A DNA stretch of 64,000 nt, taken from NCBI RefSeq assembly GCF_900119705.1, contig NZ_LT632322.1, forward strand, positions 1,178,001 to 1,242,000, read 5' to 3'. Shown here piece after piece: positions 1-64,000 of this stretch. Source of the DNA: Murdochiella vaginalis. GTDB lineage: Bacteria; Bacillota; Clostridia; Tissierellales; Peptoniphilaceae. The first letter of the stretch is position 1. Each line of letters starts with the position of its first letter. Made by a program: the position numbers and the translations under genes. The notes beneath the pieces were generated by a model. It was not told the DNA's origin. It did not search any database and saw only the letters and a program-made list of their open reading frames with translations.

Positions 1-34
1 TGCATCAACAGGAATAAAAAACAAAAGCAAAAAA

Positions 35-56
35 GACGGTGAATTGATTCACCGCC
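35..56 (-). terminator. Terminator after folP
   Basis: A 7-bp stem (GGTGAAT at 38-44 with ATTCACC at 47-53, plus flanking pairs) with a 2-base turn lies 20 bases past the folP stop. Read on the minus strand it is followed by a run of six T (29-34), and it has T runs on the other side too, so it could work in both directions. Confidence 0.8.
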
Positions 57-78
57 TTTTTTATTCTCTATCGTATTT

Positions 79-2365
<2,287 letters not shown>

Positions 2366-2392
2366 ATCCAGCTCCTTTCGCTGTCTTCCCTC

Positions 2393-2398
2393 ATTATA
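2393..2398 (-). promoter_or_regulatory. Possible -10 box upstream of folC
   Basis: A perfect TATAAT on the minus strand lies in the 62-base gap between polC and folC, about 28 bases before the folC start. No good -35 hexamer sits 17 bases upstream (only a T-rich CTTTTC), so this is a weak call. It could give folC-folP expression independent of the long pyrH-polC operon. Confidence 0.35.
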
Positions 2399-2427
2399 AG
2401 CACCGCGGAATAAAAGAAAAGCGTTTA

Positions 2428-5400
2428 TTAAAATCCCGGTAGAAAACTCATCTGGTTGCTTTCGGGAAGGTCATTCAAAAGTCCGTGATCCACCAACGAT
2501 TGAAATGCGCTTCGCGGAATTTTCGTGCGCTGCTTAAAGTCCGAACGGGAAAGAAATTCTCCACCCTGCATTGCCGATTTGATGGATTCCGCGTTGCTTT
2601 CGGAGACATCATCCAGCGCGGCCAGAGGCGGAAGAACCGCATTCGACCCTGCCGTACGAAACACGGTTGCATCGGAGGTTTCTCGACTCGGTGCAGCAAA
2701 GGACAAGCCGCGTGCGAACATTTCCTCAATAATCTCCCATAAGGCCCATTTTCCGCCGTCAATCGCTTCCCCTGCCTCTTTTGCCGTTTCCAATTCCTTC
2801 ATGCGCGTCTGCGCTTCCTCCAGCGACGACACGAGAAACGACGAAGAGAAAAGACTCAGATGTTGTGTGAAATAGGTGGCATAGAACGCTGCCGGCTGAT
2901 GCACCTTAAACCAGGCAATGCGATAGCTCATCATGACGTAGGCGGTGGCATGCGATTTCGGAAACATGTACTTAATGCGCTGACAGGAATCAATGTACCA
3001 ATCCGGAACATGGTGTTCCTTCATGTGCTCCGTCACACCTTCCGGAATTCCTTTGCCTTTGCGGACCGATTCCATGGTTTTAAAGCTTTCCAACTTATCC
3101 ATGCCCATGTAAATCAGATAGTTCATGATATCGTCACGAGTACAAATGGCATTGCGCAGTGTCGTTTTACCGTTTCGTATGAGTTCCTCCGCATTGTTGA
3201 GCCAAACATCGGTGCCATGTGAAAGGCCGGAGATGCGACAAAGCTCCCCGAAGGTCGTCGGCATGGTATCTTTCAGCATACCGCGCACGAAGTTGGTACC
3301 GAATTCCGGAATGCCCAACGTGCCATCCGCGCTGTTGGAATACGGGTGTATCGCTTTCAAAGATTCCGTGGAACGAAAGAGCGACATCGTGTCGGCATCG
3401 TCAAAGCAAATGGTCAGCGGATTGATGCCTGTCATCTCCTCCAGCTGACGAATGATCGTGGGACTCGTGTGCCCCAGCTCATCCAACTTCAACAGGCAAT
3501 GATCCAGGTTGTTATAGCTGAAATGTGTTGTGCGCACATCGCTTTTCACATCATCCGCCGGATACTGAATCGGCGTAACATCGGTAATATCCATTTGTTT
3601 CGGCACGATCATCAGTCCGCCGGCATGCTGACCGGTCGTGCGTTTCGTTCCTTCCATCGTATGCTGCAGCGCGCGGATACGCGCCGCCGATAGCTGTTTC
3701 TCCTCCTCCGGCACATACGGTTGCTCGACATATTTTCGAATAAAGCCGTAAGCGGTTTTTTCCTGTACACCGGAAATCGTTCCGGCACGAAATACCTTGC
3801 CTTCTCCGAAAAGCTCTTCGGTATATTTATGGATGGTGGGCATATAAACGCCGGCAAAATTCAAATCAATATCCGGTTCCTTGTCGCCGTTAAAGCCTAA
3901 GAAAACTTCAAAAGGAATGGTATGTCCATCACGCTCCATTGGCGTATTGCACTGGGGGCAATTCTTCGGCGGCAAGTCAAAGCCTGATTCCACCGAGCCG
4001 TCCTCGATGAATTCGCTGTGACGACAATGCGGACACACATAGTGCGGAACCAGCGGATTCACCTCGGTGATATCCGCCATGGTGGCGACAAAGGAGCTGC
4101 CGACCGATCCACGCGAACCTACCAGATAGCCGTCACGATTGGATTTTTGGACAAGACGTCTGGCAATCACATAAAGCGACGAGTAGCCGTTGGAAATGAT
4201 GGAATCCAACTCCTTTTCTAATCTGGCGCGAACCAACTCGGGAAGCGGAGAACCATAGCGTTTTTCTGCATTGGCATAAGAAGACGTGCGCAGCTCCTCT
4301 GCCGCACCTTCCAATTCCGGCGAATACGTTTCAGAAGGAATCGGTGCTATAGATTCAAACGCATCCGCAAAACGCCTAGGCGCCTTAACGACGATTTCTT
4401 CCACCGTTTCCTGTGGAAGAAACGAAAAAGCCTTCTTCATTTCAACAGTATTGAGAAGACGAAAACGCCCATTTTCATCAAAGTCTACATTGCGCTGGTA
4501 ATTGACCAGAATATTGCGTGCCAGTCGATCGCCCGGATCCAGATAACTTGGTGTTCCGATGGCAATGACCGGTTTCTGTTCCCTCTTTCCTAACTCTACA
4601 AGACGACGGATAATGCGCTGCATATGCGCTTCATCTGCCACAAGTTCCTTACGAAGAGCGGTTGGTGTAAACAGCGGAGGCTGCACCACAAACACATCTA
4701 CATCCTTTGCTACTGCTCGGATATAGTCCTCAGGCATATCTTCCGCAATCGCCTCAAAAAGCTTCGAGCCGATGAATCCGGAAGCGGTAAGAAGCCCTTC
4801 TCTCTTTTCCCGCAGGAGTTTTTCGGGAAGGCCGGGACGGCCATAGTCGAAAAAGTCGATATTGGCGGAAGAGATGAGCTCATACATATTTTTCAGTCCG
4901 CTGCGCTTCGGACAATACACAAGAAGCTCCGATTCCCGGTGGCGCGAAATCGGAAAGGAAGACGGCGTTCGATTCATATCCGTAAGCGGTATGCCAAGCC
5001 CCTGCCATTCCTCCCATAGGCGCAAAAAGGCCGCACCGGTCGCCGTGGCGTCGTCAATCGCGCGATGATGATGGAATTGCGGTACGTGCAGTTCTTTTGT
5101 AATCGTATCCAGCTTGTGATTCTTAAATTCCGGATGCAAGCAGCGCGCCAGCCATAACGTATCCATCCAAACGGGCTCTACGGAAAGACCTAATCGTTTG
5201 GCATTTTCTCGGATAAAGCCGACATCGAAGCGAGCATTGTGCGCCACCCAGATACTGTTTTTTGCAAATTCCAAAAAGCGTGGAAGGACGTCCTCAATCG
5301 GTGGCGCACCGGCGACCATCGCATCGGTAATGGAGGTCAACTCGGTAATGCGCTCCGGAATGGATCGCTTCGGATTCACAAAAGCGGAAAACTCATCGAC

Positions 5401-6420
5401 CTTTTGACCATCCTCATAGCGAACAGCGCCGATTTCAATAATGGCTTCGCTGTAACGAGAAAATCCGGTCGTTTCCAGGTCGAAGACGGTAAAGGCTTTC
5501 GGCTCATCTGGAAGCGAAACATGATAGGGATTGGATAAAATGTCCAGTTCATCTTCCAAAAGCTTCGTCTGCACGCCATAAAGAACTTTGATATCTGTCC
5601 CTTTAACCGCTTTGGCAATCAAAGGATAGGCTTGTAGGGATCCCACATCCGCAATGCCGACGGCGGTATGCCCCCAGGCCTTCAGTCTCTTCACTAAATT
5701 CTCCGCATCGATGGTTCCTTCCATCATGCTCATTTGGGTATGCACCGCCAACTCTACACGCTTCTCCGCCGCCGGATCCGTTATCGGCTCTTCCGTGGCC
5801 GGCCGACCGCCATTGGTCATAAACAAAAGCTGATTCGCGTAGCTGTCAAACTGCAATTGTCCGCGAACACAGACAAAATTGCCTTTAACCAGTACGGCGC
5901 GCACGCTGTCCGCTTCTTTTTCCTTCGCAAAATATTTTCCGCTGAGCGCCCCCCCATCCCGAGAAAACAGATCATAACGAAAAATGATGCTGCCGGATTT
6001 CGTAGAGATTTCTTCCACATTTTGCACCGTTCCCCGCGTCATAATTTTTTTGGCTCCCTGCGTGACCGCTGCCAAGGGAAGTAGCTCTTCCTTCTTGGCA
6101 AAACGCCCAAATTGCAATGTGGGGGTGTCATTTTTTTGCTTATGTTCTCCGTTTCCAGACAGACGAATGGGTTCTTCATAGAGGGGTTGAATGGAAGGAG
6201 ACGGCCCTTCTGCCATTTGCCATGCTACTGCAACCTTCGTTCGATAGCGCTTTGCTAAAGCCTGCGAAATAGCCTCCATCGTATCTGCGGAAGGCGTCTC
6301 ACCAACAAAAAGAAAGCGCGCCAGAGAGCTTTTGGGATCATAGCGCACTTCATGCAGCGAATAATCCAAAAAAGGCTCCTCCGGCTCGCCCGAGCGATTC
6401 AATAAAGCATACAATTGCAT
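2428..6420 (-). CDS. polC: DNA polymerase III alpha subunit, PolC type
   Basis: Replicative polymerase of low-GC Gram-positives with built-in proofreading. Order: N-terminal region and OB fold (to about 215), PHP domain split by an exonuclease insert, DEDDh exonuclease (FDLETTG near 313, HNARFD, HRAIDDA), then the polymerase core with GSRGSVGSSF, paired CPHC/CPQC zinc ligands, PDIDLNF and GHTSPT. At 1330 aa it is about 100 shorter than B. subtilis PolC, mostly at the N-terminus. I chose the ATG at 6420: GGAG lies 8 bases upstream and the ispG stop is one base away; an in-frame start at 6447 would lie inside ispG. The PHP domain lacks several expected metal ligands (see findings). Confidence 0.95.
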   Translation of the reverse strand: MQLYALLNRSGEPEEPFLDYSLHEVRYDPKSSLARFLFVGETPSADTMEAISQALAKRYRTKVAVAWQMAEGPSPSIQPLYEEPIRLSGNGEHKQKNDTPTLQFGRFAKKEELLPLAAVTQGAKKIMTRGTVQNVEEISTKSGSIIFRYDLFSRDGGALSGKYFAKEKEADSVRAVLVKGNFVCVRGQLQFDSYANQLLFMTNGGRPATEEPITDPAAEKRVELAVHTQMSMMEGTIDAENLVKRLKAWGHTAVGIADVGSLQAYPLIAKAVKGTDIKVLYGVQTKLLEDELDILSNPYHVSLPDEPKAFTVFDLETTGFSRYSEAIIEIGAVRYEDGQKVDEFSAFVNPKRSIPERITELTSITDAMVAGAPPIEDVLPRFLEFAKNSIWVAHNARFDVGFIRENAKRLGLSVEPVWMDTLWLARCLHPEFKNHKLDTITKELHVPQFHHHRAIDDATATGAAFLRLWEEWQGLGIPLTDMNRTPSSFPISRHRESELLVYCPKRSGLKNMYELISSANIDFFDYGRPGLPEKLLREKREGLLTASGFIGSKLFEAIAEDMPEDYIRAVAKDVDVFVVQPPLFTPTALRKELVADEAHMQRIIRRLVELGKREQKPVIAIGTPSYLDPGDRLARNILVNYQRNVDFDENGRFRLLNTVEMKKAFSFLPQETVEEIVVKAPRRFADAFESIAPIPSETYSPELEGAAEELRTSSYANAEKRYGSPLPELVRARLEKELDSIISNGYSSLYVIARRLVQKSNRDGYLVGSRGSVGSSFVATMADITEVNPLVPHYVCPHCRHSEFIEDGSVESGFDLPPKNCPQCNTPMERDGHTIPFEVFLGFNGDKEPDIDLNFAGVYMPTIHKYTEELFGEGKVFRAGTISGVQEKTAYGFIRKYVEQPYVPEEEKQLSAARIRALQHTMEGTKRTTGQHAGGLMIVPKQMDITDVTPIQYPADDVKSDVRTTHFSYNNLDHCLLKLDELGHTSPTIIRQLEEMTGINPLTICFDDADTMSLFRSTESLKAIHPYSNSADGTLGIPEFGTNFVRGMLKDTMPTTFGELCRISGLSHGTDVWLNNAEELIRNGKTTLRNAICTRDDIMNYLIYMGMDKLESFKTMESVRKGKGIPEGVTEHMKEHHVPDWYIDSCQRIKYMFPKSHATAYVMMSYRIAWFKVHQPAAFYATYFTQHLSLFSSSFLVSSLEEAQTRMKELETAKEAGEAIDGGKWALWEIIEEMFARGLSFAAPSRETSDATVFRTAGSNAVLPPLAALDDVSESNAESIKSAMQGGEFLSRSDFKQRTKIPRSAFQSLVDHGLLNDLPESNQMSFLPGF

Positions 6421-6421
6421 G

Positions 6422-7474
6422 TCAGTTCTCCATCCGTTGTATTTCATCTAATAGAGCTTCTAAGAGCTGCTCTTCCGGCACTTGGCGTATCACTTTTCCT
6501 TTTTTAAAAATCACGCCGCTTCCGTTGTTTCCGGCAATACCGATATCCGCTTCTCTTGCTTCTCCGGGGCCGTTTACCGGACACCCCATGATGGCAACGC
6601 GTAAATTTTTATGTTGGGCGGCCAACGCTTTTTCCGCCTTAGAAACCAGCGAAAGCAGATCAATCTTTGTTCGCGCGCAGGTCGGACAGGAGATAAGCTC
6701 CACGCCTTCCTGCCGCAAGCCTAGAACCTTCAGCATTTCCACGCCAAGACGTACTTCTTCCACGGGATCCCCGGTAAGGGAAACGCGGATGGTGTCGCCG
6801 ATGCCACGCAGGAGAAGCGCGCCAATTCCCATGGCGGACTTGACCGTCCCGGTATAGAGCGGGCCGGCCTCCGTCACACCAATGTGCAAGGGATAGTCAG
6901 AAAGTGTGGAGAACAGGGCATTGGCATCGACCATCGTCCGTACATCGCTCGATTTGATGGAAACTTTCATTTGCTCATAACCAAATTGTTCTACACGGCG
7001 TATTTCTTCCAGCGCACTGTAGACGAGCGACTCGACGTTTACCCCGTGATATTTTTCAATCATGCTCTGATGAACGGATCCCGAATTCACACCGATGCGA
7101 ATCGGAATGCTTTTCGCTTTGCAGGCCTTGACCACTTGCTCGACCTTGTCGTCTTCCCCGATGTTTCCTGGATTGATTCGAAGGCAATCGCAACCGTATT
7201 CGACGGCATAGAGTGCTAAGCGATAATCAAATTGAATGTCGGCAACAAAGGGAATATGCGTACGTTCTTTGATCTGTGGAATCGCCTGGGCATCCGCGAG
7301 AGAATTCACGGCACTGCGTGAAATGTCGCAACCGGCTTCTTCAAAGGCAAGAATTTGCGCTACTGTCGCATCCACATCCTTTGTATCGGTATTGGTCATA
7401 GATTGTACACTAATGGGCGCATCGCCACCGACCGGAACGTCGCCCACGAAGATCTGTTTTGTTTTTACGCGCAT
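6422..7474 (-). CDS. ispG: 4-Hydroxy-3-methylbut-2-enyl diphosphate synthase
   Basis: Penultimate step of the non-mevalonate (MEP) isoprenoid pathway, an iron-sulfur enzyme converting MEcPP to HMBPP. The TIM-barrel half opens with the conserved SVQSMTNTDT; the C-terminal half carries the 4Fe-4S ligands Cys263 and Cys266 (SCPTC) and Cys298 (MGCPVNGPGEA) with the partner Glu305. Length of 350 aa is normal for the bacterial two-domain form. AAGGGA precedes the ATG. It follows uppS-cdsA-rseP, so isoprenoid synthesis and undecaprenyl phosphate supply are linked in one operon, but dxr is absent from its usual place. Confidence 0.96.
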   Translation of the reverse strand: MRVKTKQIFVGDVPVGGDAPISVQSMTNTDTKDVDATVAQILAFEEAGCDISRSAVNSLADAQAIPQIKERTHIPFVADIQFDYRLALYAVEYGCDCLRINPGNIGEDDKVEQVVKACKAKSIPIRIGVNSGSVHQSMIEKYHGVNVESLVYSALEEIRRVEQFGYEQMKVSIKSSDVRTMVDANALFSTLSDYPLHIGVTEAGPLYTGTVKSAMGIGALLLRGIGDTIRVSLTGDPVEEVRLGVEMLKVLGLRQEGVELISCPTCARTKIDLLSLVSKAEKALAAQHKNLRVAIMGCPVNGPGEAREADIGIAGNNGSGVIFKKGKVIRQVPEEQLLEALLDEIQRMEN

Positions 7475-7553
7475 GGAGTTTCCCTTCTATTTCCGATTGG
7501 CGCATGCCTTTAACGCATTTTTTATGGGGTTTGTAAGAATCGTTGTGCCACGA

Positions 7554-8552
7554 TCATATTAAACGAAGAATATCCTTAAACGAAACAAATAGAATTAAGC
7601 CGATCAAAAGTGCAAAGCCGGCCACCTTAATTCCATTTTCCACCTTCATGCTGAGAGGCTTTCCACGCAATTTTTCGAGGGCAATGAGCCAGAGCGTGAA
7701 GCCGTCCAAGGCGGGAATCGGCAAAAGATTAAAAAAGGCTAAATTCAACGAAATATAGCCTGTAAAAAATAAAAGCTGCGAAAACCCTTTTTGAGCGGCC
7801 TGCCCAATCATGCTGACAACACCGATGGGCCCGGAGAGCGCATTAATCGAAAGTGCTCCTGTAAAGAGACGCTGTAAAATCGTGAACAGGGAGAATAAGG
7901 TATCCCACAACATCGACCAAGCCGCGCCGAACGCACCCAGAAAATCGCTCTTACGTTGCATAGTAATGCCCAAAAGCACTTTTCCCTGCTCAATATCCGG
8001 CTGTACGGCAATCGTTTTGGAGGTGTTGTCACGCAAAACGGTCACCTGTACGGGTCTGGTAAGATCGGTGTGACGTTGCAAAAGATCCACCAGCTGTTTT
8101 CCGGATGTAACATTTTCTCCGTCAATGGCCGTAATGCGATCTCCCCCCTGCATGCCGGCTTCAGCGGCGGGTGAATTCACGGAAAAATCTTGCACGACCG
8201 GGACGGCAACTCCCTGCACGCCCAGAAAAAGCACAAAGCAAATATATGCGATGACGAGATTCATCATCGGTCCGGCCAAAATGGTCAAAAACCGTTGACC
8301 CGGTTTGGCATTGGTAAAACTCGCCTCGTCATCCGACGCTTCGTCTTCGCCCTCCATAGCGCAGTATCCGCCCAAAGGAAGTGCACGAAGAGAATAGGTC
8401 GTCTCTCCTTTTGCTTTTTGCCAGAGCGCAGGGCCCATACCCACGGAGAACTCCAGAACGCGAATGCCTACCCATTTAGCAACGGAAAAATGCCCCAATT
8501 CATGAAAGACAATCACGATTAAAAATACCAATAAGGCAAGGATAATCGTCAT
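7554..8552 (-). CDS. rseP: RIP zinc metalloprotease RseP/RasP
   Basis: Site-2 intramembrane protease that cleaves anti-sigma factors and remnant signal peptides within the membrane. The first transmembrane helix carries HELGH at residues 17-21. A PDZ domain follows at about 115-195 (GMQGGDRITAIDGENV). Later hydrophobic segments include NLLPIPALDG, which holds the third zinc ligand Asp. At 332 aa it is a compact, single-PDZ form as in other Gram-positives. The cdsA stop is 12 bases upstream; in many Bacillota dxr separates these two genes. Confidence 0.94.
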   Translation of the reverse strand: MTIILALLVFLIVIVFHELGHFSVAKWVGIRVLEFSVGMGPALWQKAKGETTYSLRALPLGGYCAMEGEDEASDDEASFTNAKPGQRFLTILAGPMMNLVIAYICFVLFLGVQGVAVPVVQDFSVNSPAAEAGMQGGDRITAIDGENVTSGKQLVDLLQRHTDLTRPVQVTVLRDNTSKTIAVQPDIEQGKVLLGITMQRKSDFLGAFGAAWSMLWDTLFSLFTILQRLFTGALSINALSGPIGVVSMIGQAAQKGFSQLLFFTGYISLNLAFFNLLPIPALDGFTLWLIALEKLRGKPLSMKVENGIKVAGFALLIGLILFVSFKDILRLI

Positions 8553-8564
8553 AGATACTCCTGA

Positions 8565-9356
8565 CTATTTCATCACAAAGCGCATCATCAGCCAAACAGC
8601 AGGTAATGCAAACTGAACAGAATCAAAACGATCCATGATGCCGCCATGTGCTTTGAGCAACGTTCCAAAATCTTTGATATTCATTTTACGCTTCAATCTT
8701 GAAGCGAATAAGTCGCCCAGTTGCGAACAGACGGATCCGACCGCAGTGATAAAAACCAGCTGCTGCACCGTGAGAGCCGAAAAAAACAAGGGGCGAAACA
8801 GCAGCGCCAAGGCTAATGCACCAAGCAGCCCTCCAACGGCCCCTTCTCTTGTTTTTTTGGGACTGATGGCGGTCAATGGCGTTTTACCAAAGAAATAGCC
8901 ACTCAGATATGCCATCGTATCCGTTCCCCACGAAACGCAAATGACCAAGAGCAGGCTGTTTGGCATTTTCGCAGGAAAGAGCAACGCAAAGGCGCTGAAA
9001 AAAGAGATGTAGATGACAACAAACAGCGTCAAAAACAAGTCCTCAAATTCGCGATAAGGATGAACAACGGACAACACAAAAAGGAACATGAAAAAAGCGA
9101 CCGATCCCGCAACCAATAGCTCCGGGAGACGCAAATATGCGAAAATTTGAAAAAATGCATTGCCAACAAGGGTGATGATGCGATTTCGGCCCTTGTTATC
9201 AGGATCTAAACAGGCAAAAAGCTCATAAATTTCCAACGAGCTCAGCAAAAGCATGAAAAAGAGCAGTAAGACCTTCGATCGTGACAGGATGACGCCCAGT
9301 GTAATCAACAAAAGCAATGCGCCAACCAAGAATCGTTCTCTAAAGCTTTTCATCAA
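8565..9356 (-). CDS. cdsA: Phosphatidate cytidylyltransferase
   Basis: Makes CDP-diacylglycerol from phosphatidic acid and CTP for phospholipid synthesis. It is a polytopic membrane protein: nearly the whole length is a series of hydrophobic helices. The C-terminal CDP-DAG synthase signature is present (SRLKRKMNIKDFG, then HGGIMDRFDS), except that the Pro/Gly usually two residues before HGG is Lys (LLKAHGG). The start overlaps the uppS stop by four bases (ATGA), showing translational coupling. Confidence 0.93.
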   Translation of the reverse strand: MMKSFRERFLVGALLLLITLGVILSRSKVLLLFFMLLLSSLEIYELFACLDPDNKGRNRIITLVGNAFFQIFAYLRLPELLVAGSVAFFMFLFVLSVVHPYREFEDLFLTLFVVIYISFFSAFALLFPAKMPNSLLLVICVSWGTDTMAYLSGYFFGKTPLTAISPKKTREGAVGGLLGALALALLFRPLFFSALTVQQLVFITAVGSVCSQLGDLFASRLKRKMNIKDFGTLLKAHGGIMDRFDSVQFALPAVWLMMRFVMK

Positions 9357-10042
9357 ACACCTCCGAATCGTCGGTTGCGCGTATTAAACCAACGAATCGC
9401 CTCCTCCAGATCCGCCGGATGAAAGTCGGGCCAGAGCGTATCCGTAAAGTAAAATTCCGTATAGGCCAACTGCCAAAGCATAAAATTCGACAAGCGTTTC
9501 TCTCCCCCTGTACGAATAAGAAGATCGACGGGCGGAAGAGATGCCGTATCCAAATGACTGTTTATGGTTTCTACATCGAACTCTTCCGCAGAAATTCCTT
9601 CGTCGAGCGCTCGACGTACAGCGCGCACAATTTCATCACGTCCGCCATAGTTTAGACCAATGTTTACGATGACGCCGTCATTCTTTTCCGTGCGTTTTAA
9701 AGCCATTTGTACGCTCTGTCGCGTGGCAAAAGGCAGACGACCGATATCGCCCATAATGCGAAGACGAACGTGACGCTGCATAAACTCGTCAATATACATC
9801 TGAAAAAAGCGCACTAAAAGCCGCATGAGGCCGGTAACCTCCTGCTCCGAACGCTTCCAGTTTTCAGTCGAGAAGACATAGAGGCTCAATACCTCTATAC
9901 CAATCTCCTGTGCATATCGCGCGATCGTTACCATGTTTTGAGCACCCGCCTCGTGTCCCGCATTGCGCTCCAAGCCGCGAGCGGTTGCCCATCGTCCATT
10001 GCCGTCCAAAATGATCGCAACATGTTTCGGCGTTTCAGCCAT
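9353..10042 (-). CDS. uppS: Isoprenyl transferase (undecaprenyl diphosphate synthase)
   Basis: Cis-prenyltransferase that extends farnesyl diphosphate with isopentenyl diphosphate to the C55 lipid carrier for peptidoglycan. Visible: ILDGNGRWA near the N-terminus with the catalytic Asp13, FSTENW, and RTGGEKRLSNF followed by WQLAYTEFYF near the C-terminus. Length 229 aa is typical. The preceding gap after frr holds a small hairpin (CCGCC/GGCGG) with no T run, so I take it as the same operon. Confidence 0.95.
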   Translation of the reverse strand: MAETPKHVAIILDGNGRWATARGLERNAGHEAGAQNMVTIARYAQEIGIEVLSLYVFSTENWKRSEQEVTGLMRLLVRFFQMYIDEFMQRHVRLRIMGDIGRLPFATRQSVQMALKRTEKNDGVIVNIGLNYGGRDEIVRAVRRALDEGISAEEFDVETINSHLDTASLPPVDLLIRTGGEKRLSNFMLWQLAYTEFYFTDTLWPDFHPADLEEAIRWFNTRNRRFGGV

Positions 10043-10104
10043 GCCTCTCCCCTTTTCTTTGGCGATTTAGCCGCCATAGAAGAGGCGGTAACCGTCGATG
10101 AAAA

Positions 10105-10656
10105 TTAGATTTCCATCAATTCCTTTTCTTTTTCCTTGCCGATGCCATCCAGTTCTTTTATGAACTGATCCGTCAGCTTCTGCAGATCCTGCTCTTCCGT
10201 ATGGCGTTCATCTTCTGAAAACTCTTTTTCTTTCTCAGCTTTCGCGATGGCCTCCATCCCTTCACGACGAATATTTCGCACCGAAACGCGCGCCAATTCG
10301 AGGCGTTTGTTCATGTCTTTGACCAAGTCTTTACGCCGTTCCTCTGTCAGCGGCGGAAATGGAAGGCGAATCAGTTTTCCATCATTACTCGGAGTTATGC
10401 CGATATCTGACGCCAGGATGGCCTTTTCGATCAGCGGGATATTTTTTGCATCCCAGGGTTGAATCGTAATCATTCGTGCTTCCGGAACCGTAATCGTCGC
10501 TGCATGTGCAATAGGAGTGGGTGTTCCAAAGTATTCAAAGGTAATGTCATCTAAAATTCGTGGATTCGCGCGACCGGCACGAATCTTGGATAAATCCTCG
10601 CGAAACGCGAGGACCGCTTTTTCCATATCTTTTTTGTATTCGCTCTGCTGATACAT
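10105..10656 (-). CDS. frr: Ribosome recycling factor
   Basis: Splits the post-termination ribosome together with EF-G. The whole 183-aa protein matches the family: start MYQQSEYKKDMEKA, the core RAGRANPRILD, then ITPSNDGKLIRLPFP and a long charged helix ending KELMEI. I chose the ATG at 10656 (AAGGAGAA just upstream); the reading frame is open further upstream, but that extension would overlap pyrH and has no homology I recognise. The pyrH stop is 16 bases upstream, the standard pyrH-frr pair. Confidence 0.96.
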   Translation of the reverse strand: MYQQSEYKKDMEKAVLAFREDLSKIRAGRANPRILDDITFEYFGTPTPIAHAATITVPEARMITIQPWDAKNIPLIEKAILASDIGITPSNDGKLIRLPFPPLTEERRKDLVKDMNKRLELARVSVRNIRREGMEAIAKAEKEKEFSEDERHTEEQDLQKLTDQFIKELDGIGKEKEKELMEI

Positions 10657-10672
10657 GCTCTTCTCCTTACTC

Positions 10673-11380
10673 TCACCCGGTAATAATCGTTCCGATCGAT
10701 TCGCCCTTGGCCACACGCACCATATTTTCCGGCTCGTCGATTCCAAAAACAATAATGGGCATATTATTTTCCATGGCCAAGGAAGTTGCCGTAGAATCCA
10801 TAACCGCCAGTCGTCGTTGTAGAACCTCATCGTACGTGAGGTGGTCGAATTTTACCGCATCCTGAAAGCGATTGGGATCTTTATCGTAGACACCATCCGT
10901 CCCTTTTTTCCCGATCAAAATGCAGTCTGCATCGATTTCACAAGCACGAAGCGCTGCTGTAGTATCGGTGGAAAAGTACGGAAGGCCGGTGCCCGCAGCA
11001 AAGATGACGATGCGACCTTTCTCAATATGGCGCATCGCACGTCGACGAATATACGGCTCTGCGACCTCCTGCATCTGAATCGCGGTCTGCACCCGCGTTT
11101 CGACGCCGATGGCTTCAAGGGAAGCCTGCACCCGCAATGCGTTGATTACTGTGCCTAGCATGCCCATATGGTCAGACTGTGCACGCTCAATGGATCCGGA
11201 ACTGCGGCCGCGCCAGAAATTTCCGCCCCCGACAACAATTGCGATTTCAAAGCCCATGTCGTGCACGCCCTTAATGGCGGCGCAGATTCGATCGACTGTG
11301 GCATCGTCGAGGCCATTGTGAGCTTCTCCGGCGAGGGCCTCGCCGCTCAGCTTTAATACGATCCTCTTGTAATTCAGCAT
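10673..11380 (-). CDS. pyrH: UMP kinase
   Basis: Phosphorylates UMP to UDP; a hexameric amino-acid-kinase-fold enzyme specific to bacteria. Motifs: KLSGEAL near the N-terminus, [27 protein letters not shown] and [13 protein letters not shown]. The start at 11380 is preferred over an in-frame GTG at 11386 because the GTG forms part of the Shine-Dalgarno sequence GGAGGTG, leaving correct spacing to the ATG at 11380 (235 aa). It is the first gene of the pyrH-to-polC run and has its own promoter just upstream. Confidence 0.95.
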
Positions 11381-11401
11381 AGTCACCTCCGTCTGGTATC
11401 A

Positions 11402-11430
11402 ATTCTACATGGGATGAGAACGTTTTTCAA
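11402..11430 (-). promoter_or_regulatory. Sigma-A promoter of pyrH
   Basis: On the minus strand a -35 TTGAAA (11430-11425) and a -10 TAGAAT (11407-11402) are separated by exactly 17 bases. It lies between the tsf terminator and the pyrH start, so the pyrH-frr-uppS-cdsA-rseP-ispG-polC run can be transcribed apart from rpsB-tsf. Confidence 0.8.
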
Positions 11431-11443
11431 ATACTCCTGCGCA

Positions 11444-11479
11444 TAAAAAAAGAGCGAAGAGAAAGCTCTCTTCGCTCTT
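11444..11479 (-). terminator. Terminator after tsf
   Basis: A perfect 12-bp stem (AAGAGCGAAGAG at 11450-11461 with CTCTTCGCTCTT at 11468-11479) and six-base loop, followed on the minus strand by a run of T (11449-11444). It lies 12 bases after the tsf stop. Confidence 0.9.
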
Positions 11480-11490
11480 TCCTGTTTTTA

Positions 11491-12159
11491 TTACATACCA
11501 GCTTGTTTCGCGACTTCTTCTGCGAAATTATCCTGTCTCTTTTCCAGACCTTCACCGACTTCATAACGAACGAAACGACGTACAACAATATTCTCGCCGA
11601 TCTTGCTGACCAACTCCTGACGAACCTGTTCCACCGTTTTATCCGTATGAAGAATATGCTTCATATCCATGAGGCAAATCTCTTCAAAGAATTTGTTCAT
11701 GCGGCCTTCGACTTTTTTCTCAGCTACAAACTTTTTCTTGTCTTCCGGCATATTCGCGGGGCTTTCATTCATCGCCTGCTGTACCAGAATTTCGCGCTCC
11801 TGCGCTACTTCTTCCTCAGGCACCTCTTCGCGGCGAACATACTTCGGATTCATAGAAGCCACTTGCATGCAGATGTATTTGACGAATTCCTGGAAATCCG
11901 CATTCTTGGCGGCAAAATCTGTTTCCGTGTTGACCTCAGCCAGCACGCCGATGCGGCCCTGATGCACATAGGAGCCGATCGTACCTTCCGCAGCGATGCG
12001 ATTGCTCTTTTTCAGCGACTTGGCTTCTCCCTTTTCACGAAGGATGGTGATGGCTTTTTCTTTATCGCCCTGCGCTTCTTGCAAAGCCTTCTTGGCTTCC
12101 ATCATGCCCACGCCGGTTAAGTCGCGCAATTCTTTAACTTGTGCTGCTTTAATTTCCAT
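11491..12159 (-). CDS. tsf: Translation elongation factor Ts
   Basis: Nucleotide exchange factor for EF-Tu. The N-terminal UBA-like domain shows VKELRDLTGVGMMEAKKAL and the core has GSYVHQGRIGVLAEVNTETDFAA. At 222 aa it is of the short type, with one dimerisation segment, shorter than the ~283 aa of E. coli. It follows rpsB after 11 bases and ends in a strong terminator, forming the classic rpsB-tsf operon. Confidence 0.96.
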   Translation of the reverse strand: MEIKAAQVKELRDLTGVGMMEAKKALQEAQGDKEKAITILREKGEAKSLKKSNRIAAEGTIGSYVHQGRIGVLAEVNTETDFAAKNADFQEFVKYICMQVASMNPKYVRREEVPEEEVAQEREILVQQAMNESPANMPEDKKKFVAEKKVEGRMNKFFEEICLMDMKHILHTDKTVEQVRQELVSKIGENIVVRRFVRYEVGEGLEKRQDNFAEEVAKQAGM

Positions 12160-12170
12160 TGTATCCCCCT

Positions 12171-12974
12171 TTATTCCTCGTCTGCGGCTTGCTCTTCAAC
12201 AGCTTCCGGCTCGTTTTTACTGTCTTCGGATTCTTCCGTCGACTCTTCCGGTACCGTTGTCTCGCTCTGTTCGCTGTCGTCTTCCATTTGTTCGCCCTGG
12301 CGACCCTCGATAACGGCCTCCGCCATCACAGAGGTGATCAGCTTGACCGAACGAATCGCATCGTCGTTGCCGGGAATGGGATAATCCACTTCATCCGGAT
12401 CCGCATTGGTATCCAAAATTGCTACGACAGGGATGTGCAGTTTTTTCGCTTCGTTGATGGCGATGGCTTCCTTTTTAGGATCCACAACGTACATCAGATC
12501 CGGCAGGCCATTCATATCTTTAATGCCACCGAGGAAGCGATCGAGGCGCTCCGCCTCATGCTGCAGCTCCGCCACTTCCTTTTTCGGTAAAAGATCAAAG
12601 GTACCGTCTTCCGCCATAGCATTGAGCTTTTCCAGACGCTCGATGCTCTTTTTAATCGTTTGATAGTTGGTGAGCATGCCGCCCAGCCAGCGCTGGTTTA
12701 CATAATACATATTGGCACGTTTGGCCTGCTCTTCAATGGTGTCCTGCGCTTGTTTCTTCGTACCGACAAAAAGGATTTTTCCCCCATCGGCAGCGACTTC
12801 GCGCACCTTATTGTAGGCATCTTCGATGAGACCCACCGTCTTGGACAAGTCAATAATGTGAATTCCATTGCGCTCCGTAAAAATATACGGCTTCATTTTC
12901 GGGTTCCAACGGCGCGTTTGATGGCCGAAATGAACACCCGCTTCCAACAAGCTTTTCATACTTACTACTGACAT
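12171..12974 (-). CDS. rpsB: 30S ribosomal protein S2
   Basis: Small-subunit protein needed for S1/mRNA binding. It opens with [19 protein letters not shown], and has [22 protein letters not shown] and PGNDDAIRS. At 267 aa it is about 30 longer than usual because of a C-terminal tail from about residue 228 rich in Glu, Asp and Ser. The ATG at 12974 has AGGAGGAAAGT upstream; an open frame extends further 5' but only into the leader. A sigma-A promoter lies about 100 bases upstream. Confidence 0.96.
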
Positions 12975-13075
12975 ACTTTCCTCCTGTGTTTTTCCTCCGC
13001 CGACCTCAAATCCTGCACGACCAAAAATTGGCACACTGCGCAAGGATATTCAATCTGCGTGTGACATTCCGATCA

Positions 13076-13104
13076 AGTATACAATACCGGCGCCTTCTTC
13101 GCAA
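13076..13104 (-). promoter_or_regulatory. Sigma-A promoter of rpsB-tsf
   Basis: Minus-strand -35 TTGCGA (13104-13099) and -10 TATACT (13081-13076) with a 17-base spacer. Transcription would start near 13069 and give an rpsB leader of about 95 bases. The promoter sits just after the topA terminator. Confidence 0.8.
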
Positions 13105-13114
13105 TGCTAAAGCG

Positions 13115-13149
13115 CTAAAAAATCACGTTTCTTTGCATTATCCGTGATT
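13115..13149 (-). terminator. Terminator overlapping the topA stop codon
   Basis: Minus-strand AATCACG (13149-13143) pairs with CGTGATT (13127-13121) over a 15-base loop, followed by a T run. The 5' arm lies in the last codons of topA, and the loop contains its stop codon. The long loop makes it weaker than the others in the window. Confidence 0.55.
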
Positions 13150-15195
13150 GGGGCATTTTTCGTTATGGCAATAAATCCGATCCTCATGGCGATTTTTTCG
13201 ATGCAGAAGCAGATCGCCACAAAGCGGGCATTTTTCACCTGTTGGCGGATCCCACGTAGCAAAGTCGCAGGCGGGATATTGATTGCAACTATAAAACACT
13301 TTTCCACGCTTGGAGATTTTTTCCACCAGCTCCCCTTTCCCGCACTGCGGACATGTGACTCCCGTTGTTTTCACAATACTCTTGGTATAGGTGCAGCGTG
13401 GAAAATTTTCGCAGCCGATGAAATCCCCATTACGCCCATGTTTAACGATCAGCTTTCCGCCGCATTGCGGACAGGCCTCCCCGGTTTCTTCCACCGGTAA
13501 TTTATAACCCGTATCGTCTTCTTTGGCTTTTTGCAAATCCTTGGAAAAAACCGCGTAGAACTCGCTCATCAGCGCACGCCAATCGACGTTGCCACCCGCA
13601 ATATCATCCAAGCGTTCCTCCATATTCGAGGTAAAGCCTTCGTTGATAATTTCTTTGAAGTTGGCTTCCAAAAATGCATGCACTTTTTCGCCCAACACGG
13701 TCGGGACAAACTGCTTTTTTTCGATGGACACATAGCCGCGAGAAAGAATGGATTTAATGATAGCGGAATACGTGCTCGGACGACCGATACCATTCTTTTC
13801 CAGCGTCTGCACTAAAGAAGCCTCGGTATAGCGTGCAGGAGGCTGGGTAAAGTGCTGCTGCTTTTCGATACTCTTCGCCTCGACGAATTGCCCTTCTCGC
13901 AGCTCCGGTAGCTGCACTTCCTTCGTATTGACCGGCCATACAGCCTGAAACCCATTAAATTGCGGTTCCACCCCATTCACGCGGAAGAGATACTCTCCGG
14001 AAGTCAAGTCCACCGTTGTCGAAAGAAACCGCGCGTACGCCATTTGTGAAGCAAGCGCACGACGCCAGATGAGATCATAGAGACGAAACTGATCATTGGA
14101 AAGATCATCGCGTATGACCTGCGGAGCAAGGTCGACCGAGGTGGGACGAATGCCTTCATGCGCATCCTGCGCTTTGCGATTTCCTCCATACGCTATGCCC
14201 TTCGTGGCATATTTCTCGCCATAGGTCTTGATGATATACGCACATGCCTGCTTCAAAAAGCTATCTGCCAAACGGGTCGAATCGGTACGCATATAGGTGA
14301 TCAACCCGACCTGTCCCTTCCCATGCAGAGAAATGCCTTCATAGAGTTGCTGCGCGAGCATCATGGTCTTTGACGTCGAAAAACCGAGACGTCGATTCGC
14401 CTCCTGCTGCAGTGTCGAGGTGGTAAAAGGTGCATAGGGCTTCTTATTGCGCTTGCGTTTGGCAATCTTGGTTACCGTAAAAGGGGATTCAAGAGACGAA
14501 ACAAGGGAAAGCGCCGCCGCTTCATCCGGCAAGGAAATTTTGTGTACCTTCCCGGATTGAAGATGCCCCACCAATTCGGAAGAAAAGGAGATTTTCTCTT
14601 CATGATGATGCGCATGAATGCTCCAGTATTCCTTCGGCACAAACGACGAAATCTCCCGTTCCCGATCCACGATAAGCTTGAGCGCCACCGATTGAACACG
14701 ACCGGCAGATAGTCCACCCTGTACTTTCTTCCAGAGAATGGGCGAAATCTGATAACCAACAATGCGGTCCATGATACGGCGCGCCTGCTGTGAATCCACA
14801 AGATCCATGTCAATGGTTCGCGGATGCGCCATTCCTTCTTTTACACCCTGGGGCGTGATTTCATGAAAACTCACCCGATTCGCTTTGGCCGGATCTAGCC
14901 CCAATAATTGCGCTAAATGCCAGGAAATAGCTTCTCCCTCTCGATCCGGGTCGGTGGCAAGGTAGATGTTTTCCGCCTTTTTGCTTTCCCGTTTTAACTC
15001 ATTAATCGTAGAAGCCTTGCCGCGTACATTGATATATTTCGGCTCAAATTGATTTTCAATATCGACGCCGAATTGGCTTTTCGGCAGATCGCGAAGATGC
15101 CCTTTAGAGGCCAGCACTTTATAATTTTTACCGAGTATTTTAGAAATCGTCTTCGTTTTGGTTGGCGATTCGACGATGATTAAATTCTTAGTCAT
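13138..15195 (-). CDS. topA: DNA topoisomerase I
   Basis: Type IA enzyme that relaxes negative supercoils. The Toprim domain begins NLIIVESPTKTKTI and carries TDPDREGEA; the catalytic Tyr is Tyr301 in GLITYMRTDSTRL. Three C-terminal zinc-ribbon modules are seen, each with two Cys pairs (CPQCGGKL, CPQCGKGE, CPLCGDLL). Length 685 aa is normal. The ATG at 15195 is chosen because GGGAAGGG lies five bases upstream; an in-frame GTG at 15210 overlaps that ribosome binding site and the dprA stop. topA follows dprA as in many Bacillota. Confidence 0.95.
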   Translation of the reverse strand: MTKNLIIVESPTKTKTISKILGKNYKVLASKGHLRDLPKSQFGVDIENQFEPKYINVRGKASTINELKRESKKAENIYLATDPDREGEAISWHLAQLLGLDPAKANRVSFHEITPQGVKEGMAHPRTIDMDLVDSQQARRIMDRIVGYQISPILWKKVQGGLSAGRVQSVALKLIVDREREISSFVPKEYWSIHAHHHEEKISFSSELVGHLQSGKVHKISLPDEAAALSLVSSLESPFTVTKIAKRKRNKKPYAPFTTSTLQQEANRRLGFSTSKTMMLAQQLYEGISLHGKGQVGLITYMRTDSTRLADSFLKQACAYIIKTYGEKYATKGIAYGGNRKAQDAHEGIRPTSVDLAPQVIRDDLSNDQFRLYDLIWRRALASQMAYARFLSTTVDLTSGEYLFRVNGVEPQFNGFQAVWPVNTKEVQLPELREGQFVEAKSIEKQQHFTQPPARYTEASLVQTLEKNGIGRPSTYSAIIKSILSRGYVSIEKKQFVPTVLGEKVHAFLEANFKEIINEGFTSNMEERLDDIAGGNVDWRALMSEFYAVFSKDLQKAKEDDTGYKLPVEETGEACPQCGGKLIVKHGRNGDFIGCENFPRCTYTKSIVKTTGVTCPQCGKGELVEKISKRGKVFYSCNQYPACDFATWDPPTGEKCPLCGDLLLHRKNRHEDRIYCHNEKCPNHG

Positions 15196-15209
15196 CTCAA
15201 CCCTTCCCA

Positions 15210-16298
15210 CTACTGTATTGCAAATTTTCCATCACTGCGGCGCTGAATCTTCCCTTTCATTTCCAACGATGTCAAGCACATCCAAAGATCGGAGATTGTA
15301 AGCGGAACGACATGCGAAAGCTCATCCGCTCCGCAAGGCGCCAATCGAAGCATATCATATATAGCCCCTTCCATTGCTGTCAATGCTTCTTTCGCCTTTT
15401 TCGCTTCTTTTACCGGAAGCGGTTTCCATTCATACGCATTGAGCACCTCCTCAATATTGGTCACCAGCGTTGCCCCGCGACGAATCTGTTCATTGGTGCC
15501 TTCACTAAGCTTCTGTTGAATATTTCCGGGAACACAAAATACATTTTTCCCCTGTTCCGAGGCACAGTTGACGGTGATCATGGTTCCGGAACGGCGATTG
15601 GCCTCAATCACTAAAACACCATCCGAGAGTCCGGAAATCAGACGATTGCGTTGAATAAAATGGTGTGGCAATGCTTTTACACCGGGCGGATACTCGGAAA
15701 GCAAACACCCTTCTTGAACAATTTTGTCCGCAATTGCACGATGGGAAGCAGGATAAATGTCATTGATGCCGTTTCCGAGAACGGCAATCGTGGGACATGA
15801 GGCACGCAATGCTGCTTGATGGGCAAGACTATCGATGCCATATGCCAAACCGGAAATGATGACAGCGCCTGCTCTGGCAAGTCCTTCAGCAAAAAAATTC
15901 GTACAGGAGATTCCGTATGCACTGGGCTTTCGGCTTCCGATCACCGCTATGCTAAACCCTGTCAGCACTGAACGTTGCCCACGTCCATAAAGGACATACG
16001 GCACCGGTTCGATTTCACGCAGCTTGTCGGGATAGTCATCATCAAATAAGGTAAGCGCCCAATACCCCTTTGCCTCAAATTCCCTCCAACGTTTTATTTG
16101 CGGCGTTCCTTCCGGTTGCAGCGAAAAAAATTCCTTTCGATGCACCATTCCGCTCTCGCGACGTAGCGTTTCTTTTCCCGCAAGAAGTGCGCTGATTTGG
16201 GAAGAGGAAAAGCCGCATAGACTCATATAGAGCAGTTGCGAGCGATGAATCGGCTTCAACCGATTTTGCAGGGCTTCCATGGCAGCTACTCCGTCCAT
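15210..16298 (-). CDS. dprA: DNA-processing protein DprA/Smf
   Basis: Loads RecA on incoming single-stranded DNA during natural transformation; present in many species not known to be competent. Order: N-terminal helical (SAM-like) region, Rossmann-type DprA domain with GSRKPSAYG, ISGLAYGIDSLAH, PHHFIQRNRLISGLSDGVLVIEA and GTMITVNCA, then a short C-terminal winged-helix-like domain. Start at 16298 is supported by GGAGGAG eight bases upstream; the open frame extends further 5' through yraN but without homology. It overlaps the end of yraN by 13 bases. Confidence 0.93.
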   Translation of the reverse strand: MDGVAAMEALQNRLKPIHRSQLLYMSLCGFSSSQISALLAGKETLRRESGMVHRKEFFSLQPEGTPQIKRWREFEAKGYWALTLFDDDYPDKLREIEPVPYVLYGRGQRSVLTGFSIAVIGSRKPSAYGISCTNFFAEGLARAGAVIISGLAYGIDSLAHQAALRASCPTIAVLGNGINDIYPASHRAIADKIVQEGCLLSEYPPGVKALPHHFIQRNRLISGLSDGVLVIEANRRSGTMITVNCASEQGKNVFCVPGNIQQKLSEGTNEQIRRGATLVTNIEEVLNAYEWKPLPVKEAKKAKEALTAMEGAIYDMLRLAPCGADELSHVVPLTISDLWMCLTSLEMKGKIQRRSDGKFAIQ

Positions 16299-16780
16299 GA
16301 TGCAGTCTCCTCCGAAAAGGCATTTTGTAAAAGATGAATTTTTCCTCGACGAAGGTATACTTCGGCAATATCGAATAGAAAATAGTTGTAAGGCAGATGC
16401 GGATGACGAAACAGATAATACCAGGCTGTCAGACGAATTCGACGCCTTTTCCAAGCGGACACAGCCTCTTGCGGGGAAACATAACGATCGTCGCTACGCG
16501 CTTTCACCTCAATAAAGTGTAGTTTGTTCTTTTTTGCAGCGATCAGGTCAATTTCTCCGTGACGACTGCGGAAATTGCGCTGTAGTATCGTGTATCCCTG
16601 TGACGCATATAAACGCGCCACCGCATCTTCTGCCCTTTGGCCACTGCGGTATGCGGATTCTTTCTTTCTGCTCTGCGCAGAAGAAAGAGAATGCGGCGCT
16701 TGTGTTTTATCCGTTTTTTTCCGTTCTGTCTGGCTTGTTTGGGGTTGGGGACGACATAGAGGCATCGACGAGTTTTTCAT
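16286..16780 (-). CDS. YraN/UPF0102 family nuclease-like protein
   Basis: A restriction-endonuclease-fold protein of unknown role found widely in bacteria next to rnhB. The core shows GQRAEDAVARLYASQGYTIL, then GEIDLIA and FIEVKAR, matching the family's D...ExK pattern. At 164 aa it has an N-terminal extension of about 40 residues, Ser/Thr/Lys-rich, before the core. The ATG at 16780 has AAAGGA at good spacing. With this start its first 74 bases overlap the end of rnhB in another frame. A later Met at 16765 lacks a ribosome binding site. Confidence 0.85.
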   Translation of the reverse strand: MKNSSMPLCRPQPQTSQTERKKTDKTQAPHSLSSAQSRKKESAYRSGQRAEDAVARLYASQGYTILQRNFRSRHGEIDLIAAKKNKLHFIEVKARSDDRYVSPQEAVSAWKRRRIRLTAWYYLFRHPHLPYNYFLFDIAEVYLRRGKIHLLQNAFSEETASWTE

Positions 16781-17408
16781 ACCGATCCTTTCCGTGTAGA
16801 AAACTGCGGCGATGAATGGGCAAAATGCCGTGTTCACGAATGGCGGCATAATGTGCTTTGGTACCGTATCCCTTATGGGCTGCAAAACCGTATTCAGGAT
16901 AGCGGGCATCATAGGCACGCATCATGCGGTCACGACGCACTTTGGCCACAATAGAAGCACAGCTGATGGCATAAATACGGTCATCTCCGTGCACCACACT
17001 GATCTGCTCCAAATCGGTCTCAATATGTTCCGCGTCGACAAGGACCAGATCCGGCACCAGGATTTCTCCTTTTTTCGTTTTAAGCGAAAGAAGCGCCTCA
17101 CGCATCGCTACAAGGGTTGCTTGACGAATGTTGATGGCATCAATCATTCGTTCATCGCATTGTCCGATTCCCCAAGCGAGGCATTGATCCAAAATCGTGT
17201 CATAAAGCTGCTCTCTCTTTTTTTCGGAAAGCTTTTTGGAATCTCGAACGCCCTGAATCTTTTCCCCGTGCGGCATGATTATAGCACAGGCCACCACCGG
17301 TCCCGCTAGAGGTCCGCGTCCCACTTCATCGATTCCGCATACCAGTGGTGTTTCATTAATACGCACCTGTAGCGCAGATAGTTGCTCTTCCGTCCAGGTA
17401 TCTCTCAT
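16707..17408 (-). CDS. rnhB: Ribonuclease HII
   Basis: Cleaves RNA in RNA-DNA hybrids and removes misincorporated ribonucleotides. Motifs: GIDEVGRGPLAGPVV (with the first catalytic Asp and Glu), DSKKLSEKKRE, DLVLVDAEH and ASIVAKVRRD. Length 233 aa is typical. The ATG at 17408 (GAGGAA upstream) is chosen over an extended frame reaching into rbgA. The rbgA stop is four bases upstream, an order seen in B. subtilis. Confidence 0.95.
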   Translation of the reverse strand: MRDTWTEEQLSALQVRINETPLVCGIDEVGRGPLAGPVVACAIIMPHGEKIQGVRDSKKLSEKKREQLYDTILDQCLAWGIGQCDERMIDAINIRQATLVAMREALLSLKTKKGEILVPDLVLVDAEHIETDLEQISVVHGDDRIYAISCASIVAKVRRDRMMRAYDARYPEYGFAAHKGYGTKAHYAAIREHGILPIHRRSFLHGKDRYEKLVDASMSSPTPNKPDRTEKNG

Positions 17409-17412
17409 GGTG

Positions 17413-18282
17413 TTATTCCTCGTCTTTTTGAGCAATGGGCGCCGATTCCAACGTGATTCTTCCAAAGCGAAGCTTGCGAAAATCATCTAAAAGAATGGCA
17501 GCCGTTCGCGTATAGTCGATTTCTCCACCACGCAAAAGCGAGCCGGTATAACGAGCGATCGACTCCATCACGCCAAGCGTTTCCCGCTCTCCTTCGTTTT
17601 CCGCTAAGGAGTAGCGATCAGTAACCGCTTTCGGCGCAAGAGTAAGAAGTAGCTCAAGAAGCCAATAACCGATATCTTGCAAGGGAAGAATATCGTCCCG
17701 AATGGCGCCGGTACAGGCAAGAAATAAAGATTGCCTCTCCGTCAATTTTTTTGGCAGAATACCGGGGGTATCCAGCAATAACAAATCGGCATCGGTTTTA
17801 ATCCATTGCTGCTGTTTCGTAAAGCCCGGACGATCCCCCACCGCTGCGGAACGCTTTCCGCTCATCGCGTTAATAAATGTGGATTTCCCGGAATTAGGAA
17901 TGCCATAGACCAGCAAACGAATTTCCCGATTGATGCGCGATTGTTCTTTTCTTTTGCTCTGTTCTTCCGCAAGCAGAGTCGCCGCCAAATCATATAACGC
18001 TTTCGCCGGACGCTCATGCACAGCGTTTATAGCAAGGGCCGTCTGTCCTTTTTGTTGCAGTGCTTGAATCCATTTTTCCGTCTCTTTGGCATCGGCCATA
18101 TCCTTTTTATTGAGCAGTATGATGTGCTTCTTTTTTGCTGTAAGCAGGCGCAACGCTTCATTCGCACTGGATGACGGAATGCGGGCATCGCGAATCTCAC
18201 AGCATAAATCCACCAGAGATAGCTTTTGCCGAATTTCATCGGTGGCTTTCTTCATATGCCCGGGATACCAATTGATGCTCAT
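17413..18282 (-). CDS. rbgA: Ribosome biogenesis GTPase RbgA (YlqF)
   Basis: Circularly permuted GTPase needed for late 50S assembly (L16 incorporation in B. subtilis). It opens with the family-typical MSINWYPGHM. The G motifs appear in permuted order: NKKD (G4) near 58, then the P-loop GIPNSGKSTFIN, then DTPGIL (G3). The C-terminal helical domain follows. Its ribosome binding site (GGAGG) directly follows the T run of the rplS terminator, so it seems to depend on read-through or on a promoter I cannot see. Confidence 0.95.
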   Translation of the reverse strand: MSINWYPGHMKKATDEIRQKLSLVDLCCEIRDARIPSSSANEALRLLTAKKKHIILLNKKDMADAKETEKWIQALQQKGQTALAINAVHERPAKALYDLAATLLAEEQSKRKEQSRINREIRLLVYGIPNSGKSTFINAMSGKRSAAVGDRPGFTKQQQWIKTDADLLLLDTPGILPKKLTERQSLFLACTGAIRDDILPLQDIGYWLLELLLTLAPKAVTDRYSLAENEGERETLGVMESIARYTGSLLRGGEIDYTRTAAILLDDFRKLRFGRITLESAPIAQKDEE

Positions 18283-18292
18283 AGTTCCTCCG

Positions 18293-18327
18293 AAAAAAAG
18301 CTCGCTGAACCGAAGCGGTCAGCGAGC
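18293..18327 (-). terminator. Terminator between rplS and rbgA
   Basis: Stem GCTCGCTG (18300-18307) with CAGCGAGC (18320-18327), extended by ACCG/CGGT after a one-base bulge, followed on the minus strand by seven T. It lies right before the rbgA ribosome binding site. Confidence 0.85.
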
Positions 18328-18336
18328 CGGTGAAGA

Positions 18337-18684
18337 TTAATAGTTGGTCTTTTCTTTGACCTTAGCCGCCTTACCTACGCGCGCGCGCAGATAATTGAGT
18401 TTCGCACGGCGCACCTTACCTTGGCGGGTGACTTCGATTTTTTCCACGCGCGGAGAATGCACCAAGAATACACGCTCTACGCCAACACCATAGCTCAAGC
18501 GGCGAACCGTAAAGGTCTCATTGGTGCTTCCGCCTTCACGCTGAATAACCGTTCCTTCGAAGACCTGAATACGCTCGCGGCTGCCTTCTTTGATGCGATA
18601 GTGTACGCGTACCGTATCGCCGACGCGAAATGCCGGCAAATCGGTCTTTGCTTGTGCCTGTTCCAGTTGTTTAATGTAATCCAT
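18337..18684 (-). CDS. rplS: 50S ribosomal protein L19
   Basis: Large-subunit protein at the subunit interface. It opens [10 protein letters not shown] and carries [43 protein letters not shown] and KLNYLR near the end; 115 aa is standard. The ATG at 18684 (GAGGAATCA upstream) lies within the last codons of trmD, a 14-base overlap that couples the two. It is the last gene before a strong terminator. Confidence 0.96.
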
Positions 18685-19387
18685 TGATTCCTCCTTCATC
18701 CCCGGATTGTCGAAGATAACGTTCATAAAGATCCGGTCGTTTTCGTTTCGTATTTTCCAACGCATTTTGGTCTCGCCAGGCGGCAATTGCCTGATGATTT
18801 CCGCTCAAAAGCACGTCGGGTACTTCGTATCCGCGAAAGTTTCGCGGTTTGGTATATTCATCATATTGAAGCAGCAGATTGGCATGGGAGTCGCTTGCGG
18901 CGCTCTCAGGATTCCCCAGCACATCATCCACCCAACGCACCACCGTATCCACCAGCACCATTGCCGGAAGCTCTCCTCCGGTTAAGACGTAATCCCCGAT
19001 GGAAATTTCTTCGTCCACGTAATAGTTCGTAATGCGGGCATCAATGCCTTCATAGTGGCCGCAGAGTAAAACGAGATGATCGTGCTGCGCAAGCTCCCGC
19101 GCCTTAGCTTGATTCAGAACGCTTCCCTGCGGACTTAAAAACACCACGTGCGCATTCGGCGTTCGCACTGCCTCCAAAGCATCATAGAGCACATCCGGTT
19201 TCATCAGCATGCCTGCGGCTCCGCCAAATACCGTATCATCCACGCTTTTATGCCGATCTTTGGCATAGTCGCGAATTTGATGCGTCTGTAAGGTGAGGAT
19301 TCCGTTTTCCAAAGCGCGGCCAATGACCCCGTACGCACGAAGAAGGTCGAACAGCTCCGGAAAAAGTGTCAAAATGTCGATCTTCAT
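18671..19387 (-). CDS. trmD: tRNA (guanine-37-N1)-methyltransferase
   Basis: Methylates G37 next to the anticodon of tRNAs reading CNN codons, preventing +1 frameshifts. It begins [13 protein letters not shown], shows [12 protein letters not shown], and has the SAM-binding knot region [10 protein letters not shown] and [15 protein letters not shown]. Length 238 aa is normal. It overlaps rimM by four bases (ATGA) upstream. Confidence 0.96.
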
Positions 19388-19884
19388 TCCATTCCCTCAA
19401 TCAGCGCAACACGCATGTAATGATGCTCCACATCCACCTTACGGATGAACGATTTTACGGCAGGAAGAAGAATGTCCTTGCCTTCCTTCGTTCGAATCCG
19501 GTAAAGATCTTGTGCCGGATACTCTATCACTTCCTCCAAAATCCCCAGAAGCGATTCGTCCTCACGAAATACCTGCATACCGAGAAGATCCTTGACGTAA
19601 TAGTGATCCTTTTTCGGTTTGGGAAGGCTTTCTTCCGAAATGAGAAGAGATTCTCCGACCAGCTTTTGTGCTTCTTCCGGTGAGGAAATTTCCGCAAACT
19701 GCAGATAACCGAATTGTCCTTGCGCACGATAGCGCGTAACGGTCAGTGTTCTTCCGGATTCGCTTGTAAGCGTACTTCCCTGCGGAAACCGATCGGCTCG
19801 ATCATCTGCCATCCGAACCTTGATTTCTCCGGATAAGCCCCGTATGCGTAGTACTTCGGCCACGACGATCAGGCCGCTCTTCAT
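19384..19884 (-). CDS. rimM: 16S rRNA processing protein RimM
   Basis: Assembly factor that binds S19 and helps mature the 30S head. The N-terminal beta-barrel starts VVAEVLRIRGLSGEIKV, a variant of the usual IVGTHGLKGEVKV; the PRC-barrel half includes YYVKDLLGMQVF and LLPAVKSFI. 166 aa is typical. It overlaps khpA by four bases upstream and trmD downstream, within the rpsP-khpA-rimM-trmD-rplS block. Confidence 0.93.
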   Translation of the reverse strand: MKSGLIVVAEVLRIRGLSGEIKVRMADDRADRFPQGSTLTSESGRTLTVTRYRAQGQFGYLQFAEISSPEEAQKLVGESLLISEESLPKPKKDHYYVKDLLGMQVFREDESLLGILEEVIEYPAQDLYRIRTKEGKDILLPAVKSFIRKVDVEHHYMRVALIEGME

Positions 19885-20111
19885 GAATCAATATCCAAAT
19901 TGACTTTGACGTTTTCTTTAATGGCGCAGGCCTTCAGCACCTGACGCATGGAATTTGCGATGCGTCCTTGCTTACCGATCACCTTGCCCATGTCATCGGG
20001 ATGGACATGCAACGATAGCGTAACCACGCCGTCATTGGCCTCCTCACGAATCGTAAGCTCTTCCGGATGATCCACCAGCCCTTTTGCCATAGTAAATAGC
20101 AATTCTTTCAT
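19881..20111 (-). CDS. khpA: KH-domain RNA-binding protein KhpA
   Basis: A single KH domain of 76 aa (YlqC family). The RNA-binding GxxG loop is seen in MGKVIGKQGRIANSMR. In streptococci KhpA pairs with KhpB (Jag) and affects cell elongation and mRNA; no khpB lies in this window. It sits one base after the rpsP stop, the usual place. Confidence 0.94.
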   Translation of the reverse strand: MKELLFTMAKGLVDHPEELTIREEANDGVVTLSLHVHPDDMGKVIGKQGRIANSMRQVLKACAIKENVKVNLDIDS

Positions 20112-20112
20112 C

Positions 20113-20526
20113 TTAGGCCTCGGTAGTTTCGTCTTCGGCCTTCACTTCTTCCTTTTCGGAAGCCGGTTCGCTCACCGCTTCTTGCTTTTCTTCCGCTGTT
20201 TCCTTCTTGGTGTCGACAAAATCAACGACTTTTGCCTTGGGCTTGCGCTCCGTAGAAAGTCCCGAAGCGACGACGCCCTCTGCTTCCATGACGCCATATT
20301 CGCGGAACAGGCGTTTAATGGTGTCGGAAGGTTGTGCGCCATTCGCGATCCAGTTTTTTACCTTGTCGGCATCCACCCGGAACATGCGCGGTTCGGAAAT
20401 GGGATTGTAGAAACCAATCTCTTCGATAAAGCGACCATTCCGTGCGCGACGGGAATCCGCCACAACAATGCGGTAAAACGGTGCTTTTTTCGCGCCCAAA
20501 CGTTTCATTCTGATTTTAACTGCCAT
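20113..20526 (-). CDS. rpsP: 30S ribosomal protein S16
   Basis: Assembly-critical 30S protein. The first 80 residues match the family: [32 protein letters not shown] and [12 protein letters not shown]. At 137 aa it is about 45 longer than usual owing to a Lys/Glu-rich C-terminal tail from about residue 95 that ends in a Glu-rich stretch. The ribosome binding site is GAGGAGGAAAGA. It is second after ffh in the SRP/ribosome operon. Confidence 0.96.
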
Positions 20527-20562
20527 TCTTTCCTCCTCAAGTGTTTAATATTCAACTCGCTA

Positions 20563-21903
20563 TTACTGAAACGGATTTTTGAATAGGGAATTGAAGCGTT
20601 TTTTACCCTTCTTAAACTGTTCCATTTTCTTCATCAGCTTCTTGGAATCCTTAAATTGTTTAAGAAGGCGGTTCACCATGACCGGGTCATTGCCCGATCC
20701 TTTCGCGATGCGAGCACGGCGGGAATTCGAAATGATGTCCGGCTTGCGACGTTCCTCATCGGTCATAGAGGAAAGTATCGCTTCCAGACGTTTGATCTGC
20801 TTGTCATCAATGTTCACGCCGGCCATCTGTTTGGCATTCATGCCCGGGATGAGCTTGAGCAGATCCTCAAGCGGCCCCATGTTCTGCATCTGTCGGAGCT
20901 GTTCGCGAAAATCGTTCAGGTCGTATTTCTGAGAACGCATTTTCTCTTCCAGCTCTTTGGCTTTTTCCCGGTCCAGCGCCGATTCGGCTTTTTCGATGAG
21001 CGTGAGCACATCGCCCATGCCAAGAATACGGCTGACCAGGCGATCGGGATGAAACTCCTCAATCTGGTCAAGTTTTTCTCCCGTGCCGATCAGTTTAATC
21101 GGCTTATGGGTTACCGCGCGTACCGAAAGCGCTGCGCCTCCGCGCGCGTCACCGTCCAATTTGGAAAGCACCACACCGGTAATGTCCACGGCTTCGTTGA
21201 AAGTCTTGGCGACATTCACGGCCTCCTGACCGGTCATGGCGTCAACGACGAGCAGGGTTTCGGTAACGGGTACCGTCTCTTTGATGCGTTGCAATTCCCG
21301 CATGAGCTCATCGTCAATTTGTAAACGTCCGGCGGTATCTATGATCAGTGGATCATGCCCTGTTCGCACCGCTTCGTCATAGGCACGTTTTGCAATGTCC
21401 ACCGGATCGGCGTCCACTCCTAAGGAAAACACCGGCGTTTTCACCTGTTCTCCCACCACCTGCAGCTGTTTAATAGCTGCAGGACGGTAGACATCGCAAG
21501 CGACAAGCATGGGCCTGCGCTGTTTCTTCTGATACCAGTTGGCCAGCTTCGCTGCGTGGGTCGTTTTTCCCGAGCCCTGGAGACCGCACATCATGATGAC
21601 GGTCGGCGCTTTTGGCGCGCTGCGTAAAGCCATATCGTCATCGGACATCAAGGTGACCAGCTCTTCACGAACAATCTTGATCACCATCTGTCCGGGCGTC
21701 AAAGATTTCATTACGTTTTCGCCTACGGCACGCTCTTTAACCTGTGCCACAAACTCTTTCACGACTTTGTAGTTGACATCGGCTTCCAGAAGCGCCAGAC
21801 GAATTTCGCGCATCGCCTGATCCACGTCTTTTTGACCCAGCTTCCCTTTTCTCGTCAAGCGAGAAAACGTCGCTTGGAGGCGTTCGGCTAAATTGTCAAA
21901 CAT
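20563..21903 (-). CDS. ffh: Signal recognition particle protein Ffh (SRP54)
   Basis: GTPase and signal-sequence-binding protein of the SRP, acting with 4.5S RNA and FtsY in co-translational membrane targeting. N domain (1-90), G domain with GLQGSGKTTHAAKLA, DVYRPAAIKQL, DTAGR and TKLDGDARGG, then the methionine-rich M domain (about 300-446) with the RNA-binding stretch including SNSRRARIAKGSG. Length 446 aa is normal. GAGGAGGAGA precedes the ATG. The 4.5S RNA gene is not in this window. Confidence 0.97.
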   Translation of the reverse strand: MFDNLAERLQATFSRLTRKGKLGQKDVDQAMREIRLALLEADVNYKVVKEFVAQVKERAVGENVMKSLTPGQMVIKIVREELVTLMSDDDMALRSAPKAPTVIMMCGLQGSGKTTHAAKLANWYQKKQRRPMLVACDVYRPAAIKQLQVVGEQVKTPVFSLGVDADPVDIAKRAYDEAVRTGHDPLIIDTAGRLQIDDELMRELQRIKETVPVTETLLVVDAMTGQEAVNVAKTFNEAVDITGVVLSKLDGDARGGAALSVRAVTHKPIKLIGTGEKLDQIEEFHPDRLVSRILGMGDVLTLIEKAESALDREKAKELEEKMRSQKYDLNDFREQLRQMQNMGPLEDLLKLIPGMNAKQMAGVNIDDKQIKRLEAILSSMTDEERRKPDIISNSRRARIAKGSGNDPVMVNRLLKQFKDSKKLMKKMEQFKKGKKRFNSLFKNPFQ

Positions 21904-21948
21904 GGTCTCCTCCTCTCTGCGAAAGAATTGTTTTTTTTATCTCTTCCG

Positions 21949-22326
21949 CTATGAAGTATGCGTTGGGTGGGCGTCCTTTGCATCGCGTGTACGCGAGAGC
22001 GAGGCCGACAGGCGCTGGAGCGCCCGACGGGCGGGAAGAGCTTTCTCTTCCGGTAAAGACTCCACGGCGTGTGCTAAAATGGGCAGCGTCTCTTTCGCGC
22101 ATTGTTCGGTCTCTAAGAGGCCAAGATGCGATTCAAAAAGAGTCATCTTTTCCACCGCCCGTGAAAGCTGTATGGATACTGCCTGTTTTGAAATTTTTCG
22201 CCATTCGGCAATTTCCGAAAGGGAAAGATCATCATAATAATAGGCTTCGCACAGCGCACGCTGCGTTTCGGTCAGCATGAAGCCGTAGACTTCATACAGC
22301 AGACCAATCTGTACCGTTTCTTCCAT
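21949..22326 (-). CDS. ylxM: YlxM family DNA-binding protein
   Basis: Small sigma-70 region-4-like helix-turn-helix protein (UPF0122) found beside ffh; in Streptococcus YlxM binds SRP components and modulates the pathway. Seen: LLYEVYGFMLTETQR, YYYDDLSLSEIAE and the helix-turn-helix ISKQAVSIQLSRAVEKM. 125 aa with the ATG at 22326 (GAGGA four bases upstream); an in-frame ATG ten codons earlier lies in the promoter palindrome and has no ribosome binding site. Confidence 0.88.
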   Translation of the reverse strand: MEETVQIGLLYEVYGFMLTETQRALCEAYYYDDLSLSEIAEWRKISKQAVSIQLSRAVEKMTLFESHLGLLETEQCAKETLPILAHAVESLPEEKALPARRALQRLSASLSRTRDAKDAHPTHTS

Positions 22327-22340
22327 GACATCCTCACTAA

Positions 22341-22371
22341 AATAGCACCGTTCCACCGGAACAGTGCTATT
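22341..22371. promoter_or_regulatory. Palindromic operator candidate at the ylxM promoter
   Basis: Two 14-base arms (22341-22354 and 22358-22371) around a 3-base centre, perfectly paired apart from one G-T mismatch. The palindrome begins in the last three bases of the -10 box and covers the expected transcription start (near 22362). Because the transcript would start inside one arm, a DNA site for a repressor is more likely than an RNA stem. Confidence 0.65.
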
Positions 22372-22397
22372 CTACGCATATTCAATGTGCCTGTCAA
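22369..22397 (-). promoter_or_regulatory. Sigma-A promoter of the ylxM-ffh operon
   Basis: Minus-strand consensus -35 TTGACA (22397-22392), 17-base spacer and -10 TAGAAT (22374-22369). It lies in the 162-base gap after ftsY and would drive ylxM-ffh-rpsP-khpA-rimM-trmD-rplS. A second inverted repeat, CTGTCAA/TTGACAG (22391-22397 and 22408-22414), also covers the -35. Confidence 0.88.
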
Positions 22398-22488
22398 GCT
22401 TTTTTGTTTGACAGAAAAAATTTCCGTTTCTTTTTTCAGCTGATTACTTTGATAGAAAAAAGCGCCGATTGTCCTTTTTGCGTTGGGC

Positions 22489-23406
22489 TCAGGAAAAAAT
22501 GGCATCCACAAAGGCTTCTGCATCGAAGGGGCGAAGGTCTTCCATCTGTTCGCCGACGCCGATAAATTTTACCGGCACCTTGACCTCGAGTTGCAAGGGA
22601 AAAACGACGCCACCTTTGGCCGTGCCATCCAATTTTGTAAGCACCAAACCGGTAATGTCCGTTACTTCGTTGAAAGCACGCGCCTGCTGAATCGCATTTT
22701 GCCCTGTTGTAGCGTCAAGAACGAGCAACGTTTCCAGGGTTGCCTGCTCGTATTCGCGGGAAAGAATACGATAGATTTTTTCCAATTCCTGCATCAGATT
22801 CTTCTTATTATGCAAACGTCCTGCTGTATCACAGATGAGCACATCCGTCCCACGCGCCTTCGCCGCATGAATGCCGTCATACACGACGGATGCTGGGTCA
22901 GCGCCTTCTTCTCTTCGCACTATGGCTACATCCGCCCGCCGAGACCATTCTTCCAGCTGATCAATGGCCGCCGCGCGAAACGTATCGGCCGCAGCAAGCA
23001 ACACGGATTTTCCCTGTCCTTTGAGATAGGCAGCCAGCTTACCGATGGTTGTCGTCTTTCCGACGCCATTTACGCCAATGACCAGAATCACCATCGGACG
23101 ACCAGCTTGTTCCTGCAGAGCCGTATGCAAATTGGAAGCTAACAGCTTTTCCTTCAAAATTTCCACGAGTCGAAGGCGCACTTGTTGCGGCTCGCGGATT
23201 CGTTCTTCCGCCACCACCTCGCGAAGCGTATCAATGACATCCATTGCGGTATCAAAGCCCATATCGGCAGAAACCAGTGCTTCTTCTATTTCCTCAAAGA
23301 GATCATCATCAATTGTCGCGCGTCCGTTAAACAAATTGTCCAACGCCCCGCCAAGGCTCTCTCTTGTCTTCTGCAGCCCCTGTTTTAAAAAGTCAAAAAG
23401 TCCCAT
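22489..23406 (-). CDS. ftsY: Signal recognition particle receptor FtsY
   Basis: SRP receptor GTPase at the inner membrane face. N domain followed by a G domain with VIGVNGVGKTTTIGKLA, AADTFRAAAIDQLEEW, CDTAGRLHNKKNLM and TKLDGTAKGG. At 305 aa it lacks the long acidic A domain of E. coli FtsY, as usual in Gram-positives. GGAGGAAAC precedes the ATG. It follows smc by 32 bases, the common rnc-smc-ftsY order. Confidence 0.96.
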   Translation of the reverse strand: MGLFDFLKQGLQKTRESLGGALDNLFNGRATIDDDLFEEIEEALVSADMGFDTAMDVIDTLREVVAEERIREPQQVRLRLVEILKEKLLASNLHTALQEQAGRPMVILVIGVNGVGKTTTIGKLAAYLKGQGKSVLLAAADTFRAAAIDQLEEWSRRADVAIVRREEGADPASVVYDGIHAAKARGTDVLICDTAGRLHNKKNLMQELEKIYRILSREYEQATLETLLVLDATTGQNAIQQARAFNEVTDITGLVLTKLDGTAKGGVVFPLQLEVKVPVKFIGVGEQMEDLRPFDAEAFVDAIFS

Positions 23407-23438
23407 GTTTCCTCCTCTTCATCCGTAAGGAGCATCCG

Positions 23439-26400
23439 CTATTTACCCGCCTTTCGCACCTCGGCTTCATCTTCAAAATCTGTAAAACGCAAGGATACGA
23501 TTCGGGAAAGTCCATCCTGCATCGTAACCCCATACAGGGTTTGTGCCAGCTGCATCGTCGACTTGCGATGCGTGATCACGATAAACTGCGTATCATGACA
23601 AATGCTCTGCAAGTATTCCACATAGCGCCCGATGTTTGCCTCATCCAACGATGCATCGATTTCATCCAGTATGCAAAACGGGGTCGGATGAATGGAGAAA
23701 ATGGCAAAGAGAAGTGCCAACGCCGTCATGGAACGCTCGCCACCGGAAAGCAAATTTAAGCTTTGCAATTTCTTTCCCGGCGGCTGTGCTTGAATTTCCA
23801 CTCCGCAGGTAAGCACATCATCGCCCTCTAAACGCAGATGCGCCTGTCCGCCATGAAAGAGCCGCTGAAAAATGCGATTATACTCTTCATTCATGCGACG
23901 AAAGCTTTCGGTAAACATGGTCTCCATAGTCTCATCCAATTCCCGAATGAGTTCTCGAATATCTTTTCGTGACGTGGAAAGATCCGCCATCTGCTGTTTG
24001 AGAAAATCCAGCTGTTCCTGCATTTCCTGATATTGTTCAATGGTTTCCACATTGAAATATCCAATTTTAGAGAGTTTTTCCCGAATTTCACGAATCTGTT
24101 GGCGAGAGGTATCCACGGGCACAAGGTTTTGTAGGCGCTGTGCCACCATTTCTTCACTGATGTCATATTGAACGCGATAGTCTTCAAGCCATTGCTTACG
24201 CTGCGTTTCTTTTTGCTCTTTTTCTATTTGTAAACGGAAAAGTTGATTCTTCTCTTCCTGTACTTGTTCGGCCGTCGTCTGGCGCAATTGCATGCGCTTT
24301 TCCGCCTGCTCCTGTCTTCTCTTGTATTCCGCTTCCAGCTGGTCCCATTGCTGCTGATCGGAAGCATTCGCTTCCTGATCACGCTTCTTTTGCGCCTCCC
24401 CCTCATCGATCAGCTTTTGGCTGCTTTCCAGGATCCGTCGCGCTTCTTTTTTTTGTTCTTCTCGCAAGATATGTTCCTGTGCAAGAGCTTCGGCCTTTTC
24501 TCGATTCTCGGTCAACTGCGCCTGCAATGCCGCAAGATCCCGCGTGAAAAAATCACGTTGATTGCCCAGCACCGCCTGCTCTTTCTCTTTACCTTGCATC
24601 GCCTTTCGCTGCTCTTCTTCGCGATCCTGCAACGCTTTCCATTGCACGAGAGCTTTTTCATGCTGCTCCTTTAAGGATCTTTCCTCTTCGGCGATTTCTT
24701 CCGGTAACGTGGCGAGTGTTTCCGAAAGCAAATGATTCGCTGCCTGTTGCTCGCGTTGTTTGTCGGAAAGCGTCATGCGCAAGGCTTCCAATGCTTCGCG
24801 CTGTGTGCGCTCTTCTTCCTGTTGCTGTTGCAAAAAATGAAGAAGCTCTTCGCGCTTTTCCAGTGCCTTTTCCCTCTGCGTCTGTGTCTTTTTCCAGGTG
24901 TCCTCCAACTCCTGAAGACGCTTTTCTTTCTCGGCAAGACGCATTTGTAAATCGCTCAGTTCTTTATCGCGGTTAATCAGCGACGCGGCATTGAGATGAT
25001 GCACAATACCACCGACCATGGACCCCCAGGTGTTCACCACATCCCCCTCGAGGGAAACGACGCGGTTTCGTGCTTTTTCGCGGTGCGAAACACGTATGGC
25101 GTCATCAATCGTTTTGACAAAAGTGGTGCGTCCTAAAAAGTGGGAAACAATCCCCTTTAGACGCGCATCATATTGAACCGCCTGTGTTCCATTACATAGC
25201 GCTTCTTTGGCGTTGGATATCACCGGATCGAAGCCTTCAATGCGATCCAGCGGAAGAAACGTGACGCGTCCCAGTTTTCGTTCTTTGAGCAGAGAAATGA
25301 GTGCTTTGGCATCCTGTTCGCTTTCCACGACCACATTTTGCAAAGCACCGCCCAGAGCCACTTCCACCGCGGTTTCATAGCCTTTTTCCACCTGCACGAG
25401 ATCTGCCAACGGTCCTATGAGACGTGCCTTCACATTGGATTCCCGATCGGCAAGCTTCAACAAATTCTGCACGGAACGCTGATAACCTTCATACTGCTGC
25501 ATGAGCGCACGAAGCATTTTTTCCTGGGAGACGAGGCTCGCTCGTTCCGCTTCATCCGTACGTTTCGTTTCGGCCAGCTGATCCGCCTCATCCAACAGAC
25601 GGCGCACATCTTCTTCACATGCAGCAAGCGCAGTACGTGTCTGGGATTGTACCTGTACATATTTCTCTAAGAGCGCTTCCTGTTGCTTCTTTTCTTCCAG
25701 CAAGGAGGCTACTGCTGCATTCAGTTCTTCTGTACGTGCCGCCTGCTCGCTCTGTTTTTTATGCAATTCTTCTCTGGCTTTTTCCGCTTCTTCCCGACGA
25801 TAACGCAATACCGAAAGCGATTCCTGCAAGCGATGCACTTGCTCTTCGGCATGCATGCGCTGCTTAGCGAGATCCGTATCGACGTTCTCATCGTCTTTTG
25901 AGAGGCCGGCAATAGCCTCTTTCACTTGTCGTAAAGCCTCTGTGAGGCGCTTTTCTTCTTTTTCTTCTTCCTGAATTTTTTCTTTTACCGCTTGTGCATG
26001 ATTCTTTGCCGCCTCTTCCTCGGCTTCCAAGCGCGTTAGATCCTGACGATAAAACTGGATTTTTTCCTGCGCGACACTACGACGGGTTTCTTCCTGCTGC
26101 ATATCCCGTTCTCGTCTTTGTTTTTGTTCCAGTAACACACTGCGTTTTTCTTCCCATGCCTTTAAAAACGATTCATAAGGCTGCAATTCCTGTTCAAGAG
26201 CTTCCTGTTTCTGTTGCAGCCCCTGCAGATTTTCGGAATGCAGCGCGAGATCGGCATCCACCTGAGAAATTCGCTCCTCTGCCGCATCCAGCTGTGTTTT
26301 TAATAGAGAAAGCTCATGCTGATCCAATGCCTGCATCAACCGTCTGCCCGTCTTGGCATTCTCCGCTTGACGTTTCATGAGGCGTGCTTCCTGCTCTTTA

Positions 26401-26990
26401 ATATGAATATCCTGCTGCACGGCTTCCAGTTGCCGTTCTGTGCGCTCCAAGCGTTGTTCCGATTCCGTTTTTTTATATTTATAACCGGCAATACCGGCCG
26501 CTTCCTCAAAGACACTGCGACGGTCCTCGCTTCGTGTGCTGAGAATTTCGTCGATGCGTCCCTGTCCAATAATGGAATAGCCTTCTTTTCCTACGCCCGT
26601 ATTTAAAAACAACTCATGAATATCTTTTCGGCGCACCTGTTGGGAGTTAATAAAATATTGTCCCTCCCCATTTCGATACACTTTTCGGGCAATACTGACC
26701 TCGTCATACGGCAGAGGAATCTCGCCATCCGTATTCTCGAATACCAGGACAACTTGCGCCAGGTTCATAGGCGCTTTCTTTTCCGTGCCATTGAAAATGA
26801 CGTCTTCCATTCGACTGCCTCGAAGTGCTTTGGCGGACTGTTCCCCCAACACCCATCGTACCGCATCTGACAAATTGGATTTTCCGGATCCATTTGGGCC
26901 GACAACAGCGACGAAATCATCATGAAATTGTAATGTGGTTTTTTCGGCAAAGGATTTAAATCCGTATAGCTCCAAGCTTTTCAGTCGCAC
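23439..26990 (-). CDS. smc: Chromosome segregation protein SMC
   Basis: Structural-maintenance-of-chromosomes ATPase that extrudes DNA loops with ScpA/ScpB. N-terminal head with Walker A GPNGSGKS (31-38) and GKEGYSIIGQGRIDEIL; two long coiled coils (about 170-490 and 680-1010, very rich in Glu, Gln, Lys and Arg) flank the hinge at about 510-660 (GPLADLV, TWGSMVGG). The C-terminal head has the signature LLSGGERSM and Walker B LDEIDASLDEAN. 1183 aa is standard. It starts with GTG at 26990, with GAGG eight bases upstream. A 7-bp hairpin lies between rnc and smc. Confidence 0.96.
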   Translation of the reverse strand: MRLKSLELYGFKSFAEKTTLQFHDDFVAVVGPNGSGKSNLSDAVRWVLGEQSAKALRGSRMEDVIFNGTEKKAPMNLAQVVLVFENTDGEIPLPYDEVSIARKVYRNGEGQYFINSQQVRRKDIHELFLNTGVGKEGYSIIGQGRIDEILSTRSEDRRSVFEEAAGIAGYKYKKTESEQRLERTERQLEAVQQDIHIKEQEARLMKRQAENAKTGRRLMQALDQHELSLLKTQLDAAEERISQVDADLALHSENLQGLQQKQEALEQELQPYESFLKAWEEKRSVLLEQKQRRERDMQQEETRRSVAQEKIQFYRQDLTRLEAEEEAAKNHAQAVKEKIQEEEKEEKRLTEALRQVKEAIAGLSKDDENVDTDLAKQRMHAEEQVHRLQESLSVLRYRREEAEKAREELHKKQSEQAARTEELNAAVASLLEEKKQQEALLEKYVQVQSQTRTALAACEEDVRRLLDEADQLAETKRTDEAERASLVSQEKMLRALMQQYEGYQRSVQNLLKLADRESNVKARLIGPLADLVQVEKGYETAVEVALGGALQNVVVESEQDAKALISLLKERKLGRVTFLPLDRIEGFDPVISNAKEALCNGTQAVQYDARLKGIVSHFLGRTTFVKTIDDAIRVSHREKARNRVVSLEGDVVNTWGSMVGGIVHHLNAASLINRDKELSDLQMRLAEKEKRLQELEDTWKKTQTQREKALEKREELLHFLQQQQEEERTQREALEALRMTLSDKQREQQAANHLLSETLATLPEEIAEEERSLKEQHEKALVQWKALQDREEEQRKAMQGKEKEQAVLGNQRDFFTRDLAALQAQLTENREKAEALAQEHILREEQKKEARRILESSQKLIDEGEAQKKRDQEANASDQQQWDQLEAEYKRRQEQAEKRMQLRQTTAEQVQEEKNQLFRLQIEKEQKETQRKQWLEDYRVQYDISEEMVAQRLQNLVPVDTSRQQIREIREKLSKIGYFNVETIEQYQEMQEQLDFLKQQMADLSTSRKDIRELIRELDETMETMFTESFRRMNEEYNRIFQRLFHGGQAHLRLEGDDVLTCGVEIQAQPPGKKLQSLNLLSGGERSMTALALLFAIFSIHPTPFCILDEIDASLDEANIGRYVEYLQSICHDTQFIVITHRKSTMQLAQTLYGVTMQDGLSRIVSLRFTDFEDEAEVRKAGK

Positions 26991-27057
26991 TGCGCCAACC
27001 TCATTTTCTTTTGCTCTGTCTCTTCCCCATCGTGGGGAACGGAAAATGTCTCTCCGC

Positions 27058-27759
27058 TTAATGCATATTCTTGTTTAAAAGCATGAGCGCCGCATGAGCC
27101 GCTTGCGCCTCAGCACGCTTCTTGCTTTTGCCGGATCCTTCCGCAATGCGCTTCCCGTTGATCTCCACTGCCACACGAAAGGTTCGTTGATGGGATGGAC
27201 CGCTTTCCTCCAGAACCACATAGTCCTGGGAAAGGCCGTGACGTAATACATAACGATGGAGGGCTGATTTCGCATCGGTATCGATGCTCGATGCTTCCAG
27301 CTTTCCGTGCATGTCCTCCAATTTTTGCACAAACCAGGAGGATAAAAAGTTCATGCCCCCGTCTAAATAAATTGCGCCGCAAAGGGCTTCAAATGCATCC
27401 GCCAGTAAGGAAGGCTTCTCTCTTCCGCCTTGCATTTCTTCGCCATGTCCTAACTGTAGAAGGGAATCGATTCCTATCTCGCGACCAATCTCGGCAAAAG
27501 ACGCCTCACAAACCGCTAAAGCACGTTTGCGCGAAAGTTCGCCTTCCGGATCCTTCGGGTAGCGCCGAAAAAAGTGGTCGGTGGTGATCAACTCCAACAC
27601 CGCATCCCCCAGAAATTCTAAACGCTCATTGCTCTCCGCTGCTTCGTTCGGTCGTTCGTTCAGAACCGAACGATGGATCATCGCCTGCTGCAACAAATCC
27701 GGATGTTGAAAGCGATAGCCAAGCCGCTCTTGAAAATGATCAAGATTCGATTTGGACAT
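27058..27759 (-). CDS. rnc: Ribonuclease III
   Basis: Cuts double-stranded RNA, including the rRNA precursor. Catalytic domain with ERLEFLGDAVLEL and ADAFEALCGAIYLDGG; C-terminal dsRNA-binding domain ending in KSKKRAEAQAAHAALMLL. 233 aa. The ATG at 27759 has the strong site TAAGGAGGAAAGT; an upstream in-frame start would lie deeper in plsX. It overlaps the plsX 3' end by 20 bases. In many Bacillota acpP lies between plsX and rnc; here it does not. Confidence 0.96.
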   Translation of the reverse strand: MSKSNLDHFQERLGYRFQHPDLLQQAMIHRSVLNERPNEAAESNERLEFLGDAVLELITTDHFFRRYPKDPEGELSRKRALAVCEASFAEIGREIGIDSLLQLGHGEEMQGGREKPSLLADAFEALCGAIYLDGGMNFLSSWFVQKLEDMHGKLEASSIDTDAKSALHRYVLRHGLSQDYVVLEESGPSHQRTFRVAVEINGKRIAEGSGKSKKRAEAQAAHAALMLLNKNMH

Positions 27760-28759
27760 GACTTTCCTCCTTATCGGCATTGCCGCTTTCGGCAAAGCGA
27801 TGCGCTATGGTCTCAATTACGCCGCTTTCGGCGAAATCGAGAGCCTCTGCAATGGCCAGGGCAAACGTCTCTGCGGTGGAATTGCCATGAGCCTTATAAA
27901 TTGCTTTCCGCGCCCCAAGCAGCGGCGCCCCACCATGTGCGCGATAGTCCAAAGCACCGAATGCCTGTTTCAAATTCTTTTTTATCAGAAGCCCGCCAAG
28001 CTTGGTTTTGGCATTGGAATAAAGCACATTTTTCAGTGTCTGCAGAGCAAATTTTGCCGTTCCCTCCATCGATTTTAAGGCGATGTTGCCTGCAAAGCCG
28101 TCTGCCACCAGCACGTCACAATCCGCAAAAAGAATATCTCGCGCTTCCACATTGCCTACGAACCGCAAATCGCTCTCCTCAAGGAGACGATGCGTTTCGA
28201 CCGCACGTTTATCACCCTTTTCCGCTTCCTGCCCGACATTAAGCAGTCCGACTTTCACTTGGCTCTTGCCAAGCGCTCTTTCGGCATAGGCAGCGCTGAT
28301 CTGTGCAAACTGCAAAAGCATCGCAGGCGTCGTATCCATGGTGGCCCCTGCGTCGGCCAGCAAAATGCCGCCGTTCACATGCGGAATGGTCGGCACCAGA
28401 CACATGCGTTCCATGCCCGTAATCCGTTTCGTCAGAAAATAGCCACCGGCCAAAAGAGCGCCGGTACTGCCGGCCGAAAGTAACACATCCCCATCGGCAT
28501 TCAGACGGGAAAAAGCAAGTACAAGGCTCGATTGTTTTTTTCGCCGTATCGCAAAAACGGGCGATTCGTCATTGGTAATGGATACATCGGTATCCACAAT
28601 TTCCACCTGTCGAAGATCCTTTAATGTCGGCGAGAGAACGGAGGAAGGGCCGACAACTACGCAGGAAAAGGCACGATGGCTCAACGCCGATCGAATGGCC
28701 GAAGCGACCATTTTGGGGCCGGCATCCGAGCCGAGCGCATCAATAATCAATTTTGTCAT
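27740..28759 (-). CDS. plsX: Phosphate acyltransferase PlsX
   Basis: Converts acyl-ACP to acyl-phosphate, the first step of the PlsX/PlsY route to phosphatidic acid. Motifs: IIDALGSDAGPK near the N-terminus (the family usually has AMGGD at this place), SAGSTGALLAGG, LADAGAT, ADGFAGNIALKSMEG and GAPLLG. 339 aa with the ATG at 28759 (GGGAGGTG upstream). It follows rpmF after a terminator. Confidence 0.95.
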   Translation of the reverse strand: MTKLIIDALGSDAGPKMVASAIRSALSHRAFSCVVVGPSSVLSPTLKDLRQVEIVDTDVSITNDESPVFAIRRKKQSSLVLAFSRLNADGDVLLSAGSTGALLAGGYFLTKRITGMERMCLVPTIPHVNGGILLADAGATMDTTPAMLLQFAQISAAYAERALGKSQVKVGLLNVGQEAEKGDKRAVETHRLLEESDLRFVGNVEARDILFADCDVLVADGFAGNIALKSMEGTAKFALQTLKNVLYSNAKTKLGGLLIKKNLKQAFGALDYRAHGGAPLLGARKAIYKAHGNSTAETFALAIAEALDFAESGVIETIAHRFAESGNADKEESHVQIES

Positions 28760-28800
28760 CCACACCTCCCTTGCCCTTGTGGTTTCCTCTTGGACAGATT

Positions 28801-28830
28801 CCGCTATCATATCCTTTGTGAGAAAGAAAA
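28801..28830 (-). promoter_or_regulatory. Weak promoter candidate for plsX
   Basis: Between the rpmF terminator and plsX the minus strand has TATGAT (28811-28806) with a poor T-rich -35 (TTGTTT) 18 bases upstream. It would supply plsX-rnc-smc-ftsY past the terminator, but the match is weak. Confidence 0.3.
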
Positions 28831-28833
28831 AAC

Positions 28834-28864
28834 AAAAAAAGGTGCGGAATACTTCCCGCACCTT
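28834..28864 (-). terminator. Terminator after rpmF
   Basis: A 9-bp perfect stem (AAGGTGCGG at 28839-28847 with CCGCACCTT at 28856-28864), eight-base loop, then seven T on the minus strand, starting a few bases past the rpmF stop. Confidence 0.9.
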
Positions 28865-28867
28865 CGG

Positions 28868-29050
28868 TTATTCACCGATTTGAATGACTTCTTTGCCGTC
28901 GTAGTATCCGCAGTGCGGACAAATGTGATGCGGTAATTTTGCTTCGCCGCAATTCGGGCACTTTACCGTCGCATAAGTCGTTAAACGATAGGAAGAAGCT
29001 CTTCTTTTGTCTCTTCTTTGCTTTGACGTTTTTCTCTTTGGTACGGCCAT
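28868..29050 (-). CDS. rpmF: 50S ribosomal protein L32
   Basis: 60-aa large-subunit protein. It starts AVPKRKTSKQRRDKRR and carries a zinc ribbon CPNC...CPHC, so this is the zinc-binding form. GGAGGTG precedes the ATG. The DUF177 (YceD) gene that usually lies just upstream of rpmF is not here; instead rpmF has its own consensus promoter and stands divergent to tmcAL. Confidence 0.97.
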   Translation of the reverse strand: MAVPKRKTSKQRRDKRRASSYRLTTYATVKCPNCGEAKLPHHICPHCGYYDGKEVIQIGE

Positions 29051-29095
29051 AGGAACACCTCCTTCTTCCTAAAATAATTTATGATGAACACATGA

Positions 29096-29124
29096 ATTAT
29101 AAACGGGCCACAGAGGCTTGTCAA
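29096..29124 (-). promoter_or_regulatory. Consensus sigma-A promoter of rpmF
   Basis: Minus strand: -35 TTGACA (29124-29119), 17-base spacer, -10 TATAAT (29101-29096). A perfect match to the consensus, the strongest promoter in the window, in keeping with a ribosomal protein gene. Confidence 0.92.
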
Positions 29125-29226
29125 CATTTTTCCCGAAGGAGCCGAGCTTGACTGCACATTTTGTGACATCAAGATTTCCAATTCACTCCTTGTTTTTTCT
29201 ACATGTCAGAAGAAACGCGGAAAAGG

Positions 29227-29256
29227 GCTGTCTTCGGTATAGCTGTCTTCGGTATA
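29227..29256 (+). repeat. 15-bp tandem duplication before tmcAL
   Basis: GCTGTCTTCGGTATA occurs twice head to tail with no gap (29227-29241 and 29242-29256). The second copy runs into a TATAAT box (29253-29258), so the duplication sits in the probable tmcAL promoter. Confidence 0.9.
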
Positions 29257-29258
29257 AT
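29253..29258 (+). promoter_or_regulatory. Probable -10 box of tmcAL
   Basis: TATAAT about 70 bases before the tmcAL start on the plus strand. No good -35 hexamer is seen at the right distance; that position falls in the first copy of the 15-bp tandem repeat. Confidence 0.5.
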
Positions 29259-29326
29259 AGTAGACAAGTTCATCCTAATAAGCATTACCAAGCAGGGAAC
29301 AAACACCTTTCCAAAAGGAGAAAAGC

Positions 29327-30481
29327 ATGCGCACTTCCCCCTACAACGCCTGTGGCATCATCTGCGAGGCTAATCCGCTTCATGCCGGTCATGTCCGCCT
29401 CATTCAACAGGCAAAAAAACAATATAGCACCATTGTCGCTGCAATGTCGGGCGCCTTTATGCAACGAGGGACGCCGGGCTTCGTAGACAAATGGTCTCGT
29501 GCGCAATTTCTTCTTCGCCACGGCGTGGACCTCGTGATTGAGATTCCGCAGGCATATGTGCTGCAAAATGCAGATCTATTTGCGCGCGGCGGTGTAGAAG
29601 CGCTTTCTGGTATTCCAGCTGTCAGCGCTCTTGCGTTCGGTGTCGAGGAACAAGCGAATGCTTCTATTCGTCCTCTGCAAAGCGATGCGGTGCAACAGGA
29701 AATTCGCCGACTTCTACAAAGCGGATCAGCCTATCGTCGTGCGGTGGAGATTGCTTCCGGCGGACTTTCCCTTCCCAATCAGATCTTGGCGGTTCAATAT
29801 GAAAAAGCCATGCGCGATTTGCATCTTTCCTGGCGGACGCTTCGTCTTTCGCGGCCGGCACTTGATGCCGAAAAATCGCCGTCCGCCACTGCTTTACGCC
29901 ATGATTTGCAAGAGGCGATGGAGAAAATGAATGGTGACACCTCGCCCGAGCGTCTGCTTTCGATTTTGCAAAACGATAACCGTTTCAGCGGTCTCGAAGA
30001 AAAAGAAAACCTCGTTCGTTGTCGTCTCGGCGAATCTCTCGAGCCTCTTCTTCCGCTTTGCCGTGCGCTGCTTCTTCTGGACAAGCTTCCTCTTTCGCGT
30101 TCTCCTCAGTATGAGGAAGGCATGGATCGTCGGTTCCTCAAGGCCCTGCAGAATGCCGCAACGATGGAAGAAGCCTTCTCATTCGCTTCCAACAAGAGGC
30201 AATCCAAGGCACGCTATCGCCGTCTGGTTTTGACCACTTTATTGGGCATCGAGAAATTCTCACTTGTGCACATCGACTACGTTCGTCCGTTGGCGTTCAA
30301 TACATCCGGCGCGAAGCTTCTTCGAGAGGTCCGCCTTCCGGTATATCAAAAAACGCCCGCTGCAAAAGAGCGGACGTTTTCTCCCCTGTTTTTGATCGAT
30401 CAGAAGGCCCAGCGCCTATATGAATGGCTTAAAGGGCTGGAAAATTTGGATCTTTTGCAGACGTTTTATCATACGCATTAA
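29327..30481 (+). CDS. tmcAL: tRNA(Met) cytidine acetate ligase (TmcAL, YlbM family)
   Basis: In B. subtilis TmcAL forms N4-acetylcytidine at the wobble base of elongator tRNA-Met using acetate and ATP. Nucleotidyltransferase motif CGIICEANPLHAGH with HxGH at 19-22, followed by SGAFMQRG, DKWSRAQF and GVDLVIEIP, all typical of the family. 384 aa. AAAAGGAGAAAA precedes the ATG. It is a single plus-strand gene, divergent to rpmF, and its last 53 bases overlap the 3' end of murE on the other strand. Confidence 0.92.
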   Translation: MRTSPYNACGIICEANPLHAGHVRLIQQAKKQYSTIVAAMSGAFMQRGTPGFVDKWSRAQFLLRHGVDLVIEIPQAYVLQNADLFARGGVEALSGIPAVSALAFGVEEQANASIRPLQSDAVQQEIRRLLQSGSAYRRAVEIASGGLSLPNQILAVQYEKAMRDLHLSWRTLRLSRPALDAEKSPSATALRHDLQEAMEKMNGDTSPERLLSILQNDNRFSGLEEKENLVRCRLGESLEPLLPLCRALLLLDKLPLSRSPQYEEGMDRRFLKALQNAATMEEAFSFASNKRQSKARYRRLVLTTLLGIEKFSLVHIDYVRPLAFNTSGAKLLREVRLPVYQKTPAAKERTFSPLFLIDQKAQRLYEWLKGLENLDLLQTFYHTH

Positions 30482-31958
30482 GAAGCGGTCGAACGATCGA
30501 AAGATCGCCTTCAAAGGGATATGCCACGCCATCTATGCGCATTTTGGGCTCGTTGCCCTTGCCGAGAAGTAGCAACACACATTTTTTGCCTTTCCGTACC
30601 TGTTCGGTAGCATACGTCATCGCTCGTGCAATGGCCTCCCTGCGGTCATCTACCGTCTCCACCGGCGTGTGGACAATCGCCTCCTGAATATCGTGATAAA
30701 TCGCCGGCAATGGTTCAAAATTCGGATCCTCCATGGTGAGCAGAATTCGATCGGCATAGCGGTCCGCAATTCGTCCCAGGTCTTTACGGCGATTAAGTCC
30801 CTTTCCCCCGGCAGACCCGAACACGGCGATCACTTCGTGCTTAGGATATTGCTTTTTCACCGCAGAAAAAATGGCTTCAAAACTGACTCCGTTATGAGCC
30901 AGGTCAACAATAACCGTAATGCGCCCGTCCATAGAGCGAAGTACGTCCATTCTTCCCGGCACATGCATTCCATCTAAGGCGGAGGGAACTTCTGAAAGAT
31001 CTACCCCCACAGTTCCAGCCATAGCTGCCGCCACTAAGGCGTTCTGCATAGCGTATGGTCCGATTTCCGGCAGATGCAACGTGACGGTTTCGTCCTTTGC
31101 CTGGAGCGAAAAAGCGATTCCTTCTTCGGAAGGTAAGAGTGTCGCTGTCATATCGGCATTGCTTTGGTCGTGAACGCCCACATGGTAAATTTTTCTACAT
31201 GAAGACGCCGCGCTTTCGATTTCGGCAAGATGGTCGCTTTCTAGGTTGATCAGAGCCTCGTCCGCCTGTGAAAACAAGGAAAGCTTGGACTGAAAATAAT
31301 CGGTAAAGCTGGGATGCTCGATGGGCGATACGTGATCCGGTGAAATATTGAGAAACGCAGCAAGCGCAAAATGCAGGCCGGCCGTACGCTCATACTTTAA
31401 GGCTTGCGAGGACACCTCCATAACGACGTCATGCAGACCGTTCGCAACGCAGCGTGCCAGAAGCGCATACAATTCAAAGGGCTCCGGTGTGGTCAATACA
31501 CTTGACTGTTCGTCTGTGCCGTCAAACATGGAAATGGAGGACATAAAGCCGACAGGTGGAAGGTTTCGTTTCACATAGTGCGCATTTAAAATTGTGCGCA
31601 AATACCAAGCGGTAGAGGTCTTTCCCTTTGTCCCCGTAATGGCGAAAAGACGGAGGGCATCCTGTGGGTTGCCATAAAAGAGACGCGCACAGGGAGCAAG
31701 AACATGACGCATATTATCCACCAGAATGCAGTCGGCGTCCACTTGATACGCTTGCTCGGACACATAGGCGACTGCTCCGCGATGCAGCGCTTCTTCCAAA
31801 TATGCCTTTTTAAAATTTTTTCCCTTGCAAAAAAAGAGCGTTCCTGCCGTCACCTTCTTGGAATCGTAAGCAATTGCTTGAATCGGTCGATCTTTTTGGG
31901 CACCTTCAAGCACATGCTCGCCCATGGCCTGCTGTAATGAAAATAAGGTAACCGTCAT
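30429..31958 (-). CDS. murE: UDP-N-acetylmuramyl-tripeptide synthetase (MurE)
   Basis: Mur ligase adding the third amino acid (a diamino acid) to UDP-MurNAc-L-Ala-D-Glu. N-terminal domain with DSKKVTAGTLFFCKG, central ATPase domain with TGTKGKTST and NISPDHVSPIEH, C-terminal domain with HNGVSFEAI. In the substrate loop the usual DNPR is EDPN, so the Arg that contacts diaminopimelate in DAP-type enzymes is missing; L-Lys or L-Orn is a plausible substrate (inference). TAGGAGGAAC precedes the ATG. It follows a strong terminator without a visible promoter. Confidence 0.92.
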   Translation of the reverse strand: MTVTLFSLQQAMGEHVLEGAQKDRPIQAIAYDSKKVTAGTLFFCKGKNFKKAYLEEALHRGAVAYVSEQAYQVDADCILVDNMRHVLAPCARLFYGNPQDALRLFAITGTKGKTSTAWYLRTILNAHYVKRNLPPVGFMSSISMFDGTDEQSSVLTTPEPFELYALLARCVANGLHDVVMEVSSQALKYERTAGLHFALAAFLNISPDHVSPIEHPSFTDYFQSKLSLFSQADEALINLESDHLAEIESAASSCRKIYHVGVHDQSNADMTATLLPSEEGIAFSLQAKDETVTLHLPEIGPYAMQNALVAAAMAGTVGVDLSEVPSALDGMHVPGRMDVLRSMDGRITVIVDLAHNGVSFEAIFSAVKKQYPKHEVIAVFGSAGGKGLNRRKDLGRIADRYADRILLTMEDPNFEPLPAIYHDIQEAIVHTPVETVDDRREAIARAMTYATEQVRKGKKCVLLLLGKGNEPKMRIDGVAYPFEGDLSIVRPLLNAYDKTSAKDPNFPAL

Positions 31959-31985
31959 AGTTCCTCCTAAAACGAAACGTCAAAA

Positions 31986-32015
31986 CAGAAAAAAGGACGG
32001 CACGCGCCGTCCTTT
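31986..32015 (-). terminator. Terminator between the coiled-coil gene and murE
   Basis: A perfect 10-bp stem (AAAGGACGGC at 31992-32001 with GCCGTCCTTT at 32006-32015) and four-base loop, followed on the minus strand by T-rich sequence. It lies 20 bases past the stop of the upstream gene and about 15 bases before the murE ribosome binding site. Confidence 0.88.
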
Positions 32016-32034
32016 GTCTCTCGGTTTTTCCAGT

Positions 32035-32505
32035 TTACTTCAATTCGTCGCGATTATGCCCAAGCTCGGTAATGACAGAGTTGAGATTTTCCTGTGTGTT
32101 GGCCAGCAACTCATCCACATAAGCAAACACGCTCTGGCGGATTTGCTGCGACTGCACCTTAGCCTGCTCCAGCAAAGCCTCTCCGCGTTTTGTAGCTTCT
32201 TGGGTAATACGATGCTCGTTGACCAGCTCATTAAAGCGCTTCTGGGTATCCTGATCCGATTCGGCCGCACGCTGCTTCGCCTGATCAAGAAGCTGTTGCG
32301 CCTGATCATTGGCTTCCTGCAAAATGCGATCCCGCTCATCGTTCACCCATTTCGCCTGACGAATCTCTTCCGGCAGACTGGCACGGATTTCTTTAATGAT
32401 CTCAAAAACCGTATCGGGGTCAATCGCTACTTTCTTAGAAAGAGGGATGCTCGACGCATCATCCATCTCATCTTCGAGCTCTTCAATCAATTGTAAAATA
32501 TCCAT
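32035..32505 (-). CDS. Coiled-coil protein of unknown function downstream of coaD
   Basis: I cannot assign a function. The 156-aa protein is acidic at the start (LIEELEDEMDDASS), has a short non-coiled segment (about 20-55, with PDTVFEIIKEIRASLPEE), then a long Gln/Glu/Ala-rich coiled coil (about 60-150). No signal peptide or membrane helix is seen. Short coiled-coil proteins in this position, downstream of recG-rsmD-coaD, occur in related Clostridia and are often labelled ATPase subunit-like or DivIVA-like; those labels rest on coiled-coil similarity only. AGGAGGAAGCC precedes the ATG. Confidence 0.8.
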   Translation of the reverse strand: MDILQLIEELEDEMDDASSIPLSKKVAIDPDTVFEIIKEIRASLPEEIRQAKWVNDERDRILQEANDQAQQLLDQAKQRAAESDQDTQKRFNELVNEHRITQEATKRGEALLEQAKVQSQQIRQSVFAYVDELLANTQENLNSVITELGHNRDELK

Positions 32506-32528
32506 GGCTTCCTCCTGATGAATACGCC

Positions 32529-33002
32529 TTACCGAAATTTTTCTTGCAGTCTTCTCGCAACATTTTCGGTCACCATGCCCGAAACATCTCCGCCGTAGCT
32601 GGCAACCTCTCGCGCAAAACTGGAGCTGACATAAGAGTAATTTTTGTCCGTAAAAAGGAAAATCTCTTCCATTTCCGGATATAACGAGTGATTCAGCAAA
32701 GATAATTGCCGCTCGTAAAGAAAATCCTCCTCGTTGCGAATCCCGCGAACAACAGCATCCGCCTTTTCTTCCCGGACAAAATCCACTAAAAGTCCGGAAA
32801 ATAATTTTACGGTAACATTGCTGTAATCATACATCAGTTCTTCAATCATTTCAATTTTTTCCTGTGTCGTAAACAGCGCCGGTTTCTCCTGATTGATCAG
32901 CACGCCTACGACGACCGTATCGAACAGATTGGCTGCGCGATAGATGACATTCAAATGTCCCTTTGTGACCGGGTCAAAACTGCCCGGAAAAATGACTTTC
33001 AT
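32529..33002 (-). CDS. coaD: Phosphopantetheine adenylyltransferase
   Basis: Fourth step of CoA synthesis, making dephospho-CoA from 4'-phosphopantetheine and ATP. It opens KVIFPGSFDPVTKGH with TKGH at 13-16; VRGIRNEEDFLYE and YSYVSSSFAREV follow. 157 aa is standard. The ATG at 33002 (AAGGAGGAATC upstream) overlaps the rsmD stop by four bases. The window also holds coaBC, the two preceding steps. Confidence 0.96.
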   Translation of the reverse strand: MKVIFPGSFDPVTKGHLNVIYRAANLFDTVVVGVLINQEKPALFTTQEKIEMIEELMYDYSNVTVKLFSGLLVDFVREEKADAVVRGIRNEEDFLYERQLSLLNHSLYPEMEEIFLFTDKNYSYVSSSFAREVASYGGDVSGMVTENVARRLQEKFR

Positions 33003-33559
33003 GATTCCTCCTTGAACACGCGAATACGCTTGCGTCCATACATACGATCGAAAAGCAGCACAAAACCACAATACGTGCTTGATGGCTCTTCCTCTCCTTT
33101 CGCGGGAGCAGCCGATTCCAGAATAATCAGTCCGTTCGGTTTCACGCGATGAAGACGACGGAGCATGGCCATCGCCTCTTCCTCCATATGATAACCGAAT
33201 GGAGGATCAAGATAAACATAATCATAACAACCTGACCAACCGGCAATCACTTCTCGATAATCGCGAACAAAGACGACACTTTGCTCTTCCCAAGCCGCTT
33301 TGCGGATGTTTTCCCGTAAAATTTTCGCCATGCTGTGCGATTTTTCGCCGAATACAACATGTCTTGCGCCACGAGAAAGAAATTCAATGCCAATCTGTCC
33401 GGTGCCGGCGAAGAGATCCAATACATCCGCATCTGCTTTCAACGGTTGTAGCACGTTAAATACCGCCTCTTTGATTTTATCTTCGGTCGGTCGGGTGCGG
33501 TCCTTCTTTCCCGGTGACAATAATTTCATTCCTCTATTTTTTCCCGTGATGACATGCAT
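32999..33559 (-). CDS. rsmD: 16S rRNA (guanine-966-N2)-methyltransferase
   Basis: Methylates G966 of 16S rRNA. It opens VITGKNRGMKLLSP, shows RPTEDKIKEAVFNVL, the SAM-binding VLDLFAGTGQIGIE and the catalytic YLDPPF. 186 aa is normal. It lies in the recG-rsmD-coaD block common in Bacillota. Confidence 0.95.
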   Translation of the reverse strand: MHVITGKNRGMKLLSPGKKDRTRPTEDKIKEAVFNVLQPLKADADVLDLFAGTGQIGIEFLSRGARHVVFGEKSHSMAKILRENIRKAAWEEQSVVFVRDYREVIAGWSGCYDYVYLDPPFGYHMEEEAMAMLRRLHRVKPNGLIILESAAPAKGEEEPSSTYCGFVLLFDRMYGRKRIRVFKEES

Positions 33560-33602
33560 ATCGATTCTCTTTTCTTTTTGTCTTCTATGATTTTTCTCAT
33601 AC

Positions 33603-35657
33603 TCAATTAAGAGTAACTTGTCGAATACGCTCCATCCGTTCCCTAATTCGCTCTCTCAAAGGCGAAGGCAATGCTTCCAGCCGATCGAGCGGAACCTTCT
33701 GTGTCTGAAGCCACCGGGCGCTTTGTGCAAGAGCCTCTTGCCATTTTCGTTGGTCTTCATCAGAAAGGGTCAGGCCGTGCTGGCGTGTGCCTAAGCGATC
33801 CCCACTTCCGCGCAAACGCAAATCGGCACGAGCAATCTCCCAGCCATCCAACGTTTGTTCTAAAACGCGCAGGCGCTGCTTATTTTCTATACTGGACGAA
33901 TGAAGCATTAGAATGCAATAGGCATTTTCCTGCCCCCTGCCCACACGTCCGCGAAGCTGATGAAGCTGTGCCAGACCGAATCGCTCCGCTTCGGCGATCA
34001 TCATCACGCCGGCATTCGCAACATCAATGCCGACCTCAATAACCGTCGTAGCAATCAAGAGGTCGCTTTTGCCACGATAAAAGCGATCCATCACTTCGCG
34101 CTTGCTCTCCGACGACTGCTTTCCCGTGAGAGTATCGATGACAACTTTTCTTCCTACCACGTTTTCTTCTTTTTTCATCACGGCACGAACTCGTTTTTCG
34201 GTTTCCGTAACGGACCAATACTGTTCGTTATCCTCGCCGCTTTCAATAACGGGACATACAATATAGACCTGTCTCCCCTTCACAATTTGGCGAGCAATGG
34301 CATGATAACACGCTTTCTCCGAGCGACGATCCACGATGCGAGTGGTGATGGTTCCCCTTCCCGGCGGTTTTTCATGAATGCGCACCAGCTCCAGATCTCC
34401 CCATTCCACCAAAGCTAATGTGCGCGGAATGGGCGTGGCGCTGAGCACCAACGTATTGAGCTGCTCTGATTTTTCCTGCAGACGAGCACGCTGGCGTACG
34501 CCGAAACGATGCTGTTCATCGGTAATCACCAGCCCCAGGCGAGAAAAGCGGACGCGATCCTGAAACAGCGCATGCGTGCCGAAAAAAATGCCCGGCTTCG
34601 TTCCTTTCGCCGCCGCATCCATTTTTTTTCGCGCTTCTTCTGTTGTGGATCCCGTCAACAGATAGACGGGCTGTGTAAAAAAGGAACGTGCTTTTTCCGC
34701 ATGTTGGCGTGCCAACACTTCACTGGGCGCCATAAAGGCCACATGATAGCCGTTTTCTAAGGCACATTCCGCCGCCAGGAACGCAACGACGGTTTTCCCC
34801 GAACCGACATCGCCTTGCAACAGCACATTCATGGGCGACGGAGCACAAAGTCGCTCTTGTAAGAGCATGACGGCATTTTTCTGTGCGTTTGTAAGAATAA
34901 ACGGAAGCCTTGCCATGGCCTTGGTCAGATTGCAAGGGCGCATGGAGACGCTTTGTTTTGTATGTTTGGAACGCTCCCAAAAATGGCGCACAAGGGTTTC
35001 TTCCAAAGCCTCCCGATTTTGCCATTCCTCGCGTGCCGCATCCAATTCTTGCATTGATGTTGGAAAATGGAGTGCTTTCAAAAGATCATACAAGGGACGC
35101 CAACCGGCTTTTATGCGCCAGCTTGAAGGGTAGGGATCTTCCACCTGCGAAAGAAGGGAGAATGCTTGTTTAACGGCATCTCGACGTGCATTTTGCGACA
35201 GACCGTCCGTTAAGGAATACTGTGGAAACAGCCCAAGAAAGTTCTCTTTCCCTTCTTTTTCCGTTTCTGCCTTTGCGAGAAGAGGATCGAAAAGCACATG
35301 ATTTGCCTCACGATAGGTACCATAAAAATAAAAGGAATCTCCCACCCGAAGATTCCTTGTAATATAGGGCTGATTGTGCCAAACGACCGTAAGGCTTTCC
35401 GAATCATCCGCAACGCTCGCACGAACGATGGTACGTCGCCCGCCGAGACGAACCGGACGGTAGATACGCGTAAGGCGCGCAAAAACAACCTGTTTCAAGC
35501 CATCCGATAAGGCGGAAATGGCACAGACATGACGACGGTCTTCATAGCGAAAGGGCAAAGCATAAAGCAACTCCTCCACCGTAGTGATGCCCAGTCGGCC
35601 AAAGCTTTCCGCTTTCTTCGGTCCCACGCCTTTTACGGCCGTAATCGGTGTGCTCAT
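33603..35657 (-). CDS. recG: ATP-dependent DNA helicase RecG
   Basis: Branch-migration helicase that rescues stalled replication forks. The N-terminal wedge domain (about 50-150) has the OB-fold region; helicase motifs are GDVGSGKTVVAF (Walker A), DEQHRFGVRQR (DEQH box), SATPIPRTLAL and the C-terminal QLRGRVGRG. 684 aa is normal. It overlaps the preceding gene by four bases (ATGA). Confidence 0.96.
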   Translation of the reverse strand: MSTPITAVKGVGPKKAESFGRLGITTVEELLYALPFRYEDRRHVCAISALSDGLKQVVFARLTRIYRPVRLGGRRTIVRASVADDSESLTVVWHNQPYITRNLRVGDSFYFYGTYREANHVLFDPLLAKAETEKEGKENFLGLFPQYSLTDGLSQNARRDAVKQAFSLLSQVEDPYPSSWRIKAGWRPLYDLLKALHFPTSMQELDAAREEWQNREALEETLVRHFWERSKHTKQSVSMRPCNLTKAMARLPFILTNAQKNAVMLLQERLCAPSPMNVLLQGDVGSGKTVVAFLAAECALENGYHVAFMAPSEVLARQHAEKARSFFTQPVYLLTGSTTEEARKKMDAAAKGTKPGIFFGTHALFQDRVRFSRLGLVITDEQHRFGVRQRARLQEKSEQLNTLVLSATPIPRTLALVEWGDLELVRIHEKPPGRGTITTRIVDRRSEKACYHAIARQIVKGRQVYIVCPVIESGEDNEQYWSVTETEKRVRAVMKKEENVVGRKVVIDTLTGKQSSESKREVMDRFYRGKSDLLIATTVIEVGIDVANAGVMMIAEAERFGLAQLHQLRGRVGRGQENAYCILMLHSSSIENKQRLRVLEQTLDGWEIARADLRLRGSGDRLGTRQHGLTLSDEDQRKWQEALAQSARWLQTQKVPLDRLEALPSPLRERIRERMERIRQVTLN

Positions 35658-37291
35658 TCCAGAGAAAAGATATATGTGTACACCGGCTGATCACCATGGA
35701 GAAATTCCACTTCACAGTCCGCGAAGCGAGAGGTAAGCACATCATGAAGTTCTTGCGCCTTATTCGGATCCGCATCCTTTCCGACGTAAACGGTGATAAG
35801 AGTATGCTCCGGTTTTCGATACGTTTCCACCAGGCGTTCGACCAGCGATTCGTCCTGTGTATCGGTTAAGACAATCTCGCCATTCATCAGGCCGATGCGG
35901 TCGCCGGCTTTCATCGTAAGTCCATTCATTTCTGTGTCGCGCACGGCATACGTGACCTGGCCGGTCATGACTTCTCGAAGACTCGCCGTCATCTGCTCTT
36001 TATTCACTTCGGCATCCGCAGTGTCATCAAAATGAAATAGTGCCATCACGCCTTCCGGCATGGATCTTGTCGGGATGACCACGACCTTCTTTTCCGTTAA
36101 CTCATGGACCTGCTCTGCAGCCAAAATAATATTCTTATTGTTTGGCAGAATAAAAACGGTTTCTGCCGGTACCCGTTCCACCGCATCCAGCAAATCCTTT
36201 GTTGACGGGTTCATCGTCTGACCACCGGAGACCACTTCGTTAACCATCATATCGCGAAACAGCGAGCGGAAGCCTTCGCCCATGCAGACAGCGACAAAGC
36301 CGAAACGAGACAGCGTTTGGGGCTTGGAGATCGGTTCAAACACATTCGCTTGCTTTTCTTCTTTTTCGCTCTGTAATAAGGCATGGCGGCGCGTGGAAAT
36401 CACATGAATTTCCGTTAAATCCCCGCGTTTGTCTTGACTATTGATAAGTTTAACCGGCACGTCTGAATAGGCCTCGACAAAAAAGCCATCTTCCGTCTCA
36501 CTAATGCTTTCCAGTACACCGTAATGTTCCAAATGGCGCAAGAGACGTTCCCGTTCAATATTATTGATCCGGAAGGACACAAAATATGCTTTTTCCGATT
36601 TTAATGCCTGTTCTCGTCCCCGTGCGGTGGACTCCACCTGTGGAAGTTGCGTTTTTGACTGCTCTAAAAGCGTGTGCAGATCCTCGCCGGAAAGAGCTTG
36701 TACAAATCCGCAAAATAAATAGACCAAACCTTGACCGCCGGCATCCACCACGCCTGCCTCTTTCAATTCGGCGAGCATGTCCGGAGTCTGCTGCAGCACA
36801 TGATTGGCATAACGTAGAATGTCCTTCAAAAAGGCAACAATATCGCTGTATTCGTGTTGATTTTGGATGGCAAACTCACTCATCGCCCGAGCGACAGTAA
36901 GGATAGTTCCTTCTGTCGGCTGCATGACCGCTTTATAGGCTTTTGCACGCGCCGATTCCAGAGCATCCGCAATGTCCGACAGGAGAATGACTTCTTTTCC
37001 CTTTAATGATTGTGCTAATCCGCGACAAAGCTGAGAAAGAATAACGCCTGAGTTGCCGCGCGCTCCCATGAGGGAACCGTTACCAAGAGCTTTTGCCATG
37101 GCCTGGATACTCTCGGGCGCATTACTGACCGCTTCCGCAGCCGATTTCATGGTTAGGCTCATGTTTGTCCCCGTATCGCCATCCGGAACGGGAAAAACAT
37201 TGAGCGCATTAACTTCTTCTTTATGTTCATCAAGAAGACGACAAGCTTGTAACAGGCCTTCTCGAAAAACGGTTGCTTCCATTCGTTCCAC
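35654..37291 (-). CDS. DAK/DegV-type protein, YloV family (FakA-like kinase)
   Basis: In Staphylococcus, FakA is the ATP-binding subunit that phosphorylates fatty acids held by a DegV-type FakB; the DhaL domain binds ATP. Here the DhaL signature is NVFPVPDGDTGTNMS near the N-terminus, followed by ALGNGSLMGARGNSGVILSQ and DAGGQGLVYLF; the C-terminal half has the family's FILPNNKNI and VVIPTRSMPEGVMAL. A GTG at 37291, five bases after AAGGGGG, is my choice of start (545 aa); an ATG three codons later is also possible. No fakB lies in the window. Confidence 0.85.
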   Translation of the reverse strand: MERMEATVFREGLLQACRLLDEHKEEVNALNVFPVPDGDTGTNMSLTMKSAAEAVSNAPESIQAMAKALGNGSLMGARGNSGVILSQLCRGLAQSLKGKEVILLSDIADALESARAKAYKAVMQPTEGTILTVARAMSEFAIQNQHEYSDIVAFLKDILRYANHVLQQTPDMLAELKEAGVVDAGGQGLVYLFCGFVQALSGEDLHTLLEQSKTQLPQVESTARGREQALKSEKAYFVSFRINNIERERLLRHLEHYGVLESISETEDGFFVEAYSDVPVKLINSQDKRGDLTEIHVISTRRHALLQSEKEEKQANVFEPISKPQTLSRFGFVAVCMGEGFRSLFRDMMVNEVVSGGQTMNPSTKDLLDAVERVPAETVFILPNNKNIILAAEQVHELTEKKVVVIPTRSMPEGVMALFHFDDTADAEVNKEQMTASLREVMTGQVTYAVRDTEMNGLTMKAGDRIGLMNGEIVLTDTQDESLVERLVETYRKPEHTLITVYVGKDADPNKAQELHDVLTSRFADCEVEFLHGDQPVYTYIFSLE

Positions 37292-37301
37292 ATTGTCCCC
37301 C

Positions 37302-37655
37302 TTATACACGCAATCCCTGTACCAAAACATCGACAGAGCGAACGGTAAGATTGGTTTTGGACTCCACATTGTAGCGCACGGTATCGATGATATTTTCAGC
37401 TACCATGGACAAGCGCATGCCTGCCTCTAAGATCACGTGCAATTGAATAATAATTCCTTGCTGCTCATCGGCGAACACGCGTACGCCGCGACTCATATTT
37501 TCCAAACGAAGCAAGCGATAGATATCATCTTTCGGACCGCGTGCCGCCAAGCCGACCACTCCATAGCATTCCATGGCAGCCTGTACCGCAATGCGCTCGA
37601 TGACATCATCTTCTATTGTTACGTTACCAAACTCATTGACAATTGTTAAAGACAT
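37302..37655 (-). CDS. Asp23/Gls24 family envelope stress protein (YloU)
   Basis: 117-aa Asp23-family protein. Conserved features: GNVTIEDDVIERIAVQAAMECYGVVGLA and ADEQQGIIIQLHVILEAGMRL. In Staphylococcus Asp23 is linked to cell-envelope stress; the function of the YloU subgroup is not well defined. AAGGAGGAGT precedes the ATG at 37655. It is the usual partner upstream of the YloV/FakA-like gene, and opens the recG operon. Confidence 0.92.
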   Translation of the reverse strand: MSLTIVNEFGNVTIEDDVIERIAVQAAMECYGVVGLAARGPKDDIYRLLRLENMSRGVRVFADEQQGIIIQLHVILEAGMRLSMVAENIIDTVRYNVESKTNLTVRSVDVLVQGLRV

Positions 37656-37696
37656 GACTCCTCCTTTATCGGCAACGTGTTCTCTCACGTTCCTTG

Positions 37697-37707
37697 ATTA
37701 TACCATA
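37697..37707 (-). promoter_or_regulatory. Extended -10 promoter of asp23-fakA-like-recG
   Basis: The minus strand reads TATGGTATAAT here, a perfect extended -10 (TRTGNTATAAT), about 40 bases before the Asp23 gene. No recognisable -35 lies upstream, which extended -10 promoters can do without. Confidence 0.7.
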
Positions 37708-37772
37708 ATCGTACGCTTCCTTCGCACTGCCCCGAGAGGAAAGGCAAAGCAAGAAGGATTTTTCGGAATCAT

Positions 37773-37801
37773 TTGCGACTGTAAACGCATTTTGTTATAA
37801 T
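37773..37801 (+). promoter_or_regulatory. Sigma-A promoter of rpmB
   Basis: Plus strand: -35 TTGCGA (37773-37778), 17-base spacer, -10 TATAAT (37796-37801). Just after the -10, CCATGT and ACATGG form a 6-bp inverted repeat (37804-37821) at the expected start of the transcript. Confidence 0.85.
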
Positions 37802-37839
37802 ACCCATGTTCATTTACATGGAAGAGCAGGAGGAAAGTC

Positions 37840-38115
37840 ATGTCGAGAGTTTGTGCAATTTGTGGAAAAACCAAAGCAGCCGGTAATAAGGTTACCTTTT
37901 CGCATAGAGGTATTCGTCGTACGTGGACGCCGAACTTGCGTCGCGTACGTGTTTACGATGAGAACGGTACGCCGAAGCGAATCTATGCCTGCACGCGTTG
38001 CTTGCGTTCCGGCTTAGTAAATCGCAACCGACCGAACGCCGACTATATCGAAGAGTCTCCGGCAGAAGAGACCGTCGTTCAAGAGGAAGTCGTAGAACAA
38101 GCGGTCGAAGCGTAA
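37840..38115 (+). CDS. rpmB: 50S ribosomal protein L28
   Basis: Large-subunit protein with a zinc ribbon (CAIC near the start and CTRC near residue 52) and the core SHRGIRRTWTPNLRRVRV. At 91 aa it is about 25 longer than the usual Gram-positive L28; the extra part is a Glu/Val-rich C-terminal tail (from about residue 70). AGGAGGAAAGTC precedes the ATG. A single-gene unit with its own promoter and a strong terminator, divergent to asp23 as in B. subtilis. Confidence 0.96.
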   Translation: MSRVCAICGKTKAAGNKVTFSHRGIRRTWTPNLRRVRVYDENGTPKRIYACTRCLRSGLVNRNRPNADYIEESPAEETVVQEEVVEQAVEA

Positions 38116-38159
38116 CCACCCGATGTAAGCGGCTTCGATCCGGGTTAGCATTGCAATGA

Positions 38160-38193
38160 AAAGCCCCCTATGCTGTATTGCATAGGGGGCTTT
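38160..38193 (+). terminator. Terminator between rpmB and thiN
   Basis: A perfect 14-bp stem (38160-38173 with 38180-38193) around a six-base loop, GC-rich in the middle and with A/T ends on both sides. It lies between two convergent genes and can serve both rpmB (plus) and thiN (minus). Confidence 0.92.
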
Positions 38194-38220
38194 CTTGTAT
38201 CTTTGACGTCGGAGAAGGCT

Positions 38221-38928
38221 TCACTTTTTATCTTGCTCCTTCGCTTCGGTAAAGGATGCGCGCGCTACGTCCCGAGATTGAATGCAAAAGACGCCGCAGC
38301 CTGTATCACTTTCAATGCGCACTTCATTATTCGATTCCAAAACATGATTGGACACCGCCAGTGAAGATCCTGCACGAAGCGTAGTGTGTGTGATCGAATA
38401 GTCGAATCCTTTTAAAGTCAGTACGCTCTCGCCGGAAAAAAGCAGAAACGACGTATACCAGACAGGAGAACGAAGAGGCAAAGAATATACACCGGGCACA
38501 AGATAACGAATGACATTGTTTGCTGTGTACTGCACTACAGCCATGCCTTGTTCTTCAAAGCGCTTCATCAGCGCTAAATTCACCATGGTATGATCCATCC
38601 TCGAACCGGCGCCACCAAAAAGAAGAACACGCTCTGCTCCCCGTTGGAAGCAATAAGCAAGCGCCAGTTCCGTGTCGGTTTCATCTTTTCGCACCGGATA
38701 ACGAAGGACTTTTCCCTTTTCTATGTACTCCTGAACAAAAGGATGGGAGTATGCGAAAGAAGAAGAGTCAAAGTCTCCTACAAGAAGGTCTGCTTGTAGA
38801 CCCAGACGAAGTAGAACATCAAATCCCCCATCTGCAGCAATGATGGTATCTACTTCATCCAATTTCCGACGTATAAAAGAATCCGACGGAAGACTCTCCC
38901 CTGCTGCGATCACAGCGGCATAGTTCAT
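38221..38928 (-). CDS. thiN: Thiamine pyrophosphokinase
   Basis: Makes thiamine diphosphate from thiamine and ATP. N-terminal domain with IIAADGGFDVLLRLGLQADLLVGDFDS, then KDETDTELALAYC and LFGGAGSRMDHTMVNL; the C-terminal beta domain ends FTEAKEQDKK. 235 aa is slightly long. It overlaps rpe by four bases and ends the gmk-to-thiN operon; the rsgA-rpe-thiN order is typical. Confidence 0.94.
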   Translation of the reverse strand: MNYAAVIAAGESLPSDSFIRRKLDEVDTIIAADGGFDVLLRLGLQADLLVGDFDSSSFAYSHPFVQEYIEKGKVLRYPVRKDETDTELALAYCFQRGAERVLLFGGAGSRMDHTMVNLALMKRFEEQGMAVVQYTANNVIRYLVPGVYSLPLRSPVWYTSFLLFSGESVLTLKGFDYSITHTTLRAGSSLAVSNHVLESNNEVRIESDTGCGVFCIQSRDVARASFTEAKEQDKK

Positions 38929-39581
38929 CGCTGAATATGCTCCAAAAACATTTTTGCCGACTCTCCAGTATGCGCGCCGAACACTGCAGAGCCGGCCACG
39001 ATCCAGTCACAGCCCGCTTCTAACACCGCATCGACATTATCCAAATGGATGCCGCCGTCCACTTCCAAGATAATGTCTTTTCCAGATTCATCAATGCATT
39101 TTCTTGCTTTACGTATTTTTTCCATCATGGACGGGATGAAAGACTGCCCGCCGAAGCCGGGATTTACGCTCATAATGAGAATGAGATCCGTCTCTGGTAA
39201 AACCTCTTCCAACACGGAAACCGGTGTTGCCGGATTCAGTGCGACGCCGGTTTTCATTCCCAGACGATGAATCTCCTGTAGAGCCTGATAACAGTGCGTA
39301 ACAGCCTCCCAGTGGATGGTTAACAGATCACATCCCGCTTTTTGAAAGGCAGGAAAAAGATGCGAGGGTTCTCTCACCATTAAATGCGTATCAAAAAAAA
39401 GAGAGGTGTGCGGGCGCATTTTTGCAAGAAGCGCAGGTCCGAAAGTAATGTTTTCGACAAATTGGCCGTCCATGACATCCAGATGCAAATGCGTTACTCC
39501 CGCCTTTTCCAAAACGTCGATTTCGCGATCCAGTTGATAAAAATCCGCTGATAAAAGCGAAGGAGACAATTGACGATCCAT
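38925..39581 (-). CDS. rpe: Ribulose-phosphate 3-epimerase
   Basis: Interconverts ribulose-5-phosphate and xylulose-5-phosphate in the pentose phosphate pathway. TIM barrel with LSPSLLSADF, HLDVMDGQFVENITFGP, DTHLMVREP, SVNPGFGGQSF and EVDGGIH. 218 aa with the ATG at 39581; upstream in-frame codons exist but lack homology. The metal-binding His and Asp residues are all present. Confidence 0.95.
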   Translation of the reverse strand: MDRQLSPSLLSADFYQLDREIDVLEKAGVTHLHLDVMDGQFVENITFGPALLAKMRPHTSLFFDTHLMVREPSHLFPAFQKAGCDLLTIHWEAVTHCYQALQEIHRLGMKTGVALNPATPVSVLEEVLPETDLILIMSVNPGFGGQSFIPSMMEKIRKARKCIDESGKDIILEVDGGIHLDNVDAVLEAGCDWIVAGSAVFGAHTGESAKMFLEHIQR

Positions 39582-39661
39582 TCCCTTTCCTTTCTTGTTA
39601 CCGATCGCCCTTGACAGGCAATCCACCCTTTTTCAATCCTCCTCGAAGCGGGGAGAATATG

Positions 39662-40555
39662 TTAACGAGCCAGGCGCTTTTCGATTTCCGCATATAGCGT
39701 GAGATAGGATTCATACCGTCCCGCTGCAATCTCGCCCCTCTCCACGGCTTGTTTTATCGCGCATTGCGGTTCTTTGCGGTGGGAGCAATTGCGAAAGCGA
39801 CAAAGCTCTTTTATTCGTGCCATCTCAGGAAATGCGGCTGCCAATTCGGAGACATCCGTAAAATCCCGCAAATCCAAGGAGGAAAACCCGGGCGTGTCAA
39901 AAATGAACGTCTCTTCGCCCAACGAAAAGAGCCGGCTGGTCCGCGTTGTTTGTTTTCCGCGCGCCGTTTTTGCACTGAGTGCACCGACAGAAATCGACTC
40001 TTCTCCGCTCAGTCTTCGTATCAGCGTAGATTTTCCCGCTCCGGACGGACCGGCAATTGCCGTCATGCGTCCTTGCAGGGCTTGCTCAAGGGCGTCCATT
40101 CCTTCGCCGTGAAGGGCATCGACGAAGAAGATCGGATATTCTGTCGGTCGATACCGGCTTTCCCATGCATCGCGCAAACTAGCAGTCGTTCGATCCAGCT
40201 TATTAAAGCAAAGCAATACCGAAAAATGACGTTTTTCCAAAACCGCCAGCAATTTATCCAGCTGCAGAGCGCTCACCATCGGCTCCACCAGCGTCTCCAC
40301 CACTAAAACCTGATCCACATTCGCAACAGGCGGGCGAAGAAGGCGATTCTTGCGAGGAAGCACTTCAGTAATGATGGCTTCTTCGTCCTGGTCGCTTTTC
40401 GTCCAACGAACATAATCTCCAATCATCGGTCGAAGACCATTGTCGCGAAAAACGCCCCTCCCCTTCGCAAAGAGCGTACCTGTCCATGTGACATCATGTC
40501 CTGGCGCCAATTCGTATCGATCTTTCTCTGCCGAAATAATATGTCCTTCGGGCAC
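39662..40555 (-). CDS. rsgA: Ribosome small-subunit GTPase RsgA
   Basis: Circularly permuted GTPase that checks the 30S decoding centre during assembly. N-terminal OB fold (to about 70), then NKLD (G4), the P-loop GPSGAGKSTLI, DTPGF (G3), and a C-terminal zinc finger (CRFRNCSH...CAI). 297 aa is normal. It starts with GTG at 40555, preceded by AAGGAGGAAAT. It follows prkC by 26 bases, an order shared by many Bacillota. Confidence 0.95.
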   Translation of the reverse strand: MPEGHIISAEKDRYELAPGHDVTWTGTLFAKGRGVFRDNGLRPMIGDYVRWTKSDQDEEAIITEVLPRKNRLLRPPVANVDQVLVVETLVEPMVSALQLDKLLAVLEKRHFSVLLCFNKLDRTTASLRDAWESRYRPTEYPIFFVDALHGEGMDALEQALQGRMTAIAGPSGAGKSTLIRRLSGEESISVGALSAKTARGKQTTRTSRLFSLGEETFIFDTPGFSSLDLRDFTDVSELAAAFPEMARIKELCRFRNCSHRKEPQCAIKQAVERGEIAAGRYESYLTLYAEIEKRLAR

Positions 40556-40581
40556 ATTTCCTCCTTACCGCACCGTATGCA

Positions 40582-42528
40582 TTATTCTTTGGATGGCTTG
40601 TTCACGGTGTTGGCTTCCGCCAAGACACCGTCAATATAGATGGAAAATTGTGCTCCCTCCATCGCTTCCACGGATGCGGAAATATAGCCTTCGCTATTGG
40701 CATCAGAGGCACGGAAGGTCTTTTTAAACACCGGCTCCTCGCGCGATTCATTCAGATCAAAAATCGTCACTTCAAAGGTTTCCTTTCCTGCCGGCGGATA
40801 AATCCGCGTCTTGTAAATCATCTTTTTCGATGCGTTGTTTTGGGTGGATGTCGCCTCTTCTCCCATGGACACCGTGATGGAGATCGCGCTATTTTTCTCG
40901 ACCTGTGTGCCGGCAGCAATGGATTGAGAAATGACGGTGCCGGAAGGATAGGTGCTGAAAGAAGTATTGAGCTTTTCGAGCTTCAATCCCGCCTCATTGA
41001 TGGCGGCCAACGCCTGATTTTGCGTCTTGTTGATCAAGACCGGCACCACCGTCATAACAGCTTCCTTGCCTTTGCTTACAATGAGAACCACGCGGCTTCC
41101 GCTCTCCGCCTCCGATCCCACAGAAGGCTCTGTCCCCACCACCTGGTTTTTCGCAAAATTCTCATCAAAGGCCATTTTCGTTTGTCCGAGCCGGAAGCCT
41201 GCTTCCTGCAACAGTTTTGTGGCTTCTTCCACGCTTTTTCCACTCACGTCGGGAACCGTTTTTCGTTTCTTTCCGGAACTGACCACGAGATTAACAGTCG
41301 TCCCTTTTGGTACGGACGTACCGCTCATGATGCTCTGATCAATAACGATGCCTTCTTCCACCTCTTCATCCGGGCGTCTCTCGGTCACCACGCCTTTGAG
41401 ATTGCTCATTGCCAGCTGATCTAAAGCATTTTTTTCTTCTAAATTGATCACTGCCGGTACCATAGCAATTTGATTCTGCTCATTTTTCTTCTTCTGATAC
41501 AGGAAAAATGCCAGAAGAAGCACCAGGGTAATCACGGAAACGGCAATAAGCGAAATGGTGCGCAAACGGAATCGATTGGTTTTCCTCGGCTGCGGGCTCA
41601 TCGCTCCACGACTTTGATACACCGCTTCCGGCACCGGCTCCACCGGCCTCGGCTTTTCCGCATAACGAACAGCAGCCGTAGGAAGAGACATGGTGTCGTC
41701 AAAGTCATTGTAATTATCCAGCGCATCCGCCAGATCCTCGGCAGAACTATACCGATCTTTCGGATTCTTTTCCAAGCAGCGCAAAATAATGCGATTCAGG
41801 CCCGGATGCAGGGACGGATTGCGTTCGATGGGAGCAACCGGCTCTTCTTGAATCTGCTTCATGGCGATGCCCACCGAAGTCTCCGCATCAAAAGGCACCT
41901 TGCCCGTCGCCATCTCATACATGACAACCCCAAGCGAGTAAATATCGGATTGCGCATCCACGGGCTGGCCCTTTGCCTGCTCCGGCGAAATGTAATGTAC
42001 GGTCCCCAAAATATTATTCGTAAAGGTTACGGTGGAAGACGAGGTGATGCGCGCAATACCAAAGTCTGCCACTTTAATATCGCCGGTTTTGGTAATGAGA
42101 ATATTAGCGGGTTTAATGTCCCGATGCACTAAATTGCATTCATGGGCTCGTGCCAAGGCCAGCGCAATCTGCTGTCCGGTTTTCGCAACGACGGCAGAGC
42201 TCATGACGCCATGCGTCTGGATTGCTTCCTTGAGAGTCGTGCCTTCAATGAGTTCCATGACGATATAATGCAACACGCGATCATCAATCTGTTCACGTCC
42301 GACATCATACACATTAACAATGTTAGGATGATTTAATGAGGCCGCAGCCAGCGCTTCATTTTCAAACTTTTGGACAAATTCTTCATCCTCAATATATTGG
42401 TCTTTTAGAATTTTTACGGCCACCTTACGCTTGAGCACAAGATCTTCCGCTTCATAGACATAGGCCATTCCGCCCTGTCCGATACGTTGTTCCAAGCGGT
42501 AGCGCTTATTGAGCAGAATCGGCTTCAT
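40582..42528 (-). CDS. prkC: Serine/threonine protein kinase with PASTA domains
   Basis: Membrane kinase that senses peptidoglycan precursors or muropeptides. Kinase domain (about 10-270) with VAVK, HRDIKPANIL and DFG; a juxtamembrane stretch; one membrane helix (about 324-344); three extracellular PASTA repeats (about 355-421, 422-489 and 491-558); then a further ~90-residue C-terminal segment with beta-like character. Start: TAGGAGG is followed by two ATGs; the second (42528, five bases away) is better spaced than the first (42531). It overlaps the prpC 3' end by 23 bases. Confidence 0.94.
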   Translation of the reverse strand: MKPILLNKRYRLEQRIGQGGMAYVYEAEDLVLKRKVAVKILKDQYIEDEEFVQKFENEALAAASLNHPNIVNVYDVGREQIDDRVLHYIVMELIEGTTLKEAIQTHGVMSSAVVAKTGQQIALALARAHECNLVHRDIKPANILITKTGDIKVADFGIARITSSSTVTFTNNILGTVHYISPEQAKGQPVDAQSDIYSLGVVMYEMATGKVPFDAETSVGIAMKQIQEEPVAPIERNPSLHPGLNRIILRCLEKNPKDRYSSAEDLADALDNYNDFDDTMSLPTAAVRYAEKPRPVEPVPEAVYQSRGAMSPQPRKTNRFRLRTISLIAVSVITLVLLLAFFLYQKKKNEQNQIAMVPAVINLEEKNALDQLAMSNLKGVVTERRPDEEVEEGIVIDQSIMSGTSVPKGTTVNLVVSSGKKRKTVPDVSGKSVEEATKLLQEAGFRLGQTKMAFDENFAKNQVVGTEPSVGSEAESGSRVVLIVSKGKEAVMTVVPVLINKTQNQALAAINEAGLKLEKLNTSFSTYPSGTVISQSIAAGTQVEKNSAISITVSMGEEATSTQNNASKKMIYKTRIYPPAGKETFEVTIFDLNESREEPVFKKTFRASDANSEGYISASVEAMEGAQFSIYIDGVLAEANTVNKPSKE

Positions 42529-43255
42529 CATCGCCTCCTATGTCATAGAGGGTCAACGTAATGTTATCCGCTCCCCCGTTATCATTGGCCAGCTTAACAA
42601 GACGTTCACACGCCTCACGTGCTCCCGGCTCTTCTTGCAAGACCTCTTCTATACTTGTCGTGTCCATCATCTTTGTCAGACCGTCACTGCACAGCAGCAG
42701 ACGATCCCCGGAAGAAAGCGGCAGCGTACGGGTATCCACCTCGATGGTTTCATCCGTTCCCACGGCGCGCGTAAGGGTGTTGCGATCCGGATGCACCAGC
42801 GCCTCCTCCGGCGTTAGCAAGCCCTGTCGAACCATATCCGCCACCAGCGAATGGTCCTGCGTGAGCTGCAGGAGCTTTCCGTCGCGGAAAAGATAAATGC
42901 GGCTGTCCCCGACATGTGCAATGGTCAATTGTCTGTCGGCAATGACCGCTGCACAAATGGTGGTTCCCATTCGACGATATTCCGGAACATGTTCCCCTTT
43001 TTCGTAGATCGCCGAATTCGCCGCTTCTATCGCCTCTGTCAAAAACGCTTCATAGTCATTCCGATCCTTATCCTTCATAAAGTAGGATTGGCAGGCGTCA
43101 ATGGCCATGGATGCTGCAACTTCTCCGGCATTATGTCCGCCCATACCATCCGCCAGCAAAAGCAGCGAAAAGCGAGGATGAAAATAATTGGAATAGCGAT
43201 CCTGATTCATGGAACGCACGCGTCCCACATCGGTTATGGAATAGGTGTTCATCAA
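42506..43255 (-). CDS. prpC: PP2C-type protein phosphatase PrpC/Stp
   Basis: Metal-dependent phosphatase that reverses PrkC phosphorylation. Motifs: DVGRVRSMNQD, LLADGMGGHNAGEVAS, HVGDSRIYLF, SSGDRLLLCSDGLT and GADNITL. 249 aa is standard. It overlaps rlmN by four bases and prkC by 23 bases, keeping phosphatase and kinase coupled. Confidence 0.95.
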   Translation of the reverse strand: MMNTYSITDVGRVRSMNQDRYSNYFHPRFSLLLLADGMGGHNAGEVAASMAIDACQSYFMKDKDRNDYEAFLTEAIEAANSAIYEKGEHVPEYRRMGTTICAAVIADRQLTIAHVGDSRIYLFRDGKLLQLTQDHSLVADMVRQGLLTPEEALVHPDRNTLTRAVGTDETIEVDTRTLPLSSGDRLLLCSDGLTKMMDTTSIEEVLQEEPGAREACERLVKLANDNGGADNITLTLYDIGGDDEADSAQ

Positions 43256-44286
43256 TTCCTCTCTTCTTCTTCATACAGGACGCGCAGCTGCCCGCAGGCA
43301 GCATCGATATCTGCTCCGCGTTTCTGTCGAATGCTGACATGCACGCCGTTCTTCTCCAACCGTTCGGCAAAACGGGCGATTGCCTTTACGTTTGCGGAAT
43401 GGCCCTGAAACTCCTCGATCGTATTCAAGGGAATCAGATTCACATGATATTGCGGACCAACAAGATGCGTGCTCATCCACTGCACATCCTCTTCTCGGTC
43501 ATTTTCACCCTGAATGAGGGCGTACTCCAGGCTGATACGTCTTCCCGTCTTGGCAAAATAGGCATCGCAAGCGTCGAGCACTTGTGCAATGCCATAGCGT
43601 CGGGCAATGGGCATGGTTCGCTTTCGCCGTTCATCTGACGTCGCGTGCAGGGAAATGGCCAAGTTGATAGCCAGCTTTTCCTCCATAAGGCGATAAATGC
43701 CCGGAACAATGCCGCACGTGGATAGAGTAATGTGCCGCTCACTCAAATTCTTCCCTTCCGGCGCCGTGACGAGGTGAATAAAGCGAAGCACTTCATCAAA
43801 GTTATCCAACGGTTCACCGATCCCCATGAGAACAATACGGGTGATGGGAGTATTTTCCCATTCTTCCACTCGATATACCTGTTCCAATATTTCTTCGGCT
43901 TGCAGATTTCGCCCGAATGCGGCTTTGGTGGAAGCGCAAAACGTACATCCCATGCGGCAGCCGACCTGCGTCGACACGCAAAGCGTCGTACGATCCGCAT
44001 AGGGCATGAATACCGTCTCAATGGCTGCACCGTCTTCCAGGGCCAACAAATACTTTGCGCTGCCGTCACAAGAAGCGAGACGATGTATCTTCTGCACTGT
44101 GCGTACAGGAAGGCTTGCCGCTCGCTCCCGAAACGCCTTGGGCAGGACATGAGCCTCAAGAATATCCCGTTTACGCTCGACATGGAAATGATGAAAAAGT
44201 TGATTTCCGCGAAAAGCGGGAAAGCCTTGCCGAATCGCCCATTCCCTACATTCCGCAAGCGTAAACGCATTGCCTGCACGTTGCAT
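43252..44286 (-). CDS. rlmN: 23S rRNA (adenine-2503-C2)-methyltransferase RlmN
   Basis: Radical-SAM methyltransferase acting on A2503 of 23S rRNA and A37 of some tRNAs. The 4Fe-4S motif is CRMGCTFC (CxxxCxxC), with the methyl-carrying Cys in DAACGQL near the C-terminus and LMGIGEPLDN in the middle. 344 aa is normal. AGGAGGAAA precedes the start; it lies 21 bases after rsmB. Confidence 0.96.
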   Translation of the reverse strand: MQRAGNAFTLAECREWAIRQGFPAFRGNQLFHHFHVERKRDILEAHVLPKAFRERAASLPVRTVQKIHRLASCDGSAKYLLALEDGAAIETVFMPYADRTTLCVSTQVGCRMGCTFCASTKAAFGRNLQAEEILEQVYRVEEWENTPITRIVLMGIGEPLDNFDEVLRFIHLVTAPEGKNLSERHITLSTCGIVPGIYRLMEEKLAINLAISLHATSDERRKRTMPIARRYGIAQVLDACDAYFAKTGRRISLEYALIQGENDREEDVQWMSTHLVGPQYHVNLIPLNTIEEFQGHSANVKAIARFAERLEKNGVHVSIRQKRGADIDAACGQLRVLYEEEERN

Positions 44287-44307
44287 ATTTCCTCCTGCTT
44301 TCCGTTA

Positions 44308-45624
44308 TTATACCATCCCCGCTCTATTGCCGTCAGCGGTCGGTCGCCGAAAGCGCGCAATGAAGAAGCCATCCGAATGCTCAACCAGAGGGGAATACCG
44401 CAGCACCGATTTTCCCTCCATGGGTTCCGGCTTCCAGTTCGTGGGAAGCGTCGAGATAACTTCTTCGTTCTCTTTTCTGCCGTAGGTGCAGGTGCTATAC
44501 ACCAGTCGACCGCCGGGTTTAACGTAACGCAGTGCCGTTTGCAGAATCTCTTTTTGCAAACGGGCCAGTGTCTCGATATCCTCTTCTCGTCGATTCCAAC
44601 GTATATCGGGTTTGCGCCCCAAAAGTCCAAGACCCGAACAAGGCGCATCCACCAGCACAGCATCAAACCGATTTTCCCATTCCGCTTGAAACACACGCGC
44701 ATCGCTTATGTGTATTTCCAGCGGTGCATGCATGCGTGCTGCATTCTCTTCCATATAGCGTCGTTTTTCTTCTACTACGTCATTGGCAACAATCCGACAC
44801 GATGGTGCGAGAAGCTTCATCGCTACGGATTTTCCGCCCGGTGCCGCACAAAGATCGAGGATTTCTCCCTCTTGGATTCCTTCTACGGTCATTTCCGCGG
44901 CGCGCACGCCAGCCTGCGACTGAATAGTAATTTTCCCTTCCCGAAATGCTTCAGTATCGGTTACCATACCGCTATTGCATAGAAGACAGTGTGAGGAAAT
45001 TGTGCCAAAGCGGAGTCCGGAAAGAAAAGGTGCAAGGGATTGATAAAGCGCCTCACGAGATTGATCGGGTGAAACGAAAAGACTGATGGGCGCCGGTTCG
45101 TTTTGTTTGGCCAATACCCTCTCCCAATCGCTTTCTGAAAAACAGCATGCCAAGTACTTGGCCATCCAATCCGGAACGGAATAGCGAACGGCAAGACGTT
45201 TCTGACGGTCGGCTATGGGAAGCTCTTTGGCTTTATCTCCCCCGCGCAAAAGAGAACGAAGTACAGCATTGACATAGCGTTTCAGAGCCTGCTCCTTTTT
45301 TGGTACCAGCGAAACCGCCTGATCGACCGCCGCATGGGGCGGAGTCTCTAAAAAGTACAATTCATAGAGGGCGAGGCGAAGAATATTGCGTACCGTGCCT
45401 TTCTGTTTGGCCATGGGGCGCGCCGAAAAGGTGTCCAACACCGCATCTAAATAGCGCCGGTTTTCCAATACGCCATAAACGAGCCGACGCATCGAAGCAC
45501 GGTCACGAGCATCCGTCATCGCTTGCGCATGACGATTGAGGGCTCTTTCTACCGCTTCCCCTGTACGCTCTCCTTGTACCAGCACAGCAAGTGCACCGGC
45601 TCTTGCCTCATCCGCTTTTCCCAT
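44308..45624 (-). CDS. rsmB: 16S rRNA (cytosine-967-C5)-methyltransferase RsmB
   Basis: Methylates C967 of 16S rRNA. N-terminal NusB-like domain (about 1-140), then the SAM domain with DLCAAPGGKS, VDAPCSGLGLLGRKPDIRW (first catalytic Cys) and VYSTCT (second Cys). 438 aa. The ATG at 45624 overlaps the fmt stop (TGATG) and has GGGAG eight bases upstream; an earlier in-frame ATG at 45639 lacks a ribosome binding site. Confidence 0.95.
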   Translation of the reverse strand: MGKADEARAGALAVLVQGERTGEAVERALNRHAQAMTDARDRASMRRLVYGVLENRRYLDAVLDTFSARPMAKQKGTVRNILRLALYELYFLETPPHAAVDQAVSLVPKKEQALKRYVNAVLRSLLRGGDKAKELPIADRQKRLAVRYSVPDWMAKYLACCFSESDWERVLAKQNEPAPISLFVSPDQSREALYQSLAPFLSGLRFGTISSHCLLCNSGMVTDTEAFREGKITIQSQAGVRAAEMTVEGIQEGEILDLCAAPGGKSVAMKLLAPSCRIVANDVVEEKRRYMEENAARMHAPLEIHISDARVFQAEWENRFDAVLVDAPCSGLGLLGRKPDIRWNRREEDIETLARLQKEILQTALRYVKPGGRLVYSTCTYGRKENEEVISTLPTNWKPEPMEGKSVLRYSPLVEHSDGFFIARFRRPTADGNRAGMV

Positions 45625-46565
45625 CACGCATTCTCCCATGGAGTGATTTTCGTTCCCGGTGCTACCGGATGACCGTTCAGAAACGCACCGACCGACATTG
45701 CTTTTTTATTAGCCGGCTGTAGCATATCCACCACAAACAGTCCTTCTCCTGTCTGAATAGCAATGCCGTTCTTATCGGCACGCAGAATCTCCCCTACTTC
45801 GCCTTTATCGACATCTTTCTCCGCATGCGCCGCATGGACTTTGTATTCTTCGCCCATCCAACGCAATTTCGCGCCCGGCCACTCTTTCACAGTTAATACC
45901 TGGCGGACCAGCATTGGGGCCGATTTTCTCATGTCTAACAAACCGTCTTCGCGCTGAATCTTTTTCGCGTAGGTTGCCTTGTTGTCATCTTGGGGCACAC
46001 GTACCGCGTAATACGCATCATAATGGCGAAGGGTATCCAACAGCACCTCTGCGCCAAGAACGCTGAGTTTTTTCGATACGGTGCTCAAATCCTCATCTTT
46101 TAGTGAGAAAGAAGCCTGTTGAAGCATATCCCCGGCATCGAGTTCCTTTTCCACCAACATTGCTGTTACTCCCACTTCGTTCTCGCCGGCAAGCATGGCC
46201 CGCTGAATGGGTGCGGCGCCGCGATAGTGCGGAAGCAGGCTTGCGTGAATATTTAAAATCTTTCCGGCATAGCGGCGAAGCAGTGTATTGCCGAGCAGCT
46301 GACCGAAGGCGATTACCACCAACACATCCGCTTGCGCCTCTTCGAGCCGGGAAAGAAATGCGGCATCGTTTACGGAATCCGGCGTTTCCACCGGAAGAGA
46401 AAGCGCAAGTGCCGCTTCCTTCACAGGCGTCGGGCTCCATTTTCCGCGGGATCTTCTTCGATCCGGTTGCGAAACGACCAAAACAACGTCCATATCGTTC
46501 GCAGCATGAAGGGCCTGAAGCGAAGGAAGTGCAAAATCCGGCGTGCCGAAAAAGGCGATACGCAT
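45624..46565 (-). CDS. fmt: Methionyl-tRNA formyltransferase
   Basis: Formylates initiator Met-tRNA. It opens RIAFFGTPDFALPSLQAL, and has the formyl-transfer motif SLLPHYRGAAPIQRA; the C-terminal OB-like domain binds tRNA. 313 aa is normal. Its ATG overlaps the def stop (TAATG). The def-fmt pair encodes the two opposing halves of the formyl cycle. Confidence 0.96.
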   Translation of the reverse strand: MRIAFFGTPDFALPSLQALHAANDMDVVLVVSQPDRRRSRGKWSPTPVKEAALALSLPVETPDSVNDAAFLSRLEEAQADVLVVIAFGQLLGNTLLRRYAGKILNIHASLLPHYRGAAPIQRAMLAGENEVGVTAMLVEKELDAGDMLQQASFSLKDEDLSTVSKKLSVLGAEVLLDTLRHYDAYYAVRVPQDDNKATYAKKIQREDGLLDMRKSAPMLVRQVLTVKEWPGAKLRWMGEEYKVHAAHAEKDVDKGEVGEILRADKNGIAIQTGEGLFVVDMLQPANKKAMSVGAFLNGHPVAPGTKITPWENA

Positions 46566-47146
46566 TACTGCTCTCCTTTCGCTTCGTCAGCGGAATTCGA
46601 CGCCTCTTCCTGCTCTACTTCTGTTTCCTCGTCTTCCTCATCCAACAGATGATGCGCACGCAAATATGCTTTCTGTTCGTCTGTGGGATGTGCAAGGTCG
46701 ATTTCTTCTTCCACTAAGTCCCGAAACAGCACGCCGTTCAAGTGATCGATTTCGTGACAGAGACAACGGGCGAAAAGTCCTTCCGCTTTGACCGTTCTCT
46801 CCACGCCCTCTTCGTCCTGATACGACACCGTAACGCTTTGCGGGCGATAGACCGTCCCGTTGTAGTGCGGGACGGATAGGCATCCCTCAATATCCAACTG
46901 CTGCTCTTCGGAACGTTCGAGGATCTCGGGATTCACCATTTTATACACACCTTCCCCGACATCCACCGTAATGAGACGGCGCAATCTGCCTATCTGTGGC
47001 GCCGCGAGACCCACGCCCTGGTTTTCTTTCATGGTTTCCACCATGGCATCCAGAAGCGCGCGGATCTTGTCATTTACAGCATTGACCGGCTTTGCTTTTT
47101 TGCGAAGGATAGGATCTCCCTCTACGCGCAAGGTTAATAAAGCCAT
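46565..47146 (-). CDS. def: Peptide deformylase
   Basis: Removes the N-formyl group from nascent chains at the ribosome. All three motifs are present: GVGLAAPQIG (44-53), EGCLSVP with metal ligand Cys89, and HEIDH (131-135). The residue before HEIDH is Cys where Gln is usual. At 193 aa it carries an extra C-terminal tail of about 30 Glu/Asp-rich residues. AAAGGACAATC precedes the ATG; two hairpins fill the gap to priA. Confidence 0.96.
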   Translation of the reverse strand: MALLTLRVEGDPILRKKAKPVNAVNDKIRALLDAMVETMKENQGVGLAAPQIGRLRRLITVDVGEGVYKMVNPEILERSEEQQLDIEGCLSVPHYNGTVYRPQSVTVSYQDEEGVERTVKAEGLFARCLCHEIDHLNGVLFRDLVEEEIDLAHPTDEQKAYLRAHHLLDEEDEETEVEQEEASNSADEAKGEQ

Positions 47147-47163
47147 GATTGTCCTTTCTTTTT

Positions 47164-47210
47164 CACCGCTTGAAAAGCGGTCCTTCTTGTTTCGTGCGGC
47201 ACATGCCGCA
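47164..47210 (-). other. Two small hairpins between priA and def
   Basis: In the minus-strand transcript the priA stop is followed by TGCGGC/GCCGCA (47195-47200 with 47205-47210) and then ACCGCTT/AAGCGGT (47165-47171 with 47175-47181). Neither is followed by a T run, so they are not simple terminators. They could be processing or stabilising structures ahead of def. Confidence 0.5.
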
Positions 47211-49397
47211 TTAATACATCGTTAACGGATCCAGCGTAACCGTAATCCACAAATCTTCCGCCGTCGGAAACGCATGGATGACGCTTCTGCCCGCCTCTTC
47301 CAGCAGTCTCCGATCCGGCGAACGAAGCATGAGGGAAAAGCGATAGCGACGGTTCATACGCTCTATAACGCTCGGACTCGGTCCATCTTGGTGAAGATCA
47401 CCGTAGCGGCGAGCGAGAAAATCATGTACCTGATGTGCTTTATGCAGCGCTTCATCCCGTCGAAAGCCGCTGAATTGGATGTGCAGCGCATGCCATACGG
47501 GCGGATACTGATTTTCCCGACGATAGGCGATTTCCTGACGGTAAAAAGCATCGACGTCATAGGTTGCCGCGGAAAGCAACGCATAGTGGGATGGAACATA
47601 AGACTGAATAAACACCTCACCGGGACGATCTGCTCGCCCCGCTCGTCCGGCCACCTGCGTTAATAGCTGAAAGGTTCGCTCCGCCGCGCGTAAATCCGGC
47701 AAATTCAGGTTGACATCGGCGGAAAGTATGCCGACGACCGTTACCTTTGGAAAATCAAATCCTTTGGCAATCATCTGGGTTCCAAGGAGAATGTCAATTT
47801 TCCCTTCTCGCATTCCATTATAAACGTCATCATAGGCACCCTTTTGCTGCATGGTGTCCGCATCCGCTCGACGTACCCGTGCTTCGGGAAATAGCCGCCT
47901 CACCTCTTCTTCCAGCTGTTCCGTTCCGGCGCCGAATTCCCGTATTGCGTGACTTCCACATTGAGGGCACTTCCTACGATAGACCTTCTCTCTTCCACAA
48001 TAGTGACAGATGAGCTTATCACGGTGTTTGTGATACGTCATAGCCACATCGCACGCATCACACCGGTAAACATAGCCACAGGCGCGGCAAAACACAAACG
48101 AGGTATGTCCACGTTTGTTGAGAAACAGAATAACCTGCTCTCCCTTGCTGAGCGCATTCTTCGTCGCATTATAGAGAGAGCGCGAAAACATGGATCGATT
48201 GTTGTTTTTCAGTTCTTCTCGCATGTCCACCAAATGTGCCGTCGGCATGGGCTGATTATGCACACGCGTAGGTAAATCCAGGCGGGTCAGCTCCCCTGTT
48301 TCCACACGATAAAGCGATTCTATGGACGGCGTTGCCGAGCCCAGAACCAAGGAACAATGATGCCAGTTGGCCCGAAATGCCGCAATATGATCGGTATGAT
48401 ACTTCGGGTTCTGCTCGCTCACATAACTCGTCTCATGTTCCTCGTCAATGATGAGAATGCCGAGATCGGAAAAAGGAGCAAACACGGCGCTTCTTGCACC
48501 GATGGCAATGGTGACTTCCCCGCGCTGAATCTTTTCCCATTCTTCATAGCGTTCTGCAGAAGAAAGCCGGGAATGCAATATAGCGACTTGGCGGCCAAAG
48601 CGCCCCTCAAAACGTGCGATGGTCTGCGGCGTCAATGCGATTTCAGGCACTAAAATAATGGCTTGCTTACCTTCTTCCAGCGCCTTTTGCACCAATTGCA
48701 GATAGATCTCGGTCTTTCCCGAACCGGTTACGCCGCAAAGCAGATATTGACCCGTTTTTTCCGTAATCTGCTCGAATACCTTCTGTTGCTGAGGTGTTAA
48801 CGGCATGGCCGCATAGGCTTCTGCTTCCGGCTTTTGAAGACGTTTTATACGCTCCTCTTCGCGGACAATCCACCCCCGTTCTTCCAGACGCAAAAGCGTC
48901 GCGGAATCGGCTTGGGTTTCGGTAAGCAGCGCTTCACGAGAAAGCGCGCCGTTGGAAAGAGCGGCCAAAACCTTCGCCTGACGATGTGCTCCGGCACGCG
49001 GCGTTGCTTCTTTTCCCTCTTTTGTCAATGCATAATGAAAGCGAACCTTCGGACGATATTCTCCCGGTTTCCCCGGGGGGAGAACCGTTTGAATGGCTGC
49101 GGCGAAATCAGAAAGATCGTGGTGGACCATGTCCTCGACTAAGGCCAGTGCTTCTTCCGACACCGGAGAAAGCGTGGGAATCCAGGAGAGAATATCCTTT
49201 GTAGGAAAATTCGGAGGATCCTTTTCCACGACTTGCCAAACAAGAGCATCACAACGACGATTGCCTCGCCCGAACGGAACGCGGCAAAGAGCACCGCGCA
49301 CCGCTCCTTCACGAAGGGCGTCGGGAACGGCATACGTAAAAAGGCGCTCCGTCTTTCTCGTATTGGTTAAAAGATAGACGTCAACGAACGTACTCAT
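47211..49397 (-). CDS. priA: Primosomal protein N' (replication restart helicase PriA)
   Basis: Restarts replication at collapsed forks. N-terminal 3'-DNA-binding domain, helicase with LLCGVTGSGKTEIYL (Walker A) and DEEHETSY, then a zinc-binding region with paired Cys (CRACGYVYRCDACD, CHYC, CPQC), and GTQMIAKGFDFPKVTVVGIL with AGRAGR. 728 aa is normal. The start overlaps coaBC by four bases. Confidence 0.96.
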   Translation of the reverse strand: MSTFVDVYLLTNTRKTERLFTYAVPDALREGAVRGALCRVPFGRGNRRCDALVWQVVEKDPPNFPTKDILSWIPTLSPVSEEALALVEDMVHHDLSDFAAAIQTVLPPGKPGEYRPKVRFHYALTKEGKEATPRAGAHRQAKVLAALSNGALSREALLTETQADSATLLRLEERGWIVREEERIKRLQKPEAEAYAAMPLTPQQQKVFEQITEKTGQYLLCGVTGSGKTEIYLQLVQKALEEGKQAIILVPEIALTPQTIARFEGRFGRQVAILHSRLSSAERYEEWEKIQRGEVTIAIGARSAVFAPFSDLGILIIDEEHETSYVSEQNPKYHTDHIAAFRANWHHCSLVLGSATPSIESLYRVETGELTRLDLPTRVHNQPMPTAHLVDMREELKNNNRSMFSRSLYNATKNALSKGEQVILFLNKRGHTSFVFCRACGYVYRCDACDVAMTYHKHRDKLICHYCGREKVYRRKCPQCGSHAIREFGAGTEQLEEEVRRLFPEARVRRADADTMQQKGAYDDVYNGMREGKIDILLGTQMIAKGFDFPKVTVVGILSADVNLNLPDLRAAERTFQLLTQVAGRAGRADRPGEVFIQSYVPSHYALLSAATYDVDAFYRQEIAYRRENQYPPVWHALHIQFSGFRRDEALHKAHQVHDFLARRYGDLHQDGPSPSVIERMNRRYRFSLMLRSPDRRLLEEAGRSVIHAFPTAEDLWITVTLDPLTMY

Positions 49398-50575
49398 CGC
49401 AAAAGATCCAATAAATGATCCGCCACTTCTTCTTTGGTTAGAAGCGGCAGCGCTTCTTCCTTCTCCTCACCGAGAATCGTCACAATATTCGTATCGTAAT
49501 CGAATGCGGCGCCTTCCTTCGTGACATCGTTCGCCACGATATAATCCAATTTTTTCTTCTTTAACTTTTCGCGTGCATGGTCCAAGACTTTTTCGGATTC
49601 GGTGGCAAACCCGATCACCGTCTGATGCGTCTTCATCGTGGCGAGATGTCGGAGAATATCCGGCGTATCCACCATCTCCAGAATATGGACCTTTCCGTCA
49701 TCCGCGCCTTTTATTTTCTGCGTTTTTTCTTCCACGGGGCGAAAATCTGCCGGAGCAGCCGCCATCAAAAGCGCATCCGCTTTCGGAAATTCCCTCTCCA
49801 GAGCAGCCAGCATATCCTCCGTCGACTCCACGGCAATCGCGCGCACACCCTGCGGCACAGGCACCTTCATCTCTCCATGTACCAGCGTCACATCGGCCCC
49901 GCGCATCGCAGCGCGCTTTGCAATGGCCACGCCCTGCTTACCGGAGGAATCATTGGTCAAAAAGCGCACAGGATCCAGTCGCTCCCGGGTCGGACCCGCC
50001 GAAACCAGAATGCGCTTGCCCGCTAAATCCTTTTCGGTTAAGGCACTTTCCACAGCCAAAAGGAGCGAAACCGGCTCCGGCATGCGCCCCTCCCCTTCCT
50101 CTTGACAGGCCAGCCATCCTGCTTCCGGATCCAAAATCGAAATGCCTCGACTACGAAGCGTCTCTAAGTTTTCCTGTGTGGCGGCGTTATGATACATCAC
50201 CACATTCATAGCGGGTGCAACAAGGACAGGGCAATGGGCCGCAAGAGCGGTTGCGGAAAGCAAATCATCTGCGATGCCGTTCGCCATTTTCGCAAGAATA
50301 TTCGCCGTCGCAGGAGCAATCAAAAACAGATCCGCCTCGCGCGTTAAGTCGATATGGGGAATCATCCCCTCCTCTTCGGCAAAGAGATCCGTGTATACCG
50401 TATGACCGGACATGGTCTGAAAGGTCAAAGGCGTCACAAAACGAGCGGCACCTTCCGTCATGACCACCCGCGTTTCCGCACCTGCTTTGCGCAAGCGTGA
50501 CAACAGATCCGGAATTTTATAGATTGCAATCCCTCCCGATACACCAAGGAGGATGCGCTTGCCTGAAAGACTCAT
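49394..50575 (-). CDS. coaBC: Bifunctional phosphopantothenoylcysteine decarboxylase/synthase
   Basis: Second and third steps of CoA synthesis. N-terminal CoaC flavoprotein half with GVSGGIAIYKIPDLLSRL, the PAMN motif and LACQEEGEGRM; C-terminal CoaB half with VSAGPTRERLDPVRFLTNDSSGKQG and AAAPADFRP. 393 aa is normal. GGAGGAATAA precedes the ATG, which lies next to the rpoZ stop. Confidence 0.95.
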   Translation of the reverse strand: MSLSGKRILLGVSGGIAIYKIPDLLSRLRKAGAETRVVMTEGAARFVTPLTFQTMSGHTVYTDLFAEEEGMIPHIDLTREADLFLIAPATANILAKMANGIADDLLSATALAAHCPVLVAPAMNVVMYHNAATQENLETLRSRGISILDPEAGWLACQEEGEGRMPEPVSLLLAVESALTEKDLAGKRILVSAGPTRERLDPVRFLTNDSSGKQGVAIAKRAAMRGADVTLVHGEMKVPVPQGVRAIAVESTEDMLAALEREFPKADALLMAAAPADFRPVEEKTQKIKGADDGKVHILEMVDTPDILRHLATMKTHQTVIGFATESEKVLDHAREKLKKKKLDYIVANDVTKEGAAFDYDTNIVTILGEEKEEALPLLTKEEVADHLLDLLR

Positions 50576-50785
50576 TTATTCCTCCACAGGGGCTACTTGA
50601 TCGACCTTGGTGACTTTACGCTGCATAATTTCATCCAAGGCGATGGTAACCGGTTTTTCTCCTTTGCTGTCCACTAACGGTTGTGACCCGTCGGTTAGCA
50701 GGCGCGCACGTTTCATCACCATCACGCACACGTCGTAACGGCTCGGGCTGATTTCGCCCAGTTCTCGAAATGATGGATTAATCAT
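50576..50785 (-). CDS. rpoZ: RNA polymerase omega subunit
   Basis: 69-aa chaperone-like subunit of RNA polymerase. It opens MINPSFRELGEISPSRYDVCVMVMKRAR, and ends EIMQRKVTK plus a few acidic residues. The ATG at 50785 has GGGAGGAATTTC upstream and overlaps the gmk 3' end by eight bases. The gmk-rpoZ-coaBC-priA order is conserved across Bacillota. Confidence 0.93.
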   Translation of the reverse strand: MINPSFRELGEISPSRYDVCVMVMKRARLLTDGSQPLVDSKGEKPVTIALDEIMQRKVTKVDQVAPVEE

Positions 50786-51389
50786 GAAATTCCTCCCAAT
50801 AGGTTTCAATCAGTTCGGTATCGATGCGTTGATTTTCAGCATCGATAATATGAGACACCATCTCCGCGCAGCGATCCACCTCGTCATTGACAACAGCGAA
50901 ATCATAATCGTGCAGCATGGAGATCTCTTTGCCGGCATTGGCCAAACGCAGATGAATACTATCCTCGTTTTCACTGCCACGTTTCCGAATGCGGGATTCC
51001 AAATCGCCACGATGCGGCGGAAGCAAGAAAATGTACACGCCGCCGGGCATATTTTGTTTCACCTGCATGGCGCCCTGCACGTCAATTTCCAGCAACACGT
51101 TTTGACCGGCAGCAAGCTGGTCCAACACGTAGGCTTTCGGCGTGCCATAATAATTGCCGTGCACCTTCGCAAATTCAATCAATTCTCCGCGGTCGATGAG
51201 AGCATTAAATTCGGCAGGCGTATAAAAAAAATAATTTTCACCATCTTTTTCCTGCGGCCGCTTGGCGCGTGTGGTGGCGGAAATGCTCACCTTAAGATCG
51301 TTACGCATGGCTTTGAGCGCTTCACAGACCGTTCCCTTACCCACTCCGGAAGGGCCGGACAGTATGATCAACTTTCCCTGACGTCGCAT
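50778..51389 (-). CDS. gmk: Guanylate kinase
   Basis: Phosphorylates GMP to GDP. P-loop GPSGVGKG at 12-19, SISATTRAKRPQEKDGENY, EFAKVHGNYYGTPK and LEIDVQGA. 203 aa. The ATG at 51389 has AAGGAGGAACC upstream. It opens the long operon ending in thiN; the YicC and RemA genes that often lie before gmk are missing, and rqcH is divergent instead. Confidence 0.96.
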   Translation of the reverse strand: MRRQGKLIILSGPSGVGKGTVCEALKAMRNDLKVSISATTRAKRPQEKDGENYFFYTPAEFNALIDRGELIEFAKVHGNYYGTPKAYVLDQLAAGQNVLLEIDVQGAMQVKQNMPGGVYIFLLPPHRGDLESRIRKRGSENEDSIHLRLANAGKEISMLHDYDFAVVNDEVDRCAEMVSHIIDAENQRIDTELIETYWEEFHD

Positions 51390-51451
51390 GGTTCCTCCTT
51401 TTCGTTCCAAGAGCAGTGTAACAGGGTGCAAGGAAAAAAGCGATGGAATAA

Positions 51452-51463
51452 GACAATATTGTC
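51452..51463. promoter_or_regulatory. Perfect 12-bp palindrome between gmk and rqcH
   Basis: GACAATATTGTC is a perfect palindrome in A/T-rich sequence, about 65 bases before gmk and 130 before rqcH. It could be a regulator site for either gene. I see no convincing gmk promoter; a TTGACC (51498-51493, minus) has no -10 at the proper distance. Confidence 0.4.
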
Positions 51464-51544
51464 ATAATTTTAGTGAAAATATAGAATCGTGCGGTCAAGT
51501 TATGGTCTTCCGTTTCCTTTCCTTCTATTTTTCCGGTTTCGTTT

Positions 51545-51566
51545 GCATTCGGACGAATGCTATAAT
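51545..51566 (+). promoter_or_regulatory. Extended -10 promoter of rqcH
   Basis: TGCTATAAT (51558-51566) is an extended -10 about 27 bases before the rqcH start. Directly before it GCATTC and GAATGC form a 6-bp inverted repeat around GGAC (51545-51560), which could be an operator. The -35 region is weak (TTTCGT). Confidence 0.65.
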
Positions 51567-51592
51567 AAGCGAAGCACAGAAAGGATTTTCTC

Positions 51593-53374
51593 ATGACATT
51601 TGACGGCATTACCATGCATGCAGTGGTGGACGAGCTCCGGAAAAAGCTGCTCGGCGGACACCTGAAAAAAATAAACCAAATTGGTCCGACACAGTTGACC
51701 ATGTCCTTCTATGCGAACGGCGAAAATCTATTGCTCTATCTTTCCTGTGATTCTGCAAACGGAAGGTTACATCTGACCACAAAAAAATACACCAATCCGA
51801 CCACGCCGCCCAATTTCGTAATGCTTTTGCGCAAGCATTTAGGGCAAGGCAAATTGGTGGAGCTGGAGCAGGTCGCCATGGATCGTACGGTGCGACTGCG
51901 CTTTCAGACCCGCAATGAATTAGGCGATACAGTGGAAAAGCAGGTAATTTTAGAGGTGATGGGCCGCCACTCCAATCTCATTTTATTGGATGAACAGGAT
52001 CGCGTCATTGAAGCGGTGCGCCGTGTCTCGCATGATATGAGCCGCGTGCGTCAGATTTATCCCGGAAAGACCTACGCCATTTTCCCTGCCAATAAACACG
52101 ATGTTCTCACGCAAGAAGTGTCTCTTTCTATGCTGATCGAAGAGGCGCAAAAAGAGCAAAGCGGCGGATTAACAACGAAACAGCTTTTTTACGGCCGATT
52201 GACGGGCTTTTCCCCTTTAATTTCCGTGGAACTTTGCGTGCGCGCCGATGTGAATCCCGATACACCCATCGGAGCACTTACCGTTGCTCAGCAAAGGATG
52301 CTGGATCACCAGCTATCTCTTCTGGTTGCCGCGTTGCGTTCGAACACCTTTCACCCAGCGCTTTACCGCTCTCCCAAAAAGCAGGCCTATCCCTTTGCTC
52401 TTACGCATTACGGCAAGCCGGAAGCCGAGGATGCCTCCATCAGTACGCTCATCGACCGACAAACGGCGGAAACGGCACGCGATGATGGATTCGGACAACG
52501 CAAAGAGCATCTGCGCCATTCGTTGGCCATCCTGCTAGATAAAAAAATGCGTAAACGCGACCACCTGCGTGAGGATCAGGCACAGACAGAGAATCGGGAG
52601 GACTATAAAGAAGAGGCGGATTTGTTGGCCGCCTATGCGCATCAGGTCGTCAAAGGCCGTGAAAGCATTGTAGTGGACGACTTCTTTCACGACAATCGGC
52701 CACGAACTATTCCACTGGATCCCAAAAAATCCGGTCATGAAAACATGGAAGCCAAATATCGTCAGTTTTCCAAACTGAATACCGCCCACAAGCTATTGGC
52801 CGAAAGTATTCCGCGATTGGGAGAAGAGATACGTTATCTCGAACAATTGGGTGAAATGCTGGAGCAGACACAAGAAATTGAGGAATTGGAAGCCGTGCAA
52901 CAGGAATTTGAGCGCGAAGGAATCCTACCCAAACGGAAACGAAAGGAAAAGAAAACGCCAGCTTCCGCACTACCGCCCCGCCAATTCCACACCAAAAACG
53001 GCATGGCAATTCTTGTAGGACGAAACAATGCGCAAAACGACCACCTCACCTTAAAAGTGGCGGATAAAGAAGACCTGTTTTTTCATTCCAAGACCGTTCC
53101 GGGCGCACACGTCATCTTGCGTACCGCAGGACAGATCCCCGATGAAAAAGACAAGCAAGCCGCCGCCTATCTGGCCGCCAAATACTCTTCACATTCCCGC
53201 GAAAAGGCTGTGGAGATCGACTATACGCAACGAAAACATGTCTACAAAGCCAAAGGGGCTAAGCCGGGCATGGTCTATTATAAAGAGTTTCATACGCTTG
53301 TTATCAATCCTCAGGCGGACGCAGCACATCTTCTCGTAGAGGAAGATGGTGTTTCGGAAAACGAAAAAAATTAA
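51593..53374 (+). CDS. rqcH: Ribosome quality control protein RqcH (NFACT family)
   Basis: Binds stalled 50S subunits and adds C-terminal alanine tails to the nascent chain, marking it for degradation; older literature calls homologues fibronectin-binding proteins. NFACT-N opens FDGITMHAVVDELRKKLLGGHLKKINQ and has LEVMGRHSNLILLD; a coiled coil follows (about 390-450), then NFACT-R with DLFFHSKTVPGAHVIL. 593 aa is standard. AGAAAGGATTTTC precedes the ATG. A single plus-strand gene whose stop shares bases with that of trhP. Confidence 0.94.
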   Translation: MTFDGITMHAVVDELRKKLLGGHLKKINQIGPTQLTMSFYANGENLLLYLSCDSANGRLHLTTKKYTNPTTPPNFVMLLRKHLGQGKLVELEQVAMDRTVRLRFQTRNELGDTVEKQVILEVMGRHSNLILLDEQDRVIEAVRRVSHDMSRVRQIYPGKTYAIFPANKHDVLTQEVSLSMLIEEAQKEQSGGLTTKQLFYGRLTGFSPLISVELCVRADVNPDTPIGALTVAQQRMLDHQLSLLVAALRSNTFHPALYRSPKKQAYPFALTHYGKPEAEDASISTLIDRQTAETARDDGFGQRKEHLRHSLAILLDKKMRKRDHLREDQAQTENREDYKEEADLLAAYAHQVVKGRESIVVDDFFHDNRPRTIPLDPKKSGHENMEAKYRQFSKLNTAHKLLAESIPRLGEEIRYLEQLGEMLEQTQEIEELEAVQQEFEREGILPKRKRKEKKTPASALPPRQFHTKNGMAILVGRNNAQNDHLTLKVADKEDLFFHSKTVPGAHVILRTAGQIPDEKDKQAAAYLAAKYSSHSREKAVEIDYTQRKHVYKAKGAKPGMVYYKEFHTLVINPQADAAHLLVEEDGVSENEKN

Positions 53375-54618
53375 AATTCCGGTTCCCTTTGCTTGGCGCG
53401 GCGTACCATATCGCCCGCCGAGCAGTCCCCCGGTTTTGGCAGAATGACGATGGACTTGGGCGTTTTTGCCCGTTCCAAGGCCTCACCGTTTTCTGCAAAA
53501 ATAGCGGACACATTCCAAAATAAAGTCTTTCCCACTGTCATCATTTCCAGTGCGTCGCCCACCGAAAAGGCGTTGCGTACTTCCACAGAAATGGTGTTTT
53601 TTTCTTCGTGTACCGCCGTAACGATGCCAACAAAATCATACTCCTGTATATACGAAGTGGAAGCGTAATTCTGCCCCTCCGCGCCGGGCGTGCCGAATAA
53701 AAAGCCCGTAGTTAGCGCACGGTGACTGGTTTTTTGAATTTCCTTGAGGCAATACGCGACCAGGTCTTCGCTCCAGCTTCCGTTTTCAAGAGCATCCAAT
53801 GCCATACGGTAGGCATGCACCACGGTACCGACATAATAGGCGCTTTTTACGCGCCCTTCAATCTTCAAGCTGCCGATGCCGTTGGCAAGAAGCTCCGGCA
53901 AATACGGCAAAAGGCATAAATCCTTCGAATTCATAATGAACGTGCCGCGTTCCTCTTCTTCAATTGGGAAATATTCGCCGGGACGTGTTTCTTCCATCAA
54001 GGCGTATTTCCAGCGACACGCCTGTGCGCAATCGCCGCGATTGGCATCCCGCCCGGTCATATAGTTGGAAAGTAAGCACCGGCCGGATACGGAGATGCAC
54101 ATGGCACCATGCACAAAGCATTCCAGTTCCAATTTCGGGTCGATCTGCTTACGAATGGTACCGATTTCGGAAAGGCTCAATTCTCTGGCTAGAACAACCC
54201 GATTCGCACCCTGATCGCCCCAAAACTGTACCGATCTCGCATTCATAAGACTTGCCTGCGTAGAGATGTGAATGGGCAATGATGTCTCTTCGCGAACCAC
54301 CTGAAAGACGCCGGCATCCGATACAATCACGGCATCGACACCCATCTTTTCCAGTGTTTTGGCGGTCTCCGCCAGTCCGTCAAAATCGGTCTCATGAGCA
54401 AGGATATTCAATGTAACATATACCTTTGCTTCGCGTTCATGCGCATACTCGAGCGCTTTTGCCAGCGAAACCAGAGAAAAATTACGGGATGCGGTGCGCA
54501 GACCGTAGCGCTCCAGAGCAAGATACACGGCATCCGCGCCGAAATGCAATGCGCTGCGCAGTTTTTCTTCGTCTCCGGCCGGCGCCAGCAATTCGATCTT
54601 TTGCTTATTGCACGACAT
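53371..54618 (-). CDS. trhP: Peptidase U32 family protein, probable tRNA hydroxylation factor TrhP
   Basis: U32 proteins of this type (YrrO in B. subtilis, TrhP in E. coli) are needed for 5-hydroxyuridine at the tRNA wobble position rather than proteolysis. It opens ELLAPAGDEEKLRSALHFGADAVYL; the core has ISTQASLMN, ECFVHGAMC, SGRCLLSNY and GDCAQACRW (likely Fe-S Cys ligands), then SLKIEGRVKSAYYVG. 415 aa. It overlaps rnj by 14 bases; the ribosome binding site is weak, so it may rely on coupling. Confidence 0.88.
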   Translation of the reverse strand: MSCNKQKIELLAPAGDEEKLRSALHFGADAVYLALERYGLRTASRNFSLVSLAKALEYAHEREAKVYVTLNILAHETDFDGLAETAKTLEKMGVDAVIVSDAGVFQVVREETSLPIHISTQASLMNARSVQFWGDQGANRVVLARELSLSEIGTIRKQIDPKLELECFVHGAMCISVSGRCLLSNYMTGRDANRGDCAQACRWKYALMEETRPGEYFPIEEEERGTFIMNSKDLCLLPYLPELLANGIGSLKIEGRVKSAYYVGTVVHAYRMALDALENGSWSEDLVAYCLKEIQKTSHRALTTGFLFGTPGAEGQNYASTSYIQEYDFVGIVTAVHEEKNTISVEVRNAFSVGDALEMMTVGKTLFWNVSAIFAENGEALERAKTPKSIVILPKPGDCSAGDMVRRAKQREPEF

Positions 54619-56305
54619 GTCCGTCGGTCTCCATGATGATCGTGAGAATCATAGGATTGCGCTGGATTTCTTTGTATACGTATCCCTTTACCTCTTCACG
54701 CATGCGCGACTTCAGGAATGCCCAGTCTGTGATCTTACGGCGTTGGGCATCCTCGAAAATCTGCGTCACGATCTTCTTGAGCTCCTCAATAATATCCACG
54801 TTGTCTTTCATGTAAATGAAACCGCGCGAAATAATTTCCGGTCCGGCAACCACCTTATGCGTCTTGGGATCCACTGTGACCACCAGCGAAATCATACCAT
54901 CGTCGGCAAGGCGTTTACGATCATTTAACACCACCGATCCGACATCACCGATGCCCAAGCCGTCAATAAGAATTCGTCCGGCCTGCACTTTTTCATCCAT
55001 GTTGGCTACAACAGTTTTTCCGACTCGATTGAATTCGATAACACTGCCGTTTTCGGCCATGAGAATATGATCCTCCGGCACACCGAGATCCATCGCCAGC
55101 TTCTTGTGCGTGATGAGCATACGGGGCTCACCGTGTGCCGGTATGAAGTATTCTTCGTTTACCAACGAGTGCATGAGTTTAATTTCTTCCTGACAGGCGT
55201 GTCCGGAAACGTGTACGTTTTGAAGCGAGGAATAAACCACACGGCAGCCGCGCAACATCAAGGCATTAATCATGTCTCCGATGCTCTTTTCATTACCGGG
55301 AATCATGGATGCCGATAGGATGATGGTGTCATTTTCACCAACATTGATCTGCCGATGCGAGCCGTTTGACATACGTGAAAGAGCACTCATCGGTTCCCCT
55401 TGTGATCCGGTGATCAATAGGCACACTTCATCCGGTTTGTATTTTTCCACGTCTTTAATATCAATTAACGTCTTACTCTGAACGCGCAGATAGCCTAATT
55501 CGCTTGCCACGGCAACATTGTTGAGCATGGAGCGTCCGGAAAGAGCAACCTTGCGGTTATTGGCTTCCGCCGCTTCAATGATTTGCTGTACTCGATGCAG
55601 GTTGGACGCAAAGGTGGCAACAATCAAGCGTCCCTTGGTATTACTGAAAATCTGCTTGAAGGTTTCCCCCACACTGCGCTCGCTGAGCGTATAACCCGGA
55701 CGCTCCACGTTTGTGGAATCGCTATAAAGTGCGAGAACACCTTCCTCTCCGAGTTCCGCCAGGCGGTGAATATCCGTTGGCTCATGATCAATGGGTGTAA
55801 AATCGAATTTAAAATCCCCGGTAAAAAGAATGGTCCCTACCGGATTATGCACCGCAATGGCACAGGCATCCGGGATGCTGTGCGCTACGCGAACAAATTC
55901 GCAATCCAACTCTCCTAAGCGCAAAACGTCCCCGGCCTTCACGTACTTAATAACCGATGGATTAATACCATGCTCTTTAAATTTGTTTTCCAGCATCCCG
56001 CCGGTAAGACGCGTGCAATATACATTGGTCTGCAGCTTTTTCAGGACGTACGGTACTGCACCGTAGTGATCTTCATGCCCGTGCGTCAAGAGAATGCCCC
56101 GCAGCTTTTCCTTGTTCTTTTCGAGATAGGAAATATCCGGGATCACTGTGTCCACACCCGGCATATCCTCATCCGGAAACGTCAGGCCGGCGTCAATCAC
56201 AATCATATCATTGCCGTATTCGACCACCGCCATGTTCTTTCCGATTTCACGCAATCCGCCGAGCGGAATCACCCGTAATCGCTTTATATTCGCTTTTGTT
56301 TTCAA
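54605..56305 (-). CDS. rnj: Ribonuclease J
   Basis: Metallo-beta-lactamase/beta-CASP nuclease with 5' exo- and endonuclease activity in mRNA and 16S rRNA processing. The metal motif is THGHEDHYGA; other motifs are DAGLTFP, FTGDFKFD, SDSTNVERPG and TGSQGEPMSAL. 566 aa is normal. It starts with TTG at 56305, seven bases after GGAGG. It overlaps the upstream DUF1292 gene by four bases. Confidence 0.95.
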   Translation of the reverse strand: MKTKANIKRLRVIPLGGLREIGKNMAVVEYGNDMIVIDAGLTFPDEDMPGVDTVIPDISYLEKNKEKLRGILLTHGHEDHYGAVPYVLKKLQTNVYCTRLTGGMLENKFKEHGINPSVIKYVKAGDVLRLGELDCEFVRVAHSIPDACAIAVHNPVGTILFTGDFKFDFTPIDHEPTDIHRLAELGEEGVLALYSDSTNVERPGYTLSERSVGETFKQIFSNTKGRLIVATFASNLHRVQQIIEAAEANNRKVALSGRSMLNNVAVASELGYLRVQSKTLIDIKDVEKYKPDEVCLLITGSQGEPMSALSRMSNGSHRQINVGENDTIILSASMIPGNEKSIGDMINALMLRGCRVVYSSLQNVHVSGHACQEEIKLMHSLVNEEYFIPAHGEPRMLITHKKLAMDLGVPEDHILMAENGSVIEFNRVGKTVVANMDEKVQAGRILIDGLGIGDVGSVVLNDRKRLADDGMISLVVTVDPKTHKVVAGPEIISRGFIYMKDNVDIIEELKKIVTQIFEDAQRRKITDWAFLKSRMREEVKGYVYKEIQRNPMILTIIMETDGHVVQ

Positions 56306-56568
56306 ACGCTTTCCTCCTTTTGTTCTTTCCCTTTTTCCATTTTATTTAATTCCTCGAAGGCTTCGCTCACCTCATCGAGTTCTCGTTCCGATTCCAATGC
56401 CGCAAAGACCATATCGTCTCCGTCGGCAAAATAACGCAAAAAGAAGGAAGAACCATCTTCCTGGTCTTCCACTAAACAATAGTCCTTATCTTGCAAGGAA
56501 AAAGACGCAACGAGGGTTAATGCCACATCACGCTCTCCATCCTGTACAATCATCTCTTGTCTGTTCAT
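56302..56568 (-). CDS. DUF1292 family protein
   Basis: Small acidic protein of unknown function (YrzB family), 88 aa. The conserved pattern is VASFSLQDKDYCLVED, SSFFLRYF and a Glu-rich helix near the C-terminus. The ATG at 56568 overlaps the ruvX stop (ATGA). It lies in the widely conserved alaS-ireB-ruvX-DUF1292 order, which suggests but does not prove a link to translation or RNA. Confidence 0.88.
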   Translation of the reverse strand: MNRQEMIVQDGERDVALTLVASFSLQDKDYCLVEDQEDGSSFFLRYFADGDDMVFAALESERELDEVSEAFEELNKMEKGKEQKEESV

Positions 56569-56981
56569 TGTTTTTCCCGTCTGTCCAGCCATTGCTGGAG
56601 AATAAACGTTGCCGCGATCGCGTCAACGACTTGCTTTCGTTTTTCCCGACGAACGCCGGTTTTCATCAGTACAGCGCTCGCCTGCATCGTGCTCAATCTC
56701 TCGTCCTGATACTCCACGGCATACCCTTTTTTCAACAATTCGGCGCCGAAGCTCTTCGCGCGGCGAGCCGAATCACTCATCTGATTATTCATATGCTTGG
56801 GTAAACCGATTATAATTTCTGCAATCGAATAGGCGCTGATGATCTCTTCTAAGGCGAAAAGATCTGCAGCGAATGTCGAACGTTTAATGGTCGTATGGGC
56901 CTGCGCAATGAGATACGTGGGGTCGCTGATTGCCACCCCGATGGTCTTTGTACCCAAGTCCAATCCCATTGCGCGAGTCAC
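56565..56981 (-). CDS. ruvX: Holliday junction resolvase-like protein YqgF (RuvX)
   Basis: RNase-H-fold nuclease; in E. coli it takes part in 16S rRNA 5' maturation, with a debated role as Holliday junction resolvase. Motifs: GLDLGTKTIGVAISDP, IIIGLPKHMN, YQDERLSTMQA and DAIAATFILQQWL. I prefer the GTG at 56981, eight bases after GAGAGG, giving 138 aa and the usual spacing to GLDLG; a GTG at 56990 and an ATG at 56969 are alternatives. Confidence 0.93.
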   Translation of the reverse strand: MTRAMGLDLGTKTIGVAISDPTYLIAQAHTTIKRSTFAADLFALEEIISAYSIAEIIIGLPKHMNNQMSDSARRAKSFGAELLKKGYAVEYQDERLSTMQASAVLMKTGVRREKRKQVVDAIAATFILQQWLDRREKQ

Positions 56982-56998
56982 CCAAGCCACCTCTCTTC

Positions 56999-57265
56999 TT
57001 ATGATGGTATATTGTGCCCTTCCAGATAGTATGACAGCAGCGTCGAGAGCAGCTCATCGCGATCAATCTGTCGGATTAGCTTGCGCGCGTCATTATAGCT
57101 CGTAATGTACGTGGGATCGCCGGAAAGAATATAACCGATAATCTGATTCTCCGGTGCATATCCCTTTTCTTCAAGAGAAACATACACGCTGGAAAGGATC
57201 TCTTCCATATTGTGCCGTTCTTCAATCGGCGTAAAAAGCATCGTTTCGCTGAAATCTTTCGACAT
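56999..57265 (-). CDS. ireB: IreB family regulatory phosphoprotein
   Basis: 88-aa DUF965 protein. In Enterococcus faecalis IreB is phosphorylated by the PASTA kinase IreK and represses cephalosporin resistance; B. subtilis YrzL is the homologue. Seen: [45 protein letters not shown] and [15 protein letters not shown]. The N-terminal Ser/Thr residues (region of the known phosphorylated Thr) are present. GGAGGCGAAG precedes the ATG, 15 bases after an 18-bp palindrome. Confidence 0.94.
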
Positions 57266-57279
57266 CTTCGCCTCCTAAC

Positions 57280-57297
57280 TGTGTTATACATAACACA
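57280..57297. promoter_or_regulatory. 18-bp palindrome between alaS and ireB
   Basis: TGTGTTAT (57280-57287) and ATAACACA (57290-57297) are perfect inverted 8-base arms around AC. It lies between the alaS stop and the ireB ribosome binding site. It has no T run. A weak TATAAC -10 lies within it on the minus strand. It could be an operator or an mRNA hairpin next to the ireB initiation site. Confidence 0.5.
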
Positions 57298-57315
57298 TCG
57301 TGTTCTGCAGCAAGG

Positions 57316-59940
57316 CTACGCTCGTTTTTCTTCCACCCAGGCGCCCACGCTTTTCAATGCCTCATCAATTTTGGTGGCATCTTTACCGCCTGCCGTCGCA
57401 AACTGCGGACGGCCTCCCCCGTTTCCGCCGGTTTTTTGCGCAAGGGCTTTGACCAAATCGCCTGCCTTGATACCTTCTTTTACCCATTTGTCGGCAACCG
57501 ATACGACCCAATAGACTTTTTTATCGGTAGCCGCTGCCAGAGCGATGACCATGTCCTCGTGATTCGTCTTGAGCGCATCGGCAAGATCCTTTAGTTCTTC
57601 CATCGTCTTGCCGTCGACGCGCGATGCCAAGACCGGAACACCGGCCACCGTTATTACGGAAGAATCCAATTGGCGGGAAAGTTCCCCGGCCATCTTTGCT
57701 TCATAAGACTCCAGCTCCCGCTTTATATTTCGGTTCTCTTCCAACAAAGCCTCACTTCGCGGAAGAACATGCTCCGGCGTCGTTTTCAGCAGTTCTGCCA
57801 AGGCAAGTACCGTCTGCTCTTTTTCTTTCATGCGTTGCAACGCGGCACGTCCGGTTAACGCTTCAATGCGTCGCACACCGGAGGAAACGCCCTGTTCACT
57901 GAGCAGTATAAAAGCTTGCAGCTGCGAGGTGTTCTGTACATGCGTTCCGCCGCAAAGCTCTTTGGAAAAGTCCCCCATGGAGACAACCCGCACGGTGTCA
58001 TGATACTTATCTTCAAACAGGCCCATGGCTCCTTCCGCCATGGCTTCCTGCAAAGGTAAGACCCTGGTTTGGACGGCATAGGAATCGAAAATCGCACGAT
58101 TGACGATATCTTCCACTTTCTGTTTTTCCTCGTCGGTCATGGCCTGATAGTGCGTAAAATCAAAGCGCAAACGATCCGGTTCCACCAAAGAACCGGCTTG
58201 CTGTACATGATCGCCAAGCACCATGCGCAAGGCGCGATGCAACAGATGCGTTGCGGAATGATTGCGACGAATATCCTCGCGGCGATCCTTCGCCACGCAG
58301 GCGGTTAGCGTATCCTTCTCGTGCAAGGTACCTTTTTCCACCGTTACCGTATGCAGGAAAATTTCATTTTTATCCTTTTTTACCTTCTGTACACTGGCCA
58401 GAAGCGTGCCGGACGTAAAGGCTCCTTCATCGCTCACCTGACCGCCGCTTTCCGCATAGAATGGGGTGCGATCCAGAATCACAATTCCTTGTTTTCCGGT
58501 TTCCAGCGTTGGAACACGTTCGCCGTCCTCATAAAGCGCCAATACGGTGGCCTCTCCCTCCAAGGTATCGTAGCCAATAAATTCCGTCTGTGCTACGCCC
58601 TCAACGGAAATCGCCGCCTCGGTATCCCAGCCGCTGGTTTCCTTTCGACGAGCACGTGATTGACGACGCTGGGCTTCCATACGTTCCTGAAAGTCTGCTT
58701 CATCCACTTGAAGGCCCTGTTCCGCAGCAATTTCGCGCGTTAAATCAATAGGAAAGCCGAATGTATCATAAAGGCGAAACACACGGGCACCGTCAAGGGT
58801 GCTCGTTTTCTTTGCTTTTGCTTCCTCCATAAGATCTTCGAGAAGCGCCAGCCCCTGGTCGATGGTCTGCTGGAAATTTTCTTCTTCCCGCTCCACCACA
58901 GTAAAAATGCGATCTTTTCCTTGCAGGATCTCTGGATATTCTTCGCCATAGACCTTCATGATTTCCGTAATGGTCTTGGCCAAGAATTTGCCTTTGATTC
59001 CCAAGAGCTTTCCATATCGGGCCGCACGGCGCAAAAGGCGTCGTAATACATAACCGCGGCCCTCGTTGGAAGGCACTACGCCGTCCGAAACCAAAAAGGT
59101 GATCGCCTTCGAATGATCGATGATCACGCGGAACGATTCATCCGCTTTCGGGTCCGTTCCATATTCTTTTCCCGAGAGCGCTTTAATGGTCTCACGTAGA
59201 GGTGCAAACTCATCGAGTTCAAAGATGTTGTCCTTGTTTTCGCAAACCAAAGCGAGTCGTTCGAGACCCATGCCGGTATCAATGTTCGGATGCGCCAATG
59301 GAACGTAGCTTCCGTCTTTTTGGCGATCGAATTGGGTAAAAACGAGGTTCCAAATTTCCATAAACCGATCGGAATTGTCTAATGGGCTGTTGCCTTCTCC
59401 ATATTCCGGGCCACGATCATAATGAATTTCCGAGCACGGCCCGCACGGTCCCTGCTCCAGTTCCCAGAAGTTATCTTCTTTTCCCAGACGTAACACATGA
59501 TCCGGTGCGACACCAATGACTTTCGTCCAAAGGTCGTAGGCCTGGTCATCGTCTTCGTAAACGGTGATCCAGAGTCGATTCGGATCCATGTCGATCTCCT
59601 GCGTGAGGAAGGTCCATGCCCAGCGAATGGCTTCCGGCTTAAAATAATTTCCGAAGGAAAAATTGCCAAGCATTTCAAAAAACGTCGCATGGCGTGCCGT
59701 TTTGCCGACATTGTCGATATCAGCGGTGCGCACACAGCGTTGCGAGCTCGTTGCTCGATTATGGGGCATCTTCTTCTCACCCATGAAATACGGCTTTAAC
59801 GGAGCCATACCCGCGTTGATAAGCAAAAGGCTGTCATCATCCTCGGGAACCAGCGAAAAGCTGATCAGGCGTGTATGATTTTGTGCTTCAAAAAAATCGA
59901 GATATTTCGATCGACATTCGTTCATTCCAAGATATTGCAT
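57316..59940 (-). CDS. alaS: Alanyl-tRNA synthetase
   Basis: Charges tRNA-Ala. Class II catalytic domain at the start (FFEAQNHTRL, TSSQRCVRTADIDNVGKTARHATFFEM), an editing domain with HSATHLLHRAL and CGGTHV (zinc ligands), and a C-terminal C-Ala domain with GGNGGGRPQFATAGG. 874 aa is normal. The ATG at 59940 is chosen because AGAGG lies six bases upstream; an ATG two codons earlier touches that site. A nested hairpin lies in its leader. Confidence 0.96.
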   Translation of the reverse strand: MQYLGMNECRSKYLDFFEAQNHTRLISFSLVPEDDDSLLLINAGMAPLKPYFMGEKKMPHNRATSSQRCVRTADIDNVGKTARHATFFEMLGNFSFGNYFKPEAIRWAWTFLTQEIDMDPNRLWITVYEDDDQAYDLWTKVIGVAPDHVLRLGKEDNFWELEQGPCGPCSEIHYDRGPEYGEGNSPLDNSDRFMEIWNLVFTQFDRQKDGSYVPLAHPNIDTGMGLERLALVCENKDNIFELDEFAPLRETIKALSGKEYGTDPKADESFRVIIDHSKAITFLVSDGVVPSNEGRGYVLRRLLRRAARYGKLLGIKGKFLAKTITEIMKVYGEEYPEILQGKDRIFTVVEREEENFQQTIDQGLALLEDLMEEAKAKKTSTLDGARVFRLYDTFGFPIDLTREIAAEQGLQVDEADFQERMEAQRRQSRARRKETSGWDTEAAISVEGVAQTEFIGYDTLEGEATVLALYEDGERVPTLETGKQGIVILDRTPFYAESGGQVSDEGAFTSGTLLASVQKVKKDKNEIFLHTVTVEKGTLHEKDTLTACVAKDRREDIRRNHSATHLLHRALRMVLGDHVQQAGSLVEPDRLRFDFTHYQAMTDEEKQKVEDIVNRAIFDSYAVQTRVLPLQEAMAEGAMGLFEDKYHDTVRVVSMGDFSKELCGGTHVQNTSQLQAFILLSEQGVSSGVRRIEALTGRAALQRMKEKEQTVLALAELLKTTPEHVLPRSEALLEENRNIKRELESYEAKMAGELSRQLDSSVITVAGVPVLASRVDGKTMEELKDLADALKTNHEDMVIALAAATDKKVYWVVSVADKWVKEGIKAGDLVKALAQKTGGNGGGRPQFATAGGKDATKIDEALKSVGAWVEEKRA

Positions 59941-59975
59941 GTTCATCCTCTTTTTTTCTTCCTTACGACTCCATC

Positions 59976-60020
59976 GTGGTCTACTGCTCCTCGAAGACCG
60001 AAACGTCTTCTATAGACCAC
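59976..60020 (-). other. Nested hairpin in the rrf2-alaS gap
   Basis: Outer arms GTGGTCTA/TAGACCAC (8 bp; 59976-59983 with 60013-60020) enclose an inner hairpin GAAGAC/GTCTTC (6 bp; 59993-59998 with 60005-60010), joined by a lopsided internal loop of nine and two bases. It starts right after the rrf2 stop and ends about 35 bases before alaS. No T run follows and no T-box element is seen. Confidence 0.6.
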
Positions 60021-60021
60021 A

Positions 60022-60438
60022 TCATACCGCCCGGGAAAGCTCCACCATATCCGCTAACGTAAGATGTTCAATAGACTGATAGATGGCATTGTTCATACGG
60101 GTAATCAGAATGCGGGTAGGACAATTGGTAAAGCCGCCGGGACAATCGCCCGCAATCGCACAATCCGAGAGCCAAAATTCGCCTTCCAAGACATTCAGCA
60201 TTTCCAATACTGTGATGTCTTTGGGATCGCGTGCCGGCACATAACCGCCTTTAACACCGCGCACCGTATTGACCAACGGTACTTTCTTGAGCAAGCGCAG
60301 CAACTGTTCCAGATACGCTTCGCTGAGAAGCAATGCCTCCGCAATCTCGGAAAGCGGAACCGGTTGTCCCTCCTCTGCATGCGCGGCGATATACGTCATG
60401 GCACGCAAGCCGTATCGGCTTCTGGTAGTCAGTTTCAT
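60022..60438 (-). CDS. Rrf2 family transcriptional regulator (IscR-like)
   Basis: 138-aa winged-helix regulator. It opens KLTTRSRYGLRAMTYIA, has the recognition helix region LSEAYLEQLLRLLKK and GYVPAR. Three Cys at 93, 99 and 106 match the Fe-S ligand cluster of IscR/NsrR-type members (C-x5-C-x6-C), so it may sense iron-sulfur status, nitric oxide or oxygen (inference). It lies between leuS and alaS, not with an isc/suf operon. A 12-base inverted repeat (CCCTA/TAGGG, 60462-60473) lies just before it. Targets cannot be deduced from this window. Confidence 0.9.
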   Translation of the reverse strand: MKLTTRSRYGLRAMTYIAAHAEEGQPVPLSEIAEALLLSEAYLEQLLRLLKKVPLVNTVRGVKGGYVPARDPKDITVLEMLNVLEGEFWLSDCAIAGDCPGGFTNCPTRILITRMNNAIYQSIEHLTLADMVELSRAV

Positions 60439-60472
60439 AGACCTGTCCTTACTGTTTGCCCTAGATAGGGGC

Positions 60473-62905
60473 TCAACGAATCACCAAGTTCAAGATTTTC
60501 CCGGGAACAAAAACGACCTTCACGACCGTTTTACCTTCCAAATAGCGCGCAACAGCAGAATCCTTCTTGGCCACCTCCAGCGCTTCGTCTTTCGTCGCCT
60601 CCGGAGCAAGCAATACCTTGCCACGCACCTTGCCGTTAATTTGAATCGGCATTTCCAGATAGGCTTCTGTCAACTTATCCTCAGCGTATACCGGCCATTG
60701 CCCATCCGTTGCGATATGGCCATCAAATCCCGCTCTCTCCCACAATTCCTCGGTGAGATGCGGCGCAACCGGATTGAGCAGAAGCAGATAGATCTTCCAT
60801 TCGCCGCGCGTAATATGTTCTTTTGCGCGCAGCGCATTGGAAAGGGTCATCAGTTGTGCGATTGCCGTATTGAATTTCAGCGTTTCAAAATCTTCGCTGA
60901 CCTTCTTAATGGATTGGTGTAACAGCACTTCGGTTTCGGCATCCACGTTCTCGTCGTCGTTGAGAAGTTCCGCCATCTTCCAAACGCGTTCCAGAAATTT
61001 GCGACAACCTTGCACGCCACTTTCCGTCCAGTTGGCACTCTTTTCAAAATCGCCGATAAACATTTCATAGGTGCGCAGCGTGTCGGCGCCGTACTCGGCT
61101 ACAATTTCATCGGGATTGACAACATTCCCGCGAGACTTGCTCATCTTTTCCCCGTTGTCGCCCATGATCATGCCATGCGAAGTGCGCTTGGTGTAGGGTT
61201 CTTTCGTGGACACCACACCGATGTCGTAGAGGAACTTATGCCAGAAACGCGAGTAGAGAAGATGCAGCGTCGTATGCTCCATGCCTCCATTATACCAGTC
61301 CACCGGCCCAAAATACGACTCGGCTTCCTGTGAAACAGGAGCCTGCGCATTATGCGGATCCATATAGCGTAAATAGTACCAGGAGGAACCCGCCCACTGC
61401 GGCATGGTGTCCGTTTCGCGCCGCGCAGGCTTGCCACAGATCGGGCATGTCGTCTCCACAAAGTCCTGCATTTCGGAAAGCGGTGATTCACCGGTAGCCG
61501 TCGGCTGATAGTTTGGCACATCCGGCAAAAGCAGCGGCAGCTCTTCTTCCGGCAGTGGAACCCAACCATGTTCTTCGCAATAGACCATGGGAATGGGTTC
61601 TCCCCAGTAGCGCTGACGGCTGAATACCCAGTCGCGCAATTTATAATTCGTTTTGGCCTTGCCCAGCTCATGCTTCTCGAGGTATTCGATCATCGCCTTG
61701 ATGGCCTCTTGAACCGGTTTTCCGTTCAGGAATCCGGAATTGACCATCGTGCCTTCGGATACATCCGTAAAAGGCTCTTCGTTTACGGATTTCGATGCAC
61801 CGGAAACGACCTCCACAATGGGAAGGTCAAATTTCTTGGCGAACGCCCAGTCGCGGTCATCGTGTGCCGGCACGGCCATAATGGCGCCGGTGCCATAGCT
61901 CATCAGAACATAGTCGGAAACCCAGATAGGAATGGCCTTGCCCGTTGCGGGATTCTTGGCGCAAACGCCTTTCAGGGCTACGCCCGTTTTCTCTTTGGCC
62001 AACTCTCCGCGTTCAAAATCCGATTTGAGAAGTGCCTGTTGCTGATACGCTTTCACTTCCTCGTCGTTTTCGATAGAAGCCGCATACTTTGTCAGAAGCG
62101 GATGTTCCGGAGCCACAACCATATACGTCGCGCCGAACATGGTATCCGGACGCGTCGTATATACGGTTAAGACATCGTCCGTCTCTTTCCCGTCAACAAG
62201 CACCGCAAAGTCGGCTTCCGCACCGTGAGAACGGCCAATCCAGTTGATCTGCTGCTGCTTGATGCGCGGTGAATAATCCACTTCTTCCAAATCGTCAATC
62301 AAACGATCCGCGTATTCCGTGATCTTGAGCATCCACTGATTCTTTACGCGATGTTCCACCGGGGTTCCGCAGCGCTCACATTTTCCGTCCACCACTTCCT
62401 CGTTGGAAAGCCCCACGAGGTCATGCGGACACCAATTGATGGGCACTTCTTTCTTATACGCCAGACCATGCTTATAAAGCTGAATAAAGATCCATTGTGT
62501 CCAGCGATAATATTCCGGATCTGTCGTGTTCACCACGCGATCCCAATCGAAGGAGAAGCCGATCGCATCCAACTGATCCTTAAAATGTTGAATGTTTTTT
62601 CGCGTGACTTCCGCCGGATGAATTTTATGTTGAATGGCATAATTCTCTGTCGGCAGCCCGAACGCATCAAAGCCCATCGGATAGAGGACGTTATAGCCCT
62701 GCAAACGGCGTTTGCGCGCAACGATATCCAATGCGGTGTAGGGACGCGGATGGCCAACATGAAGCCCCTGTCCGGACGGATAGGGAAATTCAACCAGCGC
62801 ATAATATTTCTTTTTCGTGGGATCCAACGTGGCATGAAAAACATCGTTCTTCTGCCAGAAGGCTTGCCACTTTTTTTCCAGGACGGCGGGATTATAGGTT
62901 TCCAT
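60473..62905 (-). CDS. leuS: Leucyl-tRNA synthetase
   Basis: Class I synthetase charging tRNA-Leu. HIGH-type motif HVGH at 49-52 ([20 protein letters not shown]), zinc-ligand pairs CERC and CPIC, an editing domain with [21 protein letters not shown], and KMSKS ([10 protein letters not shown]). 810 aa is normal for bacteria. The ATG at 62905 has AAGAAGGG upstream; upstream in-frame codons lack homology. It is followed by the Rrf2 gene after 34 bases. Confidence 0.96.
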
Positions 62906-62992
62906 GTACACCCTTCTTCTCTTCTTCACGTATTTCTCGTTCGTTTGGTCAATCGTCTGCTCTGTCACAACCCTTAGAGTCTTTCGGCATCC

Positions 62993-64000
62993 TTACCGTA
63001 ATGTGTTGACGGTACGCGGATACGGCAGTACGTCGCGGATATTGGCCATGCCGGTCATGTACATCACGCAGCGTTCAAAGCCAAGACCGTAGCCGCTGTG
63101 TACGCATCCGCCAAAACGACGAAGATCCGTATACCACTGATAGTCTTCTTCTTTAATGCCTTTCTCCCTCATTTGCGCAAGAAGCACCTCTTCGCGTTCT
63201 TCACGCTGAGAGCCGCCGATGAGCTCGCCGATGCCCGGAACCAACATGTCCGCACAGGCGACGGTCTTGCCGTCATCATTTAATCGCATATAGAAAGACT
63301 TGATCTCCTTCGGATAATCCGTCACAAAAAGCGGCCCCTTAACCACTTCTTCTGTCAGGAAACGCTCGTGCTCCGACTGTAGATCACTTCCCCAATGCAC
63401 AGGGAAGGTAAAGCGCGCGTTTTCTTTTTCTAAAAGCGCAACCGCCTCGGTATAAGTCATGCGGGCAAAATCTGCCTTACGCACCAGATTCAGGCGTTCC
63501 AGTAAACCCTTGTCAATCCACCGATTAAAGAAATCCATCTCTTCGGGAAGACGCTCGATCACGCGATTGAGGATATGCTTCATCATCGCTTCGGCTAAGT
63601 CCATCATGTCGGTCAGATCACCGAACGCAATCTCCGGCTCGATCATCCAAAATTCCGCCGCATGACGCGTGGTGTTGGAATGCTCTGCGCGGAAGGTCGG
63701 CCCGAATGTATAGACATTTCGGTGACTCATGGCAAAAGCTTCCAATTCCAACTGGCCCGAAACAGTAAGATGCGCCGGAACACCGAAGAAATCCTCACGG
63801 TAATCCACTTTTCCCTCTTCCGTTTTCGGCACATTGTTCAGATCCAGCGTCGTCACCTGGAACATTTCGCCCGCACCTTCTGCATCCGAAGCGGTAATTA
63901 ACGGCGTGTGCACATACGTGAAGCCGCGTTCGTGAAAGAATTCATGAATGGCGAAAGCAATCTCGCTGCGCGTGCGAAATACGGCATTAAACGTATTCGT
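62993..64000 (-). CDS. asnS: Asparaginyl-tRNA synthetase, C-terminal part (cut by window end)
   Basis: Class II synthetase; the visible part covers most of the catalytic domain and runs off the window. Motif 1 region [12 protein letters not shown] and [21 protein letters not shown], motif 2 [22 protein letters not shown], and motif 3 [28 protein letters not shown]. The GAGEMF and the AsnS-type motif 3 separate it from AspS. The N-terminal OB fold lies beyond 64000. Confidence 0.94.

Follow-up and report, generated by a model that had tools for sequence, protein, structure and literature searches.

Genes and promoter elements at the locus

In the 64 kb stretch of DNA analysed here (the window), ylxM lies directly upstream of ffh on the same strand and is itself preceded by ftsY (Table 1). 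Scanning positions 22200–22700 for promoters yielded none besides TTGACA-17-TAGAAT on the minus strand, the consensus sigma-A promoter that the first-pass annotation of this DNA had placed there, and an Rfam search of the window gave zero matches. That annotation had also described two inverted repeats at the promoter; both of these, and the promoter itself, are confirmed. The first is a long palindrome that overlaps the -10 element. The one mismatch of its core is a G·U in RNA, and the arms can be extended from 14 to 17 bases, with 15 of the 17 positions paired. The second repeat covers the -35 element and corresponds to the site that we term O1, the only one in the window with at most one mismatch to the dyad pattern described below.

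Table 1. Coordinates of the genes, promoter elements and inverted repeats around the ylxM promoter.
Feature	Position	Strand	Remarks
ftsY (SRP receptor)	22489..23406	-	upstream of ylxM; NCBIfam ftsY 364.7 bits, above cut-off
Second inverted repeat	22391..22397 and 22408..22414		CTGTCAA and TTGACAG
O1, candidate YlxM operator	22392..22413	-	TGTCAAACAAAAAAGCTTGACA; one mismatch to TGTNAAG-N8-CTTNACA
-35 element TTGACA	22392..22397	-	doubles as right half-site of O1
-10 element TAGAAT	22369..22374	-	17 bases from -35 element TTGACA
Long palindrome	22338..22374	-	17-base arms; hairpin spanning -10 and start point; putative weak terminator for RNA running on from ftsY
Palindrome core	22341..22371		AATAGCACTGTTCC-GGT-GGAACGGTGCTATT; 31 bases, 14-base arms, one mismatch
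Predicted +1 of the ylxM promoter	22362		G; within left arm of palindrome
ylxM	21949..22326	-	helix-turn-helix protein resembling sigma region 4; candidate reader of O1
ffh (SRP protein)	20563..21903	-	after ylxM in the operon; NCBIfam ffh 596.7 bits, above cut-off

A conserved dyad at ylxM promoters

Nearly all genomes sampled from the phylum (Firmicutes; 367 of 398) encode YlxM. The 252 loci used comprised 62 from relatives, 110 from the phylum and 80 from named Bacillaceae-type genomes. The relatives number 61, the genome of the window among them, and one of these contributed two loci. The 110 phylum loci were drawn from among the best-scoring of the 366 genomes that passed the cut-off, and so are skewed to high scores rather than random; the Bacillaceae-type loci are the best 80 of 578.

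With up to two mismatches allowed, the dyad TGTNAAG-N7/8-CTTNACA was found at the ylxM promoter in 233 of the 252 loci, in either or both of two positions. At O1 (115 sites), the right half of the dyad is the -35 hexamer itself. The other position, O2 (206 sites), mostly starts 5–7 bases past the -10 element, at the start point. Both are present in 88 loci, where their centres are most often 51.5 bp apart. Neither O1 nor O2 as defined was present in the remaining 19 loci, several of which carry a variant or displaced dyad. Counted within 200 bp at the same stringency, the dyad occurred in 107/110 phylum, 80/80 Bacillaceae and 52/62 relative loci; the controls gave 2.2% of 7000 Markov-shuffled regions and 21 of 2068 other windows of the same loci.

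A frequent form of the dyad in the window's family is GTCAA-N9/10-TTGAC. The core GTNAA-N9/10-TTNAC lay within 130 bp upstream of ylxM in 61 of the 62 relative loci, compared with 3 of 752 control windows. Genome-wide, the shorter GTCAA-N9/10-TTGAC pattern was uninformative, with about four matches per genome against about three for the control. A search for O2 within the window's genus found none; most other genera have it.

Copies of the dyad outside the ylxM promoter

The exact dyad pattern occurred 91 times in 60 phylum genomes, compared with 25 occurrences of the reversed pattern. In the 51 genomes for which positions were fully listed there were 75 exact sites: 45, from 39 genomes, no more than 200 bp upstream of ylxM, seven at ffh-rpsP and 23 scattered at about the frequency expected by chance. 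Confinement to one operon in this way is as expected for a local autoregulator.

The copy between ffh and rpsP (O3), at the gene junction or rpsP promoter, was present in 65 of 79 Bacillaceae loci, a count that leaves out one of the 80 as too short and in which some misses may be truncated loci. In L062, the right half of O3, TTTACA, stands as a -35 element 17 bases before TAATAT. A transcription start, P2, has been placed just upstream of rpsP in B. subtilis (PMC10100781). The window's own ffh-rpsP junction has no O3-type site.

Two exact O1-like dyads were seen at other translation-related genes. One, TGTCAACAAAAAAGCTTGACA, lies at approximately 441–461 of L254 (G009:C8:44840-44860), upstream of an rnpA-like gene and perhaps at the rpmH promoter. 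The other, TGTCAACAAAAAAACTTGACA, lies some 15 kb from ylxM, at approximately 415–435 of L255 (G053:C77:118214-118234), and precedes a yceD-like gene. Both are single cases and were treated as chance.

The long palindrome

Comparison of the ftsY-ylxM gap among relatives, which the first-pass annotation had set beforehand as a test, separated the two repeats. O1 is kept in all five members of the genus, whereas the palindrome is present in four (G000, G002, G003 and G004) and absent from the fifth, G001 (L006). The latter is the most distant congener, and its ylxM match was reported with an internal TAA.

Across the four genomes the left arm of the palindrome is invariant. The right arm varies (GGAACGG, GGAGCGG, GGAATGG), with all variants keeping the pairing as G·U. 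Of the three species folded, two have a 3-nt loop and one a 4-nt loop. The full hairpin folds beyond chance (-23.5 kcal/mol, z -7.2). T-runs come after the palindrome, that of the window being short, and in a looser terminator scan it was the sole terminator-like hairpin of the gap in each of the four genomes. The looser scan gave one extra match, in L002, within ftsY. A stringent terminator scan found no terminator at the palindrome. The G·U argument, drawn from three distinct sequences, is weak by itself. However, the G·U-type arm changes, the varying loop, the T-runs and the lack of any other terminator-like hairpin in the gap together make an RNA hairpin in ftsY read-through likelier than an operator, and we lean slightly towards the view that it acts as a weak terminator of such read-through.

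Transcripts from the ylxM promoter itself would not carry the full stem, because the predicted start lies in the left arm, as the first-pass annotation had recognised. An RNA begun at this position folds at chance level (-7.9 kcal/mol, z 0.01). Having started inside the arm, it would escape the hairpin.

The first-pass annotation had instead read the palindrome as a protein operator, of YlxM or of another regulator, which we now regard as unlikely. It is admittedly a long, near-perfect dyad across the -10 element and start point, the position at which other genera carry O2, with a left arm identical in four genomes. Moreover, O2 is extended to comparable long palindromes in several related genera: in L015, L030, L230, L234, L240 and L256 it is lengthened by 6–10 pairs toward or into the -10 element, and lengthening by at least four pairs was seen in 12 of 206 O2 sites (shuffled mean 1.2, maximum 6). 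Nevertheless, the palindrome is unlike the YlxM half-site, which O1 matches in the same genomes, and the scan of the genome that the first-pass annotation had asked for, allowing up to three mismatches, gave no second copy. Its loss from one congener, the unlike dyad of other genera, the loop that varies in length and the asymmetric changes of the right arm, all of the G·U type, likewise speak against conservation as an operator. The proposal of a DNA operator at this promoter holds, but the conserved element is the repeat over the -35 (in other genera, the start-point dyad) rather than the palindrome.

Dyads with 15-base arms, at most two mismatches and a loop of 0–6 bases occur at only four places in the window; this rarity and its uniqueness in the genome mark the palindrome as no chance feature. 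The other three (28–63, 11447–11482 and 38159–38194) have A- and T-tracts and look like intrinsic terminators. The CIRCE element, TTAGCACTC-N9-GAGTGCTAA, was also considered as an identity for the palindrome, with HrcA as its reader, and was rejected, the palindrome not being among the CIRCE matches at up to three mismatches. Three CIRCE-like elements lie elsewhere in the window genome (G000:C1:1486504, 1496400 and 1345780; L257–L259) and are presumably HrcA targets.

YlxM and its recognition helix

The YlxM protein of the window, at 125 amino acids, matches Pfam UPF0122 (PF04297) with 64.3 bits (cut-off 22.7) and falls just below the cut-off of 80 for the NCBIfam equivalog YlxM, with 72.4 bits. 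Its description as a helix-turn-helix protein is borne out by a match to Sigma70_r4 (PF04545; 29.2 bits, cut-off 24.1) and by a sigma-region-4-like fold; no sigma region 2 family appeared among matches up to E 1. The structural model (pLDDT 90) aligns with sigmaA region 4 on -35 DNA (1ku7) with Z 9.1 and rmsd 1.9 over 66 residues, and places the beginning of the recognition helix at residue 47.

This helix covaries with the operator. In 12 covariation tests with operator bases, each ranking 75 columns, residue 47 came first in 11 and residue 51 was among the top five in every one. Among representatives below 60% identity, a C in both half-sites accompanied 26 of 27 K47 proteins and 12 of 80 R47 proteins. 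Within the R47 proteins, the right half of O2 tends toward TTTACA with H51 and toward TTAACA with Y51. In 34 matched Y51/H51 pairs, which are not strictly independent, the counts were 18 versus 3 and 16 versus 2 in the overall direction (sign tests 0.0015 and 0.0013). The K47/R47 split falls largely in one clade, and a tree-based independent-pair test, which was underpowered, gave one or two supported pairs and was not significant. With too few independent changes in the tree-based test, the covariation is strong evidence that YlxM is the reader, but not proof.

Proposed autoregulation by YlxM

The dyad stands at YlxM's own promoter, is conserved across taxa and is confined to the protein's own operon, as sought in an autorepressor. 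We therefore consider it probable that the promoter of the ylxM-ffh-rpsP operon is negatively autoregulated, with YlxM repressing its own operon through paired half-sites that resemble the -35 element. Autoregulation had been raised as a possibility in the first-pass annotation, and comparison now gives it good support: the presence and placement of the dyad, its nearly exclusive occurrence at this operon, the fold and the helix covariation all point in this direction. YlxM would bind the dyad, probably as a dimer formed on the DNA, with half-sites CTTGACA, CTTTACA or CTTAACA, and binding would lead to repression. At O1, bound YlxM would exclude sigma-A because the right half of the site is the -35 element; competition for the -35 may likewise take place at O3. 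At O2 the protein would sit on the start point and block the start.

YlxM of S. mutans binds Ffh and SRP RNA (PMC8546722), which makes titration of YlxM by the SRP a natural guess for the signal. By extension, YlxM could have a double duty throughout the phylum, as an SRP subunit and, when free of Ffh and SRP RNA, as a protein that shuts the SRP-ribosome operon by occupying the -35 with its sigma-4 domain; we offer this broader reading only tentatively. If true, YlxM would shut P1, together with P2 ahead of rpsP in Bacillaceae, and protein-targeting capacity would be coupled to ribosome synthesis. The operator itself points to a single feedback loop for the SRP operon, one that in Bacillaceae would also take in rpsP and the genes that follow it.

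In the literature searched (open-licence PMC papers; print may hold more), we found no YlxM operator, no YlxM autoregulation and no statement on the role of its DNA-binding domain, to which a conserved operator on the ylxM promoter would give a direct, testable function. The remark in the first-pass annotation that operator control of an SRP/ribosome operon is not known from B. subtilis fits this literature, but species of the B. subtilis group (L062–L065) have three copies of the operator: a pair at the ylxM promoter and a third at that of rpsP.

It is improbable that a different regulator, such as GlnR or TnrA, reads the dyad in place of YlxM. The GlnR/TnrA consensus is TGTNA-N7-TNACA, and the half-site letters are the same. 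The spacer, however, is 11–12 bases in the YlxM dyad (12 between TGTCA and TGACA in O1) rather than seven, and the restriction of the dyad to one operon, with exact copies elsewhere at chance level, fits poorly with a regulator that has a regulon. The covariation of operator bases with the YlxM recognition helix also argues against such a reader. Other regulators with TGTNA/TNACA half-sites were set aside on spacing and exclusivity.

We think it very unlikely that the dyad is a mere feature of strong promoters, an A-tract beside TTGACA with no repressor involved. The spacer of O1 is A-rich, and the single O1-like sites upstream of the rnpA-like and yceD-like genes could be read in the same way. 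Yet O2 overlies the start point and plays no part in the promoter, exact copies outside the operon occur at the frequency of the control, and the helix covariation has no place in this explanation. We give still less credence to an RNA stem or leader element at the 5' end of the mRNA: O2 does lie within the first ~22 transcribed bases, and complementary letters at its position 4 slightly exceed expectation (65 seen, 48 expected), but O1 and O3 have this motif ahead of their start points, and the two letters at position 4 fail to pair in 89 of 154 distinct O2 sites, which indicates that the dyad works as DNA.

Comparison with known systems

One of the closest known systems is sigma-70 region 4 on the -35 element (1ku7, 2h27, 6jhe). 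YlxM shares its fold and recognition helix, and the half-sites TTGACA and TTTACA are -35-like. It differs from a sigma-70 factor in being without region 2, in having its half-sites in a palindromic pair and in being proposed as a repressor rather than an initiation factor. The plasmid repressors KorA and ArdK (5clv, 7bcb), small helix-turn-helix proteins with structures solved on operator or inverted-repeat DNA, resemble YlxM to some degree, but they are plasmid regulators with different operators and the likeness is weak (Foldseek E ~0.5 or more; ArdK Z 8.6).

Within the YlxM/UPF0122 family, the window protein shares the position upstream of ffh and the fold of solved structures (1xsv, Z 13.3; 1s7o, Z 12.7). 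YlxM has been studied in Streptococcus, and streptococcus-like genomes, unlike the window, are without the operator. Williams et al., in 2014, reportedly found nothing to suggest that YlxM regulates transcription in S. mutans, a result that the missing site could explain. Among Lactobacillales, the operator was missing in 28 of the 30 loci examined, out of 60. Although it is mostly missing in that order, the recognition helix is unchanged in streptococcus-like YlxM, suggesting that the protein has a job independent of the operator. The protein of one operator-less member of the Lactobacillales, L032, closely resembles the S. pyogenes structure 1s7o.
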